Part shown: positions 1 through 57,173 of the stretch, in pieces
Layout: each line of letters starts with the position of its first letter
Numbering within the stretch: the stretch's first letter is position 1
Origin: a bacterium
GTDB taxonomy: Bacteria; Campylobacterota; Campylobacteria; Campylobacterales; Sulfurimonadaceae
DNA: 57,173 nucleotides
Assembly (NCBI GenBank): GCA_018822665.1
Contig: JAHJJX010000018.1
Span: 1-57,173 of the forward strand
Reading direction: 5' to 3'
Position numbers and translations under genes: made by a program
Notes under the pieces: generated by a model
Told to the model about the DNA's origin: nothing
Seen by the model: only the letters and a program-made list of their open reading frames with translations
The model's database searches: none

Positions 1-125
1 AGAACCTGCATAGTTGAAGATACTTTTTCATCAAAATACGGTTCGTTTTTGAAAATACCGCAACGGGCATTGCAAGTTCCACATGCCTACAAGTTTATCC
101 CTTGTACATACATTTTTTTGAGCAT
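1..125 (-). other. Possible edge reading frame interrupted by TAG (doubtful)
   Basis: On the minus strand an ATG at 123-125 opens a short frame that meets TAG at 87-89. The same frame then stays open to the window edge. The 28 codons after the stop read like protein and contain ACGTCNARCG, with cysteines spaced C-x2-C-x3-C. The stop directly abuts a copy of the GGCATGTGGAA repeat. It could be the start of a gene outside the window that begins at the ATG at 9-11, a decayed gene, or chance. Nothing else in 1-295 looks coding. Confidence 0.2.
77..87 (-). repeat. Dispersed 11-mer GGCATGTGGAA, copy 1
   Basis: Exact copy on the minus strand in the non-coding left edge. A second copy in the same orientation lies about 100 bp to the right. 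Confidence 0.85.
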
Positions 126-175
126 GTCTTGTTTACTCTTCTACACTCCAAGCAAAGATACATTTCTATGAAATA

Positions 176-186
176 TTCCACATGCC
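176..186 (-). repeat. Dispersed 11-mer GGCATGTGGAA, copy 2
   Basis: Exact minus-strand copy upstream of the DUF1538 gene. The flanks are AT-rich. Confidence 0.85.
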
Positions 187-298
187 ATAAGGAGTTGAAA
201 TCTAAAATATAAAAACAAAACAGGAGCTTCGCATTTGATTTATACTTAAATTAAAATAAAACAGATAGAATTTTAATACTGAAATATTAAGGATATTG

Positions 299-2221
299 AT
301 GTTAAGCATTGCTTCATTTTTAAAACTGCTGCAAGAATCATTTAGAGATTTGTTGCCTATTATTTTAGTCATTATGTTTTTTCAGCTGGCAATCATTCAA
401 AGTGTTCCCGAAAACTGGTTAAGCACAACCATTGGGCTTGCCATTGTCGGTGTTGGTTTGGCGGTTTTTCTTCTGGGCCTTGAAGTTGGAATTTTTCCTG
501 TGGGCGAGGGGCTTGCAAGTGAGTTCGCAAACAAGGGTTCTATCGGCTGGATAGTATTATTTGCTTTTATGATTGGCTTTGGCACTACTGTAGCCGAACC
601 CGCGCTTGTCGTTATAGCCGATAAAGCGGCAAGCATCAGCTCGGGAAGAATTGATGCTACCACACTCAGAATGGTTGTTGCATTTTCGGTTGGATTTGCA
701 ATAGTTATAGGCGTTTGGAGGATTATCAAAGGGCATCCTATCCACTACTACATCATCTCTGGTTACATTATGGTTGTAGCGGCGACCGCCTTTGCGCCAA
801 AAGAGATAGTGGGGCTGGCTTATGACTTGGGAGGCGTTACAACTTCCACCGTTACCGTTCCTCTTGTTGCCGCTCTTGGAATCGGGCTGGCTTCAGCTAT
901 AAAGGGGAGAAACCCCGTCTTAGACGGCTTTGGACTCATTGCTTTTGCTTCGCTGACTCCGATGATATTTGTTCAATTTTACGGAATCTTTGTTTATCAG
1001 TTTGTTGAAGCTGTTGATGCTGTTGCCACGACTGCTCAATGCCTTGAAACTTCTGCTGTTTTTAACTTTAACATCCTTGATATATTAAGAGGTTTTGCGG
1101 GAGTTATCGGGGATGTTCTTCCTATACTGGCAGTAATTTTATTTTTTCAATATATCGTTCTCAAAAAGTACATCGACAATCTTAAAGAGGTCATCATTGG
1201 CTTTGGACTGGTTGTCATAGGTCTTTACGCTTTTATAGTTGGCCTTGAGATGGGATTATTCTCCCTTGGGGAGACAATGGCATTTGAGCTGACGCAAAGA
1301 GATAATAATTTCATTATCTACTCTTTTGGTTTTGCCATTGGATTTTCTACAACTATGGCTGAGCCTTCGTTGACGGCAATTGCAAGAAAAGCAAAAGAGA
1401 TTAGCGACGGCAGAATCAACGACTTTGTGCTTCGTCTGTTTGTTGCACTCGGTGTCGCCATAGGTATTTCACTTGGCTCTTACAGAATTGTTGTCGGCGG
1501 AGAGATTGTTTACTACATTATAGCCGGCTACATGTTTGTTATAGTCCTTACTTTCATTGCTCCAAAATACATCATCCCTATTGCTTACGACAGCGGCGGA
1601 GTCACAACTTCAACGGTTACGGTTCCTCTTGTTGCTGCACTTGGTCTTGGTCTTGCAACAAATATACCCGGACGCGACCCGCTCATTGACGGTTTTGGTC
1701 TTATAGCATTTGCATCTCTTTTTCCTATGATTACCGTTATGCTCTATGGTGTCATTACGGAAAAAATAGGCATTAAAGGGGAGCACGAGCTCGAGGAACT
1801 CCACATCAAGGAGCTTCGTCATGCGCTTGAAGATGCAAACAATATGGGACTATCTACTGTAAATGTACAAGGAACACACAAGCGACATTCCTATAAAATG
1901 GCATTTTCGTGCGTGCATGTTATCGTCCCCAATGAGAGAAAAGACCAAGCACTCATCGCAGCCAAAGAGGCAGGAGCGACGGGCGTTACCATTATGGAAG
2001 CGCACGGAATGGGCTTAAATGAAATGGATAACTTTTACAATAGACTCGAGAGTAAAGCAACCGATGTCAACTTAATGTTTATCGTTCCGACTAAAAAAGT
2101 TGATCATCTTATTTATACGGTTATGCATAATCTTGACATAGTCGGAAATGGGGCAGGACTCTCCTACTCTTATCCTATTTCCCATCTTAAGGGCTTAACC
2201 TTAAACAGTAAGGATTTATAA
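299..2221 (+). CDS. DUF1538 tandem-repeat membrane protein with C-terminal P-II-like domain
   Basis: Integral membrane protein built from two homologous halves, each of the DUF1538 type. The repeat is obvious: [17 protein letters not shown] occurs near residue 178 and again near 432, each followed by a [11 protein letters not shown] segment. After the second membrane half, roughly residues 535-640 form a soluble tail with an [13 protein letters not shown] segment that resembles P-II-type signal domains. DUF1538 proteins are probably transporters, but the substrate is not known to me. A P-II-like tail suggests control by a small metabolite (inference). ATG at 299 is preferred over the adjacent TTG at 296 because AAGGA at 289-293 is better spaced. 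The stop overlaps the next gene by one base, so the two are probably co-transcribed. Confidence 0.8.
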
Positions 2222-3498
2222 TGTATGATTTTTCTCAGTTTTTCAAAAATAGCAATAATCAAATCACAGAGGAGTTTATTAACAAATATACCTCGTACCT
2301 GAATATCTCGGATAAAGACAGTGTTTCCATCTTATCAAGCCATTACAAAAAAATACTAGAAGCTTTCAGCGCCCCTTTTGAGCAAGATGAACTTTTAGAA
2401 CTATTTAAAAATTTGGCTCAATATCAAGTTGCCATAGAAACACCTTATGTCATCATTACAAATGAAATTTATGGTCTTAAAAGCATCCTTTTATCTGAAA
2501 TAATCAACGGATCCTCAGGTCCTGACGTGATTGAATTTATATTGCTTTTTTCGAAAATCAACAATAAAATTGCGCATGTTTATTTACTTGAATATATAAA
2601 AAAGCTATCGTCTTTGAATGCTTTACGACTCAATTCAATTTCGGATTTGATTGAAAAAAATATCATTCAGCATTATGAATCGCATCTTCTATGGCTTACA
2701 AGTCTGGCAATATGTATGAGAGACAAGGAAGTGAATAATTTTCAATTAGACGAGAGCATGTGCAGTTTTGGACAATGGCTTCATAACGGTGCTAAAAAAA
2801 TTATACAAAATGACTTAAAATACAAAACATTAAATACGCTCCACAATAATTTACATGTTTTTGCAAAAAATATATTGGCACATCTCCATAACGATGAATA
2901 TCACATACTGCTCACCTATTTAGAAAAATGTGAGCTTTTATCACTGAGTATCGGCACGGAGCTCGCCCTCATAGACAACATAATAATGAATCAAAAAGTT
3001 ACAAAAGATCCACTCACAAATGCACTCGGCCGTGATGGACTGATTCCTGTATTTGAGAATCAATACGAGTTATCATTGGCAACAAGCAATCCCTTTGTTT
3101 TAGCGATATGCGATTTGGATTATTTTAAAAATGTGAATGATGTTTACGGGCATGTGGCAGGCGATGAGATATTAAAACTGTTTGTAAGAATCGTTAAAAA
3201 ATATATTCGTAATTCAGACTCAATTATCCGCTATGGCGGAGAAGAGTTTGTCATCGTCCTTCCGGCGGTAAAAAAAGCAAAAGGGCTGGATATTCTGGAG
3301 AAAATTCGTAAATGCTTTGAAAATACTCTTTTGGAGTATGAAGGCAATCATATAAAATCAACTGTTAGCATGGGCGTGATGGAGATTACGCCTGAATATT
3401 ACTACAAGAAAAGCTTCTTAAACGAATATATCAACATCGTAGATAAAAAGCTGTATTTGGCAAAAAACAGCGGCAGAAATAAAATAGAGGTGTATTAA
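2221..3498 (+). CDS. Diguanylate cyclase with CZB-like zinc-binding sensor
   Basis: Makes c-di-GMP from two GTP. The C-terminal GGDEF domain is intact, with the active-site motif GGEEF at residues 339-343 and the usual DLDYFKNVND segment near 298. Residues about 150-240 resemble the CZB (chemoreceptor zinc-binding) fold: His155 in HLLW, Cys181 in CSFGQW, and His208 or His212 in LHNNLH are candidate ligands. This architecture recalls E. coli DgcZ, whose CZB domain senses zinc. Residues 1-145 are helical and I do not recognise them. No membrane segment is visible, so it is cytoplasmic. It overlaps the DUF1538 gene by one base; AAGGA precedes the start. Confidence 0.82.
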   Translation: MYDFSQFFKNSNNQITEEFINKYTSYLNISDKDSVSILSSHYKKILEAFSAPFEQDELLELFKNLAQYQVAIETPYVIITNEIYGLKSILLSEIINGSSGPDVIEFILLFSKINNKIAHVYLLEYIKKLSSLNALRLNSISDLIEKNIIQHYESHLLWLTSLAICMRDKEVNNFQLDESMCSFGQWLHNGAKKIIQNDLKYKTLNTLHNNLHVFAKNILAHLHNDEYHILLTYLEKCELLSLSIGTELALIDNIIMNQKVTKDPLTNALGRDGLIPVFENQYELSLATSNPFVLAICDLDYFKNVNDVYGHVAGDEILKLFVRIVKKYIRNSDSIIRYGGEEFVIVLPAVKKAKGLDILEKIRKCFENTLLEYEGNHIKSTVSMGVMEITPEYYYKKSFLNEYINIVDKKLYLAKNSGRNKIEVY

Positions 3499-3504
3499 CA
3501 TACC

Positions 3505-4164
3505 CTAAAACATATCGCTATAATCATATTTTATTCTGTCCATGTAGTATTTATTTCCGACAAGAATAATTCTATGATCTTTTTTAGCTCTTCTTTTAAA
3601 GACTGCTTTTATTTTTTCTTTTTTGTTGCTTGAATAATTACTATGTTTTAAATATTTTTTTAAAGATATCAGTTCTCCCCTTTTATCGGTGATATCTTCT
3701 ATCTCTATCTCCGCTTCAAGATGTTCCTCTTTTTTGGAAGCAAGCTCTTGGGAGGTGTTAAGTAAAAAGTTTGAAGAAATTGCATTGAGTATATTTTTAA
3801 GCTGCTCATCTTTATCTTTATAAATTTGTTCTATTCTTATTCTTTCTTGGATTAACATCTGCTCTTTTTGCTCTCGCAGAGCTCTCGTCTCGTTTTCTAA
3901 GTTTAAAATTTTATCTTGGAGCTTCGTATTTTGCTCTTCCAAATATTGATAGTATTTTTCGTCCCAATGTGTTAAAGTTTTTTTGTTGCTTGGAGTTTTT
4001 ATGCTATTGGATACACTTTTTGATTGTGCAGTATCATCAATGCGAACCAGTTTGAGGCCGTTTTCTACAACACTCTCAAGAGAGCCTCTTCGTATCCTGT
4101 TATGAATCGCTTCTTTTGATACCTCAAAATATTCGGCTGCATCGGCGATGCTCATCTTTAGCAT
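3505..4164 (-). CDS. Helix-turn-helix coiled-coil protein
   Basis: Residues 1-45 look like a small winged or MerR/excisionase-type DNA-binding head (SIADAAEYFEVSKEAIHNRI). A long charged coiled coil follows from about residue 70 to 130 (YYQYLEEQNTKLQDKILNLE and onward), then a basic tail with KKEKIKAVFKRRAKK. No catalytic motif is visible. It lies 10 bp downstream of yajQ on the same strand with a good ribosome site (AAGGAG), so the two are likely co-expressed. It may be a DNA-binding regulator or structural protein; I cannot name a specific function. Confidence 0.6.
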   Translation of the reverse strand: MLKMSIADAAEYFEVSKEAIHNRIRRGSLESVVENGLKLVRIDDTAQSKSVSNSIKTPSNKKTLTHWDEKYYQYLEEQNTKLQDKILNLENETRALREQKEQMLIQERIRIEQIYKDKDEQLKNILNAISSNFLLNTSQELASKKEEHLEAEIEIEDITDKRGELISLKKYLKHSNYSSNKKEKIKAVFKRRAKKDHRIILVGNKYYMDRIKYDYSDMF

Positions 4165-4174
4165 AATAAACTCC

Positions 4175-4672
4175 TTATCTCATGTTTTCAAAAACGAGCG
4201 GCGCTTCCCATTCCATAGAGCGAATATGTGCTATAACTTTTTGCAAATCATCCAGTTTCTGCCCTTTAACCCGAATAGAATCCCCTTCTATTTGTGCATT
4301 GACTTTGAGCTTCAAGGCTTTTATCTCTGCCGTTATTTTTTTAGCTTCTTTGGATTCAATATAATCAACAATTTTGTATGTCAATTTTCTATTGCCTCCG
4401 CTTGAATCTTCAGTTTTAAGCGCTTCTAAAACCTTTGATGACAAACCTTGTTTTAAAAGTTTTGTAATGACTACATCTTTGAGAGCATCGAGTTTGTTAT
4501 CGCTTGAAGCAACCAATACTAACTGTTTTTCTTTCTCTTTATAAGTGACTTCATAGGTTGTGCCCTTAAAATCGTAGCGGTTTGCGACTTCCCTGTCTAC
4601 CAAGTTTATCGCATCTTTGAAGCTTTGCATGTTTATCTTTGCACTGATATCAAACGAGTATTCTTTTGCCAT
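4175..4672 (-). CDS. yajQ: YajQ family cyclic di-GMP/nucleotide-binding protein
   Basis: Full-length member (165 aa) of the YajQ/UPF0234 family. The start MAKEYSFDISAKI and the segment VNRYDFKGT-like (NRYDFKGTTYEVTY) are family hallmarks, followed by the second ferredoxin-like half ending in APLVFENMR. In Xanthomonas a YajQ homologue binds c-di-GMP and acts on transcription; whether this one does so is inference, although the window is rich in c-di-GMP enzymes. It is cytoplasmic. AAAGGG lies just upstream of the ATG. Confidence 0.9.
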   Translation of the reverse strand: MAKEYSFDISAKINMQSFKDAINLVDREVANRYDFKGTTYEVTYKEKEKQLVLVASSDNKLDALKDVVITKLLKQGLSSKVLEALKTEDSSGGNRKLTYKIVDYIESKEAKKITAEIKALKLKVNAQIEGDSIRVKGQKLDDLQKVIAHIRSMEWEAPLVFENMR

Positions 4673-4818
4673 TTAAAACCCTTTTAGTTCTGAAAATAAA
4701 ATTGATTATAACATATTTATAACGCTGTTAGTTCATGCAAGCGCAGTGTTATATAAAAAATACTAATCTAATACTATAAAGAAGTACAGTTTTCAGGTGC
4801 TTGTTATTAAAAATTTAA

Positions 4819-4824
4819 TATAAT
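4819..4824 (+). promoter_or_regulatory. Probable sigma-70 -10 element for the SLBB/Wzz operon
   Basis: TATAAT lies 31 bp before the ATG at 4855 in a T/A-rich context. A ribosome site (CTGGAG) follows it. Campylobacterota sigma-70 promoters often lack a clear -35 box, and none is obvious here. Confidence 0.5.
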
Positions 4825-4854
4825 TGCGTCTATTTTTTTCTGGAGAAAAACACT

Positions 4855-7611
4855 ATGACATCAAAGTTATTTTTACTTCTATTTTTACTTTTTTCAAGCC
4901 TATTCGCTGAAACAAATTTGGACCAGCTCAAGCAGGCGGTTGAGCAAAATCCTGCTCTGCTCAACACCCCTCAAGCACAAGCAATGATGCGAGAAAAAGG
5001 TGTGAGCGTAGATGAAATTCAACGCAAACTTGAAGCAGGCGACATACACCCTGAAGCTGAAACTCTTCAGCAAAAAAGTATAAAAAACGATATTTCTCTT
5101 CAAGATGACAATCTCACTCAAGAGCGAAACAATACACAGGTACAGCGTCTTAATGTGGAGAATATTAGCCCGTTTTCATTTCAAAGCAATGCAAAAATCA
5201 GAGAAAATTTAATTAAAAAACAACAATCTCTTGCAGAAAATAAACTCTCAAGATATTCAATGCGTTTTTATATCAATAAAAATCAAGTAGATTCATCTTC
5301 CCTGCCGACTCCTGATGATTACGTTATCTCCAGCGGAGATGTTTTTAACATCAACATCTATGGAGACAGAGACAAAGACTACTTGTTGGATGTTAAAAAC
5401 GACGGAGCAGTGACCATCCCCTTCTTAGGACCGATTAAACTCGGCGGAATGAGCTTTAAAGATGCCAAAAAACATTTAGAAAAAGTTCTCGGCAATCACT
5501 ATAAAATGAGCAGTTTCAACATCAGCATCAGCAAATACAGCACCATTCAGGTAACTCTCATCGGGGAAGTGAAAGCACCCGGTTTGTACAACCTATCCTC
5601 TTTTTCTACGGTAAAAGACTTGCTTATTACTGCGAGCGGCATTCAAAGCAACGGCTCGGTTCGAGATATTGTTGTAAAAAGAAACTCCAAAATAGTGGCA
5701 CATCTGGATTTTTATGATTTGCTCTTTAACGGTGAAGAGTTTGGCACATCTTTGCTAAAGCACGGAGACACCGTAATTATCAATCAGGCAAAAATATTGG
5801 TCAGTATTGACGGTTATGTAAATAATTCTGCTATTTTCGAACTTAAAGAGAATGAAAATCTTGACAAACTTATTGAATACGCCAGCGGGATGAAACCAAA
5901 TGCTTCAAAAGTAAATATAAAAGTAAAAAGATATAGCGATAATGCCCTCACTCAAACTTTCAATATCGCGTCCAAAGAAGCTAAAAACTTTAAAATGCTC
6001 AACGGAGACAGCGTTTATATCTACCCTCTTGATTTTTCAGCACAAAGCAGTGTGAATATTTACGGAAATATTATCCGACCGGGAAGCTATGACTTAAGCA
6101 AAGAAAAAACCCTGAATGCGCTACTTCAAGAAAACATCAAACATGGAATGAAAAAATTCTTTTTGCCGCAAACACATTTTGAATATGCCGTTATTAAAAG
6201 CTATGACAACTCTCTTAAATATACGACAAGGTCAGTGAATCTAGCGCATGTTTTAAACAATAGTGAAACGGTGCAGCTCTCTTCACAGGATGAAATTTTT
6301 ATCTTCAGCCAAAATGACATCTATTCAAATTCGTTTATAACAACTATCGGAAAAACATTAATGAATCCGGGTAAGTTACAGTATTTTCATGGAATGACGG
6401 TTCAAGATGCTATTAACGCTTCGGGTCTCAATAAAATCATAGACGACAAAGTAAGAATTACAACCTTCAATACAGAGGACAACATGCCTCAAACGAAGTT
6501 CATATCGCTTAAGAAAAACGGTTATACACAATTGTCACCTTATGATGAAGTGGAAATTTATGACTTTTATGACTCAAATATCTTAAAGCCTGTAATCATC
6601 AAAGGCGAAGTTGTCAATCCTACAACCACCTACTATGAAGAGGGGATGAATGCAGCCAAACTTTTAAACATCTCCGGAGGCTTTACAAATAAAGCGTACA
6701 GAAACAAACTCGAAATTGTAAGATACTTTTTAGATGCAAATCTGACAAGACAAAGAGAGATCTTGGGAATTGACTTAACAAACACAAATATGGAGGATGT
6801 CATCATTAAGCCGTTTGATGAAGTAACCGTTTTCAAAATCCCAAAATGGGGAGAAAGAAAAACGGTCACGCTCCTCGGTCAGGTTCAATTTCCCGGTACC
6901 TACACGATTGATGATGGAGAAAAACTTGTTGATATTTTAAAGCGAGCCGGAGGCTTTACCGATAAAGCTTTCATTGAAGGTGCCGTATTTACGAGAGAAA
7001 GCATCAAACAAAACCAAATGGATCAATATAACAAATCTTTGGCAAGAATAAAAAGAGAGCTTGCCATTTACAATGCAATGCCTGCAAATGCTAAAAAATC
7101 TGCATCTATGGGTCAAGCAAGCAACACCTTAAATGAAGTGATTCAAGAAGCGCAAAAATATCAGCCCATTGGTCGCGTAAGCATCAATCTTGATGAAAAT
7201 CTCACAAAAATTGAACAAAGTAATTTCAATATCGTTTTAAACGACAAAGACACTCTTGCTATTCCAAGCTCCATCGATACGGTGACTGTTTTTGGAGAAG
7301 TATTCAACCCTAGCTCCTTTATCTACGATGCGTCCAAAAACAGTGAAGATTATATTGTTATGGCAAGCGGTTTTTCCAAGGCTGCGGACATTGACAATTC
7401 CTATATTATACATGCAAACGGTACCTCTGAACCACTCAACGGAGGATGGCTTAGTGCCGATGTTGACATCAAAAAAGGGGACACTATCGTCGTTCCTATT
7501 TACATCAAGGAATATGATGCTCTTGAAGTATGGGATAGTGTTTCAAAGATTCTTTCAAGTTTCGCAATTACTGCCGCTGCACTTAACAGCTTAGGAATTA
7601 TTACACAATGA
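4855..7611 (+). CDS. SLBB-domain polysaccharide export protein (Wza-like)
   Basis: Outer-membrane or periplasmic polysaccharide export protein. A signal peptide covers residues 1-18 (hydrophobic run ending LFAE). A polysaccharide-export (Wza) domain follows at about 150-230 (DDYVISSGDVFNINIYG). Several SLBB-like repeats come next, recognised by recurring segments such as VTLIGEVKAPGLY and VTLLGQVQFPGTYTIDDG. At 918 aa it is much longer than E. coli Wza because of the extra SLBB repeats. It overlaps the Wzz-like gene by four bases (ATGA), so the products probably work together in exporting a surface polysaccharide. No glycosyltransferase or capsule synthesis gene lies nearby. Confidence 0.88.
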   Translation: MTSKLFLLLFLLFSSLFAETNLDQLKQAVEQNPALLNTPQAQAMMREKGVSVDEIQRKLEAGDIHPEAETLQQKSIKNDISLQDDNLTQERNNTQVQRLNVENISPFSFQSNAKIRENLIKKQQSLAENKLSRYSMRFYINKNQVDSSSLPTPDDYVISSGDVFNINIYGDRDKDYLLDVKNDGAVTIPFLGPIKLGGMSFKDAKKHLEKVLGNHYKMSSFNISISKYSTIQVTLIGEVKAPGLYNLSSFSTVKDLLITASGIQSNGSVRDIVVKRNSKIVAHLDFYDLLFNGEEFGTSLLKHGDTVIINQAKILVSIDGYVNNSAIFELKENENLDKLIEYASGMKPNASKVNIKVKRYSDNALTQTFNIASKEAKNFKMLNGDSVYIYPLDFSAQSSVNIYGNIIRPGSYDLSKEKTLNALLQENIKHGMKKFFLPQTHFEYAVIKSYDNSLKYTTRSVNLAHVLNNSETVQLSSQDEIFIFSQNDIYSNSFITTIGKTLMNPGKLQYFHGMTVQDAINASGLNKIIDDKVRITTFNTEDNMPQTKFISLKKNGYTQLSPYDEVEIYDFYDSNILKPVIIKGEVVNPTTTYYEEGMNAAKLLNISGGFTNKAYRNKLEIVRYFLDANLTRQREILGIDLTNTNMEDVIIKPFDEVTVFKIPKWGERKTVTLLGQVQFPGTYTIDDGEKLVDILKRAGGFTDKAFIEGAVFTRESIKQNQMDQYNKSLARIKRELAIYNAMPANAKKSASMGQASNTLNEVIQEAQKYQPIGRVSINLDENLTKIEQSNFNIVLNDKDTLAIPSSIDTVTVFGEVFNPSSFIYDASKNSEDYIVMASGFSKAADIDNSYIIHANGTSEPLNGGWLSADVDIKKGDTIVVPIYIKEYDALEVWDSVSKILSSFAITAAALNSLGIITQ

Positions 7612-8549
7612 ATCCATTAGAACACAACAATCAATCGATGCAAATGATAGAAGAAGATGAAATAGACTTAAGAGAGCTTTGGCAAACGATTTTAAAAGGC
7701 AAGAAGCTCATTTTAATCTTCACCATGCTTGTAACTGTTTTTACGATAATTTTTGCGCTTAAACAACCGAATGTGTATCAATCGCAGGCTGTTCTCATCC
7801 CGACTGAGGCGGACACAAGCTCACTTGCAGGGCTGGGTGGTTTAGCGGCGATGGCGGGAGTAAGCCTGGGAGGAAGTTCTATGACTCCGGATATTGCGTT
7901 TGAGTCTCTTTTAAACAATTATGAATTTATGAAAAGCTTTATTGAAAATAATAAAATTCTTGAGTATTATGAAAATAAGGAGCTTGATAAAAACTATGTT
8001 TTTGCTCTGGGATACAGGGGAATTTATGACTTGTTTCAATTCGATAAAGAGGAAGAAGAAGATAAAGATGAAAGAATATATGAGCTCATGGAGTTAATTC
8101 AAAAAAACTTTTCCATTTCAAGTGATAAAAAAACATCCCTTGTAACTATCTCTTACAGTGACTACGACAAAAGCTATGCCCCAAAAATGGTTTATGCTTT
8201 TTTGGAAGATTCTAGCAAATACTTGGTGGAGAACGACCTTAAAAATATCAACAACAGTCTGAAATATTTTCAAGAAGAACTCAGCAATGCAGACAGCATT
8301 GAACTGCGTCAAAACCTCTCTAGCCTCATCTCCAATATTTTACAAAAAAAAGTGATGAGCAAATCTAAAAAGTACTACCAATGTGATGCGCTCACCCTTC
8401 CGTTTGAAGCGTATGTAAAAGACAAAATCAAACCAAAGCGTGCACTCATTGTGGTTGTAGGCTTTGTAACAGGACTTATACTTAGTATCTTTTTAGTTTT
8501 CTTTTTAGCATTTATAAGAAATGAGCAAGACTCTAAAATAACACCTTAG
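7608..8549 (+). CDS. Wzz-type polysaccharide chain-length/co-polymerase protein
   Basis: Inner-membrane protein of the Wzz/PCP family. The N-terminal cytoplasmic part (EDEIDLRELWQTILKGKK) leads into a first membrane helix at about 30-52. A periplasmic domain follows with the family segment PNVYQSQAVLIP and a glycine-rich stretch (SLAGLGGLAAMAG). A second helix lies at about 283-305, preceded by the proline-containing segment DKIKPKRA. No kinase domain is fused, so it controls chain length or links to the SLBB channel without tyrosine kinase activity. It is translationally coupled to the upstream gene. The gene ends at a hairpin between convergent genes. Confidence 0.85.
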   Translation: MNPLEHNNQSMQMIEEDEIDLRELWQTILKGKKLILIFTMLVTVFTIIFALKQPNVYQSQAVLIPTEADTSSLAGLGGLAAMAGVSLGGSSMTPDIAFESLLNNYEFMKSFIENNKILEYYENKELDKNYVFALGYRGIYDLFQFDKEEEEDKDERIYELMELIQKNFSISSDKKTSLVTISYSDYDKSYAPKMVYAFLEDSSKYLVENDLKNINNSLKYFQEELSNADSIELRQNLSSLISNILQKKVMSKSKKYYQCDALTLPFEAYVKDKIKPKRALIVVVGFVTGLILSIFLVFFLAFIRNEQDSKITP

Positions 8550-8571
8550 CCTCCCCCTTGCACATCTAGGG

Positions 8572-8592
8572 TTTCCACATGGCATGTGGAAA
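8572..8592. terminator. Bidirectional hairpin made of two head-to-head 11-mer copies
   Basis: Ten-base arms TTTCCACATG and CATGTGGAAA are separated by a single G. The right arm contains an exact GGCATGTGGAA (8581-8591); the left arm is a one-mismatch copy. It lies exactly between the convergent ends of the Wzz-like gene and the iron-sulfur subunit gene, so it may stop transcription both ways. The tiny loop means the real RNA loop must open a few base pairs. Confidence 0.6.
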
Positions 8593-8594
8593 TT

Positions 8595-9314
8595 CTAGAA
8601 CATCGGCGAACCGTCAAATCCTCCGCTAAAATTCCCAAAGTTTGTGTCCATAAACCCTAATTGAGCGCTTTTAGAGCGAAGTTTTTCTATATCTGATTTA
8701 GATGAAATTCCCTGCGGACACACCATCGTGCACGCATCACACAAAGTACAATCCCAAATTCCATTCATTTGTATATTTTCAATTTTTGCATCCACCCCGT
8801 CTTCTCTGATATCGCTGACGTATCTCCAAACTCTTGTGAGCGCGAACGGACCTAAGAACTCTTCATTTACTGCATACACTGGGCAGGCACTATAACAAGA
8901 ACCGCAAAGGATGCAGTCACTTTGAATCTCATTTCTTTTCTCATCTTCTTGAGTAACTGCGATACCTTGGCTAAGGGAGTTCTGCCATGTCTTTGCTTTT
9001 TGGTTAAAGGCGTATGATTTGTCCATATCCACAATCAGGTCGCGAATAACTGGAACATTTTTAAGGGGCTCAATCAAATCACCCTCTTGAACCTTGTATC
9101 CACATGCCAAGACTTCTTTGGCGTTAACACGCACCGAACAGCTTCCGCAAACACTGCTTCTGCACCCGCTGGCATAAGAAAGAGACGCATCCTGCTTTGT
9201 TTTAATCTCATTGAGAACTTCCAAGAGGGTCGCATCTTGCAAATCTACTTCATACTCTAAAATAGCTTCCCTGAGTTCGGGTTCACTCGTATATCTTTTA
9301 ATTCTTACTCTCAT
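8595..9314 (-). CDS. Succinate dehydrogenase/fumarate reductase iron-sulfur subunit
   Basis: Electron-transfer subunit, 239 aa. An N-terminal plant-ferredoxin domain binds [2Fe-2S] through Cys51, 56, 59 and 71. A second domain has CILCGSCYSACP (Cys134, 137, 140, 144) and CTLCDACTMVCP (Cys189, 192, 195, 199). In E. coli FrdB the second position of the last motif is Val, giving [3Fe-4S]; the Cys192 seen here predicts a second [4Fe-4S], a feature reported for class E enzymes. The gene starts 3 bp after the flavoprotein gene. No membrane-anchor subunit gene is next to it. The symbol is left open because sdhB, frdB and mfrB cannot be separated here. Confidence 0.88.
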   Translation of the reverse strand: MRVRIKRYTSEPELREAILEYEVDLQDATLLEVLNEIKTKQDASLSYASGCRSSVCGSCSVRVNAKEVLACGYKVQEGDLIEPLKNVPVIRDLIVDMDKSYAFNQKAKTWQNSLSQGIAVTQEDEKRNEIQSDCILCGSCYSACPVYAVNEEFLGPFALTRVWRYVSDIREDGVDAKIENIQMNGIWDCTLCDACTMVCPQGISSKSDIEKLRSKSAQLGFMDTNFGNFSGGFDGSPMF

Positions 9315-9317
9315 CTT

Positions 9318-10937
9318 CTACTCCATAAAGTCTGCACAAAGCACACTGTCTTCTTTCCATGTTATAGTATGTGCCTTGTACGCCCTATCGTTTTCATTTG
9401 GGAGATCTGCTCTAAAGTGAGCACCGCGACTCTCATTTCTGCTAATTGCGCACACAAGAATAATTTCGCTCAGCTCCACCATATTTCCAAACTCTATAAA
9501 TTCGATAAGATTTGTGTTATGCACCTTCGATTTGTCTTTTGGACCCATAAAAGGGAGCTCTTTTTGAATTTGACGAACAGCGCCAAGGACCGCTTTTAAT
9601 CCCATCTCGTCTCGTGATATTCCTGCATTATTATAAAAGATGTTTCCCATAAACTCCCGCTTTTGATAAAAATCTATCTGGTTCGTAAAGTATTTCACAC
9701 CCATTATAAAGTTTTGGGCACTTTTTATTTGCAAACTTGCATCTATGGTGTGCGTAAATTTTTTTGCATACGCAGCCGCATTTTCGCCCGCTTGTCGCCC
9801 AAAAACTACAAGTTCCAAAAGAGAGTTTCCTCCAAGACGGTTTGCCCCGTGGACTTTGTGGTTTGCACACTCTCCGGCGGCATAAAGACCTCTAAGTTTA
9901 GATGATGAATTTTTATCTACCTCTATTCCGCCCATAGTGTAATGCGCCACGGGTTTAACAGGAATCAAATCATAAACAGGGTCAACATTTTCATAAAGCC
10001 TTGCCAGTTTTCTCTCCTGAGGAAGTTCTTCGTTTATAAACGCTTCTCCTAGATGACGGATATCCAAAAATACATCTTCCCCCTTTTCTATTTCATTGTG
10101 AATAGCGCGCGCCACTTCATCTCTTGGGGCAAGCTCATTGGTAAATCTTTCCCCTTTCGAGTTGACAAGATAACCGCCCGCACCTCTGGCACTCTCAGAG
10201 ATTAAAATAGACGAGTTTTTTAAAGCTGTCGGGTGGAACTGTATAAACTCCATATCGCTCAGTCTTGCTCCTGCACGGATAGCGGCAGCGATTCCGTCAC
10301 CCGTTGTACCGACTGCATTTGTTGAGTGTTTGGCAAATATTCTGCTGTATCCGCCCGTTGCGACTATCACCGAAGCACTCTCGTAACTCTCAACCTCTCC
10401 TGTTCTCATATTTAAAACAGTAGCTCCGCATGCATAAGGCTTTTCATATTCATCTTTGTTGCTTATAAAGTTTAAAAGGTATCTCTCATTTAAAATTTCT
10501 ATTCCACATGCCAAGCATCTGTCATACAAAGTATGTAAAATTTTAAGACCTGTATAATCTTGCGCATAACAAGCTCTCGGTGCGGAAGCACCGCCTAAGG
10601 TTCTTTGGGCTATTTTTGCATCTTTTGTTCTGCTAAAAGGAACGCCTATGCTATCGAGCCACTCCACTGCTCTGGGGGCTTCTTCACATAAAAGTCTCAC
10701 TGCTTCTTCATTTGCCAAACCATGGGCAGATTTGAGAGTGTTTTGCACATGCGCTTCAACGCTGTCTTTTCCAACATTTCCAAACGCCGCATTTATGCCG
10801 CCTTGGGCCATGCTCGTTTGAGACCTTGTCGGATAATCTTTTGTAATTACTCTCACTTTTACCCCGGCTTCATGCGCATGAAGCGCAGCAACCAATCCCG
10901 CCCCGCCGGCTCCTATAATTAAAACATCGCTTCTCAT
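9318..10937 (-). CDS. Succinate dehydrogenase/fumarate reductase flavoprotein subunit
   Basis: Catalytic subunit that interconverts fumarate and succinate. It has an FAD dinucleotide fold (IIGAGGAGLVAA, residues 7-18), the substrate segments QFHPTAL and LAPRDEVARA with the catalytic arginine, then HYTMGGIE and GANRLGGNSLLELVVFG. The residue that carries covalent FAD in E. coli FrdA/SdhA (RSHT) is Gln40 here (TRSQTSMAQGG), so FAD is probably bound non-covalently. There is no Tat or Sec signal, so it faces the cytoplasm. L-aspartate oxidase is a related family, but the adjacent iron-sulfur subunit supports the SDH/FRD call. An exact GGCATGTGGAA copy is inside the gene. Confidence 0.87.
   Translation of the reverse strand: MRSDVLIIGAGGAGLVAALHAHEAGVKVRVITKDYPTRSQTSMAQGGINAAFGNVGKDSVEAHVQNTLKSAHGLANEEAVRLLCEEAPRAVEWLDSIGVPFSRTKDAKIAQRTLGGASAPRACYAQDYTGLKILHTLYDRCLACGIEILNERYLLNFISNKDEYEKPYACGATVLNMRTGEVESYESASVIVATGGYSRIFAKHSTNAVGTTGDGIAAAIRAGARLSDMEFIQFHPTALKNSSILISESARGAGGYLVNSKGERFTNELAPRDEVARAIHNEIEKGEDVFLDIRHLGEAFINEELPQERKLARLYENVDPVYDLIPVKPVAHYTMGGIEVDKNSSSKLRGLYAAGECANHKVHGANRLGGNSLLELVVFGRQAGENAAAYAKKFTHTIDASLQIKSAQNFIMGVKYFTNQIDFYQKREFMGNIFYNNAGISRDEMGLKAVLGAVRQIQKELPFMGPKDKSKVHNTNLIEFIEFGNMVELSEIILVCAISRNESRGAHFRADLPNENDRAYKAHTITWKEDSVLCADFME
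10502..10512 (-). repeat. Dispersed 11-mer, copy within the SDH/FRD flavoprotein gene
   Basis: Exact copy read on the coding strand, where it encodes Ala-Cys-Gly-Ile. A one-mismatch copy sits at 9098-9108 in the partner subunit gene, also encoding Ala-Cys-Gly. Confidence 0.8.
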
Positions 10938-11046
10938 CTACAACCCTCTAAAAAATTTATGAATACTACAACATTTGAAGTTGTGTTTTCTTTATGCTTT
11001 ATATCTAAATACAAGCTGCCATGCTTCATGAAAGAACCTGCGATTT

Positions 11047-11451
11047 TTATACCAAAGTGCTTAAAAAATAATATCTTGCCACTCTTAAAGAACCCGCTAT
11101 TATAACAAACCAAACAAACTTAAGTCTAAGAACACCTGCAACAAGTGTTAGCGGGTCACCAATTACGGGAAGCCACGAAAAGAGTAAAATAAAGTACCCG
11201 TATTTCTCTCCGTAGTCGTGCGCCTTTGTTCCCACTTTTGAAGAAAGAAGTTTTGTTTTTGTTTTTTCATAGAGCCAGTAGCCGAACCAGTAGTTAAGAA
11301 TAATTGCTAAAATATTTCCAAACGATGCAAAAAACATGGCATGTGTAAATTCCATGCCGTTGGATAAAGCCACTAAGAATGTGGCTTCTGAGCTAAGGGG
11401 AAAAAGAGTGGCTGCTAAAAAAGCAGATAAAAAAAGGGCTAGTTCAGCGAT
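11047..11451 (-). CDS. YqaA-family (SNARE-associated/DedA-like) membrane protein, start unclear
   Basis: Small inner-membrane protein related to E. coli YqaA and the DedA family. It has the family segments FFASFGNILA and FSWLPVIGDPLTLVAGVLR and several membrane helices. The first good start codon is GTG at 11371-11373. In-frame codons further upstream still encode conserved family sequence (ELALFLSAFLAATLFPLSSE), so the protein must begin earlier. Between the in-frame TGA at 11461-11463 and that GTG there is no ATG, GTG or TTG. ATC at 11449-11451 is the best-placed codon and would give (M)AELALFL. It overlaps the end of the dehydrogenase gene, so translation may be coupled. A sequence error cannot be excluded. 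Confidence 0.7.
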   Translation of the reverse strand: MAELALFLSAFLAATLFPLSSEATFLVALSNGMEFTHAMFFASFGNILAIILNYWFGYWLYEKTKTKLLSSKVGTKAHDYGEKYGYFILLFSWLPVIGDPLTLVAGVLRLKFVWFVIIAGSLRVARYYFLSTLV

Positions 11452-12362
11452 GCAATGTTCTCAATCGTTGAAGCGATAAGTTTATCTCTTGCTTCAATGG
11501 ATGTCCACGCAATATGAGGAGTTATGTAAAGGTTCTCTTTATTTTTAACACTTAAAAGAGGATGATTTTCAAGCATTGGCTCTTTTGTCAAAACATCTAA
11601 ACCAAAATAAATATTTTTCTCATCCACTATTTTTGCAACTGCCTCTTCATTGATGATACCGCCGCGTCCCAGGTTTAAAATTATGCTTCCATCTTTGCAT
11701 GTTAACAACTGTTCATAGTCTAAAAGGTTCTTCGTTTTATCGTTAAGAGGTGCGTGAATAGAGATAATATCACACATTTTTAAAAGTTCATCTAGAGACG
11801 TTTGCTGATAATCATCCCTTACATTGAGTCCGCTCGTTGAGTAGTAAAATATCTCCGCACCGAAAGCTTTTGCTATGTTTGCGACTCCGCACCCTATAGC
11901 TCCAAATCCGATGATTCCCCATTTTTTGCCTTTGATTTCAAAAAATGGACGTGAGACATCGGTAAAGATTGGGCTTTTTGAATAAGAACCGTTTTTTACA
12001 TACTCATCATAATAGCGTGCGTGTCCCATCAGATAAAACAACATGGAAAAGGTATGCTGTATCACCGAGTCCGTTGAATAGCCTGCCACATTTTTGACGG
12101 CTATCGCTCTTTTTTTTGCCGCTTGCAAGTCTACATTATTCATTCCCGTCGCGGCTATGCAGATTAATTTTAAAGTCGGGGTGTTTTCCATGTGGAAATC
12201 ACTTATAACTACCTTGTTAGTAACAATAACATCACAGTTAGTTATCCGTGTCTGAACTTCTTGTGGAGACGTTGTTTGAAAAACACTTACATCCCCCAAT
12301 TTTTCAAAACCGCTTAAATCCGTATCGCCAAAAGTCAAAGCATCCAGTACGACTATTTTCAT
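11439..12362 (-). CDS. D-isomer-specific 2-hydroxyacid dehydrogenase (glycerate dehydrogenase-like)
   Basis: NAD-dependent oxidoreductase of 307 aa. The Rossmann motif GFGAIGCGVA lies near residue 150. The catalytic arginine is in LNLGRGGIINE, the glutamate in DVLTKEPM and the histidine in ITPHIAW, as expected for the family. The closest subtype by eye is glycerate/hydroxypyruvate reductase, but formate, phosphoglycerate and lactate dehydrogenases share the fold, so the substrate is uncertain. It starts 3 bp after purT and overlaps the YqaA-like gene, forming a compact minus-strand run. Confidence 0.82.
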   Translation of the reverse strand: MKIVVLDALTFGDTDLSGFEKLGDVSVFQTTSPQEVQTRITNCDVIVTNKVVISDFHMENTPTLKLICIAATGMNNVDLQAAKKRAIAVKNVAGYSTDSVIQHTFSMLFYLMGHARYYDEYVKNGSYSKSPIFTDVSRPFFEIKGKKWGIIGFGAIGCGVANIAKAFGAEIFYYSTSGLNVRDDYQQTSLDELLKMCDIISIHAPLNDKTKNLLDYEQLLTCKDGSIILNLGRGGIINEEAVAKIVDEKNIYFGLDVLTKEPMLENHPLLSVKNKENLYITPHIAWTSIEARDKLIASTIENIASLN

Positions 12363-12365
12363 TCT

Positions 12366-13529
12366 TTATGCGTCTTTTACTTTTTTAATCAGCTCTCTTG
12401 CGGTGGCAAGTGCTTTTTGTGCTTCATCAAATACAAGCGCAACAGCAAGACGTCTTCCTTTGTGCGCTTCGGGCTTTGAGAAAACTCTCACAAAACTTTT
12501 CTCGCTAAAAAGGCTCTCATCTACCTCCACGACAGGAGCATAGTTGTGCGTTTCAGATTTAAAAGCAGCGCTTGCTCCTCCTCCGTAAAATGTAAAGCCC
12601 AAAGGAAGTCCTAAAACAGCGCGCAAGTGAAGTGCAAATTCACTCTGACTTTGTGTGATGAGGGTAACCATGCCTGTATCATGAGGACGAGGAGAAACTT
12701 CGCTAAAATAAACTTCATCCCCTTTTATAAATAATTCAACCCCAAAAAGACCCTGTCCGCCAAGACCGTCCGTAATAGTTTTGGCCATCTCCTGCGCTTT
12801 TTGTTTTGCGAGTTCACTCATAATCATCGGCTGCCATGAAAAAACATAATCACCGTCTCTTTGCTCATGGCCTATCGGCTCACAAAAAACAGTTTCTTTC
12901 CCGTTTCTTGCAGTTAACATCGTTATCTCATAATCAAAATCAACAAAGGCTTCAACAATCAGCTCACTTGCGTCTCCGCGAGCTTCTTTTGCCATCTCCC
13001 ATGATTTTTCAATATCCGCTTCGCTTCTAGCAACGCTCTGTCCATGTCCTGATGAACTCATTACAGGCTTGACAACGCAAGGAAAACCTAATCTTCCCAT
13101 TGCATCTCTCATACCCTCAAGAGTTGTGACAAACTCATAAGGACCTGTTTTTAAACCCAGCTCCTCCGCTGCAAAACGGCGAATATTTTTTCTGTTCATC
13201 GTTTTATTTACCGCTTCTGCATTTGGAATTACATTAAATCCCTCCGCTTGCGCTTCAAAGAGAGCCTGTATGCTGATAGCCTCAATTTCAGGCAGAATAT
13301 AATCCGGTTTTTCATGACGAATAATCTCTAAAATCGCATCTTTGTCTTGCATATTTACAACATACGCGCGATGTGCCACATGGTGTGCGGGAGCGTTCTC
13401 GTATCTGTCAACTGCGATAACTTCAAGCCCTAATCTTTGAGCCTCGATAACAACCTCTTTACCGAGTTCGCCCGAGCCCAGAAGCATGATTTTTTTAGAA
13501 TTTGATTTTAATGGAGCAGAGAATTTCAT
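12366..13529 (-). CDS. purT: Formate-dependent phosphoribosylglycinamide formyltransferase PurT
   Basis: ATP-grasp enzyme that converts GAR, formate and ATP to FGAR in purine synthesis, a folate-independent alternative to PurN. The N-terminus [20 protein letters not shown] is the typical nucleotide-binding start. Typical ATP-grasp segments follow: [47 protein letters not shown]. The length of 387 aa is normal for PurT. It is the first gene of a minus-strand run and its upstream region (13530-13682) is shared with a divergent signalling operon. Confidence 0.93.
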
Positions 13530-13671
13530 GTATAAACCTTATAAAAAATTAGCGAAATTGTAGCATAATAGATATGTTTCTTGCCAATGAATCCTTACGC
13601 GTTTAGCGCAAAGTATTATTTAAAATAAATCAAACTTATATTTTTAATCTGTATGCAACTCTATCTTTCGT

Positions 13672-13677
13672 TATAAT
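13672..13677 (+). promoter_or_regulatory. -10 element very close to the start codon (possible leaderless mRNA)
   Basis: TATAAT is only five bases before the ATG at 13683, so transcription would begin at or near the start codon. No Shine-Dalgarno sequence is visible upstream of that ATG. Confidence 0.45.
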
Positions 13678-13682
13678 ATCTT

Positions 13683-14642
13683 ATGCGGAAAAAATCATTT
13701 TATCATATATTAGTAATTATATTTACCCTGCCTCTCTTTTGGGGATGTTCACCCAAAGAGGAGCAAACATTGAGGTTGGGGATGGTTCAGTGGATTGGCT
13801 ATTCTCCGTTTTTTGTTGCCGAAGCAGATTCCGGCCTGCCAAAATCATTACGCATCATTGATTATGCGGCAAATTATGACATTATTGAAGCCATTAAGTC
13901 CAAAGAGCTTGATGCCGCCCTCTTAACGCTTGATGAAGTGATTATTCTAACACAAGAGGGGATAAAACTTTATATCATCCTTATTTTAGATACTTCCAAC
14001 GGCGCAGATGCGATACTCGCAAAAGCTTCCATTCAAAACATACGAGACTTAAGGGCGAAGCGTGTTGCTTATGAGCCCAACAGTGTTCAAGAATATCTTC
14101 TCTCCCGAGCATTAAAACAAGAAAATATGTCACTCAAAGATATTGAGCCGATTTTTTTAAAATATGATCAACAAAGCAGTGAATGGGAAAATCGCTCCTT
14201 TGACGCGATTGCCACCTTTGAACCAAAAAAACATAAACTTATTGAAGCGGGTATGCACACGATTTTTGACAGCAGTAACATACCTAATGAGATAATTGAT
14301 ACCTTTGTAGTTACACAGGAGGGAATTAAGAATAATCCGCTGACGATTCAAAAAACCGTTAACGCATACTTTAGCGCCTTGCTTAAAATCAATCAAGATG
14401 AAAAAACGCATACCATCATTGGAAAATATCTTCATACAACACCAAAAAATGTCAAAGAAGCATTACGCGGCGTAAAGATTATGAACCGCGAAGAAAATAA
14501 AAAGCTCATAGCTTTTCCAAATCCTCATATACTAAAGTATTCTGCTCATGTTGTAAACTATCTGCAAGATCACGGTCGCACCAAAGGCAAAATCAACATC
14601 CGAGCACTCCTTTATCCTGAGTTTATCTCTAAGGATAAATAA
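13683..14642 (+). CDS. Periplasmic solute-binding lipoprotein (NMT1/THI5/SsuA-like)
   Basis: Lipoprotein with a signal peptide ending in a lipobox (LFWGC, Cys at about 22), then a type-2 solute-binding domain like those of taurine, sulfonate or pyrimidine-precursor ABC importers (LRLGMVQWIGYSPFFVAE, DAALLTLDEVI, RVAYEPNSVQEYLLSRAL). No ABC permease or ATPase is adjacent. Instead the stop overlaps, by one base, a membrane GGDEF-EAL protein. The likely role is therefore ligand sensing: the bound ligand would adjust c-di-GMP turnover by its partner (inference). The ligand is unknown. Confidence 0.8.
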   Translation: MRKKSFYHILVIIFTLPLFWGCSPKEEQTLRLGMVQWIGYSPFFVAEADSGLPKSLRIIDYAANYDIIEAIKSKELDAALLTLDEVIILTQEGIKLYIILILDTSNGADAILAKASIQNIRDLRAKRVAYEPNSVQEYLLSRALKQENMSLKDIEPIFLKYDQQSSEWENRSFDAIATFEPKKHKLIEAGMHTIFDSSNIPNEIIDTFVVTQEGIKNNPLTIQKTVNAYFSALLKINQDEKTHTIIGKYLHTTPKNVKEALRGVKIMNREENKKLIAFPNPHILKYSAHVVNYLQDHGRTKGKINIRALLYPEFISKDK

Positions 14643-17056
14643 TGAAAAAAATCATAAACTCTCTTTTCTTTTATCCTGCTCTTGCCCTTTTTATCATTTT
14701 TTCCGGTTTGCTTGGCTTGTATATTTTCTCTCTGGAAGAAGCAAAAGAAACGATAACCCAACAAACCATGCAAAGGTCAAAAGAAGATGCTTTTTTGCTT
14801 AAAAGCATTATAGAAGAATTGTCCATAGCTAAAAAATCGTCTTTAATTCAAAGAGAGATTAGTCGTGCAGCTACAAGAAAGAATATAAAGTATATTTTGT
14901 TGGTATCACCCGATGGTACCGTCTTATACGGTGACCGCTTGCATATCATCAGTCAAACCATAGAAGAGGTTTTTGGAAGCATACAAGCATCACACTATCT
15001 AAAAGAGACACGAGACAAGGCGGGCATACATATTCATCCGACCAACTCAAATCACATCGATACAACAATCAATTTAAATTATCTCTACAACCCGATACAT
15101 AAGATTTTAGAAAAAGGGCATCTTCTGATTCTTTCTGATCTTTCAGCCCCTTTATCAGAAAAAAAAGCTGAACTGCAAACCGAATTTTTTCAAATTTATC
15201 TGGGAATAAGTTTCACCATACTGGTACTGTTTTATTTATATTATCGCCATTTTTTAAGAAAATTACTTTATCTTGAAAAGATTTCATCCCAGTTGCAATC
15301 TTCTGTAAAAAATCGTAAATTCAAACAAGGAGAAGACTTTTCTCTCGATACTATTGTCAATCGTTTAACACAAACAACACAAGACCTTGCGCTCATGTCG
15401 CATGTGATACATTTTAGCAACGATGCAATTCTCATAACCGACAAAGAAAAAAATATTATTAGTGTCAATCCTGCCTTTGAGGAATTAAGCGGATACAACT
15501 TAAAAGAACTTCTTGGAAAAAAGCCCGAATCCCTTGTAAAATCCCATCTCATGGATCAACACTTTTACATAAATATGTGGGAAAGTATCCATAAAAACGG
15601 CTGCTGGAACGGTGAAATCATCGACAGACGAAAAAATGGAAGCAGCTATACGGTTTGGCAAAATATATTCACGCTTCAAGAGCCTGCAAGCGGTGAACTT
15701 TCAAACTATGTTGCCATAAGCAAAGATATCTCTGAACTTATGCAAAAACAAAGAGAGATTGAAAATTTGGCATATTATGACGGTCTTACAAATCTGGCAA
15801 ACAGAAGCTATTTTTTACACCTGCTCAATAAACTCATTTTGCAAAATAATCGTATCAAACACCATTTTGCCATGATTTATGCCGATTTGGACGATTTTAA
15901 AGAGATAAATGATACGCTAGGCCATGCCGCGGGAGATAAAGTACTGCAACAGTTTGCATTATCGCTCACACAAAAACTACGCAGTGCAGATATCATCTGT
16001 CGTCTTGGCGGAGATGAGTTTGCCATCATTACACCAGATATAACCACACCCGACGGTGCGCTTGAAATAGCAAATAAGATAATCGGTATTTCTAAAATTC
16101 CCATTTTGATTGAAGGGAAAATGATTACTGTGAATGTCAGCGTAGGGGTTGCCCTGTATCCGGACGATGGCATCGATGAAAAATCCTTACTTAAAGCTGC
16201 AGATTTAGCGATGTATAAATCAAAGGAAAATGGAAAAAATCAAGTTACTCTCTTTCAAGAGCAAATGCAAAAAGAGGCTAATAAACGTGTGCAGATACGA
16301 GAAGACCTTCAAAATGCAATAAAAAATAAAGAGTTTATTCTTCAATATCAGCCCAAAGTAAATACCAACACGCAAATAGTTTCAGGATTTGAGGTGCTTA
16401 TACGTTGGAAGCATCCTAAACGCGGCTTAATTCCTCCCTATGAATTCATTTGGATTGCTGAAGAAAGCGGGCTTATTGTGCCAATGACTGAGTGGATATT
16501 TCAGGAGGTCAATAGTGTCTGCGGCCGTTTTAAAGAAGTATCGAATCATGATTTCTCTTTTGCTATAAATATTTCTGCAAAACATTTTCAAGAACAAAAT
16601 CTCATTGTACAAATTGAATCATCTCTTCAAAAACAATGGATTCAAAACGGATGCATAGAGATAGAAGTAACCGAAAGCGCAGTTATGAAGGAGATTGAAA
16701 AAGCAAAAGAACAGCTTCATGCGCTTCATGGATTGGGAATTAAAGTATCTCTTGATGACTACGGCACGGGACACTCCTCTTTATCTTATCTTAAACATCT
16801 GCCAATCGATACAATCAAAATTGATAAATCCTTTGTCGATGGTATCACCTATGACAAAAAAGATCGTGCTATTGTTTCTTCAACAATACAATTAGCTAAA
16901 AATCTAGGAATAATAACCGTTGTTGAGGGGGTTGAAACCGAGGAGCAAGCTCGCTATGTAAAAGATTTTGGAGCGGATTTTATACAAGGATATCTTTACT
17001 TTAAACCCTTGGATGAAAAAGATGCGATGGCACTCTGCCAGCATCTTAATTCTTAG
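14642..17056 (+). CDS. Membrane PAS-GGDEF-EAL c-di-GMP signalling protein
   Basis: 804 aa. Two membrane helices (about 10-30 and 178-198) enclose a periplasmic sensor region that could contact the upstream lipoprotein. A PAS domain follows at about 250-365 (SNDAILITDKEKNIISVNPAFEELSGY). The GGDEF domain is intact, with RLGGDEF at 454-460, so diguanylate cyclase activity is possible. In the EAL domain the signature reads EVL at 584-586 instead of EAL. Other phosphodiesterase segments are present (IEIEVTESAVM, LDDYGTGHSSLSYL, IKIDKSFV), so activity is plausible. Whether it makes or degrades c-di-GMP cannot be decided from sequence. It ends seven bases from the convergent flgE. Confidence 0.88.
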   Translation: MKKIINSLFFYPALALFIIFSGLLGLYIFSLEEAKETITQQTMQRSKEDAFLLKSIIEELSIAKKSSLIQREISRAATRKNIKYILLVSPDGTVLYGDRLHIISQTIEEVFGSIQASHYLKETRDKAGIHIHPTNSNHIDTTINLNYLYNPIHKILEKGHLLILSDLSAPLSEKKAELQTEFFQIYLGISFTILVLFYLYYRHFLRKLLYLEKISSQLQSSVKNRKFKQGEDFSLDTIVNRLTQTTQDLALMSHVIHFSNDAILITDKEKNIISVNPAFEELSGYNLKELLGKKPESLVKSHLMDQHFYINMWESIHKNGCWNGEIIDRRKNGSSYTVWQNIFTLQEPASGELSNYVAISKDISELMQKQREIENLAYYDGLTNLANRSYFLHLLNKLILQNNRIKHHFAMIYADLDDFKEINDTLGHAAGDKVLQQFALSLTQKLRSADIICRLGGDEFAIITPDITTPDGALEIANKIIGISKIPILIEGKMITVNVSVGVALYPDDGIDEKSLLKAADLAMYKSKENGKNQVTLFQEQMQKEANKRVQIREDLQNAIKNKEFILQYQPKVNTNTQIVSGFEVLIRWKHPKRGLIPPYEFIWIAEESGLIVPMTEWIFQEVNSVCGRFKEVSNHDFSFAINISAKHFQEQNLIVQIESSLQKQWIQNGCIEIEVTESAVMKEIEKAKEQLHALHGLGIKVSLDDYGTGHSSLSYLKHLPIDTIKIDKSFVDGITYDKKDRAIVSSTIQLAKNLGIITVVEGVETEEQARYVKDFGADFIQGYLYFKPLDEKDAMALCQHLNS

Positions 17057-17063
17057 GCTATTT

Positions 17064-19202
17064 TTACTGTTTCAAGCCGATAAGCGTCTGAAGAAGCTGG
17101 TCGGAAGTGGTAATAGTTTTACCGTTTGCCTGAAAGCCTCTTTGAACGATGATAAGCTGCGTAAGCGCGCGCGAGAGGTCAACATTGGAAGCTTCAAGCG
17201 CTGATGACTGAATAAATCCACGACCTGCCGTTGCTGCTGTGCCGATAATAGGATCTCCGGAGTTGGCGGTTTGAATAAAAACATTCCCCCCTTCTGTGCC
17301 TAAACCCTCATTATTTGTAAATTTTGCCATCGCTATTTGTGCCAAACCGAAAGAACGTCCATTTGAAAAGGAACCAACCAGAGTACCGCTTTGGTCAATT
17401 CTAATTCCGACCAAATCCCCTCCCGTATAACCATCTTGGGAGATTCCGGAGGTAGCAGATTTTGAATCAAAACTTGTCATTCCGTCAAATGCATTTGCCG
17501 TACCCAAATTAAGATTCACCTGCTGATCCGGTGAAGAACCGTTATTTCCTGAGAATGAAACATTCGGCGGATTGTATGTTGCCAGTGAACCATCACTGTT
17601 AAAACGAATCGAACCTGTTTTTTGATCAAACGGATACGTAGTGTCGATTGTCGCAGGAGCAGGAACACTAATATTCATATTCCAGCTACTGCCGGTAGCT
17701 ATATCAACAGAAACTTTTCTAAATTCTATTCTTAGTGTGTGCTTTGAACCAAGTGAATCGAAAATATCTATGGAGCTTGAGTGTGTCGCTGCGTTAAAAC
17801 TTTGTGAAAATGCTTTCCCCGTGCTGCCTACGGGTAAAACCGCATTCAGCGCCGTCATACTTCTAGTAAAACGGGTATTTTCAGTTATTCCCGAAGCACT
17901 TAAGCCTGTGACTTGAAGATTCATATCATAATCGCCGTCTTGCGAACCGCCGGGATTTGTAATTTCAAACTTGCCTTGCGCATTGATTTTTATTTCAATA
18001 TTATTCTCATTTGGGATACCGTCGGTATCTCCATCCCCCACAGCACGAGCTTGAAGTTCCATCGCATAACGAAGGTCTGATATGGAACTAAAAGTTTTAT
18101 CGCTATCGACTATGTTGGACGAAGACGCAGGGTCATACTGATATCTATACGCAGTCGTTACCGTGCCTGTCGTTAAACCGCTGTTTGCATTATTGGCAGT
18201 TAATCTAATATTATGTGAAGCGGATGCATTGGCATTTGTATTGGTAAGTCCAATGGTGCCCAGCACCGCATCATAAGAAGCAGACACTCCCGTTGTGCCT
18301 GACTGCGCATTGATAGCTGAAACATATCTGTTTGCATTTTCTGCCGCTGTATTTGTAGCCAAACCACCCGAAGTTGCAATTGTTTTTGTGCTACCGTTAT
18401 CAAGAGTAAAGGTGATATTTAATTCACCGGCTCCTGCTAAAACAGGAGTGCCGTCCGTTTTTTGAGAACTTAAAAAGGATACCCATATCCCCTGATTTTT
18501 TTGAAGAGAAAGCGCTTCCCCTGCTTCATTAAACATAACACCCATATCACCCGACTCTATCGGATTTCCATCCCCGTCAATAGCAGGCGGTGTCGGAATT
18601 GCGGGAGGAGTTCCGCTTGGAACTTGATAGGCTGCAGAAAAACTGCTTACAAGCGATCCTGAATTAAGATTTGCTTTTAAAACAACTTCAGCGGTAGGAT
18701 TAGCAGGCGTTGTCAATCCCGGTGGAATGTTAATATTAGTTATTGGAGCCGTTGAATCCACTTTTCCGGTCGCTCCGTCTCTTAGCCAACCTTGCGCAAT
18801 AAAACCATTATTATCTACAAAATTTCCCCCTGCATCAAACTTGAAGTCACCCGCACGCGTAAATTTATAGGTATTGCCGCCATCTGGAGAGATAATAAAA
18901 AATCCGTCCCCCTGAATAGCGACATCCGTATTTTTATCGGAGTTTTGAACCGAACCCTGTGAAAATATACGCGTCATTGAACTCACGGTTGAGCCAAGCC
19001 CGACTTGCACGGCATTTTTACCGCCCAAAGAACCTTGGGGAGCAGTTGCAATAGATTGTGTTTGAGCTAATAGGTCCGAAAAATTCGCACGGGAATATTT
19101 GTAACCCGTCGTATTTACGTTTGCGATATTATTTGATTCCACATCCATCGCTATTTGATGTGACTGCAGTCCGGATACGCCGGAAAAAAGTGATTTTAAC
19201 AT
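17064..19202 (-). CDS. flgE: Flagellar hook protein FlgE
   Basis: Structural subunit of the flagellar hook, 712 aa. The N-terminal rod/hook motif (FSGVSGLQSHQIAMDVESNN, IANVNTTGYKYSRANF) and the C-terminal heptad segment (LTQLIIVQRGFQANGKTITT) that form the hook core are both present. The long variable middle is rich in Ser, Thr, Asn and Gly, giving a length typical of Campylobacterota FlgE and almost twice that of E. coli. It has its own sigma-54-type promoter and a good ribosome site (AAAGGA), so it can be made separately from the upstream fliK-flgD operon. Confidence 0.93.
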   Translation of the reverse strand: MLKSLFSGVSGLQSHQIAMDVESNNIANVNTTGYKYSRANFSDLLAQTQSIATAPQGSLGGKNAVQVGLGSTVSSMTRIFSQGSVQNSDKNTDVAIQGDGFFIISPDGGNTYKFTRAGDFKFDAGGNFVDNNGFIAQGWLRDGATGKVDSTAPITNINIPPGLTTPANPTAEVVLKANLNSGSLVSSFSAAYQVPSGTPPAIPTPPAIDGDGNPIESGDMGVMFNEAGEALSLQKNQGIWVSFLSSQKTDGTPVLAGAGELNITFTLDNGSTKTIATSGGLATNTAAENANRYVSAINAQSGTTGVSASYDAVLGTIGLTNTNANASASHNIRLTANNANSGLTTGTVTTAYRYQYDPASSSNIVDSDKTFSSISDLRYAMELQARAVGDGDTDGIPNENNIEIKINAQGKFEITNPGGSQDGDYDMNLQVTGLSASGITENTRFTRSMTALNAVLPVGSTGKAFSQSFNAATHSSSIDIFDSLGSKHTLRIEFRKVSVDIATGSSWNMNISVPAPATIDTTYPFDQKTGSIRFNSDGSLATYNPPNVSFSGNNGSSPDQQVNLNLGTANAFDGMTSFDSKSATSGISQDGYTGGDLVGIRIDQSGTLVGSFSNGRSFGLAQIAMAKFTNNEGLGTEGGNVFIQTANSGDPIIGTAATAGRGFIQSSALEASNVDLSRALTQLIIVQRGFQANGKTITTSDQLLQTLIGLKQ

Positions 19203-19235
19203 TTTAAATCCTTTCTATATAAGTAAAAAATAAAT

Positions 19236-19251
19236 AGCATTAAATGTTCCA
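19236..19251 (-). promoter_or_regulatory. Sigma-54 (RpoN) promoter for flgE
   Basis: On the minus strand TGGAACATTTAATGCT has GG and GC exactly 12 bases apart, as in the -24/-12 consensus TGGCAC-N5-TTGCW. It lies about 35 bp upstream of the flgE ATG. Hook genes are RpoN-dependent in Campylobacter and Helicobacter. Confidence 0.7.
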
Positions 19252-19314
19252 GTTTTAACTCTATCTCTTCAATAAAAAAAATATATAAAGATTATGTAGT
19301 ACTGTAGAGAGATA

Positions 19315-19332
19315 GATGCCTTATTTGGCATC
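19315..19332 (-). terminator. Short hairpin overlapping the stop of the second hook gene
   Basis: GATGCC and GGCATC arms enclose a six-base loop that includes the stop codon. There is no strong U-run, so it may only attenuate transcription into flgE. Confidence 0.35.
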
Positions 19333-20583
19333 CATATTTAAAGCTTTTTGCATCATTTGATCGGAGGTGCTTATGGATTTTGAATTGGCATCAAATGCTC
19401 TTTGCAAGATTATAAGTTCGGTTAAACCAACTTCAATTCTGACATTGGAGTTTTCAAGTTTAAAGTTAGAAACGTTTGCGCCTAAAATATTTTGACCGTT
19501 TTCATCTTTAAAAAAAAGTGGCTTGCCGCTGTTTGAACTTTCCATAAATCTGGAGCCGCTTATTCTCTCGAGTCCCTGATTGTTTTGAAAATGGAATAAA
19601 GCAATCTTGCCGACACTGCTTTGCATCCCATTTGTAAAAGTAGCTATAACTTCTGCATCTCTATTGATTTCATAACCCATTAGTTCGCCGCCGATTGTTC
19701 CATTGGCTGAACTTGAGCCGGATGTAACAAGAGTATCCATGGAAATGATGCCGCTAAATTCAGTGCCTAAATTGATGGCTACTGAAGCTCCGTTATTATT
19801 TATGGATGTTAAAGTCGTAGACAATAAAGCGCCTCTTGCATCAAAGTCCACCATTCCTGATTGGGTGTCATAAATTATTGTGCCGTCCAAGCTTTGGGTT
19901 GTTGCCACAACGTCCCATAAAGTTCCCAAAGTATTTTGCGGCGTTGCTTTTGTAAATGTAAGCTTCAGTTGATTTTTATTACTTTGCGGGTCAACGACTG
20001 AAGCGCTTACAACCCTGACTTCATCAGCTACCCCTAGGTTTGCGTAAAAACTCGCTTTTGTTGTCGGCTCTGCCGGATAAGATAAAGTTTTTGGAAAGCG
20101 TAATGTTTCTTGAGTGGCAATATCCCCAAGAGCGACACTATCTAATTTTTTCGTAAGAACTTCTCCATTGATATTTTTACCCATTGTTCCCAAAACATAA
20201 TATCCGCCATCGGCAGTCACCAAGTCACTATTAACGTCAAAAGTAAAATTTCCGGCACGGGTATATAAGGTTTCACCGCCTCCTTGTATGCCAAACCAGC
20301 CATCACCATCAATCGCCAAATCCGTATTTTTCTCCGCAAGTATCAAAGAACCGTTTTGTTGTGACATCACGGTTGCCTGAAGCTTGGAGCCAATGCCTAT
20401 ACTGCTGTCAACACTGCTAAAATTTGATCCCGATAGCATGTTTTCAAAGAGTGATGAAAATTCGGTACTGTACCCACGATATCCAATCGTGCTTAAGTTG
20501 GCCAAATTATCACTCAGCGCATCAATGGCAATCTGATTCGATTTAATCCCGGATATTCCGGTATAAAAAGCTTGACTCATCAT
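19321..20583 (-). CDS. Second flagellar hook/basal-body protein of the FlgE/FlgG family
   Basis: 420 aa protein with the same N-terminal motif as FlgE (FYTGISGIKSNQIAIDALSD, NLANLSTIGYRGYS) and the C-terminal partner segment (LTELIILQRAFDANSKSIST). It is shorter than the 712 aa FlgE beside it. Campylobacter also carries two FlgE-like proteins. It follows flgD by 12 bp and has AAAGGA before its ATG, so it belongs to the fliK-flgD operon. It may be the minor or proximal hook component, or the true hook protein with the larger neighbour as a variant. Confidence 0.82.
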   Translation of the reverse strand: MMSQAFYTGISGIKSNQIAIDALSDNLANLSTIGYRGYSTEFSSLFENMLSGSNFSSVDSSIGIGSKLQATVMSQQNGSLILAEKNTDLAIDGDGWFGIQGGGETLYTRAGNFTFDVNSDLVTADGGYYVLGTMGKNINGEVLTKKLDSVALGDIATQETLRFPKTLSYPAEPTTKASFYANLGVADEVRVVSASVVDPQSNKNQLKLTFTKATPQNTLGTLWDVVATTQSLDGTIIYDTQSGMVDFDARGALLSTTLTSINNNGASVAINLGTEFSGIISMDTLVTSGSSSANGTIGGELMGYEINRDAEVIATFTNGMQSSVGKIALFHFQNNQGLERISGSRFMESSNSGKPLFFKDENGQNILGANVSNFKLENSNVRIEVGLTELIILQRAFDANSKSISTSDQMMQKALNMDAK

Positions 20584-20595
20584 GACAATATCCTT

Positions 20596-21261
20596 TTAAT
20601 AAACCTCGACTATATTCTCTAAAGGAACATAACTCGAACCTACCTTGACAAGTGTTTGTCCATTTTCAAATCTGATAGATTCGATAGGATATGCGCCAAC
20701 TCTTGTGGTTTGTGCCGCTCCCTCTGAATCGCTGTAACTTCCCGTCACATAATAAACTCCGCCATCCACACTATTTCCGGCTGTATCTGTTCCATCCCAT
20801 GTAAACTGATAAACACCTGCCGGATTAGTACCGACATCGAGCGTTTTTATTACAGACCCCTCGGAGTTCATAATATTGACGGTTCCCTGACTGATGGATG
20901 AGGGGAAATACATCTCAAATGTTGTATTTGTGCCATCTTCAAGAGATATCGCATTACTTCCTAAATCTGCCGTTTTACCAATAGCAGAAATAGTTGAAAA
21001 CTGTTGCGTCGAGGACAATGAAGCAGCCAGAGCTTCAAGTGCTTTGTTTGTATTTTCCGTTGATTCCAAAGTAGCTAATTGAGAAGTTTGGCTCAAAATC
21101 TTCTCGCTGTCCATAGGTTCAGTCGGATCTTGATGCTGAAGCTCCACCAGCAAAAGTGTTAAAAAGTCGTCTTTGCTTAAAATACTTTTATCTTCCGCTG
21201 CTGTTGGAGCCGTATATTCCGCTGTTGTCGCAGCATTTAAACCTGTTGATGTAATGGCCAT
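20596..21261 (-). CDS. flgD: Flagellar hook-capping protein FlgD
   Basis: Scaffold that caps the growing hook and is removed when the hook is complete. The N-terminal motif is clear: LSKDDFLTLLLVELQHQDPT followed by EPMDSEKILSQTSQLATLES. The C-terminal part has the FlgD Ig/Tudor-like segment with IKTLDVGTNPAGVYQFTWDG and DGGVYYVTGSYSD. Length (221 aa) is typical. It sits between fliK and the second hook gene, with a 10 bp gap from fliK and a good ribosome site (AAAGGA). Confidence 0.93.
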   Translation of the reverse strand: MAITSTGLNAATTAEYTAPTAAEDKSILSKDDFLTLLLVELQHQDPTEPMDSEKILSQTSQLATLESTENTNKALEALAASLSSTQQFSTISAIGKTADLGSNAISLEDGTNTTFEMYFPSSISQGTVNIMNSEGSVIKTLDVGTNPAGVYQFTWDGTDTAGNSVDGGVYYVTGSYSDSEGAAQTTRVGAYPIESIRFENGQTLVKVGSSYVPLENIVEVY

Positions 21262-21271
21262 AATAAATCCT

Positions 21272-22807
21272 TTATATATATTTTGGAACTACAATCTCTA
21301 AAGAACTTAAAACTTCTTCGTGAGTCTCTTCATTTTCGTAGTGTTTATATTCATCTTGCGCCTGTCGTTCATTGTGGCGATTTTGTTGTTGCTGCCCTTG
21401 GGGATTACTGCTGTCTGAATGATTATTAAAATTTAATGTAGCATTATTTATGCCACTATTATTGAGTTGTGTTCTGAGCTCATTTGCATTGAGCGCCAAA
21501 GTATTTATGGCGCTGTTATTGGAACTGATATGTACGTGTAAATTTTTACCTCTTTGAACAATAGTCAAATCAACCTCACCCAAATTTTGTGGATTTAACT
21601 GAACTTTAACTCTTGAAAAAGGGGACTTGTAATCTTCAATGGCGGTTTTAACATCGCTTGAGAGATATTTAATCATCTGTTTTGCTTCATTGAGTTTTAC
21701 TTCAAAACTCTCAGCCTTCAAAGGACTTAATCCTTCCGATTTTGAACTGCCGCTTCCCTCGCTTTGAGATTCCAACTCTGAATGTAAAAGTTTTTCTAAG
21801 CCTTTTGCAGCGTCAGAAGCAGCACTCGGTGCTAAAACTTTAGCAGTTGCAACAGAAAAATCGGCAGTCAACGCCGTATTTGTTAAAGTAGACTTGTCCG
21901 TACGAAGCAACAGTTTTAAAGTTTCATCCGCTTTATCTTTTGGTGTTTTTTCTTCAACTTTGAATTGTTTTGTTTGAACGAACTGCTCCGTTGTATATTC
22001 TGCTTGAGAAGCGGCTTTAAATAAGGGTGTTGATTTTACATCTTTTATCAAGTTAATATTTTTATCATCTTGTTTAAGTTGTTCTCTTTTTTCATTTTTG
22101 ATTTCAGAAATTTCAGAAGCATCCGCTGTCTTCTTTTCGACGGAAGCTTTGGCATGTGCAACCGCGGAACTTTTGTTCACCTCATTGGCATGTGGAACTT
22201 TGGCTTTTGTATCACCCTTTGAAAGTTCTTGGGTTTCTTTGGTGCTGGATACTTTTACATCTTCATTTTTTATTTTTACTTCTGCTCGAATCTCTTCAAA
22301 GCTTACTTTACTCACATCAATTCCAAACTTTTTAGCCATTTGGGCCAAACCTTTTAATGTCTTTGGAAGCTCTTTAATTTGTGCTTTTTTGTAATCATCG
22401 CTTTGAATGATTTTAGATTTGAGAAATTCTTTTGCATCCATAACTAAGGTTTTTATCTCTTTGACGCTTAAATTTTTGCTCAACTGAGGATTTAACTCAA
22501 AATTCTCTTTTGTTTGCCCTCCATGGATTTGGGCTGAAGATTCAGATAATTTCGCTTCATCATTGTTTTTAAGCAAAGCAAGTAATTTATCGCTTTTAGA
22601 AGTTGTTTTAGCGCTTTTAATCTCTTTTTCGTCACCGCCAAGAGCCAAAACCAATGTTCCATTTTGAACAGTTTTGGCATCTTTAAGATTTTTGCCGGTG
22701 CTTACCCCTTTTAGAAGTTCCGAAAATGATAAGGAGCCTTCGCTTTGCGCAGCGGCTAAACTTATGGGTGAGGAGGGCTTAGTTTTAACATCTAATGAAA
22801 TCATCAT
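21272..22807 (-). CDS. fliK: Flagellar hook-length control protein FliK
   Basis: Regulates hook length and the switch in export specificity. The long N-terminal part is Lys/Glu/Ser-rich and low complexity. The C-terminal hook-length domain is recognisable (VKVQLNPQNLGEVDLTIVQR, LHVHISSNNSAINTLAL, ELRTQLNNSGI) and is followed by an Asn/Gln-rich tail. I place the start at the ATG at 22805-22807 or the adjacent ATG, because AAGGAG lies directly upstream; earlier in-frame ATGs lack a ribosome site. It is the first gene of the operon and is preceded by a sigma-54 promoter. One exact and one near copy of the dispersed 11-mer lie inside. Confidence 0.87.
   Translation of the reverse strand: MMISLDVKTKPSSPISLAAAQSEGSLSFSELLKGVSTGKNLKDAKTVQNGTLVLALGGDEKEIKSAKTTSKSDKLLALLKNNDEAKLSESSAQIHGGQTKENFELNPQLSKNLSVKEIKTLVMDAKEFLKSKIIQSDDYKKAQIKELPKTLKGLAQMAKKFGIDVSKVSFEEIRAEVKIKNEDVKVSSTKETQELSKGDTKAKVPHANEVNKSSAVAHAKASVEKKTADASEISEIKNEKREQLKQDDKNINLIKDVKSTPLFKAASQAEYTTEQFVQTKQFKVEEKTPKDKADETLKLLLRTDKSTLTNTALTADFSVATAKVLAPSAASDAAKGLEKLLHSELESQSEGSGSSKSEGLSPLKAESFEVKLNEAKQMIKYLSSDVKTAIEDYKSPFSRVKVQLNPQNLGEVDLTIVQRGKNLHVHISSNNSAINTLALNANELRTQLNNSGINNATLNFNNHSDSSNPQGQQQQNRHNERQAQDEYKHYENEETHEEVLSSLEIVVPKYI
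22187..22197 (+). repeat. Dispersed 11-mer, copy within fliK
   Basis: Exact copy in the variable part of fliK. A one-mismatch copy (GGCATGTGCAA) lies 36 bp away at 22151-22161. Confidence 0.8.
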
Positions 22808-22851
22808 ATTCTCCTTGTCTCCCATTCGCATAGAGAGATTTTTTAAAAATA

Positions 22852-22867
22852 AGCATTAATTATTCCA
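22852..22867 (-). promoter_or_regulatory. Sigma-54 (RpoN) promoter for the fliK-flgD operon
   Basis: On the minus strand TGGAATAATTAATGCT has the GG and GC dinucleotides with perfect -24/-12 spacing. It matches the flgE promoter at 13 of 16 positions. It lies about 45 bp upstream of the chosen fliK start. Confidence 0.7.
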
Positions 22868-22921
22868 ATATTATTAAATATCTTCACGCGCAATGTCTTA
22901 AATTCAGAGTACAAATAACGA

Positions 22922-22927
22922 TATAAT
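22922..22927 (+). promoter_or_regulatory. -10 element abutting a start codon (possible leaderless mRNA)
   Basis: TATAAT is followed after five bases by the ATG of the small exported protein gene. No ribosome-binding site is visible. Confidence 0.4.
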
Positions 22928-22932
22928 ATGCC

Positions 22933-23178
22933 ATGAATAAAATATTTATTTTAATACTTCCCTTTGTTCTCTTGGCAAAAAGCCCTTTTGAGTCGTCCCA
23001 GTCGCAAGAGTTTGATGTTTCTGCTTTTAATTTTAAAAGTAATCAGCTGAATGAGGCGGCAAGTGAAAATGTGCAGGTAAAGTGCAGATGGGTGTGCGAT
23101 AAAAAAATCTATAAAGAGCAAAAGATAGCAGAAGCTATCTTTTTTTACAAAAATTCAAAAGATTATAAATTTAAATAA
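22933..23178 (+). CDS. Small exported protein of unknown function
   Basis: 81 aa. A signal peptide (MNKIFILILPFVLLAKS) precedes a short hydrophilic body with two cysteines in VKCRWVCDKK, which could form a disulfide or bind metal. I do not recognise a family. It lies head-to-head with the flagellar operon and its 3' end overlaps the convergent degenerate GGDEF gene by eight bases. The -10 box directly before the ATG suggests a leaderless transcript. Confidence 0.6.
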   Translation: MNKIFILILPFVLLAKSPFESSQSQEFDVSAFNFKSNQLNEAASENVQVKCRWVCDKKIYKEQKIAEAIFFYKNSKDYKFK

Positions 23179-23590
23179 CTTTGGCAAATCTGTCTAAGCA
23201 GTGCAGTTCTTTTTTACAAAAGAAACTCACGCTGTCTTGCATAAATCCTAAAATCTCTTCCGCGGTTTCTCCATCGGCAGGATAACTCAGCAAAAAGGAT
23301 TTTAAAACCTTATCAAAAAACTCATCGAGCATCTTTTTAACGATATCCGCTCCATATTTATCTGTGTAAGGCAAAACAAAAAAGTAATCTTTCCCGTGAT
23401 TTACGATAGAGTCGGAGGTTCTGAGTATCTCTTGCAAACAATTGCTGATAATCTGATTATCTATCTCGCTGAAATCACAATACAAGAGCGTAAAACTCTC
23501 GGCACGATTTTCATCAAGCCTATCAGCTATACCTATATTTAAACTAAGAAGTTGTTTAAAATTATTAAAATCAAAATGAATTCCAGCCAT
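23171..23590 (-). CDS. Stand-alone degenerate GGDEF-like domain protein
   Basis: 139 aa cytoplasmic protein. The segment SIVNHGKDYFFVLPYTDKYG aligns with the GGDEF core (typically RYGGDEFVVLLP), but the motif itself reads HGKDYF, so cyclase activity is not expected. The N-terminal half (FTLLYCDFSEIDNQII) resembles the preceding beta-strand and aspartate region. It could be a c-di-GMP receptor, a decayed enzyme or a fold used for something else. AAAGGG precedes the start. It follows the PP-loop gene after a strong hairpin. Confidence 0.6.
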   Translation of the reverse strand: MAGIHFDFNNFKQLLSLNIGIADRLDENRAESFTLLYCDFSEIDNQIISNCLQEILRTSDSIVNHGKDYFFVLPYTDKYGADIVKKMLDEFFDKVLKSFLLSYPADGETAEEILGFMQDSVSFFCKKELHCLDRFAKVI

Positions 23591-23665
23591 AAATTACCCT
23601 TTATTTAAAGTCTTGTTAGTATAACCAAAAATATAAACATTACTAACTTCACTGTTGCTTATTTT

Positions 23666-23690
23666 TTTCCACATGCCGGGCATGTGGAAA
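23666..23690. terminator. Perfect hairpin from two inverted 11-mer copies
   Basis: Twelve-base arms TTTCCACATGCC and GGCATGTGGAAA enclose one G. Both arms are exact copies of the repeat (23667-23677 minus, 23679-23689 plus). It lies three bases after the stop of the PP-loop gene and is flanked by T-runs on both sides, so it should work as a terminator. Confidence 0.7.
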
Positions 23691-23692
23691 TT

Positions 23693-24670
23693 TTACATAA
23701 TGCTGTAAGCTTGAATCTCTTCTCTTGAAGCAAATGGTGAACTTTGAGTTTGCTCCTCATCAAAGGACAAGGTATAACTCTCCTCAGGGGAAGTTTTACA
23801 GTATGTGAGAATTATCTTTGACGCCAATTCTTTATCACTTTGCGTAGCATTTTTACTAAGCATGGCATGTGGACCTCTGAGTCCAACTGTCTTTATGTGA
23901 TAATATTTATCATTATTTATTTTTTGAAGATGCTCGTTTTCTTCTTGATTTCTTCCAACAACAAGCTTTGCTCCCTCGCTTAAACGAAGATGTCTTCCAT
24001 ACTTCATAAGTAAAATATCTCTCACTTCAAACGTGTCGTGTTTAATAAAATCGAACATCTTTTTAGAAAAATTCTCATCTGTTAAAAGACATCCTCCGCC
24101 CGGGCTTTCAAAATCTTCAAGTCCTATCTCTTTGGCTAGTTCCATTTGTCTCTCACGGCTTCTTCCTGTGATGCCTTCGAGTCTTTCTCTATCTACCCAG
24201 CCATTGATTTCGGCGATTGTTGGAGTCAGCATCTTTGCGGACAGGGGGCGAAGAAGAAGTCCTCCGCAGTTGCTCTCATTTAAAACTGTCTGCAAAGCGT
24301 CTTTATTTTGGCTCATAGGACGCTGTCCCATCACTTCGCCGCTTATTAAAAAAGAAGCGCCCTCTGCTTCCATAATACGTTTTGCAACTGCAAACATTTT
24401 AGCATGACAATCTATACACGGATTAAAATTCTTGCCATAGCCATGCTTTGGGTCAAATAAAACATCTTGGAGATATTCGCTTTGAATATCTATAATTTTC
24501 AGTTGGGCACCCACTTGGTCACACATGCTTTGCATATGTTCCAATCTGTCTTTTGTGCTTCCAAAACCTGTGTTTATATTGACTGCCAAAACTTCGATAC
24601 CTTGATCACGTATGAGTTTTACAGCTAAAGTCGAGTCTAGCCCTCCGCTAAAAAGTGCGATTGCTTTCAT
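23693..24670 (-). CDS. PP-loop ATP pyrophosphatase, tRNA thiolation-like
   Basis: 325 aa enzyme of the N-type ATP pyrophosphatase superfamily. The PP-loop SGGLDSTLA is at residues 8-16. A CxxC pair (NPCIDCH) near residue 83-88, followed by FLISGEVMGQRPMSQN and SPGGGCLLTD, resembles ThiI/MnmA-type sulfur-transfer enzymes that thiolate tRNA uridine. Members are often annotated as a tRNA thiouridylate methyltransferase. The true substrate is uncertain, because this group is distinct from classical MnmA. It is cytoplasmic. AAGGA precedes the ATG. A one-mismatch 11-mer is in the gene at 23864-23874. Confidence 0.72.
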   Translation of the reverse strand: MKAIALFSGGLDSTLAVKLIRDQGIEVLAVNINTGFGSTKDRLEHMQSMCDQVGAQLKIIDIQSEYLQDVLFDPKHGYGKNFNPCIDCHAKMFAVAKRIMEAEGASFLISGEVMGQRPMSQNKDALQTVLNESNCGGLLLRPLSAKMLTPTIAEINGWVDRERLEGITGRSRERQMELAKEIGLEDFESPGGGCLLTDENFSKKMFDFIKHDTFEVRDILLMKYGRHLRLSEGAKLVVGRNQEENEHLQKINNDKYYHIKTVGLRGPHAMLSKNATQSDKELASKIILTYCKTSPEESYTLSFDEEQTQSSPFASREEIQAYSIM

Positions 24671-24709
24671 TTCTTTTCCTTATGTTAAAGCACAAGAGCA
24701 ACCTGCGGA

Positions 24710-26377
24710 CTAATCCCGCGAAGTCACCAGTTCACCTTGTTTTAATTTTGCAATTTTACCACGAAACTTGCGAATATAAAAAGCTTTCTCTTCAAAAGAA
24801 ACGGAACTTTGCATATTCACCTTCTTTAACTCTCTTTCATAGTATTTTGTTAAAAAAGTAATAAGCTCCGCTTTGAGAGCCTCTTCGCTTTGCAGTGAGA
24901 GAATCTGCTCATCCACCAAAATTGCCATAAGTGCGGGAAAATTCGCATCTCCTTGAAGGGCTAAAGAAAGTTCTTGTGAATGAAACTGTAAAAGAGAGGG
25001 GTCTAATACATCTAAAATCTGGTCTATGAAATGCGGATGTTCTAAAACAGTTTTTATAAGTGTGAGTTCCCACATATCTTTGTGTGAATTGCTTTGTATA
25101 ACCACTCTCTTTTGGTTAGTGTTTGTTTGGTTAGTGAGTCGAACAAGGGACGGGCTCACCCCCAAACCGCCTAAACGGGATGCCAAATAAGTTTTATATT
25201 CCTCTTGAAGAAGCGGTGATAAAGTTTTTAAATACGCAATAGCATCTTGCATACAGGCTTCTTTTGCTTTTGGATCTCGAAGATTATAGAGTGCTAAAAT
25301 CTCATCCAAAACAAATTCTATAAAAACCTGAGGCTTTCTAAACATATTTGCCAACTCTTCAATAGCCCCTTTTGCAACCATATCCGCAGGGTCGAGTCCG
25401 CCTTCAAAAAGAATAACTCCGCCGCTAAAGCCTGAAGCGCTTAAAAGTTTTGCGGCCTTTAATGCCGCAGTGCGTCCTGCTTTATCCCCATCATACGCCA
25501 TAACGACTCTGGGTTCACCCTTTCTTAAAAGCGGCAGATGCTCCATAGTGAGAGCCGTTCCCAAAGTCGCAACAGCATTTACAAATCCGGCTTGATGGAG
25601 CATGATAACATCAAGATAACCTTCTGTTATAATTATTTCACGCTGCTTGTGTATTGCCTGTTTTGCATGATGATACGCATATAAAAGACGGGATTTATTA
25701 AAAAATGGAGTCTCGGGAGAATTGACATATTTTGCCTGATGTCCGGTGATGGTTCTTCCTCCGAAACCGACGATGGAACCGTTGGCAGAATGGATGGGAA
25801 AAGTTATCCGCTCTATAAATCTGGCATAGGTCGTTTTATTTTCACTGTTGTAACCGAGCACTCCCATCTCAACAGCTTCACCCATATTAAGCATTTGAGA
25901 TTTTATATAGTAAATCGTAGCATTTGAATCAGGCGCATATCCAATGCCGAATTTCTCTATACTGCTCTCATACACCCCTCTTTCTTTGAGATATGAAGTT
26001 GCGGTTTTATTGGAAGTAAGTAAACTTTTATACCACTCGCCCACCTTTTGCATAATTTGCGAACGAGGCGTATGAAGCTTGCTGTCCGTGTATCCAAGGG
26101 AAAAATTATAAGAAGATGCAAGTTTTTCTAAAGCTTCGGGATAATTAAGTTTTTCATATTCCATCACAAACTTAACGCTGTCTCCACCGACTCCGCATCC
26201 GAAACAGTGGTATATCTGTTTTTGCGGACTCACCACAAAAGAGGCCGTTTTTTCACCGTGGAAAGGGCAAGGAGCCTTGTAGTTTGCTCCGGCTTTTTTC
26301 AGCGCAACATAGGAACCTACAACATCAACAATATCAAGTCGAGCTTTGAGAGCTTCTATGGAGTCTTGGGTAATCAT
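24710..26377 (-). CDS. dnaG: DNA primase DnaG
   Basis: Makes RNA primers at the replication fork. From the ATG at 26375-26377 the protein is 555 aa. The CHC2 zinc finger uses Cys37, His40, Cys58 and Cys61 (APCPFHGEKTASF, IYHCFGCGVGGD). The TOPRIM core follows with IITEGYLDVIMLHQ and MAYDGDKAGRTAA. The C-terminal DnaB-binding region is divergent. I chose MITQDSIEALK as the start because it matches the family N-terminus; the 16 residues further upstream look non-coding. Confidence 0.93.
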   Translation of the reverse strand: MITQDSIEALKARLDIVDVVGSYVALKKAGANYKAPCPFHGEKTASFVVSPQKQIYHCFGCGVGGDSVKFVMEYEKLNYPEALEKLASSYNFSLGYTDSKLHTPRSQIMQKVGEWYKSLLTSNKTATSYLKERGVYESSIEKFGIGYAPDSNATIYYIKSQMLNMGEAVEMGVLGYNSENKTTYARFIERITFPIHSANGSIVGFGGRTITGHQAKYVNSPETPFFNKSRLLYAYHHAKQAIHKQREIIITEGYLDVIMLHQAGFVNAVATLGTALTMEHLPLLRKGEPRVVMAYDGDKAGRTAALKAAKLLSASGFSGGVILFEGGLDPADMVAKGAIEELANMFRKPQVFIEFVLDEILALYNLRDPKAKEACMQDAIAYLKTLSPLLQEEYKTYLASRLGGLGVSPSLVRLTNQTNTNQKRVVIQSNSHKDMWELTLIKTVLEHPHFIDQILDVLDPSLLQFHSQELSLALQGDANFPALMAILVDEQILSLQSEEALKAELITFLTKYYERELKKVNMQSSVSFEEKAFYIRKFRGKIAKLKQGELVTSRD

Positions 26378-26419
26378 AAAAGAGATTATACAAGATAGCC
26401 GATTAAAAATAAGCAGACG

Positions 26420-26430
26420 CTCCACATGCC
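26420..26430 (-). repeat. One-mismatch copy of the dispersed 11-mer upstream of dnaG
   Basis: CTCCACATGCC differs from TTCCACATGCC only in the first base. It lies in the dnaG/PSD-like divergent intergenic region. Confidence 0.5.
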
Positions 26431-26518
26431 AATCAAACGATACATAGCGGAGCGTGATATAATAAAAAATGTGTTAATATTATCGTAAATAAACCAAACT
26501 CTCAAAAGGTGCGTTTAG

Positions 26519-27244
26519 ATGGCTAAAACATTAAGTCAATGGATTGAAACAGATGTTTCAAAAGTGCATGGACGGTCGATGAAATGGCTGAGTGAGGAGC
26601 ATTTTTTCCGTGATCCCAACAGAGCGCTTTATTCGGATAGTTCCTATTTTTTCGCTCCCGCCGATGGGGTTATACTCTATTGCAAAGTTGTTAAAGGGGA
26701 TGAATCCATTCTTGATATCAAAGGCAAGGCATATTCACTTCAAGATGCTATGCGTAAAGAAGATTACAAAAAGAAAAGCCTTGTAGTAGGTATTTTTATG
26801 ACATTTTACGATGTGCATATTAATCGTATCCCTTACAGCGGTCGCTTGTCCTATAAAGAACTTGAGACCATCAGCAGTCATAATCTTCCGATGCTTGATA
26901 TTGAAAAAAATCTCATTGATGCGCTTGCCGTAAATACTGAAAATGCCCAATATCTCTTTAGTAATCAGCGCATGCTCAATACAGTTTTTTGTATGGATCT
27001 GCAACAAGAATACTACATCTTGCAGATCGCAGATTATGATGTGGATTGCATTACACCCTTTCATCTCAAACAACATAAAAATTTTGCACAAAATCAGCGT
27101 TTTTCACAAATCCGTTACGGCTCACAAGTGGACCTCATCATCCCTCTGAGCGAACACTTTGATTATACTCCGCTCCTAGAAGCCGGAATGCATGTTGAAG
27201 CGGGCGTGGACCCAATTGTCAAAATAACAAAAAAATCAGTATAA
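26519..27244 (+). CDS. Phosphatidylserine decarboxylase-family proenzyme
   Basis: 241 aa member of the PSD family, pyruvoyl-dependent decarboxylases that cleave themselves. The catalytic Asp48 (FAPADG), His100 (FYDVHINR) and the Gly201-Ser202 cleavage pair (RYGSQVD) are all visible, so it should mature into a pyruvoyl enzyme. It could make phosphatidylethanolamine, but the first gene of a PSD-amidinotransferase-MATE cluster may instead decarboxylate another serine-linked or amino-acid substrate (inference). The ribosome site AAAAGG is close to the ATG. The next gene starts 9 bp after the stop. Confidence 0.8.
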   Translation: MAKTLSQWIETDVSKVHGRSMKWLSEEHFFRDPNRALYSDSSYFFAPADGVILYCKVVKGDESILDIKGKAYSLQDAMRKEDYKKKSLVVGIFMTFYDVHINRIPYSGRLSYKELETISSHNLPMLDIEKNLIDALAVNTENAQYLFSNQRMLNTVFCMDLQQEYYILQIADYDVDCITPFHLKQHKNFAQNQRFSQIRYGSQVDLIIPLSEHFDYTPLLEAGMHVEAGVDPIVKITKKSV

Positions 27245-27253
27245 GGAATAAAA

Positions 27254-28228
27254 ATGTTTGCATACAACATAAGAAAAAATATTCTCTCAGGCGATTGTGT
27301 TGCGTTGCCTGACTTAAATCCTACAAGTTTAGAGCGCCCCGCTTATCTGCTGAATGTTCCGTTTTCGCTCCAAGCTATGACATCAAACAATGTATGGATG
27401 GAGGAGTTAAAACCAAATGAACGCCATATTGATATTAAAAAAGCCATCAAGCAATTTTTACAGCTTTATAATTTCATGGCGGCAGAATCCGTTGTTTATC
27501 TTTTGCCTACACCGAGATTACAAGGACTTCAAGATTTAGTTTATACGGCAAATTTAGGCATTGTTGTTGATCACCTTCCGGATCACAATACGGTCATTCT
27601 CTCGAATTTCAGCTCAAAAGTTCGTATCCCCGAAACACTTGTAGGAGAAAAGTTTTTCCAAGAGATGGGTTACGATGTGGTCATTCCCCCTTACCACTTT
27701 GAGGGAGAAGCTGAACTTAAACACCTTTTTGGAAATGTCTATGTCGGGGGATACGGCATACGCTCGGACAAACGCGCTTATACGTGGATGGAGGAGCAGT
27801 TTGATATGAAAATCATCACACTCAAAGAAACAGACCCCTATCTCTATCACTTGGATTGCACGGTTTTTCCTCTCACGAAAGAAAATACTCTCCTTAGCAC
27901 AGGAATGTATACAAAAGCGGAGATTAAGCAGCTCGAAGGACTAACCAATATTATTGATATTAGCAATGATGATGCTTTTTCAGGTATCTGCAACTCCGTG
28001 AGAATGGGAAATATTCTTCTTAATGCTTCTAACATTCATGAGATGAAAAAAAGTGACCAGTACTATGAAAGTGAACGCCAAAAAAACCGCACACTAGAAG
28101 ACATCGCTTCGAATTACGGTTTTGAAGCTGCATTTTTCAACACAAGCGAATTTCTCAAAAGCGGGGCCCTACTCTCCTGTATGGTGATGCACCTCAACCG
28201 CAAATCGTATGATATGATACTGACATAG
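27254..28228 (+). CDS. Amidinotransferase/DDAH-fold guanidino-modifying enzyme
   Basis: 324 aa protein of the amidinotransferase/dimethylarginine-dimethylaminohydrolase superfamily, which act on guanidino compounds through a cysteine adduct. Candidate catalytic residues: Glu150/Glu152 in FEGEAE, His199 and Asp201 in YHLDCTVFPL, and Cys309 in GALLSCMVMHLN. The segment LQDLVYTANLG corresponds to the usual substrate-binding strand. The reaction is not defined by sequence: hydrolysis of arginine-type substrates or amidino transfer are both possible. It lies between the PSD-like and MATE genes with gaps of 9 and 19 bp, so they form one operon. Confidence 0.75.
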   Translation: MFAYNIRKNILSGDCVALPDLNPTSLERPAYLLNVPFSLQAMTSNNVWMEELKPNERHIDIKKAIKQFLQLYNFMAAESVVYLLPTPRLQGLQDLVYTANLGIVVDHLPDHNTVILSNFSSKVRIPETLVGEKFFQEMGYDVVIPPYHFEGEAELKHLFGNVYVGGYGIRSDKRAYTWMEEQFDMKIITLKETDPYLYHLDCTVFPLTKENTLLSTGMYTKAEIKQLEGLTNIIDISNDDAFSGICNSVRMGNILLNASNIHEMKKSDQYYESERQKNRTLEDIASNYGFEAAFFNTSEFLKSGALLSCMVMHLNRKSYDMILT

Positions 28229-28247
28229 CACTAAAACGGATAAAGAG

Positions 28248-29591
28248 ATGGCAGGATTAACAAAATTTTTACCAACCTATCGAAATATTTGGATTCTATC
28301 ATTCCCTTTGATTTTCGCAAGTATTAGTGAGACTATCGTTGTTATTACGGATGCCATCTTCTTATCACATTACGGGATGCAAGAGCTTGCGGCAATCGGA
28401 ATGGCAGATACCATTTACGGGGTCTCTTTATTTTTGATTTTAGGATTTGTGGACGGTATCCAAATAACCATTGGACGAAGAGCCGGAGAAGAACAACATA
28501 AACAAATTGGCAAGGTACTCAATCAGGGGCTCTATCTCTTAGCCATACTCAGCACATTGATGGTATTATTCATCCTCTTTATAATGCCCATTATCACAGA
28601 AAAACTCTTTTTATCCAAGGAGATTTATACAGCTGTGGATGCTTATTTGAAAATTGCGATTTTTGGGCTTTTCTTTCATGCCTTCAATCTGGCATTGAGC
28701 GCTTTTTATGTTGGAATATCCAGAACAAAAGTGTTTATCGGAGCAACACTGATACTTGCCATTACAAATATTTCACTTGATTATTTACTTATCTTTGGAA
28801 ACTACGGTTTTGCAGAGATGGGTATCGAAGGCGCCGCCATTGCCTCTTTGAGTGCAGAAGTTGCCGTTTCTCTTTTTCTCATCATTGACATTCTGCGACG
28901 AAATTACGTTCAAATCTATGGATTGTTTCTTTTTGAAAAATTTAACTTTACCATAATAAAAACACTTACCCTGCTCTCTACTCCCGTCTCCATGGAAGTC
29001 TTGATTCAGTCGATTCGATGGTTCGTGTTTTTTCTCATCATTGAGCAGCTTGGAGAAGAGCCATTGGCGACAGCGACCATTATCTTCAGCTGTTACGCGC
29101 TGTTGCAAATTCCCATAGAAGCATTTGCCGAAACAGTCTGCTCCATGGCAAGCAATTTGCTTGGACAAAAAGGTGAAAAAAAGATTGGTCTGCTAGTCTT
29201 AAAAACAATCAAATTGGGTTATCTAGCCATTGTACCCATGCTTGTCGCCGCTCTCTTTTTCCCTCAATACGTATTGGCAATTTTTTCACCCGATGAAATC
29301 ATCATTGAAAGTGCTACTGCAACGCTTATGGTAATTGTACTAGCTACTATACTGGCTGTTCCTGCGAATATTATCGCTTCGACCGTTGCAGGAACCGGTG
29401 ATACGGTAGCTACTTTGCTGATAGAACTTGTTGTCTCCGTATCTATACTCGGTTATGCCTATTACGCTGCACTTGTAGCCGGATTTTCACTCGAATCTAT
29501 CTGGTTTGCCGAAGTAATCGGCTGGAGTATTTGCTTACTGCTTTCTTGGATTTGGTTACGAAGTGCTTTATGGAAACGCATCAATATTTAA
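28248..29591 (+). CDS. MATE-family efflux transporter
   Basis: 447 aa inner-membrane protein with about twelve helices in two homologous halves, typical of MATE exporters driven by Na+ or H+. The start region (YRNIWILSFPLIFASISETI, TDAIFLSHYGMQELAAIGMA) and the second-half segment (TPVSMEVLIQSIRWFVFFLI) match the family. Being the third gene of the cluster, it may export the product of the two enzymes upstream (inference); drug export is the alternative. A strong AT-rich hairpin follows the stop directly. Confidence 0.87.
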   Translation: MAGLTKFLPTYRNIWILSFPLIFASISETIVVITDAIFLSHYGMQELAAIGMADTIYGVSLFLILGFVDGIQITIGRRAGEEQHKQIGKVLNQGLYLLAILSTLMVLFILFIMPIITEKLFLSKEIYTAVDAYLKIAIFGLFFHAFNLALSAFYVGISRTKVFIGATLILAITNISLDYLLIFGNYGFAEMGIEGAAIASLSAEVAVSLFLIIDILRRNYVQIYGLFLFEKFNFTIIKTLTLLSTPVSMEVLIQSIRWFVFFLIIEQLGEEPLATATIIFSCYALLQIPIEAFAETVCSMASNLLGQKGEKKIGLLVLKTIKLGYLAIVPMLVAALFFPQYVLAIFSPDEIIIESATATLMVIVLATILAVPANIIASTVAGTGDTVATLLIELVVSVSILGYAYYAALVAGFSLESIWFAEVIGWSICLLLSWIWLRSALWKRINI

Positions 29592-29614
29592 TATCTTTTG
29601 TCTCAAAAGATATT
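29590..29614 (+). terminator. Hairpin after the MATE gene
   Basis: Eleven-base arms AATATCTTTTG and CAAAAGATATT enclose TCT, overlapping the stop codon. The stem is AT-rich and no U-run follows it, but its position fits termination before the two-component operon. Confidence 0.55.
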
Positions 29615-29668
29615 GTTATGGTTTGAATGAGAAAAAACAGCACGATAAATATAATTTTTTTACTTCTC

Positions 29669-29688
29669 CTTAACTATGCGTTAACGCA
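29669..29688 (+). promoter_or_regulatory. Putative response-regulator box upstream of the two-component operon
   Basis: CTTAACTATGCGTTAACGCA contains TTAAC twice with an 11-bp period (29670-29674 and 29681-29685), the layout bound by OmpR-type dimers. It also includes a 12-bp palindrome TGCGTTAACGCA. It lies just upstream of a TACTAT -10 box (29694-29699) and the ATG at 29709. A near-identical copy precedes the exporter operon at 31392-31411. Confidence 0.6.
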
Positions 29689-29708
29689 CATTTTACTATA
29701 CTTCATGC

Positions 29709-30362
29709 ATGTCAAGAATATTACTCTTAGAAGATGATGCCGTCTTATCTGAAACATTGGTTGAATTGCTAGAGAGTGAAAAGTTTGAAGTCATACATGC
29801 AAGTAATGGCGATATGGCGCTTGATGAGAGTTTTATACAACACTTTGACCTTTTACTTTTAGATGTAAACGTCCCGTTTTTAAACGGTTTTGAACTTCTT
29901 AAAAGTTTACGTGAGAGTGGTGACATGACTCCTGCTATTTTTATAACAGCCCTTAGCGATGTGGCTTCCCTCTCCCATGGTTTTGATATCGGAGCGGATG
30001 ACTACATCAAAAAACCATTTGATTTTGATGAACTATTAGTTCGCATACATGCGCTTCTTAGAAAATCGTATCACACGTATGCAAACGAAATTAAAGTGGA
30101 TAATTTTCGTTTTGTGATAGAAAAAGATGAGCTCTATCTTGGCGGTGATTTTATACCGCTTTCCCCTTATGAACTACAGATAACCAAGCTGCTTTTTCAA
30201 CATCTCAACAAAACACTCTTAAAAGAGCATCTCTTAGATAATCTCAATTCAGGCAAAGAGATGAGTGAAGGCGCACTAAGAGTTCATATCAATAAACTTC
30301 GTAAAGTCGGACTGCCGATTACGACCTTAAAAGGGATAGGATACCGTCTTGCATCGTCATGA
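29709..30362 (+). CDS. OmpR-family response regulator
   Basis: 217 aa. The receiver domain has the acidic pair Asp9-Asp10, phosphoacceptor Asp52 (LLLLDVNVP), Thr80 (FITA) and Lys102 (YIKKPFD). A winged-helix DNA-binding domain follows from about 125 to 215 (LSPYELQITKLLF, ALRVHINKLRKVG, LKGIGYRL). It probably binds the TTAAC repeats found before its own gene and before the exporter operon. The -10 box is only nine bases upstream of the ATG and no ribosome site is visible. The 3' end overlaps the kinase gene by 14 bases. Confidence 0.9.
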   Translation: MSRILLLEDDAVLSETLVELLESEKFEVIHASNGDMALDESFIQHFDLLLLDVNVPFLNGFELLKSLRESGDMTPAIFITALSDVASLSHGFDIGADDYIKKPFDFDELLVRIHALLRKSYHTYANEIKVDNFRFVIEKDELYLGGDFIPLSPYELQITKLLFQHLNKTLLKEHLLDNLNSGKEMSEGALRVHINKLRKVGLPITTLKGIGYRLASS

Positions 30363-31407
30363 GAAACTGGCTTTTTTAAAATTCTTTGTCACTTATTTTA
30401 TCAGTATCGCCATTTTCATTTTGTTTGCCGGTTTTTTTTATTTTTCAGAGGTAAGCAATCATCTCCTAAAAACGGAAGAATTCTCGCTTATTGAGTATGC
30501 GAGACATATCAAAATGGGAAATACTTCAGAAAATTTCAGCAATGATTATCATCATACTTTTATAAAAAGCGATACGCATATCGATATAAAAAACTTTACA
30601 ATAAATGACAATGAGTTTATAAAATTTCTTCCCATGAGAAATGATTTGTATTATCTAAAAGTTTTTAAATCAAAAAAAGATTTTACAAAAAATCTTTGGG
30701 GTCTTAAACAAAAAATTGTAGCCGGTCAAATACTGCTGCTTCTAATATTTGCATACATAAGCTACAGGTTGGCAAAAAATGCTCTCAAGCCGCTGCAAGA
30801 GAGTATTTTAACTCTTGATAAATTTGCAAAAGATTTAATCCATGACTTAAATACTCCCGTAACAGCGATAAAGTTAAACCTGAAACTGCTTGAGAAAATC
30901 TGGACTATCAAGGAAAACAATGCATTTATACGGCTTCAAAAAAGTGTCAATACTATCTCAGAACTCCATGAAAATTTAACAATTCTTTTACAAGAGGAAA
31001 CATTTCAGATGCAGCTTGCAAATGTATTTAACCTAGTCGAAGATGTGGTGCAAATACAAAAAACCATCTATCCGAATATAGATTTTAAAATTGAGAGCTC
31101 AAACTTCAAAGCCAAAATAAATCCACATGCCATGAAGCAGATACTCCAAAATATCATCTCAAATGCCTGCAAATACAACTCTCAAAACGGTTATGTAAAC
31201 ATCTATGCAAAGGAGAACTCTCTTTATATACAAGACAGCGGAAAAGGGATAAAAGAGCCGAGTAAGATTTTTGAACGCTCTTACAGCGGGGAGCACAGCA
31301 GCGGAATAGGTCTGGATATTGTCAAGAGGTTAGCAAACGCCATGAATATAAAAATTGAAGCAAAATCAAACACGCAAGGAACAGTATTTATCTTAACGAT
31401 GCGTTAA
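30349..31407 (+). CDS. Sensor histidine kinase
   Basis: 352 aa inner-membrane kinase. Two membrane helices (about 10-30 and 123-142) border a periplasmic sensor of roughly 90 residues. The phosphorylated histidine is His165 in DLIHDLNTPVTAIKL. The ATPase domain has an N box (QNIISNACKYNSQNG), G1 (IQDSGKGI) and G2 (SSGIGLDIVKRLA). I accept the TTG start at 30349, since the sequence MHRHEKLAFLKFF runs straight into the first helix and no in-frame ATG is near. It overlaps the regulator gene, so translation is coupled. The stop codon lies within the second TTAAC box. Confidence 0.88.
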   Translation: MHRHEKLAFLKFFVTYFISIAIFILFAGFFYFSEVSNHLLKTEEFSLIEYARHIKMGNTSENFSNDYHHTFIKSDTHIDIKNFTINDNEFIKFLPMRNDLYYLKVFKSKKDFTKNLWGLKQKIVAGQILLLLIFAYISYRLAKNALKPLQESILTLDKFAKDLIHDLNTPVTAIKLNLKLLEKIWTIKENNAFIRLQKSVNTISELHENLTILLQEETFQMQLANVFNLVEDVVQIQKTIYPNIDFKIESSNFKAKINPHAMKQILQNIISNACKYNSQNGYVNIYAKENSLYIQDSGKGIKEPSKIFERSYSGEHSSGIGLDIVKRLANAMNIKIEAKSNTQGTVFILTMR

Positions 31408-31411
31408 CACA
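31392..31411 (+). promoter_or_regulatory. Putative response-regulator box upstream of the exporter operon
   Basis: CTTAACGATGCGTTAACACA matches the box at 29669-29688 at 18 of 20 positions, including both TTAAC half-sites. It overlaps the kinase stop codon and lies about 40 bp before the EF-hand gene start, so it could drive the EF-hand/TolC/ABC exporter genes. Confidence 0.55.
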
Positions 31412-31448
31412 AACTATGGAACAATTCATAAAATACAAGGAGTTTAAG

Positions 31449-31757
31449 ATGAAACGTTTAACATTAGCAAGTTTAGTGATTGGCAGCGCATTGATAGCGG
31501 GAATGGGGTTTAATATGCCTTCTTACAGTGATTTTGACACTGACAAAAACGGTAAAATCACACAAACAGAGTTTGAAAATGCACAAAAGGCGCGTATGAC
31601 AAAGCAGGCAGAAGCCGGAAAAATGATGCGCAATGCAGGGAATGCTCCAACCTTTAAAAATATGGATACAAATAACGACGGTGTCATAGATACATCTGAG
31701 TTTAGTAAACATCAACAAGAACAAAGAGCAAAAATGGGTCAAAGCATCAATAAATAA
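31449..31757 (+). CDS. Exported EF-hand calcium-binding protein
   Basis: From the ATG at 31449 the protein is 102 aa. This start has a good ribosome site (AAGGAG) and gives a clean signal peptide (MKRLTLASLVIGSALIAGMG); an earlier in-frame ATG at 31416 does not. Two EF-hand loops are visible, DTDKNGKITQTE and DTNNDGVIDTSE, each with acidic residues at the calcium positions. It is presumably a periplasmic calcium or metal binder. It sits between a two-component system and a tripartite exporter, so it may be a sensor accessory or buffer (inference). Confidence 0.8.
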   Translation: MKRLTLASLVIGSALIAGMGFNMPSYSDFDTDKNGKITQTEFENAQKARMTKQAEAGKMMRNAGNAPTFKNMDTNNDGVIDTSEFSKHQQEQRAKMGQSINK

Positions 31758-31760
31758 AAA

Positions 31761-33005
31761 ATGAAAAAAATCACTTTATTTATCTCTGTGATGATTGGTA
31801 TCTTAAATGCACAACAGTTAAATTTAGATGAGTGTATTGACAAGGCACTAAAAACGCATCCTGATATTCAAAGATTTGTATTACAAGCTAAGTCGGGCAA
31901 AATCGGTGTAGATATTGCCCGTGCCGATTATCTCCCCCAGATTTCATTGAATGCTGAATATAATCCTACCAAAACGTATGCCTTAGCGGCTAATGGAGTT
32001 TTTAACACCATAAATAATAACGGTTGGCAAGCCGGAGCTACACTCAACCAAAAGATTTGGGATTTTTCAAAAACAACTTCAAATATAAAAGCACAGCAGT
32101 TGCAAGAGGATGCTTCAATATTTACTCTTGAAGATGCTAAGGCACTTCTGGCTTACAAAGTCAAACTGCAATATGAACTTATGGTTCTCCAAAGAGAGGC
32201 TATAAAAGTACGACAAAAAGATTTACATGCAAAAGAAGAACTGCACAAACAAGCCGAAGCTCTTGTAAAGCTTGGGATGAAAACAAATGCGGATGCAAGC
32301 CGTTTTTTATCATCTGTGTATATTGCAAAAGACAATCTTGCTATTGCACAGGCAAATTTTGCCAAAGCTAAAACTATTTTATCTTTATATATCAATGAGC
32401 CTATAAACATTGATGCAAAGCTTCAAGACACTCTCTCGGAGAGTAGCTGGTTAGAAGAAGATGAGCAAAATATATTACAAAATTCACATCTGCTTAAGAG
32501 TCTCAAAAAAAACATAAACAAAAGTGAATTTAGCTATAAGGCACTCAAAGCCTCCCATTACGGTTCAGTAGATGCCATGGCATCTTACACGCACCAAGAC
32601 ACTTTAAATGAATATGATTCCACTTTAGTAGGAATCACACTCAATATTCCCCTCTATAGCGGTGGTCGAACTTCTGCTTTGGTGCAACAGGCTGTTATAA
32701 ATAAACAGAATGCTGAACTTGAATACAACTCAAAAGAGTTGCTACTTAAAGAGGAGTTTGAGAGTTTATTGATTGATTTAAATCGATACAAACAAACTAT
32801 ACAAGCTAAAAAGTCTCAACTTCAAGCCGCGAATCAAACAAAAATAGTATCGGATGCAAGATACAAAGAAGGTCTTTCAACTTACATAGAAGTGTTGGAT
32901 GCCATTGCCCTTGTTTTGGATGCAGAACTTGGGCTGCTTCAGGCAAAGCATGAAAGAAGCGCCACAATCCATAGACTGGAATATTTGCAAGGAAAAATTA
33001 TATGA
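31761..33005 (+). CDS. TolC-family outer-membrane efflux protein
   Basis: 414 aa. A signal peptide (MKKITLFISVMIGILNAQ) precedes two outer-membrane efflux repeats rich in long helices (LNLDECIDKALKTHPDIQ, then YDSTLVGITLNIPLYSGGR). The length fits TolC-like channels. It overlaps the membrane-fusion gene by four bases (ATGA) and provides the outer-membrane exit for the exporter. It follows the EF-hand gene by three bases. Confidence 0.88.
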   Translation: MKKITLFISVMIGILNAQQLNLDECIDKALKTHPDIQRFVLQAKSGKIGVDIARADYLPQISLNAEYNPTKTYALAANGVFNTINNNGWQAGATLNQKIWDFSKTTSNIKAQQLQEDASIFTLEDAKALLAYKVKLQYELMVLQREAIKVRQKDLHAKEELHKQAEALVKLGMKTNADASRFLSSVYIAKDNLAIAQANFAKAKTILSLYINEPINIDAKLQDTLSESSWLEEDEQNILQNSHLLKSLKKNINKSEFSYKALKASHYGSVDAMASYTHQDTLNEYDSTLVGITLNIPLYSGGRTSALVQQAVINKQNAELEYNSKELLLKEEFESLLIDLNRYKQTIQAKKSQLQAANQTKIVSDARYKEGLSTYIEVLDAIALVLDAELGLLQAKHERSATIHRLEYLQGKII

Positions 33006-34144
33006 GAACCTCTATAAAATATAGTCTAGCCCTCACGGTTATAGCCGTCGTAGTTGGAGTTTTTTACTTAAAAGTTTATATTCCAAAGAGTACATTTACA
33101 ACACTAAAACCTACCCTTGGCGACCTTCAGGTGAGCGTAAAAGGGATTGGAAATGTCAGCGCTTTAAACATTTACTCCATCACTGCCCAAACCGGCGGAA
33201 AGATATTGGAGATTTTGGCGGATGATGGAAAGTGGGTTAAAAAAGATGATTTGCTTGTTGTCATGGATGGAGTTGATTTACCGCAACAACTCGAAGTAGC
33301 AAAAGCAAACTTCAGAAAATCACAGTTTGAAGAGATGGCATTACAAAGTGAGTTGAATAACCAAAAAGCTCAAAAAGCTCTGTTGCAAATTACCTATAAT
33401 CGTTACGCAAAACTTAAAGAACAAGGTTTCGCATCTGCGTCAGAATATGACAAAGCAAATACAGAGTTAAAAAGCATAGATGCGGGCATGCATGCTACTG
33501 CTTCGCGCATCGATTCAGCTAAGGCTGCTGTAGTTGTTGCTTCAAAAAATATAGATGCCCTAGAGGTGAAAATAGATAGGCTCAAAGTGTATGCGCCGGT
33601 TGATGGGTATGTCATATCTAAAGAGGCAGAAGTAGCACAAAATGTTCTTCCCTCCACTGCAATTTTAAAAATTGTTGACCCAACGACATTATGGGTACAG
33701 ACAAAAATAGATGAGCGAATCAGTGCACAAATAGAGCTAAATCAAAAAGCAACTATAACTCTTCGCTCAGAACCGGACAAAGTATATGAAGGAGTCGTGA
33801 AAAGAATTGGTGCTATGAGCGATAATGTAACACTTGAGCGAGAAATATATATAGCGTTTGAGCATATTCCAAAACCTTTTTACATAAATGAACAGGCAGA
33901 GGTAAATATTAATGTTAAGACATATACAAATATTATAAAAGTTCCCCTCAAAGTAATTGTAGAAAAAAATGCAAAAGTCGGCATGTGGATAATAAAGGAC
34001 GGTCATGCTCATTTTCTTGACATAGAAAAAATTGCGCAAAACGGGAGTGAAATCGCCATCTCAAACGGAGATGAAAATACTCAAATCATCATTCCGGACA
34101 CTGCTAAAAAACCACTCTCTGAGAATATGAAAATAAATTTATGA
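33002..34144 (+). CDS. Periplasmic membrane-fusion (adaptor) protein, MacA/HlyD-like
   Basis: 380 aa adaptor with an N-terminal membrane anchor (about 7-25). Lipoyl halves flank a coiled-coil hairpin: GKILEILADDGKWVKKDDLLVVMDG near 65, and LKVYAPVDGYVISKEAEVAQ near 200. A beta-barrel domain follows. It links the inner-membrane ABC permease to the TolC-like channel. Overlaps of four bases with both neighbours show tight translational coupling. One near copy of the dispersed 11-mer is at 33980-33990. Confidence 0.87.
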   Translation: MRTSIKYSLALTVIAVVVGVFYLKVYIPKSTFTTLKPTLGDLQVSVKGIGNVSALNIYSITAQTGGKILEILADDGKWVKKDDLLVVMDGVDLPQQLEVAKANFRKSQFEEMALQSELNNQKAQKALLQITYNRYAKLKEQGFASASEYDKANTELKSIDAGMHATASRIDSAKAAVVVASKNIDALEVKIDRLKVYAPVDGYVISKEAEVAQNVLPSTAILKIVDPTTLWVQTKIDERISAQIELNQKATITLRSEPDKVYEGVVKRIGAMSDNVTLEREIYIAFEHIPKPFYINEQAEVNINVKTYTNIIKVPLKVIVEKNAKVGMWIIKDGHAHFLDIEKIAQNGSEIAISNGDENTQIIIPDTAKKPLSENMKINL

Positions 34145-35286
34145 TAAATTTAGCCAAAGAAGATATCAAACACACCTTAGGAAAATTTATAGTAACTGCT
34201 ATGGGTGTTGGGATGCTGCTTGGAATTGTTCTCATTATGGTGGGAGTTTATCGCGGCATGATGGCGGATGCAGAGGTACTTCTTAACGACTTTAATGTTG
34301 ATTTATGGGTGGTTCAAGAAAATACATTAGGTCCTTTTGCAGAATCTTCGAGAGTACATGAGGATTTAAAATACACTTTAAAATCGATTCAAAGCATAGA
34401 TAAAAGTGAAGCTGTTACATTTCAAAATATGCAACTGCCTTTTGAGAATAAAAAGATAAGTGTTATGGCAGTCGGATTTGATGTTTATGGAGATATTAAT
34501 CCTATAAATCCTGCAAGACTTATAGAGGGACGGGTATTGGAAACTGACCATTATGAGATAGTCGTAACAGACAAAACAGGTTTTAAACTTCAAGATAAAA
34601 TAACACTTGGACGAAATATTTACACTGTTGTGGGATTGACTCATGGCACTGTCTCATCCGGCGGAGATTCGCTTGTCTATGTCAGCCTCAAAGATGCGCA
34701 AGAATTACAATTTTCTTACTCAAACAAAGAGATACAAAATGATAGAGCAAGAGGGATAATCAACAAAGATTCCCACATGGTAAATGCCATCATTGCTACA
34801 ACTAAAGCAGGATACAGTGTTGATAGTGTGGCTGAAGATATAAGAAAGTGGCAACATAAAAGCGTCTATACGCGAGAACAACAAAAAATAGTTTTGACAA
34901 AAAATGTTGTAGAAAAAGCCTCCAAACAAATAGGCATGTTCACCGCTATTTTAATCGGTGTTTCAACCATCATCATAGCCCTAATCATCTACACGATGAC
35001 CCTTGAAAAGATGAAAGAGATTTCTATTATGAAACTCATGGGGCTTCCAAACAGTATGATTATTAAGATGATTGTGGAAGAGACTTTACTGCTTGGTGTT
35101 TTGGCTTTTATATTTGGAAATATCTTTTCACATCTCATTGACGATAAGTTTCCAAAAAGAATTGTTTTAGAGATTCCGGATGCTTGGATGCTTTTTGGCG
35201 TAGTGATTATTGCTTCTATTTTTGCTTCATTTATCGGCGTAAAAAAAGTTATAAATGCAGATCCTACTGCAGCAATAGGTGGTTGA
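34141..35286 (+). CDS. ABC transporter permease, FtsX/MacB-like
   Basis: 381 aa inner-membrane permease. One helix near 17-37 is followed by a large periplasmic domain, then three helices at about 264-290, 315-335 and 345-370, the FtsX/MacB layout. The segment EKMKEISIMKLMGLPNSMII is the typical coupling region after the second helix. The nucleotide-binding domain is on the separate next gene, unlike E. coli MacB where it is fused. It is part of the TolC-adaptor-permease-ATPase set. Substrates of related systems include macrolides, peptides and lipoproteins; none can be assigned here. Confidence 0.86.
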   Translation: MINLAKEDIKHTLGKFIVTAMGVGMLLGIVLIMVGVYRGMMADAEVLLNDFNVDLWVVQENTLGPFAESSRVHEDLKYTLKSIQSIDKSEAVTFQNMQLPFENKKISVMAVGFDVYGDINPINPARLIEGRVLETDHYEIVVTDKTGFKLQDKITLGRNIYTVVGLTHGTVSSGGDSLVYVSLKDAQELQFSYSNKEIQNDRARGIINKDSHMVNAIIATTKAGYSVDSVAEDIRKWQHKSVYTREQQKIVLTKNVVEKASKQIGMFTAILIGVSTIIIALIIYTMTLEKMKEISIMKLMGLPNSMIIKMIVEETLLLGVLAFIFGNIFSHLIDDKFPKRIVLEIPDAWMLFGVVIIASIFASFIGVKKVINADPTAAIGG

Positions 35287-35288
35287 TT

Positions 35289-35975
35289 TTGAGTAGACAA
35301 GCGATAAAAGTCGAAAATCTTTATAAACATTTTGGAAAAGATGAAAGTTTTGTGGATGTCATACAAGATGCCTCATTTAGTATTAACAAGGGTGAGCTCG
35401 TGGCTCTAGTAGCCCCAAGCGGTGCCGGAAAAACAACACTTCTTCTAATGATAGGCTGTGTTGAAAATCCAAGCTCGGGTAAAATCTGGCTCGGCGATGA
35501 AAAAGTATATGATAACAAGTGGCTCACAGGTGAAACAAGAAAAATAAGAAGAGAAAAAATCGGCTTTATTTTTCAGTCGCACTACCTTATCCCATTTTTA
35601 AATATCATCGATAATCTCACCCTGCTTCCACAAACAAACGGCACCAGCGATAAGGTTGCACAAGCAAAAGCAAGAGAATTATTAAAATATTTTGAGATAT
35701 CTGATAAAGAGAAAGCTATGCCATCACAACTCTCAGGCGGACAAAACCAAAGAGTTGCAATTGCAAGAGCCTTGGCGAATAACCCCCAAATAATTCTAGC
35801 AGATGAACCAACAGCAGCATTAGATATGCAACGCTCGGTGGATGTCATAAAGATGCTAAAAAAAATAGCATTAGAACAAGATGTAGCCATAGTTATGGTA
35901 ACGCATGATGATAGAATGCTTCCATATTGCGATAAAATTATGAAGATAGAAAATAAAACTATAATTTTTGAATAA
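35289..35975 (+). CDS. ABC transporter ATP-binding protein (LolD/MacB type)
   Basis: 228 aa ATPase from the TTG at 35289. This start has AGGTGG six bases upstream; the open frame continues further back but there overlaps the permease gene in another frame. The Walker A motif is APSGAGKTT (42-50), followed by the Q-loop FIFQSHYLIPF, signature LSGGQNQRVAIARAL, Walker B IILADEPTAALD and the switch histidine in MVTHDD. It energises the neighbouring permease. The length and LolD-like sequence fit a separate-domain MacB-type exporter. Confidence 0.9.
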   Translation: MSRQAIKVENLYKHFGKDESFVDVIQDASFSINKGELVALVAPSGAGKTTLLLMIGCVENPSSGKIWLGDEKVYDNKWLTGETRKIRREKIGFIFQSHYLIPFLNIIDNLTLLPQTNGTSDKVAQAKARELLKYFEISDKEKAMPSQLSGGQNQRVAIARALANNPQIILADEPTAALDMQRSVDVIKMLKKIALEQDVAIVMVTHDDRMLPYCDKIMKIENKTIIFE

Positions 35976-36120
35976 TGGGTGTCTCTACATAAAATAATTT
36001 TAGCAATATTTATAGCTTTATAAGAATCTACCGTGAATATCTTCTTCACTATTTTTAAAAAATAGAAAACTTATGATACAATTCCATTCCAAAAATTTTA
36101 CAGAAAGTGGGTGATGTGAT

Positions 36121-36333
36121 ATGCCAGGTATTATACTACGTAGTGATGATAATTTTGATGCATCTTACCGCCGTTTCAAGAAGCAGACTGACCGTAACTT
36201 AATCGTTACTGAAGCTCGTGCTCGCCGTTTTCATGAAACAGCAACTGAAAAGCTTAAGAAATTCAAAATTGCTTCTCGCAAAAAAATGCTTAAACGTCTT
36301 TATATGATGAGACGTTACGAATCACGCCTCTAA
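36121..36333 (+). CDS. rpsU: 30S ribosomal protein S21
   Basis: 70 aa, very basic small-subunit protein. Typical segments: [20 protein letters not shown] and [15 protein letters not shown], ending in [17 protein letters not shown]. No strong Shine-Dalgarno is seen before the ATG; GGGTGATGTGAT is the only G-rich stretch. Its codon choice is more even than that of its neighbours, as expected for a highly expressed gene. A hairpin follows. Confidence 0.95.
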
Positions 36334-36334
36334 G

Positions 36335-36366
36335 CACAAGCTCCTCTTCTTAGGAGGAGGACTGTG
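36335..36366 (+). terminator. Hairpin after rpsU
   Basis: CTCCTC (36341-36346) pairs with GAGGAG (36354-36359) across a seven-base loop. Outer CACA and TGTG extend the stem across a small internal loop. Only a weak T stretch follows. Confidence 0.5.
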
Positions 36367-36411
36367 TTTATCTCTCAAAAACTTCTTCTAACAAAACTTT
36401 AACTATAAATA

Positions 36412-36422
36412 TTCCACATGCC
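36412..36422 (-). repeat. Dispersed 11-mer between convergent rpsU and the dGTPase-like gene
   Basis: Exact single copy in the convergent intergenic region. Confidence 0.85.
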
Positions 36423-36442
36423 AAACTGAGAATGACAAAACA

Positions 36443-37540
36443 TTAGAGCTTTCCGTACATCTCATTATAAAAAGAGATAGCATACCTATCACTCATAGAA
36501 GCGATATAATCAGCAATTACTCTGTGTTTATTTCTCATATCCAACTGCTTGTAGTAAAAATCCGGCAACATTTTATTTTCCTCCATCAATCCGCGATAGA
36601 GCCCTTTGATAGCTTGCTTACCTGCGTACATCTTTCTCACTATATTTTTATGCTGATACAATTTATTGAATAGCAACTTTTTGAGCTTTTTAATTTGTGA
36701 TTCAAGTTTTGGATCAAAACCGACGGGAAGTTCCGATTTACTATCTAAAGAGGCACTGAGAATTTGTGAATTATCTATCTTGCTCTGTGAATAATCGAGC
36801 AGAGAATAGACTAAATGATTGATAAAATGGGAGCTGAAACGGTAACGAAACATTTCGTCATTTTCCGGTCCTATTCCCTCGTGCTCTACTTTTTCCAAAA
36901 TTTCACAAATTAAATCACTTTCTTTTAAATCATCAAAACTGATGAGTCCTGAATTTATCCCATCGTCTATATCGTGGCTTATATAAGCTATTTCATCTGC
37001 GCGGTCCACAACCATTGCTTCTACGGAGGGATGTGTATCTAAATGAAAAGCTTCATCAATTTTAGCAGGGAAAAAACTTTTTTTATAGGGATAGGAGTGC
37101 TTTAAAATCCCCTCTAAAGTTGCAAAAGTAAGATTGAGTCCGTTAAAGGCTTTGTATCTTTTTTCCAAAAGCGAAACCACTCTAAAACTCTGGAAGTTAT
37201 GTTCAAAACCTGATGTATGTCCATCCTCTTTTAAACATTCATTTAAAGTATCACCACCGATGTGTCCAAAAGGAGTGTGTCCCAAATCATGTGCAAGCGC
37301 TATGGACTCAGCTAAAGCTTCATTAAGTCCAAAATGGGAAGAAATAGAACGGGCAATTTGAGATACTTCTATGGAGTGTGTAAGACGGGTACGAAAAAAA
37401 TCACCCTCATGGTTTAAAAAAACCTGTGTTTTGTACTCCAGTTTTCTAAAACTTCCCGAGTGGATAATTCTATCTCTGTCTCTAGCATAAGGGGATCTGA
37501 AGTCCTTGTTTATCTTATAAAATCGCTCGTGAGGCAGCAT
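36443..37540 (-). CDS. dGTPase-like HD-domain deoxynucleotide triphosphohydrolase
   Basis: 365 aa protein of the Dgt family, which cleave dNTPs to deoxynucleoside and triphosphate. The N-terminal FRSPYARDRDRIIHSGSFRK and the HD motif set are clear: RLTHSIEVSQIARSI, LAHDLGHTPFGHIGG (the metal-binding His-Asp) and later VDRADEIAYISHDIDDG. The substrate range of bacterial members varies, so strict dGTP specificity is not assured. It overlaps the upstream PhnA-like gene by one base. Confidence 0.88.
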   Translation of the reverse strand: MLPHERFYKINKDFRSPYARDRDRIIHSGSFRKLEYKTQVFLNHEGDFFRTRLTHSIEVSQIARSISSHFGLNEALAESIALAHDLGHTPFGHIGGDTLNECLKEDGHTSGFEHNFQSFRVVSLLEKRYKAFNGLNLTFATLEGILKHSYPYKKSFFPAKIDEAFHLDTHPSVEAMVVDRADEIAYISHDIDDGINSGLISFDDLKESDLICEILEKVEHEGIGPENDEMFRYRFSSHFINHLVYSLLDYSQSKIDNSQILSASLDSKSELPVGFDPKLESQIKKLKKLLFNKLYQHKNIVRKMYAGKQAIKGLYRGLMEENKMLPDFYYKQLDMRNKHRVIADYIASMSDRYAISFYNEMYGKL

Positions 37541-38106
37541 TATGATTTTTTTAGAAATTTTGTAAGAATGAAAATCTTTGTTCCATTCACACGGCCTTCG
37601 ATATGTTCAGAATCGTCCGCCACCAAAGATATATTTCTAACAGCTGTACCGCGTTTTGCGGTAAAACCGGCCCCTTTGACCTCTAAATCTTTAATGATAA
37701 CTACCGTATCGCCGCCTTGAAGGATAACTCCGTTGGAGTCTTTGTGAACTACGGTGCCATCAGCCCCTGCAGACGAGCTCATGCCTGCTTCTGCCCATGC
37801 TTTTATGTCATCTTCCATATACATCATTTCTACTAAATCCTGACGATTAAGAGCATTTAAAAGGCGGTAGGAGATAACTGCAACCGCAGGAATTTCACTC
37901 CACATACTGTCATTAAGACAGTTGAAGTGGTTTTCATCTAATGTATCAGGATTTTCAATCTGCTCTTGGCATGTGGAACATACATAAACAGACTGCTCAG
38001 CACTTCCGTCCGAGGGTGCTACTTCTAAAACATTTAACTCTTTCTCACTGCTGCATAGTTCGCATTTATCGCCACTTCTTTTTTGTAATTCTTTTTCTAC
38101 ACTCAT
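37540..38106 (-). CDS. PhnA/YjdM-family zinc-ribbon protein
   Basis: 188 aa. An N-terminal zinc ribbon uses CELC (about 15-18) and CSTC (about 43-46). The C-terminal domain has the typical family core GVILQGGDTVVIIKDLEVKG followed by KRGTAVRNISLV. Its biological role is not settled despite the old phosphonoacetate hydrolase name. It is cytoplasmic and co-transcribed with the dGTPase-like gene. An exact 11-mer copy lies inside it, within the second zinc-ligand region. Confidence 0.85.
   Translation of the reverse strand: MSVEKELQKRSGDKCELCSSEKELNVLEVAPSDGSAEQSVYVCSTCQEQIENPDTLDENHFNCLNDSMWSEIPAVAVISYRLLNALNRQDLVEMMYMEDDIKAWAEAGMSSSAGADGTVVHKDSNGVILQGGDTVVIIKDLEVKGAGFTAKRGTAVRNISLVADDSEHIEGRVNGTKIFILTKFLKKS
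37968..37978 (+). repeat. Dispersed 11-mer within the PhnA-like gene
   Basis: Exact copy; on the coding (minus) strand TTCCACATGCC encodes part of the CSTCQ segment. Confidence 0.8.
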
Positions 38107-38201
38107 AATTTCTACCTATTTTAATTTTTTTGGATATATCATACCCTCTCTGCAAGCAAGCAGATTCAAGCAAAAGTCTGTCTGATTTTGATACAGCAAA
38201 C

Positions 38202-39056
38202 CTATGATTTTTTTATAACGGTTCCTATCCCTTCACTTGTAAAAACTTCCAAAAGAATAGAATGTTCCACCCTTCCATCAATAATGTGTGCCTTCTCAAC
38301 GCCTCCGTTCACCGCTTCTAAACAGGCATCCACTTTAGGTATCATACCCCCGAAAATAGTTCCATCCGCTTTATAGCTGTTGATTTCATCTTCTGTCAAT
38401 GTGCTTAGGAGATTTTTTTCTTTATCCATCACTCCGGCAATATCTGTCATAAAAATAATTTTTCTCGCTTTTATTTCAGCAGCAATTTTACTCGCCGCTA
38501 AATCTGCGTTTATGTTAAAACCGGGATGATTTATCTCATTTGCTGAGGCTATGGGCGCAATGACAGGGATGAACTTATCATCGAGCAAGTTTTGTATTAC
38601 TCGGTTGTCAACATTGGTAATTTCACCGACGAGACCATATTTTCCATTGTCTTTAGGCACCGCGGTAATAAAATTTGCATCTTTGCCCGTAATACCCAAG
38701 GCTTTGCCGCCGTGCATATTGAGAAGGGTCGTTATCTCTTTGTTGATATTCCCGCTCAACACCATCTCAACCACTTCCATCACTTGAGCATCCGTTACTC
38801 GCATCCCATCCACAAATTCACTTTTAATTTGCAGCTTATCAAGCATCTCGTTAATCTTATTGCCGCCGCCATGAACGATAACCGGTCGTATTCCGACGAG
38901 ATACAAAAGTATGATGTCCTGAGCGAATTTATCTTTAAGTTGCGGATTGATTTGCGCGGAACCGCCATACTTAATAACAAAAGTTTCATTCGCGTACTTT
39001 TTAATATAAGGAAGAGCCTCTAAAAGCGTTTTTGCCTGTTCAATCTTTGTTTTCAA
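38202..39056 (-). CDS. argB: Acetylglutamate kinase ArgB
   Basis: Second enzyme of arginine synthesis; phosphorylates N-acetylglutamate. 284 aa, amino-acid kinase fold. Recognisable segments: TFVIKYGGSAQ at the N-terminus, VGIRPVIVHGGGNKIN, DGMRVTDAQVMEVVEMVL, NINADLAASKIAAEIKARK and the C-terminal FGGMIPKVDACLEAV. The length is typical. A TATTAT -10-like box and AAAGGA precede the start. Confidence 0.94.
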   Translation of the reverse strand: MKTKIEQAKTLLEALPYIKKYANETFVIKYGGSAQINPQLKDKFAQDIILLYLVGIRPVIVHGGGNKINEMLDKLQIKSEFVDGMRVTDAQVMEVVEMVLSGNINKEITTLLNMHGGKALGITGKDANFITAVPKDNGKYGLVGEITNVDNRVIQNLLDDKFIPVIAPIASANEINHPGFNINADLAASKIAAEIKARKIIFMTDIAGVMDKEKNLLSTLTEDEINSYKADGTIFGGMIPKVDACLEAVNGGVEKAHIIDGRVEHSILLEVFTSEGIGTVIKKS

Positions 39057-39162
39057 TAGAATCCTTTATAATATCTGTAATTTAAATGCGAAATAAATTG
39101 CATTGCATCTGCCTGCATACATTCATTTCTCTATCTTCAAATGAGCTTTGCGAAAATAAAAT

Positions 39163-39384
39163 CTACTCTTTTTTAAACTCTATAATCTCTTCAGACGTTT
39201 GTTTGTCTTTTGGTTTATTAAATGCTTTTTCAGCTTCTTCTTCGCTGTAATTTCTACACTCTTTAGGAACTGTAGCATGTGGGTCCGAGGCTATCTGCTC
39301 ACACATAGACGCATTAAATGTAAAATATGAACATCCGCTAAAAAGAAAAACACTTACTATATAAAATTTCCACATGCCAAACAT
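39163..39384 (-). CDS. Small lipoprotein of unknown function
   Basis: About 70-80 aa. A hydrophobic signal (MWKFYIVSVFLFSGC) ends in a lipobox (FSGC). The rest is short, charged and contains two further cysteines (ASMCEQ, PKECRNY). The start is ambiguous: ATG at 39382-39384 directly follows AGAGG, and ATG at 39373-39375 is better spaced from it. An upstream ATG at 39403-39405 would overlap thyX by 17 bases. The dispersed 11-mer covers the Gly-Met-Trp-Lys codons at the start. It follows thyX on the same strand. No family recognised. Confidence 0.6.
   Translation of the reverse strand: MFGMWKFYIVSVFLFSGCSYFTFNASMCEQIASDPHATVPKECRNYSEEEAEKAFNKPKDKQTSEEIIEFKKE
39368..39378 (-). repeat. Dispersed 11-mer at the start of the small lipoprotein gene
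   Basis: Exact copy on the coding strand at the junction of thyX and the lipoprotein gene. Confidence 0.8.
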
Positions 39385-39388
39385 CCTC

Positions 39389-40216
39389 TTACTTTTTTTT
39401 AACAATTAAGTCTAAATATTTTGAAGGTGTTGCTTTCATCATCGCTTCTGCAAGCCATCTGATTTGAAAATACGCAGCACCGCTGTCTCTTAAATTAAAA
39501 TAATTTTTCAAACTTCTCAGATTGAAAGTCACAACCATATCCACTTTTACGTTATCCGTCACAATATGCTTAAAAGCGTCACCGACATTTCTCTTTTTTT
39601 TACCCTTTTGAAGTGCCTCAAAGAGCGCCTCGGCATCATTGCCAAACTCTTCTAAAAAAGGAAGTGAGCTTTTCGCCACGGCGATATCGTAAAAATCTTC
39701 CACTTTGCCTTGCTGAAATTTTAGTTTATCAAACATGGCACCAATCTCAATTATATTGTACGCTTCATCCGAAGTTACAAACATGTCAAAAGCCAAAATT
39801 TTATTTATAAAAAAATCTTTTGGATTACGGCTCTGCTCTGATGCCAAGAACGCGTTAATAACAGAACTCATCGTATATCTTGTACTCCGTACCGAAATTG
39901 CCTGTATGCGGTGTCTTGCGTGTTCCTGAAGCACACCTCTTGAAGTACCGCGAACTAAAAAGCTTAGGTTTGCATGCTCCAAAATACTATGGTGAAAATA
40001 GGTCCAGGCCAAATCATTGAGCAGGTTCGATTCTTCTATCTCATTTATCTCACTGCACATTTCACCATCGGGCAGATGGTTTTCAATATACTTAATTGCT
40101 TCATTTTCGCTATTTTCAAATGAGTCATAGCAAGTTCTCGCAGCAGCTTCAGCTACTCCGATGCCGGTATCTTGCAAAAGGACTACTTGTGGTTTTGAAT
40201 ACGTAATTCCATACAT
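39389..40216 (-). CDS. thyX: Flavin-dependent thymidylate synthase ThyX
   Basis: Makes dTMP from dUMP using methylenetetrahydrofolate and FAD, replacing ThyA. The ThyX signature RHR-x7-S is exact at residues 101-111 (RHRIQAISVRS), followed by TRYT. The C-terminal segment YFQIRWLAEAMMKATP completes the fold. At 275 aa it is a little longer than the 215-230 aa of many homologues. AGAGGA lies nine bases before the ATG. Confidence 0.9.
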   Translation of the reverse strand: MYGITYSKPQVVLLQDTGIGVAEAAARTCYDSFENSENEAIKYIENHLPDGEMCSEINEIEESNLLNDLAWTYFHHSILEHANLSFLVRGTSRGVLQEHARHRIQAISVRSTRYTMSSVINAFLASEQSRNPKDFFINKILAFDMFVTSDEAYNIIEIGAMFDKLKFQQGKVEDFYDIAVAKSSLPFLEEFGNDAEALFEALQKGKKKRNVGDAFKHIVTDNVKVDMVVTFNLRSLKNYFNLRDSGAAYFQIRWLAEAMMKATPSKYLDLIVKKK

Positions 40217-40365
40217 ACTAATTACATCCTCTTTTTAATTGCTGTTATTTTACAACAATTAGCTTGAAAGTTTTAAATGCCGATTATTGCCATAATGATA
40301 TTTAACCGTAATCATCTCGTAACAGTAGATTTTTATACTTCGCAAAAATATTTCCAAGGAATACA

Positions 40366-41073
40366 ATGAAATTACTCATAAGCATTTTGCTGACATTGCT
40401 TCATCTTAACGCCGGCATCTTCAGCTCAGATGATGCAAGTCTCAACAAAACAAACCAAAAATACAAACAGATACATAATAGTTTTCGACAAAATGTAAGT
40501 GATGCCAATGCAATCATCAAACGAGGAGAATATGAAAAGATAGACAGCTATACATCAGAAATCACATCTATTATTGAGCAAATAAAATATCTGGATATTC
40601 CACGTGAAAATAAACTAAAACTCCAAGAAGATATGATTGCTTATTCAAATCTTATCAATCAGATAACGCAAACACTTAAAAATAAAGCACCGAATCTAAA
40701 AATGAATTATGGTAATACATTGGAAGGTCTGCAAAAATTCAATAAAAAAATTGCAAGTATCGGGCTCTCCGAGCTTACGACTCAATGGATAGAGTTAAGC
40801 CGCATAAAAAATCACTTCGTAAAGAAACCAAATGCAAAACTAGAAAAAGAGTTTGACAATAAATGGAACGCGGTTGTCGTAACCATTACAGAACTTTATC
40901 TAGATGAAGAGATAGAAAATCCACTTTTTAATTACCTTAACAGCTACAAATCCTACTTTAAAGAGATTAGCTTGAGCTACAAAGACGTAGAATATTCTAA
41001 TATTAATAAAATAAAACCTCTTAGTTATAAAATCAAAGCGCAGCTGGAACTTTTAGTACCCTACAAGTCGTAA
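40366..41073 (+). CDS. Exported helical protein of unknown function
   Basis: 235 aa. A signal peptide (MKLLISILLTLLHLNAGIF) is followed by an all-helical, lysine- and asparagine-rich body with no cysteines and no motif I recognise. It is probably periplasmic. It stands alone between thyX and rimI, which run on the other strand, with AAGGAA before its ATG. Confidence 0.65.
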   Translation: MKLLISILLTLLHLNAGIFSSDDASLNKTNQKYKQIHNSFRQNVSDANAIIKRGEYEKIDSYTSEITSIIEQIKYLDIPRENKLKLQEDMIAYSNLINQITQTLKNKAPNLKMNYGNTLEGLQKFNKKIASIGLSELTTQWIELSRIKNHFVKKPNAKLEKEFDNKWNAVVVTITELYLDEEIENPLFNYLNSYKSYFKEISLSYKDVEYSNINKIKPLSYKIKAQLELLVPYKS

Positions 41074-41080
41074 TCTCTCA

Positions 41081-41091
41081 GGCATGTGGAA
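41081..41091 (+). repeat. Dispersed 11-mer between convergent genes
   Basis: Exact copy eight bases after the stop of the exported helical protein gene, facing the convergent rimI gene. Confidence 0.85.
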
Positions 41092-41118
41092 ATATTCCGG
41101 TTCCAAAAAATAGGAAAG

Positions 41119-41559
41119 TTATTTCTCTAATCTTTGCATGATTAAAGCATCGCATCCGTCTTTATAAAAAGACGGACTGATTTTTAACTTTTTAAATCCG
41201 CACTTTGCATACAAGCTTATTGCTTGCTTGTTGTCAATTCTCACCTCAAGCACAACCCTCTTTTTATCTTGATGGTGCAAATATTCTAACATTTCTTTTA
41301 GCAGCACAAAACCTACTCCTGCACCGCGATACTTTGAAGAAACTCCAAGTGAATAAATTTTTGCCCAAGTTTTTCTTCTAAGAGCTAAAATATATCCCAC
41401 GATTTCCTGTGATTCATTTTCGGCAAGCAAGATAAAATTGTGTTCTAGATGGTACTTGAACATACGACGTGAAACAGGGTAATTTTCACTGCTGAATAAC
41501 TGTTGCTCCAGTTGAAAAAGCGGATTTAAATCATCGGAGACCGCAGCCCTGTATCTCAT
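41119..41559 (-). CDS. rimI: Ribosomal-protein-alanine N-acetyltransferase RimI-like (GNAT)
   Basis: 146 aa GNAT acetyltransferase. The acetyl-CoA binding motif is visible as YSLGVSSKYRGAGVGFVLL (Q/RxxGxG/A type), followed by VVLEVRIDNKQAISLYAKCG and YKDGCDALIM, the RimI-like ending. RimI acetylates the N-terminal alanine of ribosomal protein S18; other peptide N-acetyltransferases look similar. It overlaps the upstream DUF2156 gene by four bases. Confidence 0.78.
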   Translation of the reverse strand: MRYRAAVSDDLNPLFQLEQQLFSSENYPVSRRMFKYHLEHNFILLAENESQEIVGYILALRRKTWAKIYSLGVSSKYRGAGVGFVLLKEMLEYLHHQDKKRVVLEVRIDNKQAISLYAKCGFKKLKISPSFYKDGCDALIMQRLEK

Positions 41560-42581
41560 TTTTGATAGATTGTATATTTAGGAATTAAACGCTCCGGACG
41601 GTAGGACATTTTCACTTTTTTTAGATTCTCAAATCCCATATCATCACCGACATTTATCATTTCTGAGTGATATTTTTCAAAAAGCACTTTACAAAATTCT
41701 CTAAAAATAAACTGTGCACACCCCAAAACTTCAAAATCTGTTTTTTCTATAATCACACTCGATGTATGGTCGTTGATTTTTTCGCCGACGGTAAACCCTT
41801 TAAGCTCATCATTAATATAAATTACAATACCGATAACATCTAGTTCTTTGTAATATTTCAACAAACGTTTTACCGCAAATTGCTCATGATAAATACCCTC
41901 TAAAAATCTATCTGCTTCCTCTTTTGGCATGTAACGGATACGATCACTTACCCACTTGCTGTAAAGAGACACTATTTGCGTAGCATGCACATCAGGATCT
42001 AAAAGTTCAATTTTATGGTCCGGATATGATTTTTTAAACTTATTTATTTCCGTTCGTTTCGTATGATATGAATTTCCGCTAAGGTTTATTAAACTTTCCG
42101 TTTTATAAACATAATCGACTAACTTTTTTTCCACAATGTAGTCTTGAAGTGCTTCATATATATATGTACCCTCTTCGAGATAATCAACAAAGCCTTCAAG
42201 CATCGATTCATCCACATAATCAATTTTTGAATAAAATCTTGTTGTATTATTTTCGTTCATAATTGTAAAACACTCAATGATTGCATCAAAAACTTTTTCA
42301 CGTTTGCCCAAAGGCGGCAGAAGCATGCTGAGCTCACTTCCGCTCATTACAAAAAGACAAAAAGTATCATTAATTACAGCATAAAAACCGCTGTTGTTGG
42401 AAAGCCAAATAAAATTGGCTACAAAAGTATAATCACTAACATCTATATTTAAACCCTCTAGGTATTTATGCATTAGCTTGCTTGCTGAGAGATCAAAATG
42501 TCTTAAGTTATGATTTAGAATATGAAGATTTGGCAACAGTTCTCCTTGATAAAAAAACAGATGAAATATTTCACGTTTCAA
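41556..42581 (-). CDS. DUF2156 (phosphatidylglycerol lysyltransferase C-domain-like) protein
   Basis: 341 aa cytoplasmic protein with a double GNAT-like fold of the DUF2156 type. The diagnostic end reads INVGDDMGFENLKKVKMSYR followed by PERLIPKY. Central segments (LSGNSYHTKRTEINKFKKSY, ELKGFTVGEKI) also match the family. No membrane domain is fused, so it is not a full lysyl-phosphatidylglycerol synthase; free-standing members are of unknown function and might transfer an aminoacyl group from tRNA (inference). Coupled to rimI. Confidence 0.72.
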   Translation of the reverse strand: MKREIFHLFFYQGELLPNLHILNHNLRHFDLSASKLMHKYLEGLNIDVSDYTFVANFIWLSNNSGFYAVINDTFCLFVMSGSELSMLLPPLGKREKVFDAIIECFTIMNENNTTRFYSKIDYVDESMLEGFVDYLEEGTYIYEALQDYIVEKKLVDYVYKTESLINLSGNSYHTKRTEINKFKKSYPDHKIELLDPDVHATQIVSLYSKWVSDRIRYMPKEEADRFLEGIYHEQFAVKRLLKYYKELDVIGIVIYINDELKGFTVGEKINDHTSSVIIEKTDFEVLGCAQFIFREFCKVLFEKYHSEMINVGDDMGFENLKKVKMSYRPERLIPKYTIYQK

Positions 42582-42712
42582 ACTGAATAATAAATGTATA
42601 ATCGCAATTTTACTCTTCTTTTTCTAATTTATGCAATTAAATTTGAATATCTTGCGAGAACACACAAATCATGGATTTAAATGGATATTTTGTTTAAAAA
42701 ATATTTAAAATT

Positions 42713-43351
42713 TTACTTTTGCACCCCATTGAGAACAGGTACAAAATCACAGGCTTCAAGCTCCGTCCTTTCTAAAGAGGAACCGTTTTTTTTAAAACGG
42801 GTTATGATTTGTTTATTCCCCTTTTCCATCGGCGCTACCAATATTCCGCCGTCGCTGAGTTGATCAAAAATTTTTTTCGGTATCTCTTTTGCAGAAGCTG
42901 AAAAAAGTATTCTATCATAGGGAGCATACTGCGACCATCCATTTTGTCCATCATCTATTCGGGTGTGAATATTTTTAATTCCAAGCTCTCGAAATCTTAA
43001 TTTAGCTTCTAGCATTAAAGATTCTATTCTTTCGATGGTAAAAACACCGCGAAATATATGAGATAATACGGCAGCCTGATATCCGCTTCCGCATCCAATC
43101 TCCAATACCTTATCTGCACTCTTTGGTTCAAGATACTGTGACATTTTTGCAACCGTCAAGGGTGAACTTATCCACTGCGCAGAACCCATAGGCAGCGCAT
43201 CTAATTTATATGCATTATGCTTGAATCCCATCGGAACAAAGGCTTCTCTGTTTGTCATTGCTATCGCATTTTTGACTTCACTGCTGAGTGAGAATTTTTT
43301 ATGGCACTCTTCTGCCAGACGCGCTGTTTTTGTAGCTGTTATTCTATCCAT
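42713..43351 (-). CDS. pcm: Protein-L-isoaspartate O-methyltransferase
   Basis: Repairs isoaspartyl residues in aged proteins by SAM-dependent methylation. 212 aa. The SAM motif VLEIGCGSGYQAAVLSHI is clear and is preceded by the family segment GSAQWISSPLTVAKMSQYLE. The C-terminal part (YDRILFSASAKEIPKKIFDQ, GGILVAPMEKG) also fits. The start overlaps the end of the carbon-nitrogen hydrolase gene by eight bases. Confidence 0.9.
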   Translation of the reverse strand: MDRITATKTARLAEECHKKFSLSSEVKNAIAMTNREAFVPMGFKHNAYKLDALPMGSAQWISSPLTVAKMSQYLEPKSADKVLEIGCGSGYQAAVLSHIFRGVFTIERIESLMLEAKLRFRELGIKNIHTRIDDGQNGWSQYAPYDRILFSASAKEIPKKIFDQLSDGGILVAPMEKGNKQIITRFKKNGSSLERTELEACDFVPVLNGVQK

Positions 43352-44066
43352 CTATACCCACATCCATATATCGCCTCATGAGGGCTATCTCTTTTTTGTT
43401 ATAGTCAAGCTCTAAGCAAGCCTTATTCCCATTGCGAATCACCTCTCCGCTTGGGTTAATTATTCCGCTCATTTTTGTGCAGTCCTCGTTTAAACTATCG
43501 CTTGCAACAACAAAACACTGATTTACAATAGCCAAGGCTTGGGTGAGAGACTTAAAATGCTCGGTTCTTAAAACTCCCCAGTAAGATGGAACAGCAATAA
43601 TATCAGCACCTTCGAGTTTAATCCATAACTCTTTGAAACGAAGTTCAAAGCAGATTAAAATACCGATTCGCATCCCGTCTATTTCAATAATTTTTACCTC
43701 TTCTGATGCACCTTCGCTAAAGTAGTTTTGTTCACCGCCAAAACGAAAAAGTTTAGCTTTGGCTCTTTCATAAACAACCTCTCCATTATGAAAAACTTTA
43801 GCAAAATTAAAAACCTCATCACCCCTTTTTTCTATAACAGTGAGTATAACTATTTTCTTGTGTGAAATCTCTTTTATTTCGTTTATGGCATGTGGAACAA
43901 ACGTCAAAACCTCATCCCACATCTCATAATCAAACCCGGTTAAACAAACTTCAGGAGCAACAACTAACGAATTGTTAGGCGTTTGTTTTATAAGTGTTAA
44001 GAGTGTTTGGAGGTTTGTGTTATAGTCATTTGTCGTTTCAAAAGAGAGGGAGCAGAGTTTATACAT
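43344..44066 (-). CDS. Carbon-nitrogen hydrolase (nitrilase superfamily)
   Basis: 240 aa amidase-type enzyme. The Glu-Lys-Cys triad is visible: Glu in VVAPEVCLTGF, Lys in YERAKAKLFRFGGE and Cys in IGILICFELRF. The superfamily includes omega-amidase, beta-ureidopropionase and putrescine-pathway hydrolases; sequence alone does not fix the substrate. It is cytoplasmic and is coupled to pcm, as is common in this group. An exact dispersed 11-mer lies inside the gene. Confidence 0.8.
   Translation of the reverse strand: MYKLCSLSFETTNDYNTNLQTLLTLIKQTPNNSLVVAPEVCLTGFDYEMWDEVLTFVPHAINEIKEISHKKIVILTVIEKRGDEVFNFAKVFHNGEVVYERAKAKLFRFGGEQNYFSEGASEEVKIIEIDGMRIGILICFELRFKELWIKLEGADIIAVPSYWGVLRTEHFKSLTQALAIVNQCFVVASDSLNEDCTKMSGIINPSGEVIRNGNKACLELDYNKKEIALMRRYMDVGIDG
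43887..43897 (+). repeat. Dispersed 11-mer within the carbon-nitrogen hydrolase gene
   Basis: Exact copy; on the coding strand it encodes Val-Pro-His-Ala. Confidence 0.8.
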
Positions 44067-44140
44067 TGAAAATCCTCAATCGTAAAAGGTCAGTATTGAA
44101 ATATAACAAAATGAGTTCTACTCATTTTGCGTCTGTGTAC

Positions 44141-45163
44141 TTAGAAGTCGTCATCAAAACTAAGACTTCCTTTTGAGTAGTTCGTTACAGTTCCTTCAAA
44201 GAAGTTTGTTTTTTGATCGTTAAACTTAGCAAAATCATCCACCCATTTAATCGGATTTGTTACATTATAAAGCTTTTCAAATCCTACGGATGTCAAGCGG
44301 TCGTCTGCGAGATACTGTATATACTGCTCAACTATTTCATCCGTTAACCCTAAAATCTGACCTTGAGTAATATACTTGCCCCATTCTGCTTCAAGCCCGA
44401 CAGCCTCTTTAAACATAGCGATAACTTCTTGTTTTAATTTGTCTGTAAAAAGGTCTGCTCTCTCGCGGCGAAGAGTGTTAATGAGATTTTGAAAAAGCAC
44501 CAAGTGCGTTACTTCATCTCTTTGGATAAATCGGATCATTTGTGCGGAACCAAGCATTTTTCCCGAACGGGCCAAAGTATAGATGTAGGTAAATCCACTA
44601 TAAAAATAAATACCTTCTAAAATCTGATTTGCGAAACAAGCTTTTACAAAGTTATGCTCAGTCGGGTTCTTAGAAAGCTCGGTGTAAACCGCAGCTATTG
44701 AATCATTTTTATGTTTTAGCATCATATCACGACGCCAAAGGTCATATATTTCCGCAGAGTTTTGGGAAATGCTGTCAACCATTACCGCATAACTTTGTGA
44801 GTGAAGCGCTTCTTCAAATGATTGGCGAACTAAAATAAGATTAATTTCAGGAGCAGTTACATAAGGATTAATATTATCTATAAGATTATTAGTCTGTAAT
44901 GAGTCCATAAAAATCAGTTGTGAAAGAGCTTTATCGTAAGCTTTCTTTTCAGTATCTGTCAGATTTTTATAATCATTTACATCTCTTGTCATATCTACTT
45001 CTTTAGGAAACCAAGTGTTGTTTAACATCATTTCCCAAAGATTATATGCCCACTGATATTTAATATTGTTAAGTTCAAAAATACCGGTTGGATTACCGCC
45101 AAAGATTTTTCTATCATTAGCGCTTTCATTTGAATCTGGATTATAGATTTTTTTTCTATTCAT
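44141..45163 (-). CDS. nrdB: Class I ribonucleotide reductase small subunit NrdB
   Basis: Carries the di-iron centre and tyrosyl radical of aerobic ribonucleotide reductase. 340 aa. The E-x2-H-x3-Y motif EALHSQSY aligns with E. coli Glu115, His118 and the radical Tyr122. A second ligand pair is in RDEVTHL. The C-terminus ([13 protein letters not shown]) is acidic and aromatic, as required for binding NrdA. nrdA is not in this window. Confidence 0.93.
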
Positions 45164-45235
45164 AATTTGCTCCGAAATTTATAGTTTACGATTATAGCTT
45201 GAGGAAGATTGTATTTTGTTGAAGAAAGAGATAAT

Positions 45236-45267
45236 TTCCACATGCCCAACACGTGCGGCATGTGGAA
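45236..45267. terminator. Inverted pair of exact 11-mer copies after typA
   Basis: TTCCACATGCC (45236-45246) and GGCATGTGGAA (45257-45267) face each other across a 10-base loop containing ACGTG. It can form an 11-bp hairpin between typA and nrdB. Confidence 0.65.
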
Positions 45268-45270
45268 CTG

Positions 45271-45289
45271 TTCCCGGCAGAAACGGGAA
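45271..45289 (-). terminator. Second hairpin directly after typA
   Basis: TTCCCG and CGGGAA arms enclose seven bases, 10 bp after the typA stop. Together with the 11-mer hairpin it makes a tandem terminator. Confidence 0.5.
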
Positions 45290-45299
45290 GTAAAAAATA

Positions 45300-47102
45300 C
45301 TATTTGCGAGCGTGTCTTTTTCTTTCGCTTTCTGTTAAGAATTTTTTACGGATACGAATACTTTTTGGTGTAATTTCAAGAAGTTCATCATCTTCAATCC
45401 ACTCTAATGCTCTTTCAAGAGACATATCACGAGGTGGAATAAGCTTGATAGCCTCATCCGCTCCAGATGAACGAACATTTGATTGTGCTTTACCCTTAAT
45501 AGGGTTAACAACCAAGTCATTTGAACGAGAATGTTCACCAACAATCATACCTTCGTATACTTTAGTTTGAGGCCCTATGAAAAGCACACCACGGTCTTGA
45601 ATGTTGAAAAGTGAGTAAGCCAGTGTTTCACCATTTTCCATAGAGACAAGTGCACCATAACTTCTTGATTCAACAGTTCCACTGTAAGGACGGAATTCTA
45701 AAAACGAATGATTCATTATCCCTTCACCTTTAGTGTCTGTTAAAAATTGTCCGCGGAAACCGATAAGAGCACGCGCTGGAATTTCAAACTCGATTCTTTG
45801 AAAGCCTTGACCCATAGGAAGCATAGATTTCATCTCCGCTTTTCTTTTGCCAAGACGCTCAATAACAGAACCGCTTAACTCTTCAGGAACATCTATCACC
45901 AAATGCTCGAACGGCTCACATTTAACACCTTCGATTTCTTTAACAATAACTTCTGGACGAGATACACCAAATTCAAAATTTTCACGACGCATGTTTTCAG
46001 CCAAAATTGTAATCTGAAGTTCACCACGGCCTGAAACTTTAAATTTACCTTCTCCCACAACCTCAAGTCTCATAGCAACGTTTGTAGTCATTTCAGCTTC
46101 AAGACGATCTTTAAGTTTATTTGAAGTAACGTGCTTACCTTCTTGTCCGGCAAGAGGAGAATCATTTACAGAAAACACAACCGTAAGCGTAGGCTCTTCA
46201 ATGTGCATTGGGTCAAGCGGCATAGGGTTTTTAGGATCACAAATAGTATCGCCGACATCCACTGTTTCTAAACCGGCGAATGCAACGATATCTCCTGCTT
46301 CTGCTTCTTGAATTTCCATACGATTAAGACCATGAAAACCAATAAGCTTGCTTATTTTACCTTTTACAAGTTCCCCATCAGCTTTTGCAAGCATAATATT
46401 GTCACCTTTTTTGATAACACCGTTAAAAATACGAGAGATGCCTATTTTACCGACATAGTTATCATAGTCAAGTGTAAATACTTGAGCTTGTGTATGATTT
46501 TCTCTATCGCCTTCAGGTTCAGGAATATGCTTTAAAATTGTTTCAAAAATACACTGAAAATCACCACCCTCTTCACTCATATCTAGTTTTGCAACACCAT
46601 CACGAGCAGCAGCGTAAATAATTGGAAAGTCTTGTTGATCATCTGTTGCACCCATTGCAGCAAAAAGGTCAAACATCTCATCAACAACACGTTCTGGTTC
46701 AGCTGAAGGTTTGTCGATTTTATTGATAACAACTATTGGTTTTTTGCCAAGTGCTAGCATTTTCTTAACAACAAACTTAGTTTGAGGCATTACACCCTCA
46801 TAAGCATCAACAAGAACTAAAACGCCGTCAACCATCTTAAGAACACGTTCAACTTCTCCACCGAAATCAGCGTGACCAGGAGTGTCAATAATATTAATCT
46901 TATAATCTTTATAACGAATAGCTGTATTTTTAGAAAGAATCGTAATACCACGCTCTTTTTCTAAGTCATTGCTATCCATTGCTCTTTCAGCATGTGCCTC
47001 ATGAGCACCGTATGTTCCTGACTGTTCTAGTAGTCCATCAACCAATGTAGTCTTACCGTGGTCGACGTGTGCGATAACTGCAATATTTCTAATCTTTTGC
47101 AA
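45300..47102 (-). CDS. typA: Translational GTPase TypA/BipA
   Basis: Ribosome-associated GTPase for stress adaptation and 50S assembly. 600 aa, full length. G motifs: [14 protein letters not shown] (G1), [10 protein letters not shown] region (G2), [15 protein letters not shown] (G3), [13 protein letters not shown] (G4). TypA-specific C-terminal parts are present, including [20 protein letters not shown]-like sequence ([20 protein letters not shown]). It is divergent from cca, with a 227-bp shared upstream region that contains several TATAAT-like boxes. Confidence 0.96.
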
Positions 47103-47329
47103 AGAGTTTCCTTTTAAGTTTCTGAAGTTTATGAAACTTGAGTAAAAATTTTCGCGATTATATCTAAAATAATGTTATAAATGCGTTAAAATAACAATCT
47201 AGTTACTAGCGTGCCATTCACACTATGCAACTGTTTATCACTAAAATATACATTATGTTTTATAATCCAAACACAATCGATGGTATAATTTTATAATACA
47301 GATTTTAAATTCATATAAAAAAGAATAGA

Positions 47330-48760
47330 ATGATTGATTATCCAAATAAATTAAATATTATATTTGATAAGCTAAATAAATATGGCGCAAAATCTATATT
47401 AATCGGAGGATATGTTCGTGATTTTTTATTACAAAAAAACTCAAAACAAAAAAATTTCTCTAGAATGCCCTTCTTAAGCAAAGATATAGATGTAGAAGTT
47501 TATAACATCTCTTCATTTCATACTCTTGAAAATATTTTAAGTGAATTTGGAAGCGTCAATAGTGTTGGAAAAAACTTCGGTGTTTGTAAATTAAAAATGG
47601 ATGATTTAGAACTTGATTTTTCTTTGCCGAGACTTGACAATAAAATTTCTGAGGGGCATAAAGGCTTTAGTATTTGCATTCAAGCTGATTTAGATTTCTA
47701 CAATGCAACAAAAAGAAGAGATTTTACCATCAATGCGATTGGTTATGACATTGCGCAAAAAAAAATATTAGACCCTTTTCATGGCACGTGGGATTTAAAA
47801 AATAAAATTCTAAGAGCGGTTGATACGCTTACTTTCATAGAAGATCCTCTTAGGGTTTTGAGAGCCGTTCAATTTTGTGCAAGATTTGATTTCACGATGG
47901 ATGAAGAACTATTTTCTTTATGCAAGACAATGCTAGATAACAATATGTTGGACGAGCTTCCCAAAGAGAGAATTTTTGAAGAGATAAAAAAACTTCTGCT
48001 CAAGTCTAAAAAACCTTCAATTGGATTTGAATTGTTGAAAAAGCTTGATGCTTTAAAATATTTTCCTGAATTAAAAGCAATCATAGGAGTAAAACAAAAT
48101 ACTATGTATCACCCAGAGGGTGATGTTTGGACACACACAATGTTGACAATTGATGAAATGGCCAATCTACTCACAAACAATGATAAAACAAACATTGTTT
48201 TAATGTTAGCCGCTCTTTGCCACGATTTCGGCAAAGCTATTTCAACTACACAAAATGGCGATGCAATCAAATCTATTTCACATGAAAACAGCGGTCTTGT
48301 CCCTGCGCAAAATTTTATAATCAGAATCAGTGATGATAAAGATATCCTCAAGAGAGTATTGCCTTTAGTAAAATATCATTTAATGATACCTCAACTCTAT
48401 CATCAAAATTCAAACAATGCAGCGCTTCTTCGACTCTCTACAAAAGTGAATATTGAAGAGCTTTTACTTTTAAGCAGAGCTGACTTTTTAGCAAGAAATA
48501 CAACTGAATCCAAAAGTAGAATCTATAAAGCGGGAGATGAGATACAAAGCAGGGTTAAAGAGTTGAATATTTTAAATAAAAAAATGAAGCCTTTACTTCA
48601 GGGAAGAGATATCTTGGCATGTGGAATATTGCCATCGAAAGAATTTTCCAAGATATTAAACACAGCTTATGAAGCTCAAATAAATGAAGTGTTTCATTCA
48701 GATGACGGAGCTAAAAAATGGTTAAAAAACTATTTGAAATTACACAATTTTATTCCATAG
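47330..48760 (+). CDS. cca: CCA tRNA nucleotidyltransferase / poly(A) polymerase family with HD domain
   Basis: 476 aa class II nucleotidyltransferase that completes the CCA end of tRNAs. Head-domain motifs: ILIGGYVRDFLL, KDIDVEVY (the catalytic aspartates) and RRDFTINAIGYD. The B/A-recognition motif is EDPLRVLRAVQFCARF. A C-terminal HD phosphohydrolase domain follows (WTHTMLTIDEM, CHDFGKA). In other bacteria such HD domains have 2',3'-cyclic phosphatase activity. An exact 11-mer near the 3' end encodes Ala-Cys-Gly-Ile. Confidence 0.9.
   Translation: MIDYPNKLNIIFDKLNKYGAKSILIGGYVRDFLLQKNSKQKNFSRMPFLSKDIDVEVYNISSFHTLENILSEFGSVNSVGKNFGVCKLKMDDLELDFSLPRLDNKISEGHKGFSICIQADLDFYNATKRRDFTINAIGYDIAQKKILDPFHGTWDLKNKILRAVDTLTFIEDPLRVLRAVQFCARFDFTMDEELFSLCKTMLDNNMLDELPKERIFEEIKKLLLKSKKPSIGFELLKKLDALKYFPELKAIIGVKQNTMYHPEGDVWTHTMLTIDEMANLLTNNDKTNIVLMLAALCHDFGKAISTTQNGDAIKSISHENSGLVPAQNFIIRISDDKDILKRVLPLVKYHLMIPQLYHQNSNNAALLRLSTKVNIEELLLLSRADFLARNTTESKSRIYKAGDEIQSRVKELNILNKKMKPLLQGRDILACGILPSKEFSKILNTAYEAQINEVFHSDDGAKKWLKNYLKLHNFIP
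48616..48626 (+). repeat. Dispersed 11-mer within cca
   Basis: Exact copy on the coding strand, encoding Ala-Cys-Gly-Ile in the same frame as the copy in the flavoprotein gene. Confidence 0.8.
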
Positions 48761-48773
48761 TATCTCAAGTATC

Positions 48774-49247
48774 TTATTCTCCGACGAGACTCATTTTTCT
48801 TTTTAGTTCGGTTCTCGCATTTATATTGTCGATAGCTTTTTGAAGTGCATCTTTTAATTTTTTTCCATATATTTGTTTATTTTCTACATCATATTTCGCA
48901 ATAATATCTTTATAAACTTCCATAAATTCTTGAATTAATTCTATTGCAACAACCGTAATTTTTTTGTTTGTGCAAATGCTTAAAACTAAATCAAACCCTT
49001 TTTTTATTTTGCTTTGCATATCATCTATCTCTATATAACGCTTTGAGACATTTTTATTTGTCATTATCAATTTTTTCATTATCTCTATAATTCCATCTTC
49101 GCTCACCTCACAATCCAACATCTTGTTATTGATATAGACCCTCATATCTGTTAAATTCATATTTGATATTTTATCTATCAAAATTTGATGCTCTTTATCT
49201 CCAATTAATTCTTCGGGCTTATTCTTTCCTAGAATTTTTGCAAACAT
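48774..49247 (-). CDS. Conserved-looking helical protein of unknown function
   Basis: 157 aa from the ATG at 49245-49247, which has AGGAG six bases upstream; a TTG two codons earlier is less likely. Lysine- and isoleucine-rich and mostly helical, with no membrane segment, signal peptide or motif that I recognise. Two cysteines (LDCEV, SICTN). It overlaps queF closely and is probably translated from the same mRNA. It ends 13 bp from the convergent cca. Confidence 0.65.
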   Translation of the reverse strand: MFAKILGKNKPEELIGDKEHQILIDKISNMNLTDMRVYINNKMLDCEVSEDGIIEIMKKLIMTNKNVSKRYIEIDDMQSKIKKGFDLVLSICTNKKITVVAIELIQEFMEVYKDIIAKYDVENKQIYGKKLKDALQKAIDNINARTELKRKMSLVGE

Positions 49248-49249
49248 AT

Positions 49250-49636
49250 TCAACTCCTAATAATTTTAGAACTATCTATCTCTATAACAGTATGCACATT
49301 TCCTCTTGGATTGTAATCTGCTACAATTTTCATATATTTTGGTTTTAATTTTTTCTCCAAAACATCATATATCTCATTGGCAGAATTTTCATGAGAAACA
49401 TGCTTATCTCTAAAAGAGTTTATATATAACTTTATTGCTTTTAATTCTACAACCCATTCATCAGGCGTATATTCTAAATAAATAGTAGCAAAATCAGGAT
49501 AACCGCTTCTTGGACAAAGACAAGAAAATTCAGGTAGTGTCATTTTTATAAGATAGTCTCTTTTATGCGCATTTGGCCATATTTCCAAATCCCTTTCTAC
49601 ATCAAAGTCATTAACAATTTTTTCACCGTATTTCAT
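49250..49636 (-). CDS. queF: NADPH-dependent preQ0 reductase QueF
   Basis: Reduces 7-cyano-7-deazaguanine to preQ1 in queuosine synthesis. 128 aa, the short YkvM-type. The catalytic cysteine is in FSCLCPRSGYPDFA. The QueF-specific motif is VELKAIKLYINSFRDKHVSH, with the substrate-binding Glu and NADPH-binding region. The ending VADYNPRGNVHTVIE is typical. AAGGGA precedes the ATG. Confidence 0.93.
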   Translation of the reverse strand: MKYGEKIVNDFDVERDLEIWPNAHKRDYLIKMTLPEFSCLCPRSGYPDFATIYLEYTPDEWVVELKAIKLYINSFRDKHVSHENSANEIYDVLEKKLKPKYMKIVADYNPRGNVHTVIEIDSSKIIRS

Positions 49637-49644
49637 TTTTTCCC

Positions 49645-51051
49645 TTAAGTTTCATAATTTTGTTCTAAATCGGCTAAGTATTTACCCTGAGTATAATCAA
49701 TATTTAATTTTCTTACAAATTCATCCGTTTCTTCGTCTTCAATCATCTTTATCCATGTTTTTACACCCTTTTCATGCGCCATAACATTAAAACCGTCAAT
49801 TATACTCTTATAATTTTTATTTATTATATCTTTTGTATAAAAAGAATCAAATCTGACTACATCAATATCCAAGTCTCTTAAATATAAAAAACTTGTATGG
49901 ATTGAACCTAGTCTGTCAATAGCTATAAATATACCCATACTTTTTAATATTTTTAAGGTCATGTTATATTTATCTATTTGTGAATAATATTCCGATTCAC
50001 TGAGCATAAACATAATTTTATTTTTCACCAATGGATTTTTATTTAAAAGTTCCTCCACTACCTTTATAAATTGTAAATTTCTAAGTGATGTCGGAGATAT
50101 ATTTAAAACAAAAATTTCATCACTTAAATGATTACATTCTAGAATACTTTTTTCTAGAATCATTAAATCAAAATCCATCATTAGACCAAATTTATTCATA
50201 ATTTTCATGTAACTTTTTTGGTGAATTATTTTATTATCTTTAGTTTTTAACTTTACAAAGCACTCTTTCAAAACAGACTTTTTGTCCTCAAAAATATCTT
50301 GAGTCAGAACTATAAAACTTTTATCTTCAATAGCTGCGATAACAAAAGATTCTAATTCACTCGGATTTATCTCTTCATCTTTTGAAGCGAGTTTTAAATT
50401 TCTGTTTTCTTCTTGCATTTCAAACAAATTTTCTATTAAATACTCTAATTCATTTGAGAATGAGGTGTCCGTTATGGCTCCCGATAATTTGACTTCAATG
50501 TCATTTACTTTAAATTCGCTTGCTTTTAAACACATCAGTTCTAAAAAAATTTTATATTGATTTTTATCACCCTTGAGTCCAATAACAAAATCTCCCCCTT
50601 TTACATGGCCCAGTGGAAAATTATTAATATCTTTACTTTGAAAATACTCTCCTATCCAATTTGCTACATTGAAAAGTACTTTATCTCCATTTTTAATTCC
50701 ATAACGAACATTAATGTCATTTAAGTTATCTACACTTATAAGAATTAATGTATATTTTTTTTCTTTTAGAATCTCTTTTTTTAAGTATTCATACAAATAT
50801 TCTCTGGTAAATGTTTTAGATACAGCTTCAGTTATTTTTACATCAAAACCATTATTGATAAGATACAAAATAAAATATATGCTAAATGCTAAAAATAATA
50901 TAGATTCAAAATAAAAAGTTATGTGTAAACTTTCATAAATACTAAAAAGCGTATTTGAAACAAGAGCGATAAGCAGAGCGAAAATAGGGAGTCCCATCCT
51001 AAGTGCTAACTTAAAACGGTACTCCCTTTCTTTTATTTCTGGAAGTAGCAT
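49645..51051 (-). CDS. Membrane protein with degenerate GGDEF and EAL domains
   Basis: 468 aa. Two membrane helices (about 18-40 and 46-66) precede a GGDEF-like domain whose motif reads KGGDFVIG, lacking the Glu-Phe pair. The EAL-like domain has KECFVKL where EALLRW is expected and IDRLGSIHTSFLYLRDLDID in place of the usual DDFGTGYSSL segment. Key metal ligands of both domains appear lost, so it is probably not an enzyme. It may be a c-di-GMP receptor in the style of LapD, or act by protein contact (inference). It starts six bases after gyrB. Confidence 0.75.
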   Translation of the reverse strand: MLLPEIKEREYRFKLALRMGLPIFALLIALVSNTLFSIYESLHITFYFESILFLAFSIYFILYLINNGFDVKITEAVSKTFTREYLYEYLKKEILKEKKYTLILISVDNLNDINVRYGIKNGDKVLFNVANWIGEYFQSKDINNFPLGHVKGGDFVIGLKGDKNQYKIFLELMCLKASEFKVNDIEVKLSGAITDTSFSNELEYLIENLFEMQEENRNLKLASKDEEINPSELESFVIAAIEDKSFIVLTQDIFEDKKSVLKECFVKLKTKDNKIIHQKSYMKIMNKFGLMMDFDLMILEKSILECNHLSDEIFVLNISPTSLRNLQFIKVVEELLNKNPLVKNKIMFMLSESEYYSQIDKYNMTLKILKSMGIFIAIDRLGSIHTSFLYLRDLDIDVVRFDSFYTKDIINKNYKSIIDGFNVMAHEKGVKTWIKMIEDEETDEFVRKLNIDYTQGKYLADLEQNYET

Positions 51052-51057
51052 AGGATT

Positions 51058-53412
<2,355 letters not shown>

Positions 53413-53491
53413 CTAAAAATAAGTTTTATAAGAATTTGATATTTTAAAGTGTAGCAGCCACCCGCAGATGGGTGACTTTAAAGATAGAAAA

Positions 53492-54559
53492 TTATATGAC
53501 TATAGGCATAACAACTGTTTTAAAATTATCATCACTCAGAACAAAAGGCAAGTTCCCTTCATTGAGTCCTATGGAAAATTCAGAATTATTTATTGTATTT
53601 AAAAAATCAAGTAAATATTTACTGTTAATTGCAATAACAAAGGGTTCTATAAAATTTGTGTTATAAGTTATTTCTGTTTTTGCTTCAATATTGTCATCAC
53701 TTAAAGACTCAAATATTATTAAATCACCATTAAATGTTATTTTCATATCTGTTGAAATAGTTGTTATTTGTTTTATTGAATCAATCATGATTGCTTTTGG
53801 CAATACTAAAGTATTTTTAATTTCTTTTGGAATAATTCTTGAATATTCCGGAAATTTTCCATTTATAAGTTTTGTAAAAAATGTATATTGCTCAGAATGA
53901 ATTATTAAATTTGTTTCATCATAATAAAGTTCAATATCATCAAAAAATAGTTTTTGAATTTCAACAATGGCTTTTCTTGGAATGATAATGGAAAGCTCAT
54001 TACCATTTTGATTATTAACATTTACAACGGCTAAACGGCGTGTGTCTGTAGATGCAAAATTAATTGAATTTTGTTTAATATCCATCAAAGCACCATTTAA
54101 TTCAAATTTAGGATTATTTGTGTCAATAGCCGGAGTTATTTTTTTAAGTGACTCAATTAAAGAATGTGAATCAATAGTAATACGGGATTTTCCTTCATAG
54201 CTAGGAAATTCTGGAAATTCATTGTATGAAAATGTTGGTAATTTGAAATTAGAATGTGCTTGAGAAATATGCAGCATATCATTTTTTAGTTCTAATTTAA
54301 TTTCACCGTCTTTTAAAATTTTTACTATATCTAAAAATTTTTTACCATTTGCAGTAACACTACCTGCTTGAGTAATGTTAACTTTATCTGTTGAAACTAG
54401 AAAACCTATTTCGTAGTCGGTAGCTTTTATTATTAATTTAGAATTAGAAGCATTTAAATATACATGTGATGTTATTTGAGATGTATCTTTTTTTTCTAAA
54501 AAAGGTTGTGCATGTATTAGAACATTTTCAATTATTGATTTTGAAATTGATATTTTCAT
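53492..54559 (-). CDS. dnaN: DNA polymerase III beta subunit (sliding clamp) DnaN
   Basis: 355 aa ring-forming clamp with three similar domains. Family segments: MKISISKSIIENVL at the start, FASTDTRRLAVVNV, LSIIIPRKAIVEI and NGKFPEYSRIIP; the end reads LPFVLSDDNFKTVVMPIVI, matching the usual hydrophobic C-terminus ending near PI/RL. Slightly shorter than E. coli (366 aa), as is usual in Campylobacterota. AGGGA precedes the ATG. Confidence 0.95.
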   Translation of the reverse strand: MKISISKSIIENVLIHAQPFLEKKDTSQITSHVYLNASNSKLIIKATDYEIGFLVSTDKVNITQAGSVTANGKKFLDIVKILKDGEIKLELKNDMLHISQAHSNFKLPTFSYNEFPEFPSYEGKSRITIDSHSLIESLKKITPAIDTNNPKFELNGALMDIKQNSINFASTDTRRLAVVNVNNQNGNELSIIIPRKAIVEIQKLFFDDIELYYDETNLIIHSEQYTFFTKLINGKFPEYSRIIPKEIKNTLVLPKAIMIDSIKQITTISTDMKITFNGDLIIFESLSDDNIEAKTEITYNTNFIEPFVIAINSKYLLDFLNTINNSEFSIGLNEGNLPFVLSDDNFKTVVMPIVI

Positions 54560-54611
54560 AGGAATCCCTATTTATTTATAAAATATTAGTATGTAGTAGT
54601 AGGTGTATGTG

Positions 54612-54700
54612 ATAACGTGAATAACACGTTTATAACCCTATTTTAAGAGGCATTCAGATGTGATGAACATCTCTTTGCCTATTCACACTTATTCACTTTG
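54612..54700. other. Candidate downstream part of oriC with DnaA boxes (dnaA-dnaN gap)
   Basis: The 166-bp dnaA-dnaN intergenic region contains TATTCAC at 54680-54686 and 54690-54696 as 10-bp-phased direct repeats, and its reverse at 54617-54623. CAGATGTGATGAA at 54655-54667 recurs upstream of dnaA. These resemble the TTCAC-ended DnaA boxes known in Helicobacter and relatives. Confidence 0.6.
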
Positions 54701-54725
54701 GTAATTATATCTTTTTTTTAGTTTT

Positions 54726-56033
54726 TTATGAAGATGAAGTTATTTTGTTTGTTAATTCATCAATTTTTACTTTAAAATCTTCATCATTTTCTATTAATTC
54801 ATTTATTTTTTTAAGCATATGACTTATTGCGGTATGGTCTTTCATTCCAAAATATTGGGCTAGCTGAGGCATTGTATTTTGAGTGAGTTCTCTACATAAA
54901 TAAATAGCAATTCTTCTGGCATAAACCAAGTTTTTACTTCTGCCTTTTGAACGAATTTCACTTGGTTTTATATTTAAATCTTTTGACACACTCTGAGTAA
55001 TAATATCAAGTGTTAAATTTGAACGATTTTCTCTCAGTTGATCTTTTAATACATTTTTTGTAAAAGCCAAATCAATATCTACATGCATGAGTTGTGAATA
55101 AGCATGTAACTTTGAAAGTATGCCCTCTATTTCTCGAACATTGCTTTCAATTACCGTTGCTATATAATTAATAATATCTTTTGTAAGTTTTACTTTGTTA
55201 ATTTCACATTTTTTTTCAATAATTGCTATTTTAGTTTCAAGCTCAGGCGGCTGTATGTCTGCAACAAGTCCCCATTCAAAGCGGCTTTGAAGTCTCTCTT
55301 CAAGACCTCCTATTTTTTTTGGATGTTTATCTGCTGTTAGTATTATCTGTTTTCCAGTACCTTTTAAAGCCTCAAAAGTATGAAAAAATTCCTCTTGAAT
55401 ACCTTCTTTATTGCTTAAAAACTGAATATCATCAATAAGAAGAACATCACATTTTCGATATTTTTCCTGAAATCTGTCCATAGTTTTATTTCGAACATGA
55501 CGAATAAAATCATTTAAAAATTGTTCCACAGTAGTATAAATTACATTTTTACCCTGATTTTGAAAAACATTTCCGGCCGCTTGCATCAGGTGGGTTTTTC
55601 CTAAACCTACCCCTCCATAAATAAAAAGCGGATTATAAACCTTTCCTGCTCTGTCGCTTACACTTTTAACTGCAGCATAAGCAAACTGGTTGGAGCCGCC
55701 AACCATGAAATTATCAAAAGTATGGGATGGATTTAATAGAGAGTGTTTTGTTTTTTGTTCAACTTTTTGTTCTTGCTTGACTTTATCCATCTGATCTTTA
55801 AGTGTTATTTTTACACTCACTTTTGAACCCTGTCTTATTTCAAAGAGATGTGCTATTTTTTCTTTATATTTACTCTTTATCCAATTGGCGATAAGCGCAT
55901 TAGGAGCATAATATATGACTAAATCGCTTGTGGATTTTTTTGAATCAAAAACTAACTGTTTTATGTATCTGTTATATTCAATTTCTGTTATTTCTTCTTT
56001 TAGCAATAATAGTATTTCTTGACCTATACTCAA
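54726..56033 (-). CDS. dnaA: Chromosomal replication initiator DnaA
   Basis: 435 aa AAA+ initiator. Domain I has the QEILLLLKEEITEIEYNRYI start. Walker A is GGVGLGKT (140-147), Walker B is LLIDDIQ (Asp201-Asp202) and the arginine finger region is RLQSRFEWGL. The DNA-binding domain IV has the DnaA signature YFGMKDHTAISHMLKK. Length is typical for Campylobacterota. Domain II is very short. DnaA-box clusters lie on both sides, suggesting autoregulation as well as origin function. Confidence 0.97.
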   Translation of the reverse strand: MSIGQEILLLLKEEITEIEYNRYIKQLVFDSKKSTSDLVIYYAPNALIANWIKSKYKEKIAHLFEIRQGSKVSVKITLKDQMDKVKQEQKVEQKTKHSLLNPSHTFDNFMVGGSNQFAYAAVKSVSDRAGKVYNPLFIYGGVGLGKTHLMQAAGNVFQNQGKNVIYTTVEQFLNDFIRHVRNKTMDRFQEKYRKCDVLLIDDIQFLSNKEGIQEEFFHTFEALKGTGKQIILTADKHPKKIGGLEERLQSRFEWGLVADIQPPELETKIAIIEKKCEINKVKLTKDIINYIATVIESNVREIEGILSKLHAYSQLMHVDIDLAFTKNVLKDQLRENRSNLTLDIITQSVSKDLNIKPSEIRSKGRSKNLVYARRIAIYLCRELTQNTMPQLAQYFGMKDHTAISHMLKKINELIENDEDFKVKIDELTNKITSSS

Positions 56034-56058
56034 TTTATAACCTTATAATTATTAATAT

Positions 56059-56190
56059 GTGAATAGTATCAATTTGTTGCATAAGATAGAGTTAAAAACA
56101 TGTGAATAACTCAGATGTGATGAATGTGAATATGAATTGTTTGGCATGTGGAATAAGTTAATATATAATCTGTTTAGTAAATTCACATCT
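56059..56190. other. Candidate upstream part of oriC with DnaA boxes (dnaA-ruvC gap)
   Basis: GTGAATA (reverse of TATTCAC) occurs at 56059-56065, 56102-56108 and 56126-56132. CAGATGTGATGAA at 56112-56124 is identical to the copy on the other side of dnaA, and a related AGATGTGAAT lies inverted at about 56181-56190. The region is AT-rich and includes TTAATATATAATC at 56159-56170, a possible unwinding element. It also holds one exact 11-mer (56143-56153). Confidence 0.65.
56143..56153 (+). repeat. Dispersed 11-mer in the dnaA-ruvC origin region
   Basis: Exact copy located 10 bp from the last DnaA box-like GTGAATA. Confidence 0.85.
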
Positions 56191-56234
56191 CTCCTAAAAC
56201 GAGAAAATAGATTGTGATATTCATTAGGAGAAAG

Positions 56235-56720
56235 ATGATAATTCTCGGAATAGATCCAGGAACAAGAAATATGGGATATGCTCTTATATCTTTGGAAAAT
56301 AGCAAAATTTCACTTGTTGAGGCGGGGCTTATAAAAATAAAAGCCGAAGATTTACAGTTTCAAATTCCACAAATGGTTGAAGCTTTTGATAATATTTTTA
56401 AAAATCATGTGATTGATGAAGTTGCTTTGGAAGATATTTTTTATGCACATAATCCGGCTACGACTATTAAATTAGCTCAGTTTCGCGGTGCAATTATGTT
56501 AAAACTTCTTCAAGAGTTTGGGCAGTTTCATGAATATACGGCGCTTCAAGTCAAAAAGGCTTTAACAGGAAAAGCAAAGGCCGGGAAAGAACAGGTTTCA
56601 TTTATGGTTAAAAGACTTTTAAATATAAAAAAAGAGATAAAACCTCTTGATATTACAGATGCTATGGCTGTTGCTATAACGCATTCACAAAGAATAAGGT
56701 TCACTGCAGGAAAAAAATGA
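56235..56720 (+). CDS. ruvC: Holliday junction resolvase RuvC
   Basis: Endonuclease that resolves Holliday junctions with RuvAB. 161 aa from the ATG at 56235, which has AGGAG five bases before it; an upstream GTG would add seven non-conserved residues. The first catalytic Asp is in [14 protein letters not shown]. Glu is in [16 protein letters not shown], and the last Asp pair in [13 protein letters not shown]. The length fits the family. Confidence 0.95.
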
Positions 56721-56728
56721 AAATTTGG

Positions 56729-56734
56729 TATAAT
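56729..56734 (+). promoter_or_regulatory. Probable -10 element for ppnP
   Basis: TATAAT lies in the short gap between ruvC and ppnP, 22 bp before the ATG and upstream of AAAAAAGG. Confidence 0.5.
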
Positions 56735-56756
56735 CTGAATTAAAAAAAGGTAATAA

Positions 56757-57068
56757 ATGTCAAAATTAAATAATGTATCGGTAGTCAAAAAAGCTAATAT
56801 TTATTATGATGGAAAAGTTACGAGTCGTACCGTAGAGTTGGGTGATGGTTCTATTCAATCATTGGGAATTATGCTTCCGGGTGAATATACTTTTGGTACT
56901 AATGAAGCTGAAATAATGGAAATATTGAGCGGTGATTTGGATATTAAACTCCCAAATGAAGAGTGGAAAACTTTAAATACGCCAGAGAGTTTTAATGTTC
57001 CTGCAAACTCATCTTTTGATTTGAAAATTAAAAGTGTTACGGATTATTGCTGTTCATATATTAAGTAG
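56757..57068 (+). CDS. ppnP: Pyrimidine/purine nucleoside phosphorylase PpnP (DUF1255)
   Basis: 103 aa cupin of the PpnP/YaiE family, which phosphorolyses several nucleosides. Typical segments are [39 protein letters not shown] and the C-terminal [13 protein letters not shown] followed by YCCSYI. Full length. AAAAGG precedes the ATG. The gene ends at a hairpin built from the 11-mer. Confidence 0.92.
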
Positions 57069-57073
57069 TTTTT

Positions 57074-57102
57074 ATGGCATGTGGAACTTTTCTACATGCC
57101 AT
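57074..57102. terminator. Bidirectional hairpin after ppnP from an inverted 11-mer pair
   Basis: ATGGCATGTGGAA and TTCTACATGCCAT pair over 13 bases with one G-U pair across a CTT loop. The left arm holds an exact 11-mer (57076-57086), the right arm a one-mismatch copy (57090-57100). A T-rich tract follows, and a convergent frame lies beyond it. Confidence 0.65.
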
Positions 57103-57112
57103 AATCTATTTT

Positions 57113-57173
57113 TTAATTTAGAAACTGTGAAACAAGCTTTGATAAACTCGCTTCATCTAAAGCCCCTGAGACT
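57113..57173 (-). CDS. 3' end of an unidentified gene (partial)
   Basis: Only one of three minus-strand frames stays open from the window edge to a TAA at 57113-57115. The fragment ends GALDEASLSKLVSQFLN, which looks like a protein C-terminus. Its placement right behind a bidirectional hairpin supports it. Too short to assign a function. Confidence 0.4.
   Translation of the reverse strand, partial: VSGALDEASLSKLVSQFLN

Follow-up and report, generated by a model that had tools for sequence, protein, structure and literature searches.

Two direct-repeat boxes around a two-component system of a Sulfurimonas-type bacterium are very probably binding sites of the neighbouring regulator, which seems to activate its own gene and a pump-like exporter

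The window, by which we mean the whole analysed stretch of 57,173 nucleotides, was assigned to a Sulfurimonas-type bacterium on the basis of its nearest named relative, and carries a two-component system followed by an exporter operon, with all the window genes and sites described below on the forward strand. The first gene (29709..30362) encodes a response regulator (RR) of 217 residues, whose receiver and winged-helix domains (Pfam Response_reg and Trans_reg_C, both above the gathering score) place it in the OmpR/PhoB family. It is overlapped by the gene for a sensor histidine kinase of 352 residues (30349..31407), which contains a HATPase_c domain, a HisKA domain scoring just below the gathering threshold and the motif HDLNTP. 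Next come a small EF-hand protein of 102 residues (31449..31757), judged by eye to be probably exported and preceded by AAGGAG at 31437-31442, a TolC-family outer membrane channel (31761..33005; Pfam OEP), a periplasmic adaptor of the MacA/HlyD type (33002..34144; RND_mfp above and MacA below the cut-off), a MacB-like permease without an ATPase domain of its own (34141..35286; MacB_PCD and FtsX) and a separate exporter ABC ATPase (35286..35975, with an unsure exact start). The combination of TolC, MacA-like adaptor and MacB_PCD/FtsX permease resembles the MacAB-TolC and DevBCA-type exporters, and none of the equivalog cut-offs shown for the exporter proteins was reached. In MacB the permease is fused to the ATPase, whereas in the window the two are separate genes, as in DevBCA and LolCDE, where the ATPase is likewise a separate protein.

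The two-component genes are associated with a pair of 20-bp boxes, operator A, CTTAACTATGCGTTAACGCA (29669-29688), which precedes the RR gene, and operator B, CTTAACGATGCGTTAACACA (31392-31411), at the end of the kinase gene. The initial annotation had drawn attention to this pair, and its positions, the identity at 18 of 20 positions and the spacing of 11 bp between half-site starts were all reproduced. Taken as an 11-bp direct repeat, operator A occupies 29669..29690, with TTAAC half-sites at 29670-29674 and 29681-29685, and operator B occupies 31392..31413, with half-sites at 31393-31397 and 31404-31408, the TAA within the latter (31405-31407) being the stop codon of the kinase. Box B had also been described as partly coding, and it does span the last four codons of the kinase together with the stop (TTA ACG ATG CGT TAA). 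The sequence GTTAAC lends the boxes a palindromic look; many relatives have CTAAY as the second half, and a direct repeat fits better than an inverted one.

When up to three mismatches are allowed, boxes A and B are the only matches in the window (shuffle mean 0.02, with none of 100 shuffles containing two), and the strict pattern TTAACNNNGCGTTAAC is present in two copies in the whole genome (2,507,095 bases in 44 contigs), namely these same boxes, with no copy for the reversed control. Looser patterns occur at chance level: with one mismatch, TTAAC-N6-TTAAC is found 16 times in the window against 8.8 expected, a count reached by 5 of 100 shuffles, and TTAACRWTNNNYTAAY is found 82 times in the genome, where its reversed control reaches 151. 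Taken by themselves, the half-sites are thus uninformative, and the signal is carried by the wider context and by conservation.

For the comparison with relatives we used the best 80 of 118 RR matches, from named genomes, and 30 loci kept from a search of 200 family genomes with the kinase. By eye, a motif can be recognized ahead of many RR genes, cTTAACrwTnnGYTAAYrcA, followed by a TATACT-like hexamer. A matrix covering the box only, and not the -10 element, was trained on 38 RR-upstream sites picked by TTAAC-N7-TAA, in 31 of which the first TTAAC precedes the RR start by 38 or 39 bp; the letters TTAAC and TAA are fixed in it by construction, and only the exporter and kinase-end sites constitute independent tests. 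At a score of at least 16 this matrix recovers 87 sites in 94 non-redundant related loci (952,388 bases), 85 of them on the strand of the RR, against 1.3 on both strands in a Markov-1 control (mean of three replicates). Among the 83 distinct 40-mers, 36 lie before RR genes, 23 before genes for TolC, adaptor or EF-hand proteins, 14 at kinase ends and 10 elsewhere; the RR, exporter and kinase-end positions together account for 73 of 83. The operator consensus is an 11-bp direct repeat, mostly TTAAC-N6-YTAAY. Boxes scoring at least 16 are present in 37 of 82 distinct RR upstream regions, 32 of them 38-39 bp before the start, and in terms of RR identity they accompany 35 of 55 regulators at 60% or more against 2 of 27 below 60%; the RR is less than 60% identical in 25 of the 45 regions without such a box and not so in the other 20. 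This conservation beyond the organism's own genome supports the earlier proposal that a putative OmpR-type direct-repeat operator is common to the RR gene and the exporter operon.

The placement of operator B at a stop codon recurs among the relatives. Of 84 distinct kinase 3' ends, 18 (score at least 12, the window's included) use the TAA of the second half-site as their stop codon, and in these 18 the first half-site begins 12 bases before the stop, with the pattern TTA ACn nTn nnn TAA being read as L-T-x-x-stop. A further 17 kinase ends have another box of at least 13 between -45 and +400 of the stop. In the closest relative, L003, whose RR is 90% identical, the box after the kinase is weak (10.3) and a good box (18.7) stands before the TolC gene. 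The occurrence of the box in exactly this frame in 18 kinases, taken with the L-T-L-P ending of some box-less kinases (L090, L091), might suggest that box B is a mere by-product of a conserved kinase C-terminus (L-T-x-R-stop) without a regulatory role. The same box and -10 element are also seen before exporters away from kinase ends, and the end of the second half-site and the -10 element lie outside the coding sequence, which renders such a by-product very improbable and bears out the earlier contention that the kinase protein alone does not account for the conservation of box B. In a separate locus, L009 (7014-8061; also in L110), kinase matches fall in two overlapping frames, indicating that the gene is split or frameshifted there.

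The boxes stand in a regular relation to a putative promoter. The RR-class sites (n=36) have a TATACT-like -10 element at offset 27-32 from the first TTAAC, and the 37 non-RR sites, which lie outside the training set, have a TATAAT-like -10 element at offset 26-31, with A27 in 97% and T31 in 95%; the T at 23 in 68% and the G at 24 in 49% of these sites resemble extended -10 elements. The repeat covers the -35 region, 26-27 bp before the -10 element, and the operator over -35, the constant distance to the -10 element and the poor -35 suggest the geometry of class-II activator sites. In the sites of PhoB, direct repeats 11 bp apart lie over -35, with about 28 bp from the repeat start to the -10 element. 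The window shares this class-II geometry with the Pho box and differs from it in its half-site and targets, and its RR scores far below the NCBIfam PhoB cut-offs. The predicted -10 element of the RR promoter, TATACT (29697..29702), begins 27 bp downstream of the point where the first half-site of operator A starts. At the same distance from operator B lies AACAAT (31420..31425), a possible but weak -10 element of the exporter promoter; the other non-RR sites mostly have a TATAAT-like element at offset 26.

As the RR -10 element ends at 29702 and the ATG lies at 29709, a start 7 bp after the -10 element falls on the ATG, and the retention of this short distance in 32 of the 37 boxed RR upstream regions implies a leaderless RR mRNA, predicted to begin at or beside the start codon. 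A sigma-70-like pair with 10 of 12 matches at 29627-29655, just upstream of operator A, would, if real, give the RR a longer leader; the scan found nine such pairs against 9.0 in shuffles.

The same geometry bears on two alternative functions of the boxes. That the RR acts on them as a repressor, with negative autoregulation, is unlikely in view of the constant 26-27 bp between repeats and -10 element, a box geometry like that of class-II activator sites such as PhoB's, and a sigma-70 scan that lists no -35/-10 pair over operator A or B; on the other side, a protein bound at the boxes, which overlap the -35 region, could also act by blocking polymerase. ArsRS of Helicobacter pylori, described as negatively autoregulated in excerpts of PMC9449129, also counts for repression. 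If the element were instead part of a promoter for an alternative sigma factor, the constant distance to the -10 element would follow naturally. The 11-bp tandem repeat, the TATAAT-like -10 element and the TTCAC repeats that exporter operons with a different RR have near this position (see below) make a sigma-factor element scarcely credible.

The organism's own genome contains a paralogous RR, L170 (G000:C2, 14641-15261, minus strand), which is preceded by TTAAC-N6-CTAAC with TATAAT at offset 26 and an ATG a few bases on; its geometry is like that of the window RR, and its mRNA is possibly also leaderless. In L173, at about 3177-3210, three consecutive CTAAC half-sites spaced 11 bp apart are seen downstream of a paralogous RR.

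The relation between box and system was then compared across exporter operons. Of 200 family genomes, 99 gave a permease match at E up to 1e-60; 60 exporter upstream regions were taken and 58 scored, L226 (52 bp) being left out and L221 too short. The system was counted as present where the kinase gave an E-value below 1e-75, in genomes that are mostly drafts and with E-value cut-offs set by us. A TTAAC box of at least 11, a cut-off picked after the scores were seen, precedes 28 of 32 informative exporter operons with the kinase against 2 of 23 without it (G001 and G002); at a score of at least 13 the corresponding figures are 24 of 32 and 2 of 23. Three regions in which TolC is apparently lost at a contig end (L250, L266, L269) were dropped for the count of 28 of 32, and enter as negatives when the latter result is expressed as 24 of 35. 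No window-type RR at E up to 1e-60 was detected in any of the 23 exporter genomes without the kinase. The pattern T[TC]CAC-N6-T[TA]CAC lies within 250 bp upstream of TolC in 17 of the 23 operons without the system, as opposed to none of the 32 with it. In a tree of TolC and adaptor (57 rows) the 30 TTAAC rows and 17 TTCAC rows are divided by a single branch with support of 100/100. Since the exporter tree needs one change, the contrast between operons with and without the system may represent one event, and Fisher p-values therefore overstate independence; likewise, many independent operator swaps are not needed to explain the labels.

Three exporters stand apart. L242 (G001) and L244 (G002) have TTAAC boxes before the exporter in genomes in which the window-type system was not found, and another YTAAC-type regulator may act there. 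L222 (G171) belongs to the TTAAC branch, shows no window-type system in our searches and has TTCAC-N6-TTTAC at -61, perhaps reflecting a second, independent operator change.

Because the paralogue L170 also has TTAAC-N6-CTAAC before its RR, half-sites alone do not name the regulator. The main protein at the boxes might accordingly be a different OmpR-type regulator of the cell, for instance that of this sister system, with its similar half-sites and identical promoter geometry; loose half-site patterns are shared. However, the spacer of L170 differs from that of the window boxes, dozens of loci have the box next to its own RR and kinase, and only 2 of the 23 exporter operons where the system was not found carry it (one evolutionary split), all of which argues that binding mainly by another regulator is improbable.

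We consider it highly probable, from comparative sequence evidence, that the boxes are operators of the RR encoded between them and serve to activate both the RR gene and the exporter operon. What the comparison shows directly is that the operator is conserved, with its position, orientation and spacing to the -10 element, and that on one branch of the exporter tree it occurs together with the system. The kinase would phosphorylate the RR, which would bind TTAAC-N6-YTAAY over the -35 region as a head-to-tail dimer and recruit RNA polymerase to the -10 element 26-27 bp downstream. In this manner the RR would activate its own gene, giving a putative leaderless transcript, as well as the operon for the small exported protein and the TolC/MacA/MacB-like exporter, whose predicted operator overlaps the final codons and the stop codon of the kinase gene. 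Our guess at the signal, prompted by the exported targets, is envelope or periplasmic stress.

The extent of the regulon was explored with a profile, R1, built from 62 sites including both window sites (L069, L105 and L111 of 65 low-redundancy sites were left out) and searched in eight genomes, with 150 of 1834 first-look candidates being scored in the own genome. There the window sites, which are part of the model, give E-values of 6.5e-4 and 1.2e-3, and are followed by weak sites before a receptor-like ORF (0.035) and a small exported-looking protein (0.065) and at C14:3560 (0.075). In each of the other seven genomes, between 4 and 14 sites reach E up to 2. The first genes behind the sites of these seven include ones for TolC, NosL-type, haem-binding-type and small exported-looking proteins, with Pfam matches to NosL for L197, OEP for L203 and Haem_bd for the related L017 protein; in 24 inspected loci near the kinase the first gene encodes a cytochrome c, a haem-binding domain, an EF-hand protein, TolC, an adaptor or others (by Pfam for some). 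Deriving a genome-wide regulon from half-sites was abandoned, given chance-level counts at one mismatch and only weak own-genome additions from the profile. The regulon in the own genome appears small, the two window boxes being the only strong sites found. The common theme of the first genes across these loci is the periplasm and envelope and not calcium: the calcium link that had been suggested from the EF-hand gene is not sustained, as EF-hand relatives downstream of the kinase (tblastn, more than 60 bits) are confined to four distinct systems, those of the window, L003/L084, L051 and L089.

Two further groups of genes were encountered in this survey. NosL-type proteins lie behind TTAAC-N6-TTAAC boxes in four genomes (L197, L210, L215 and L218, with the Pfam match tested for L197), which possibly connects the wider regulon with copper or haem. 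Small exported-looking proteins rich in Q, K and G lie behind YTAAC-N6-CTAAC boxes (L198, L204, L209, L219); L204 and L209 have no Pfam match, and L209 sits after a paralogous kinase.

In 11 of 20 inspected regions without the system, an RR 42-46% identical to that of the window lies downstream of the exporter. These 11 form one clade (100/98), joined by L166 and L174 (98/93) and placed, with modest support (81/71), near the Campylobacter DccR candidates L144 and L145. L144, from a small genome, was assigned to DccR by gene order, as its gene comes after a CprRS-like pair and an ORF that by eye resembles HtrA. The Campylobacter locus numbers behind this assignment are those given in excerpts of PMC9449129. 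Across the 200 family genomes, the window-type RR is found in 59 (E up to 1e-60), the TTCAC-type RR in 22 (E up to 1e-80, a cut-off set after the list was seen) and both in one (G149).

The consensus of DccR is TTCAC-N6-TTCAC. The pattern TTCAC-N6-TTCAC[AT] occurs 21 times in six genomes against 14 for the reversed control, and is little above chance when taken alone. Of 14 sites inspected among the 21 (three genomes of L144's genus, G407, G399 and G332), 8 lie 58-64 bp before a small exported-looking protein and 6 do not. The DccRS system of Campylobacter jejuni resembles that of the window in having an OmpR-type RR of the same wider subfamily, a kinase with an H[DE]LNTP motif (by eye) and 11-bp direct-repeat sites, these 8 of 14, about 60 bp before small exported-looking proteins. 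In addition, excerpts of PMC11365321 tie the exporter MacABC (Cj0606-0608), along with Cj0200c, to the DccRS regulon. By operator position, the predicted targets in the window are the small exported protein and the TolC/MacA exporter genes. DccRS differs in its TTCAC half-site and recognition helix, as against the TTAAC/YTAAY half-sites and kinase-stop overlap of the window, whose own operators read TTAAC-N6-TTAAC and not TTCAC-N6-TTCAC. The window RR lies outside the DccR-candidate branch, in a clade of its own (32 and 13 rows), in two trees, neither of which supports it as a DccR orthologue. To judge from these sequence comparisons, the window system and the DccRS kind are sisters that differ in operator code.

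A comparison of recognition helices in 34 chosen window-type and 11 TTCAC-type RRs identified five positions that distinguish the two groups: 188 is G in 34/34 versus M in 11/11, 192 is V in 34/34 versus T in 11/11, 193 is H in 30/34 versus Y in 11/11, 195 is N in 29/34 versus K in 11/11, and 196 is K in 28/34 versus N in 10/11. At these positions the DccR candidates have L, A, Y, K and N (L144) and M, V, Y, A and E (L145), and further fixed differences between the window-type and TTCAC-type RRs lie outside the helix. Residues 188, 192, 193, 195 and 196 are hence candidates for the choice between TTAAC and TTCAC. As a more comprehensive scenario, which we advance tentatively as a serious possibility, one exporter family of Sulfurimonas and its relatives might be split between two sister two-component systems with operator codes of their own (TTAAC-N6-YTAAY, and the DccR-like TTCAC-N6-TTCAC) and near-identical promoter geometry. 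Regulator, operator and exporter would have stayed matched since one ancestral handover, a few of the five helix residues would set A versus C at the third base of the half-site, and in the window's branch the operator could double as the kinase stop, with the regulator mRNA starting at its own ATG. Our confidence in this scenario is held down by the count of 14 for the reversed TTCAC control and by L145, which is unlike the TTCAC group at three of the five helix letters.

The orphan regulator HsrA (HP1043) of Helicobacter pylori has the motif TTAAG-N6-TTAAG, which resembles the window operators in its tandem 11-bp repeats and similar letters. It functions without a kinase, whereas the kinase gene of the window overlaps the RR gene. 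The HP1043 literature that we consulted did not confirm the TTAAG-N6-TTAAG motif, and, like a RacR paper and a secretion review, contained nothing on the motif of the window; nor was a predicted operator, promoter or target for a window-type Sulfurimonas system found in the open-licence full-text literature. The present analysis provides, for one Sulfurimonas two-component system, specific predictions of its operator, promoter geometry and target. Furthermore, the two systems form a natural pair of sister regulators whose promoters are related and whose half-sites differ by one base; with the few helix residues singled out above, the pair offers a clean example of how regulators of the OmpR family stay distinct.
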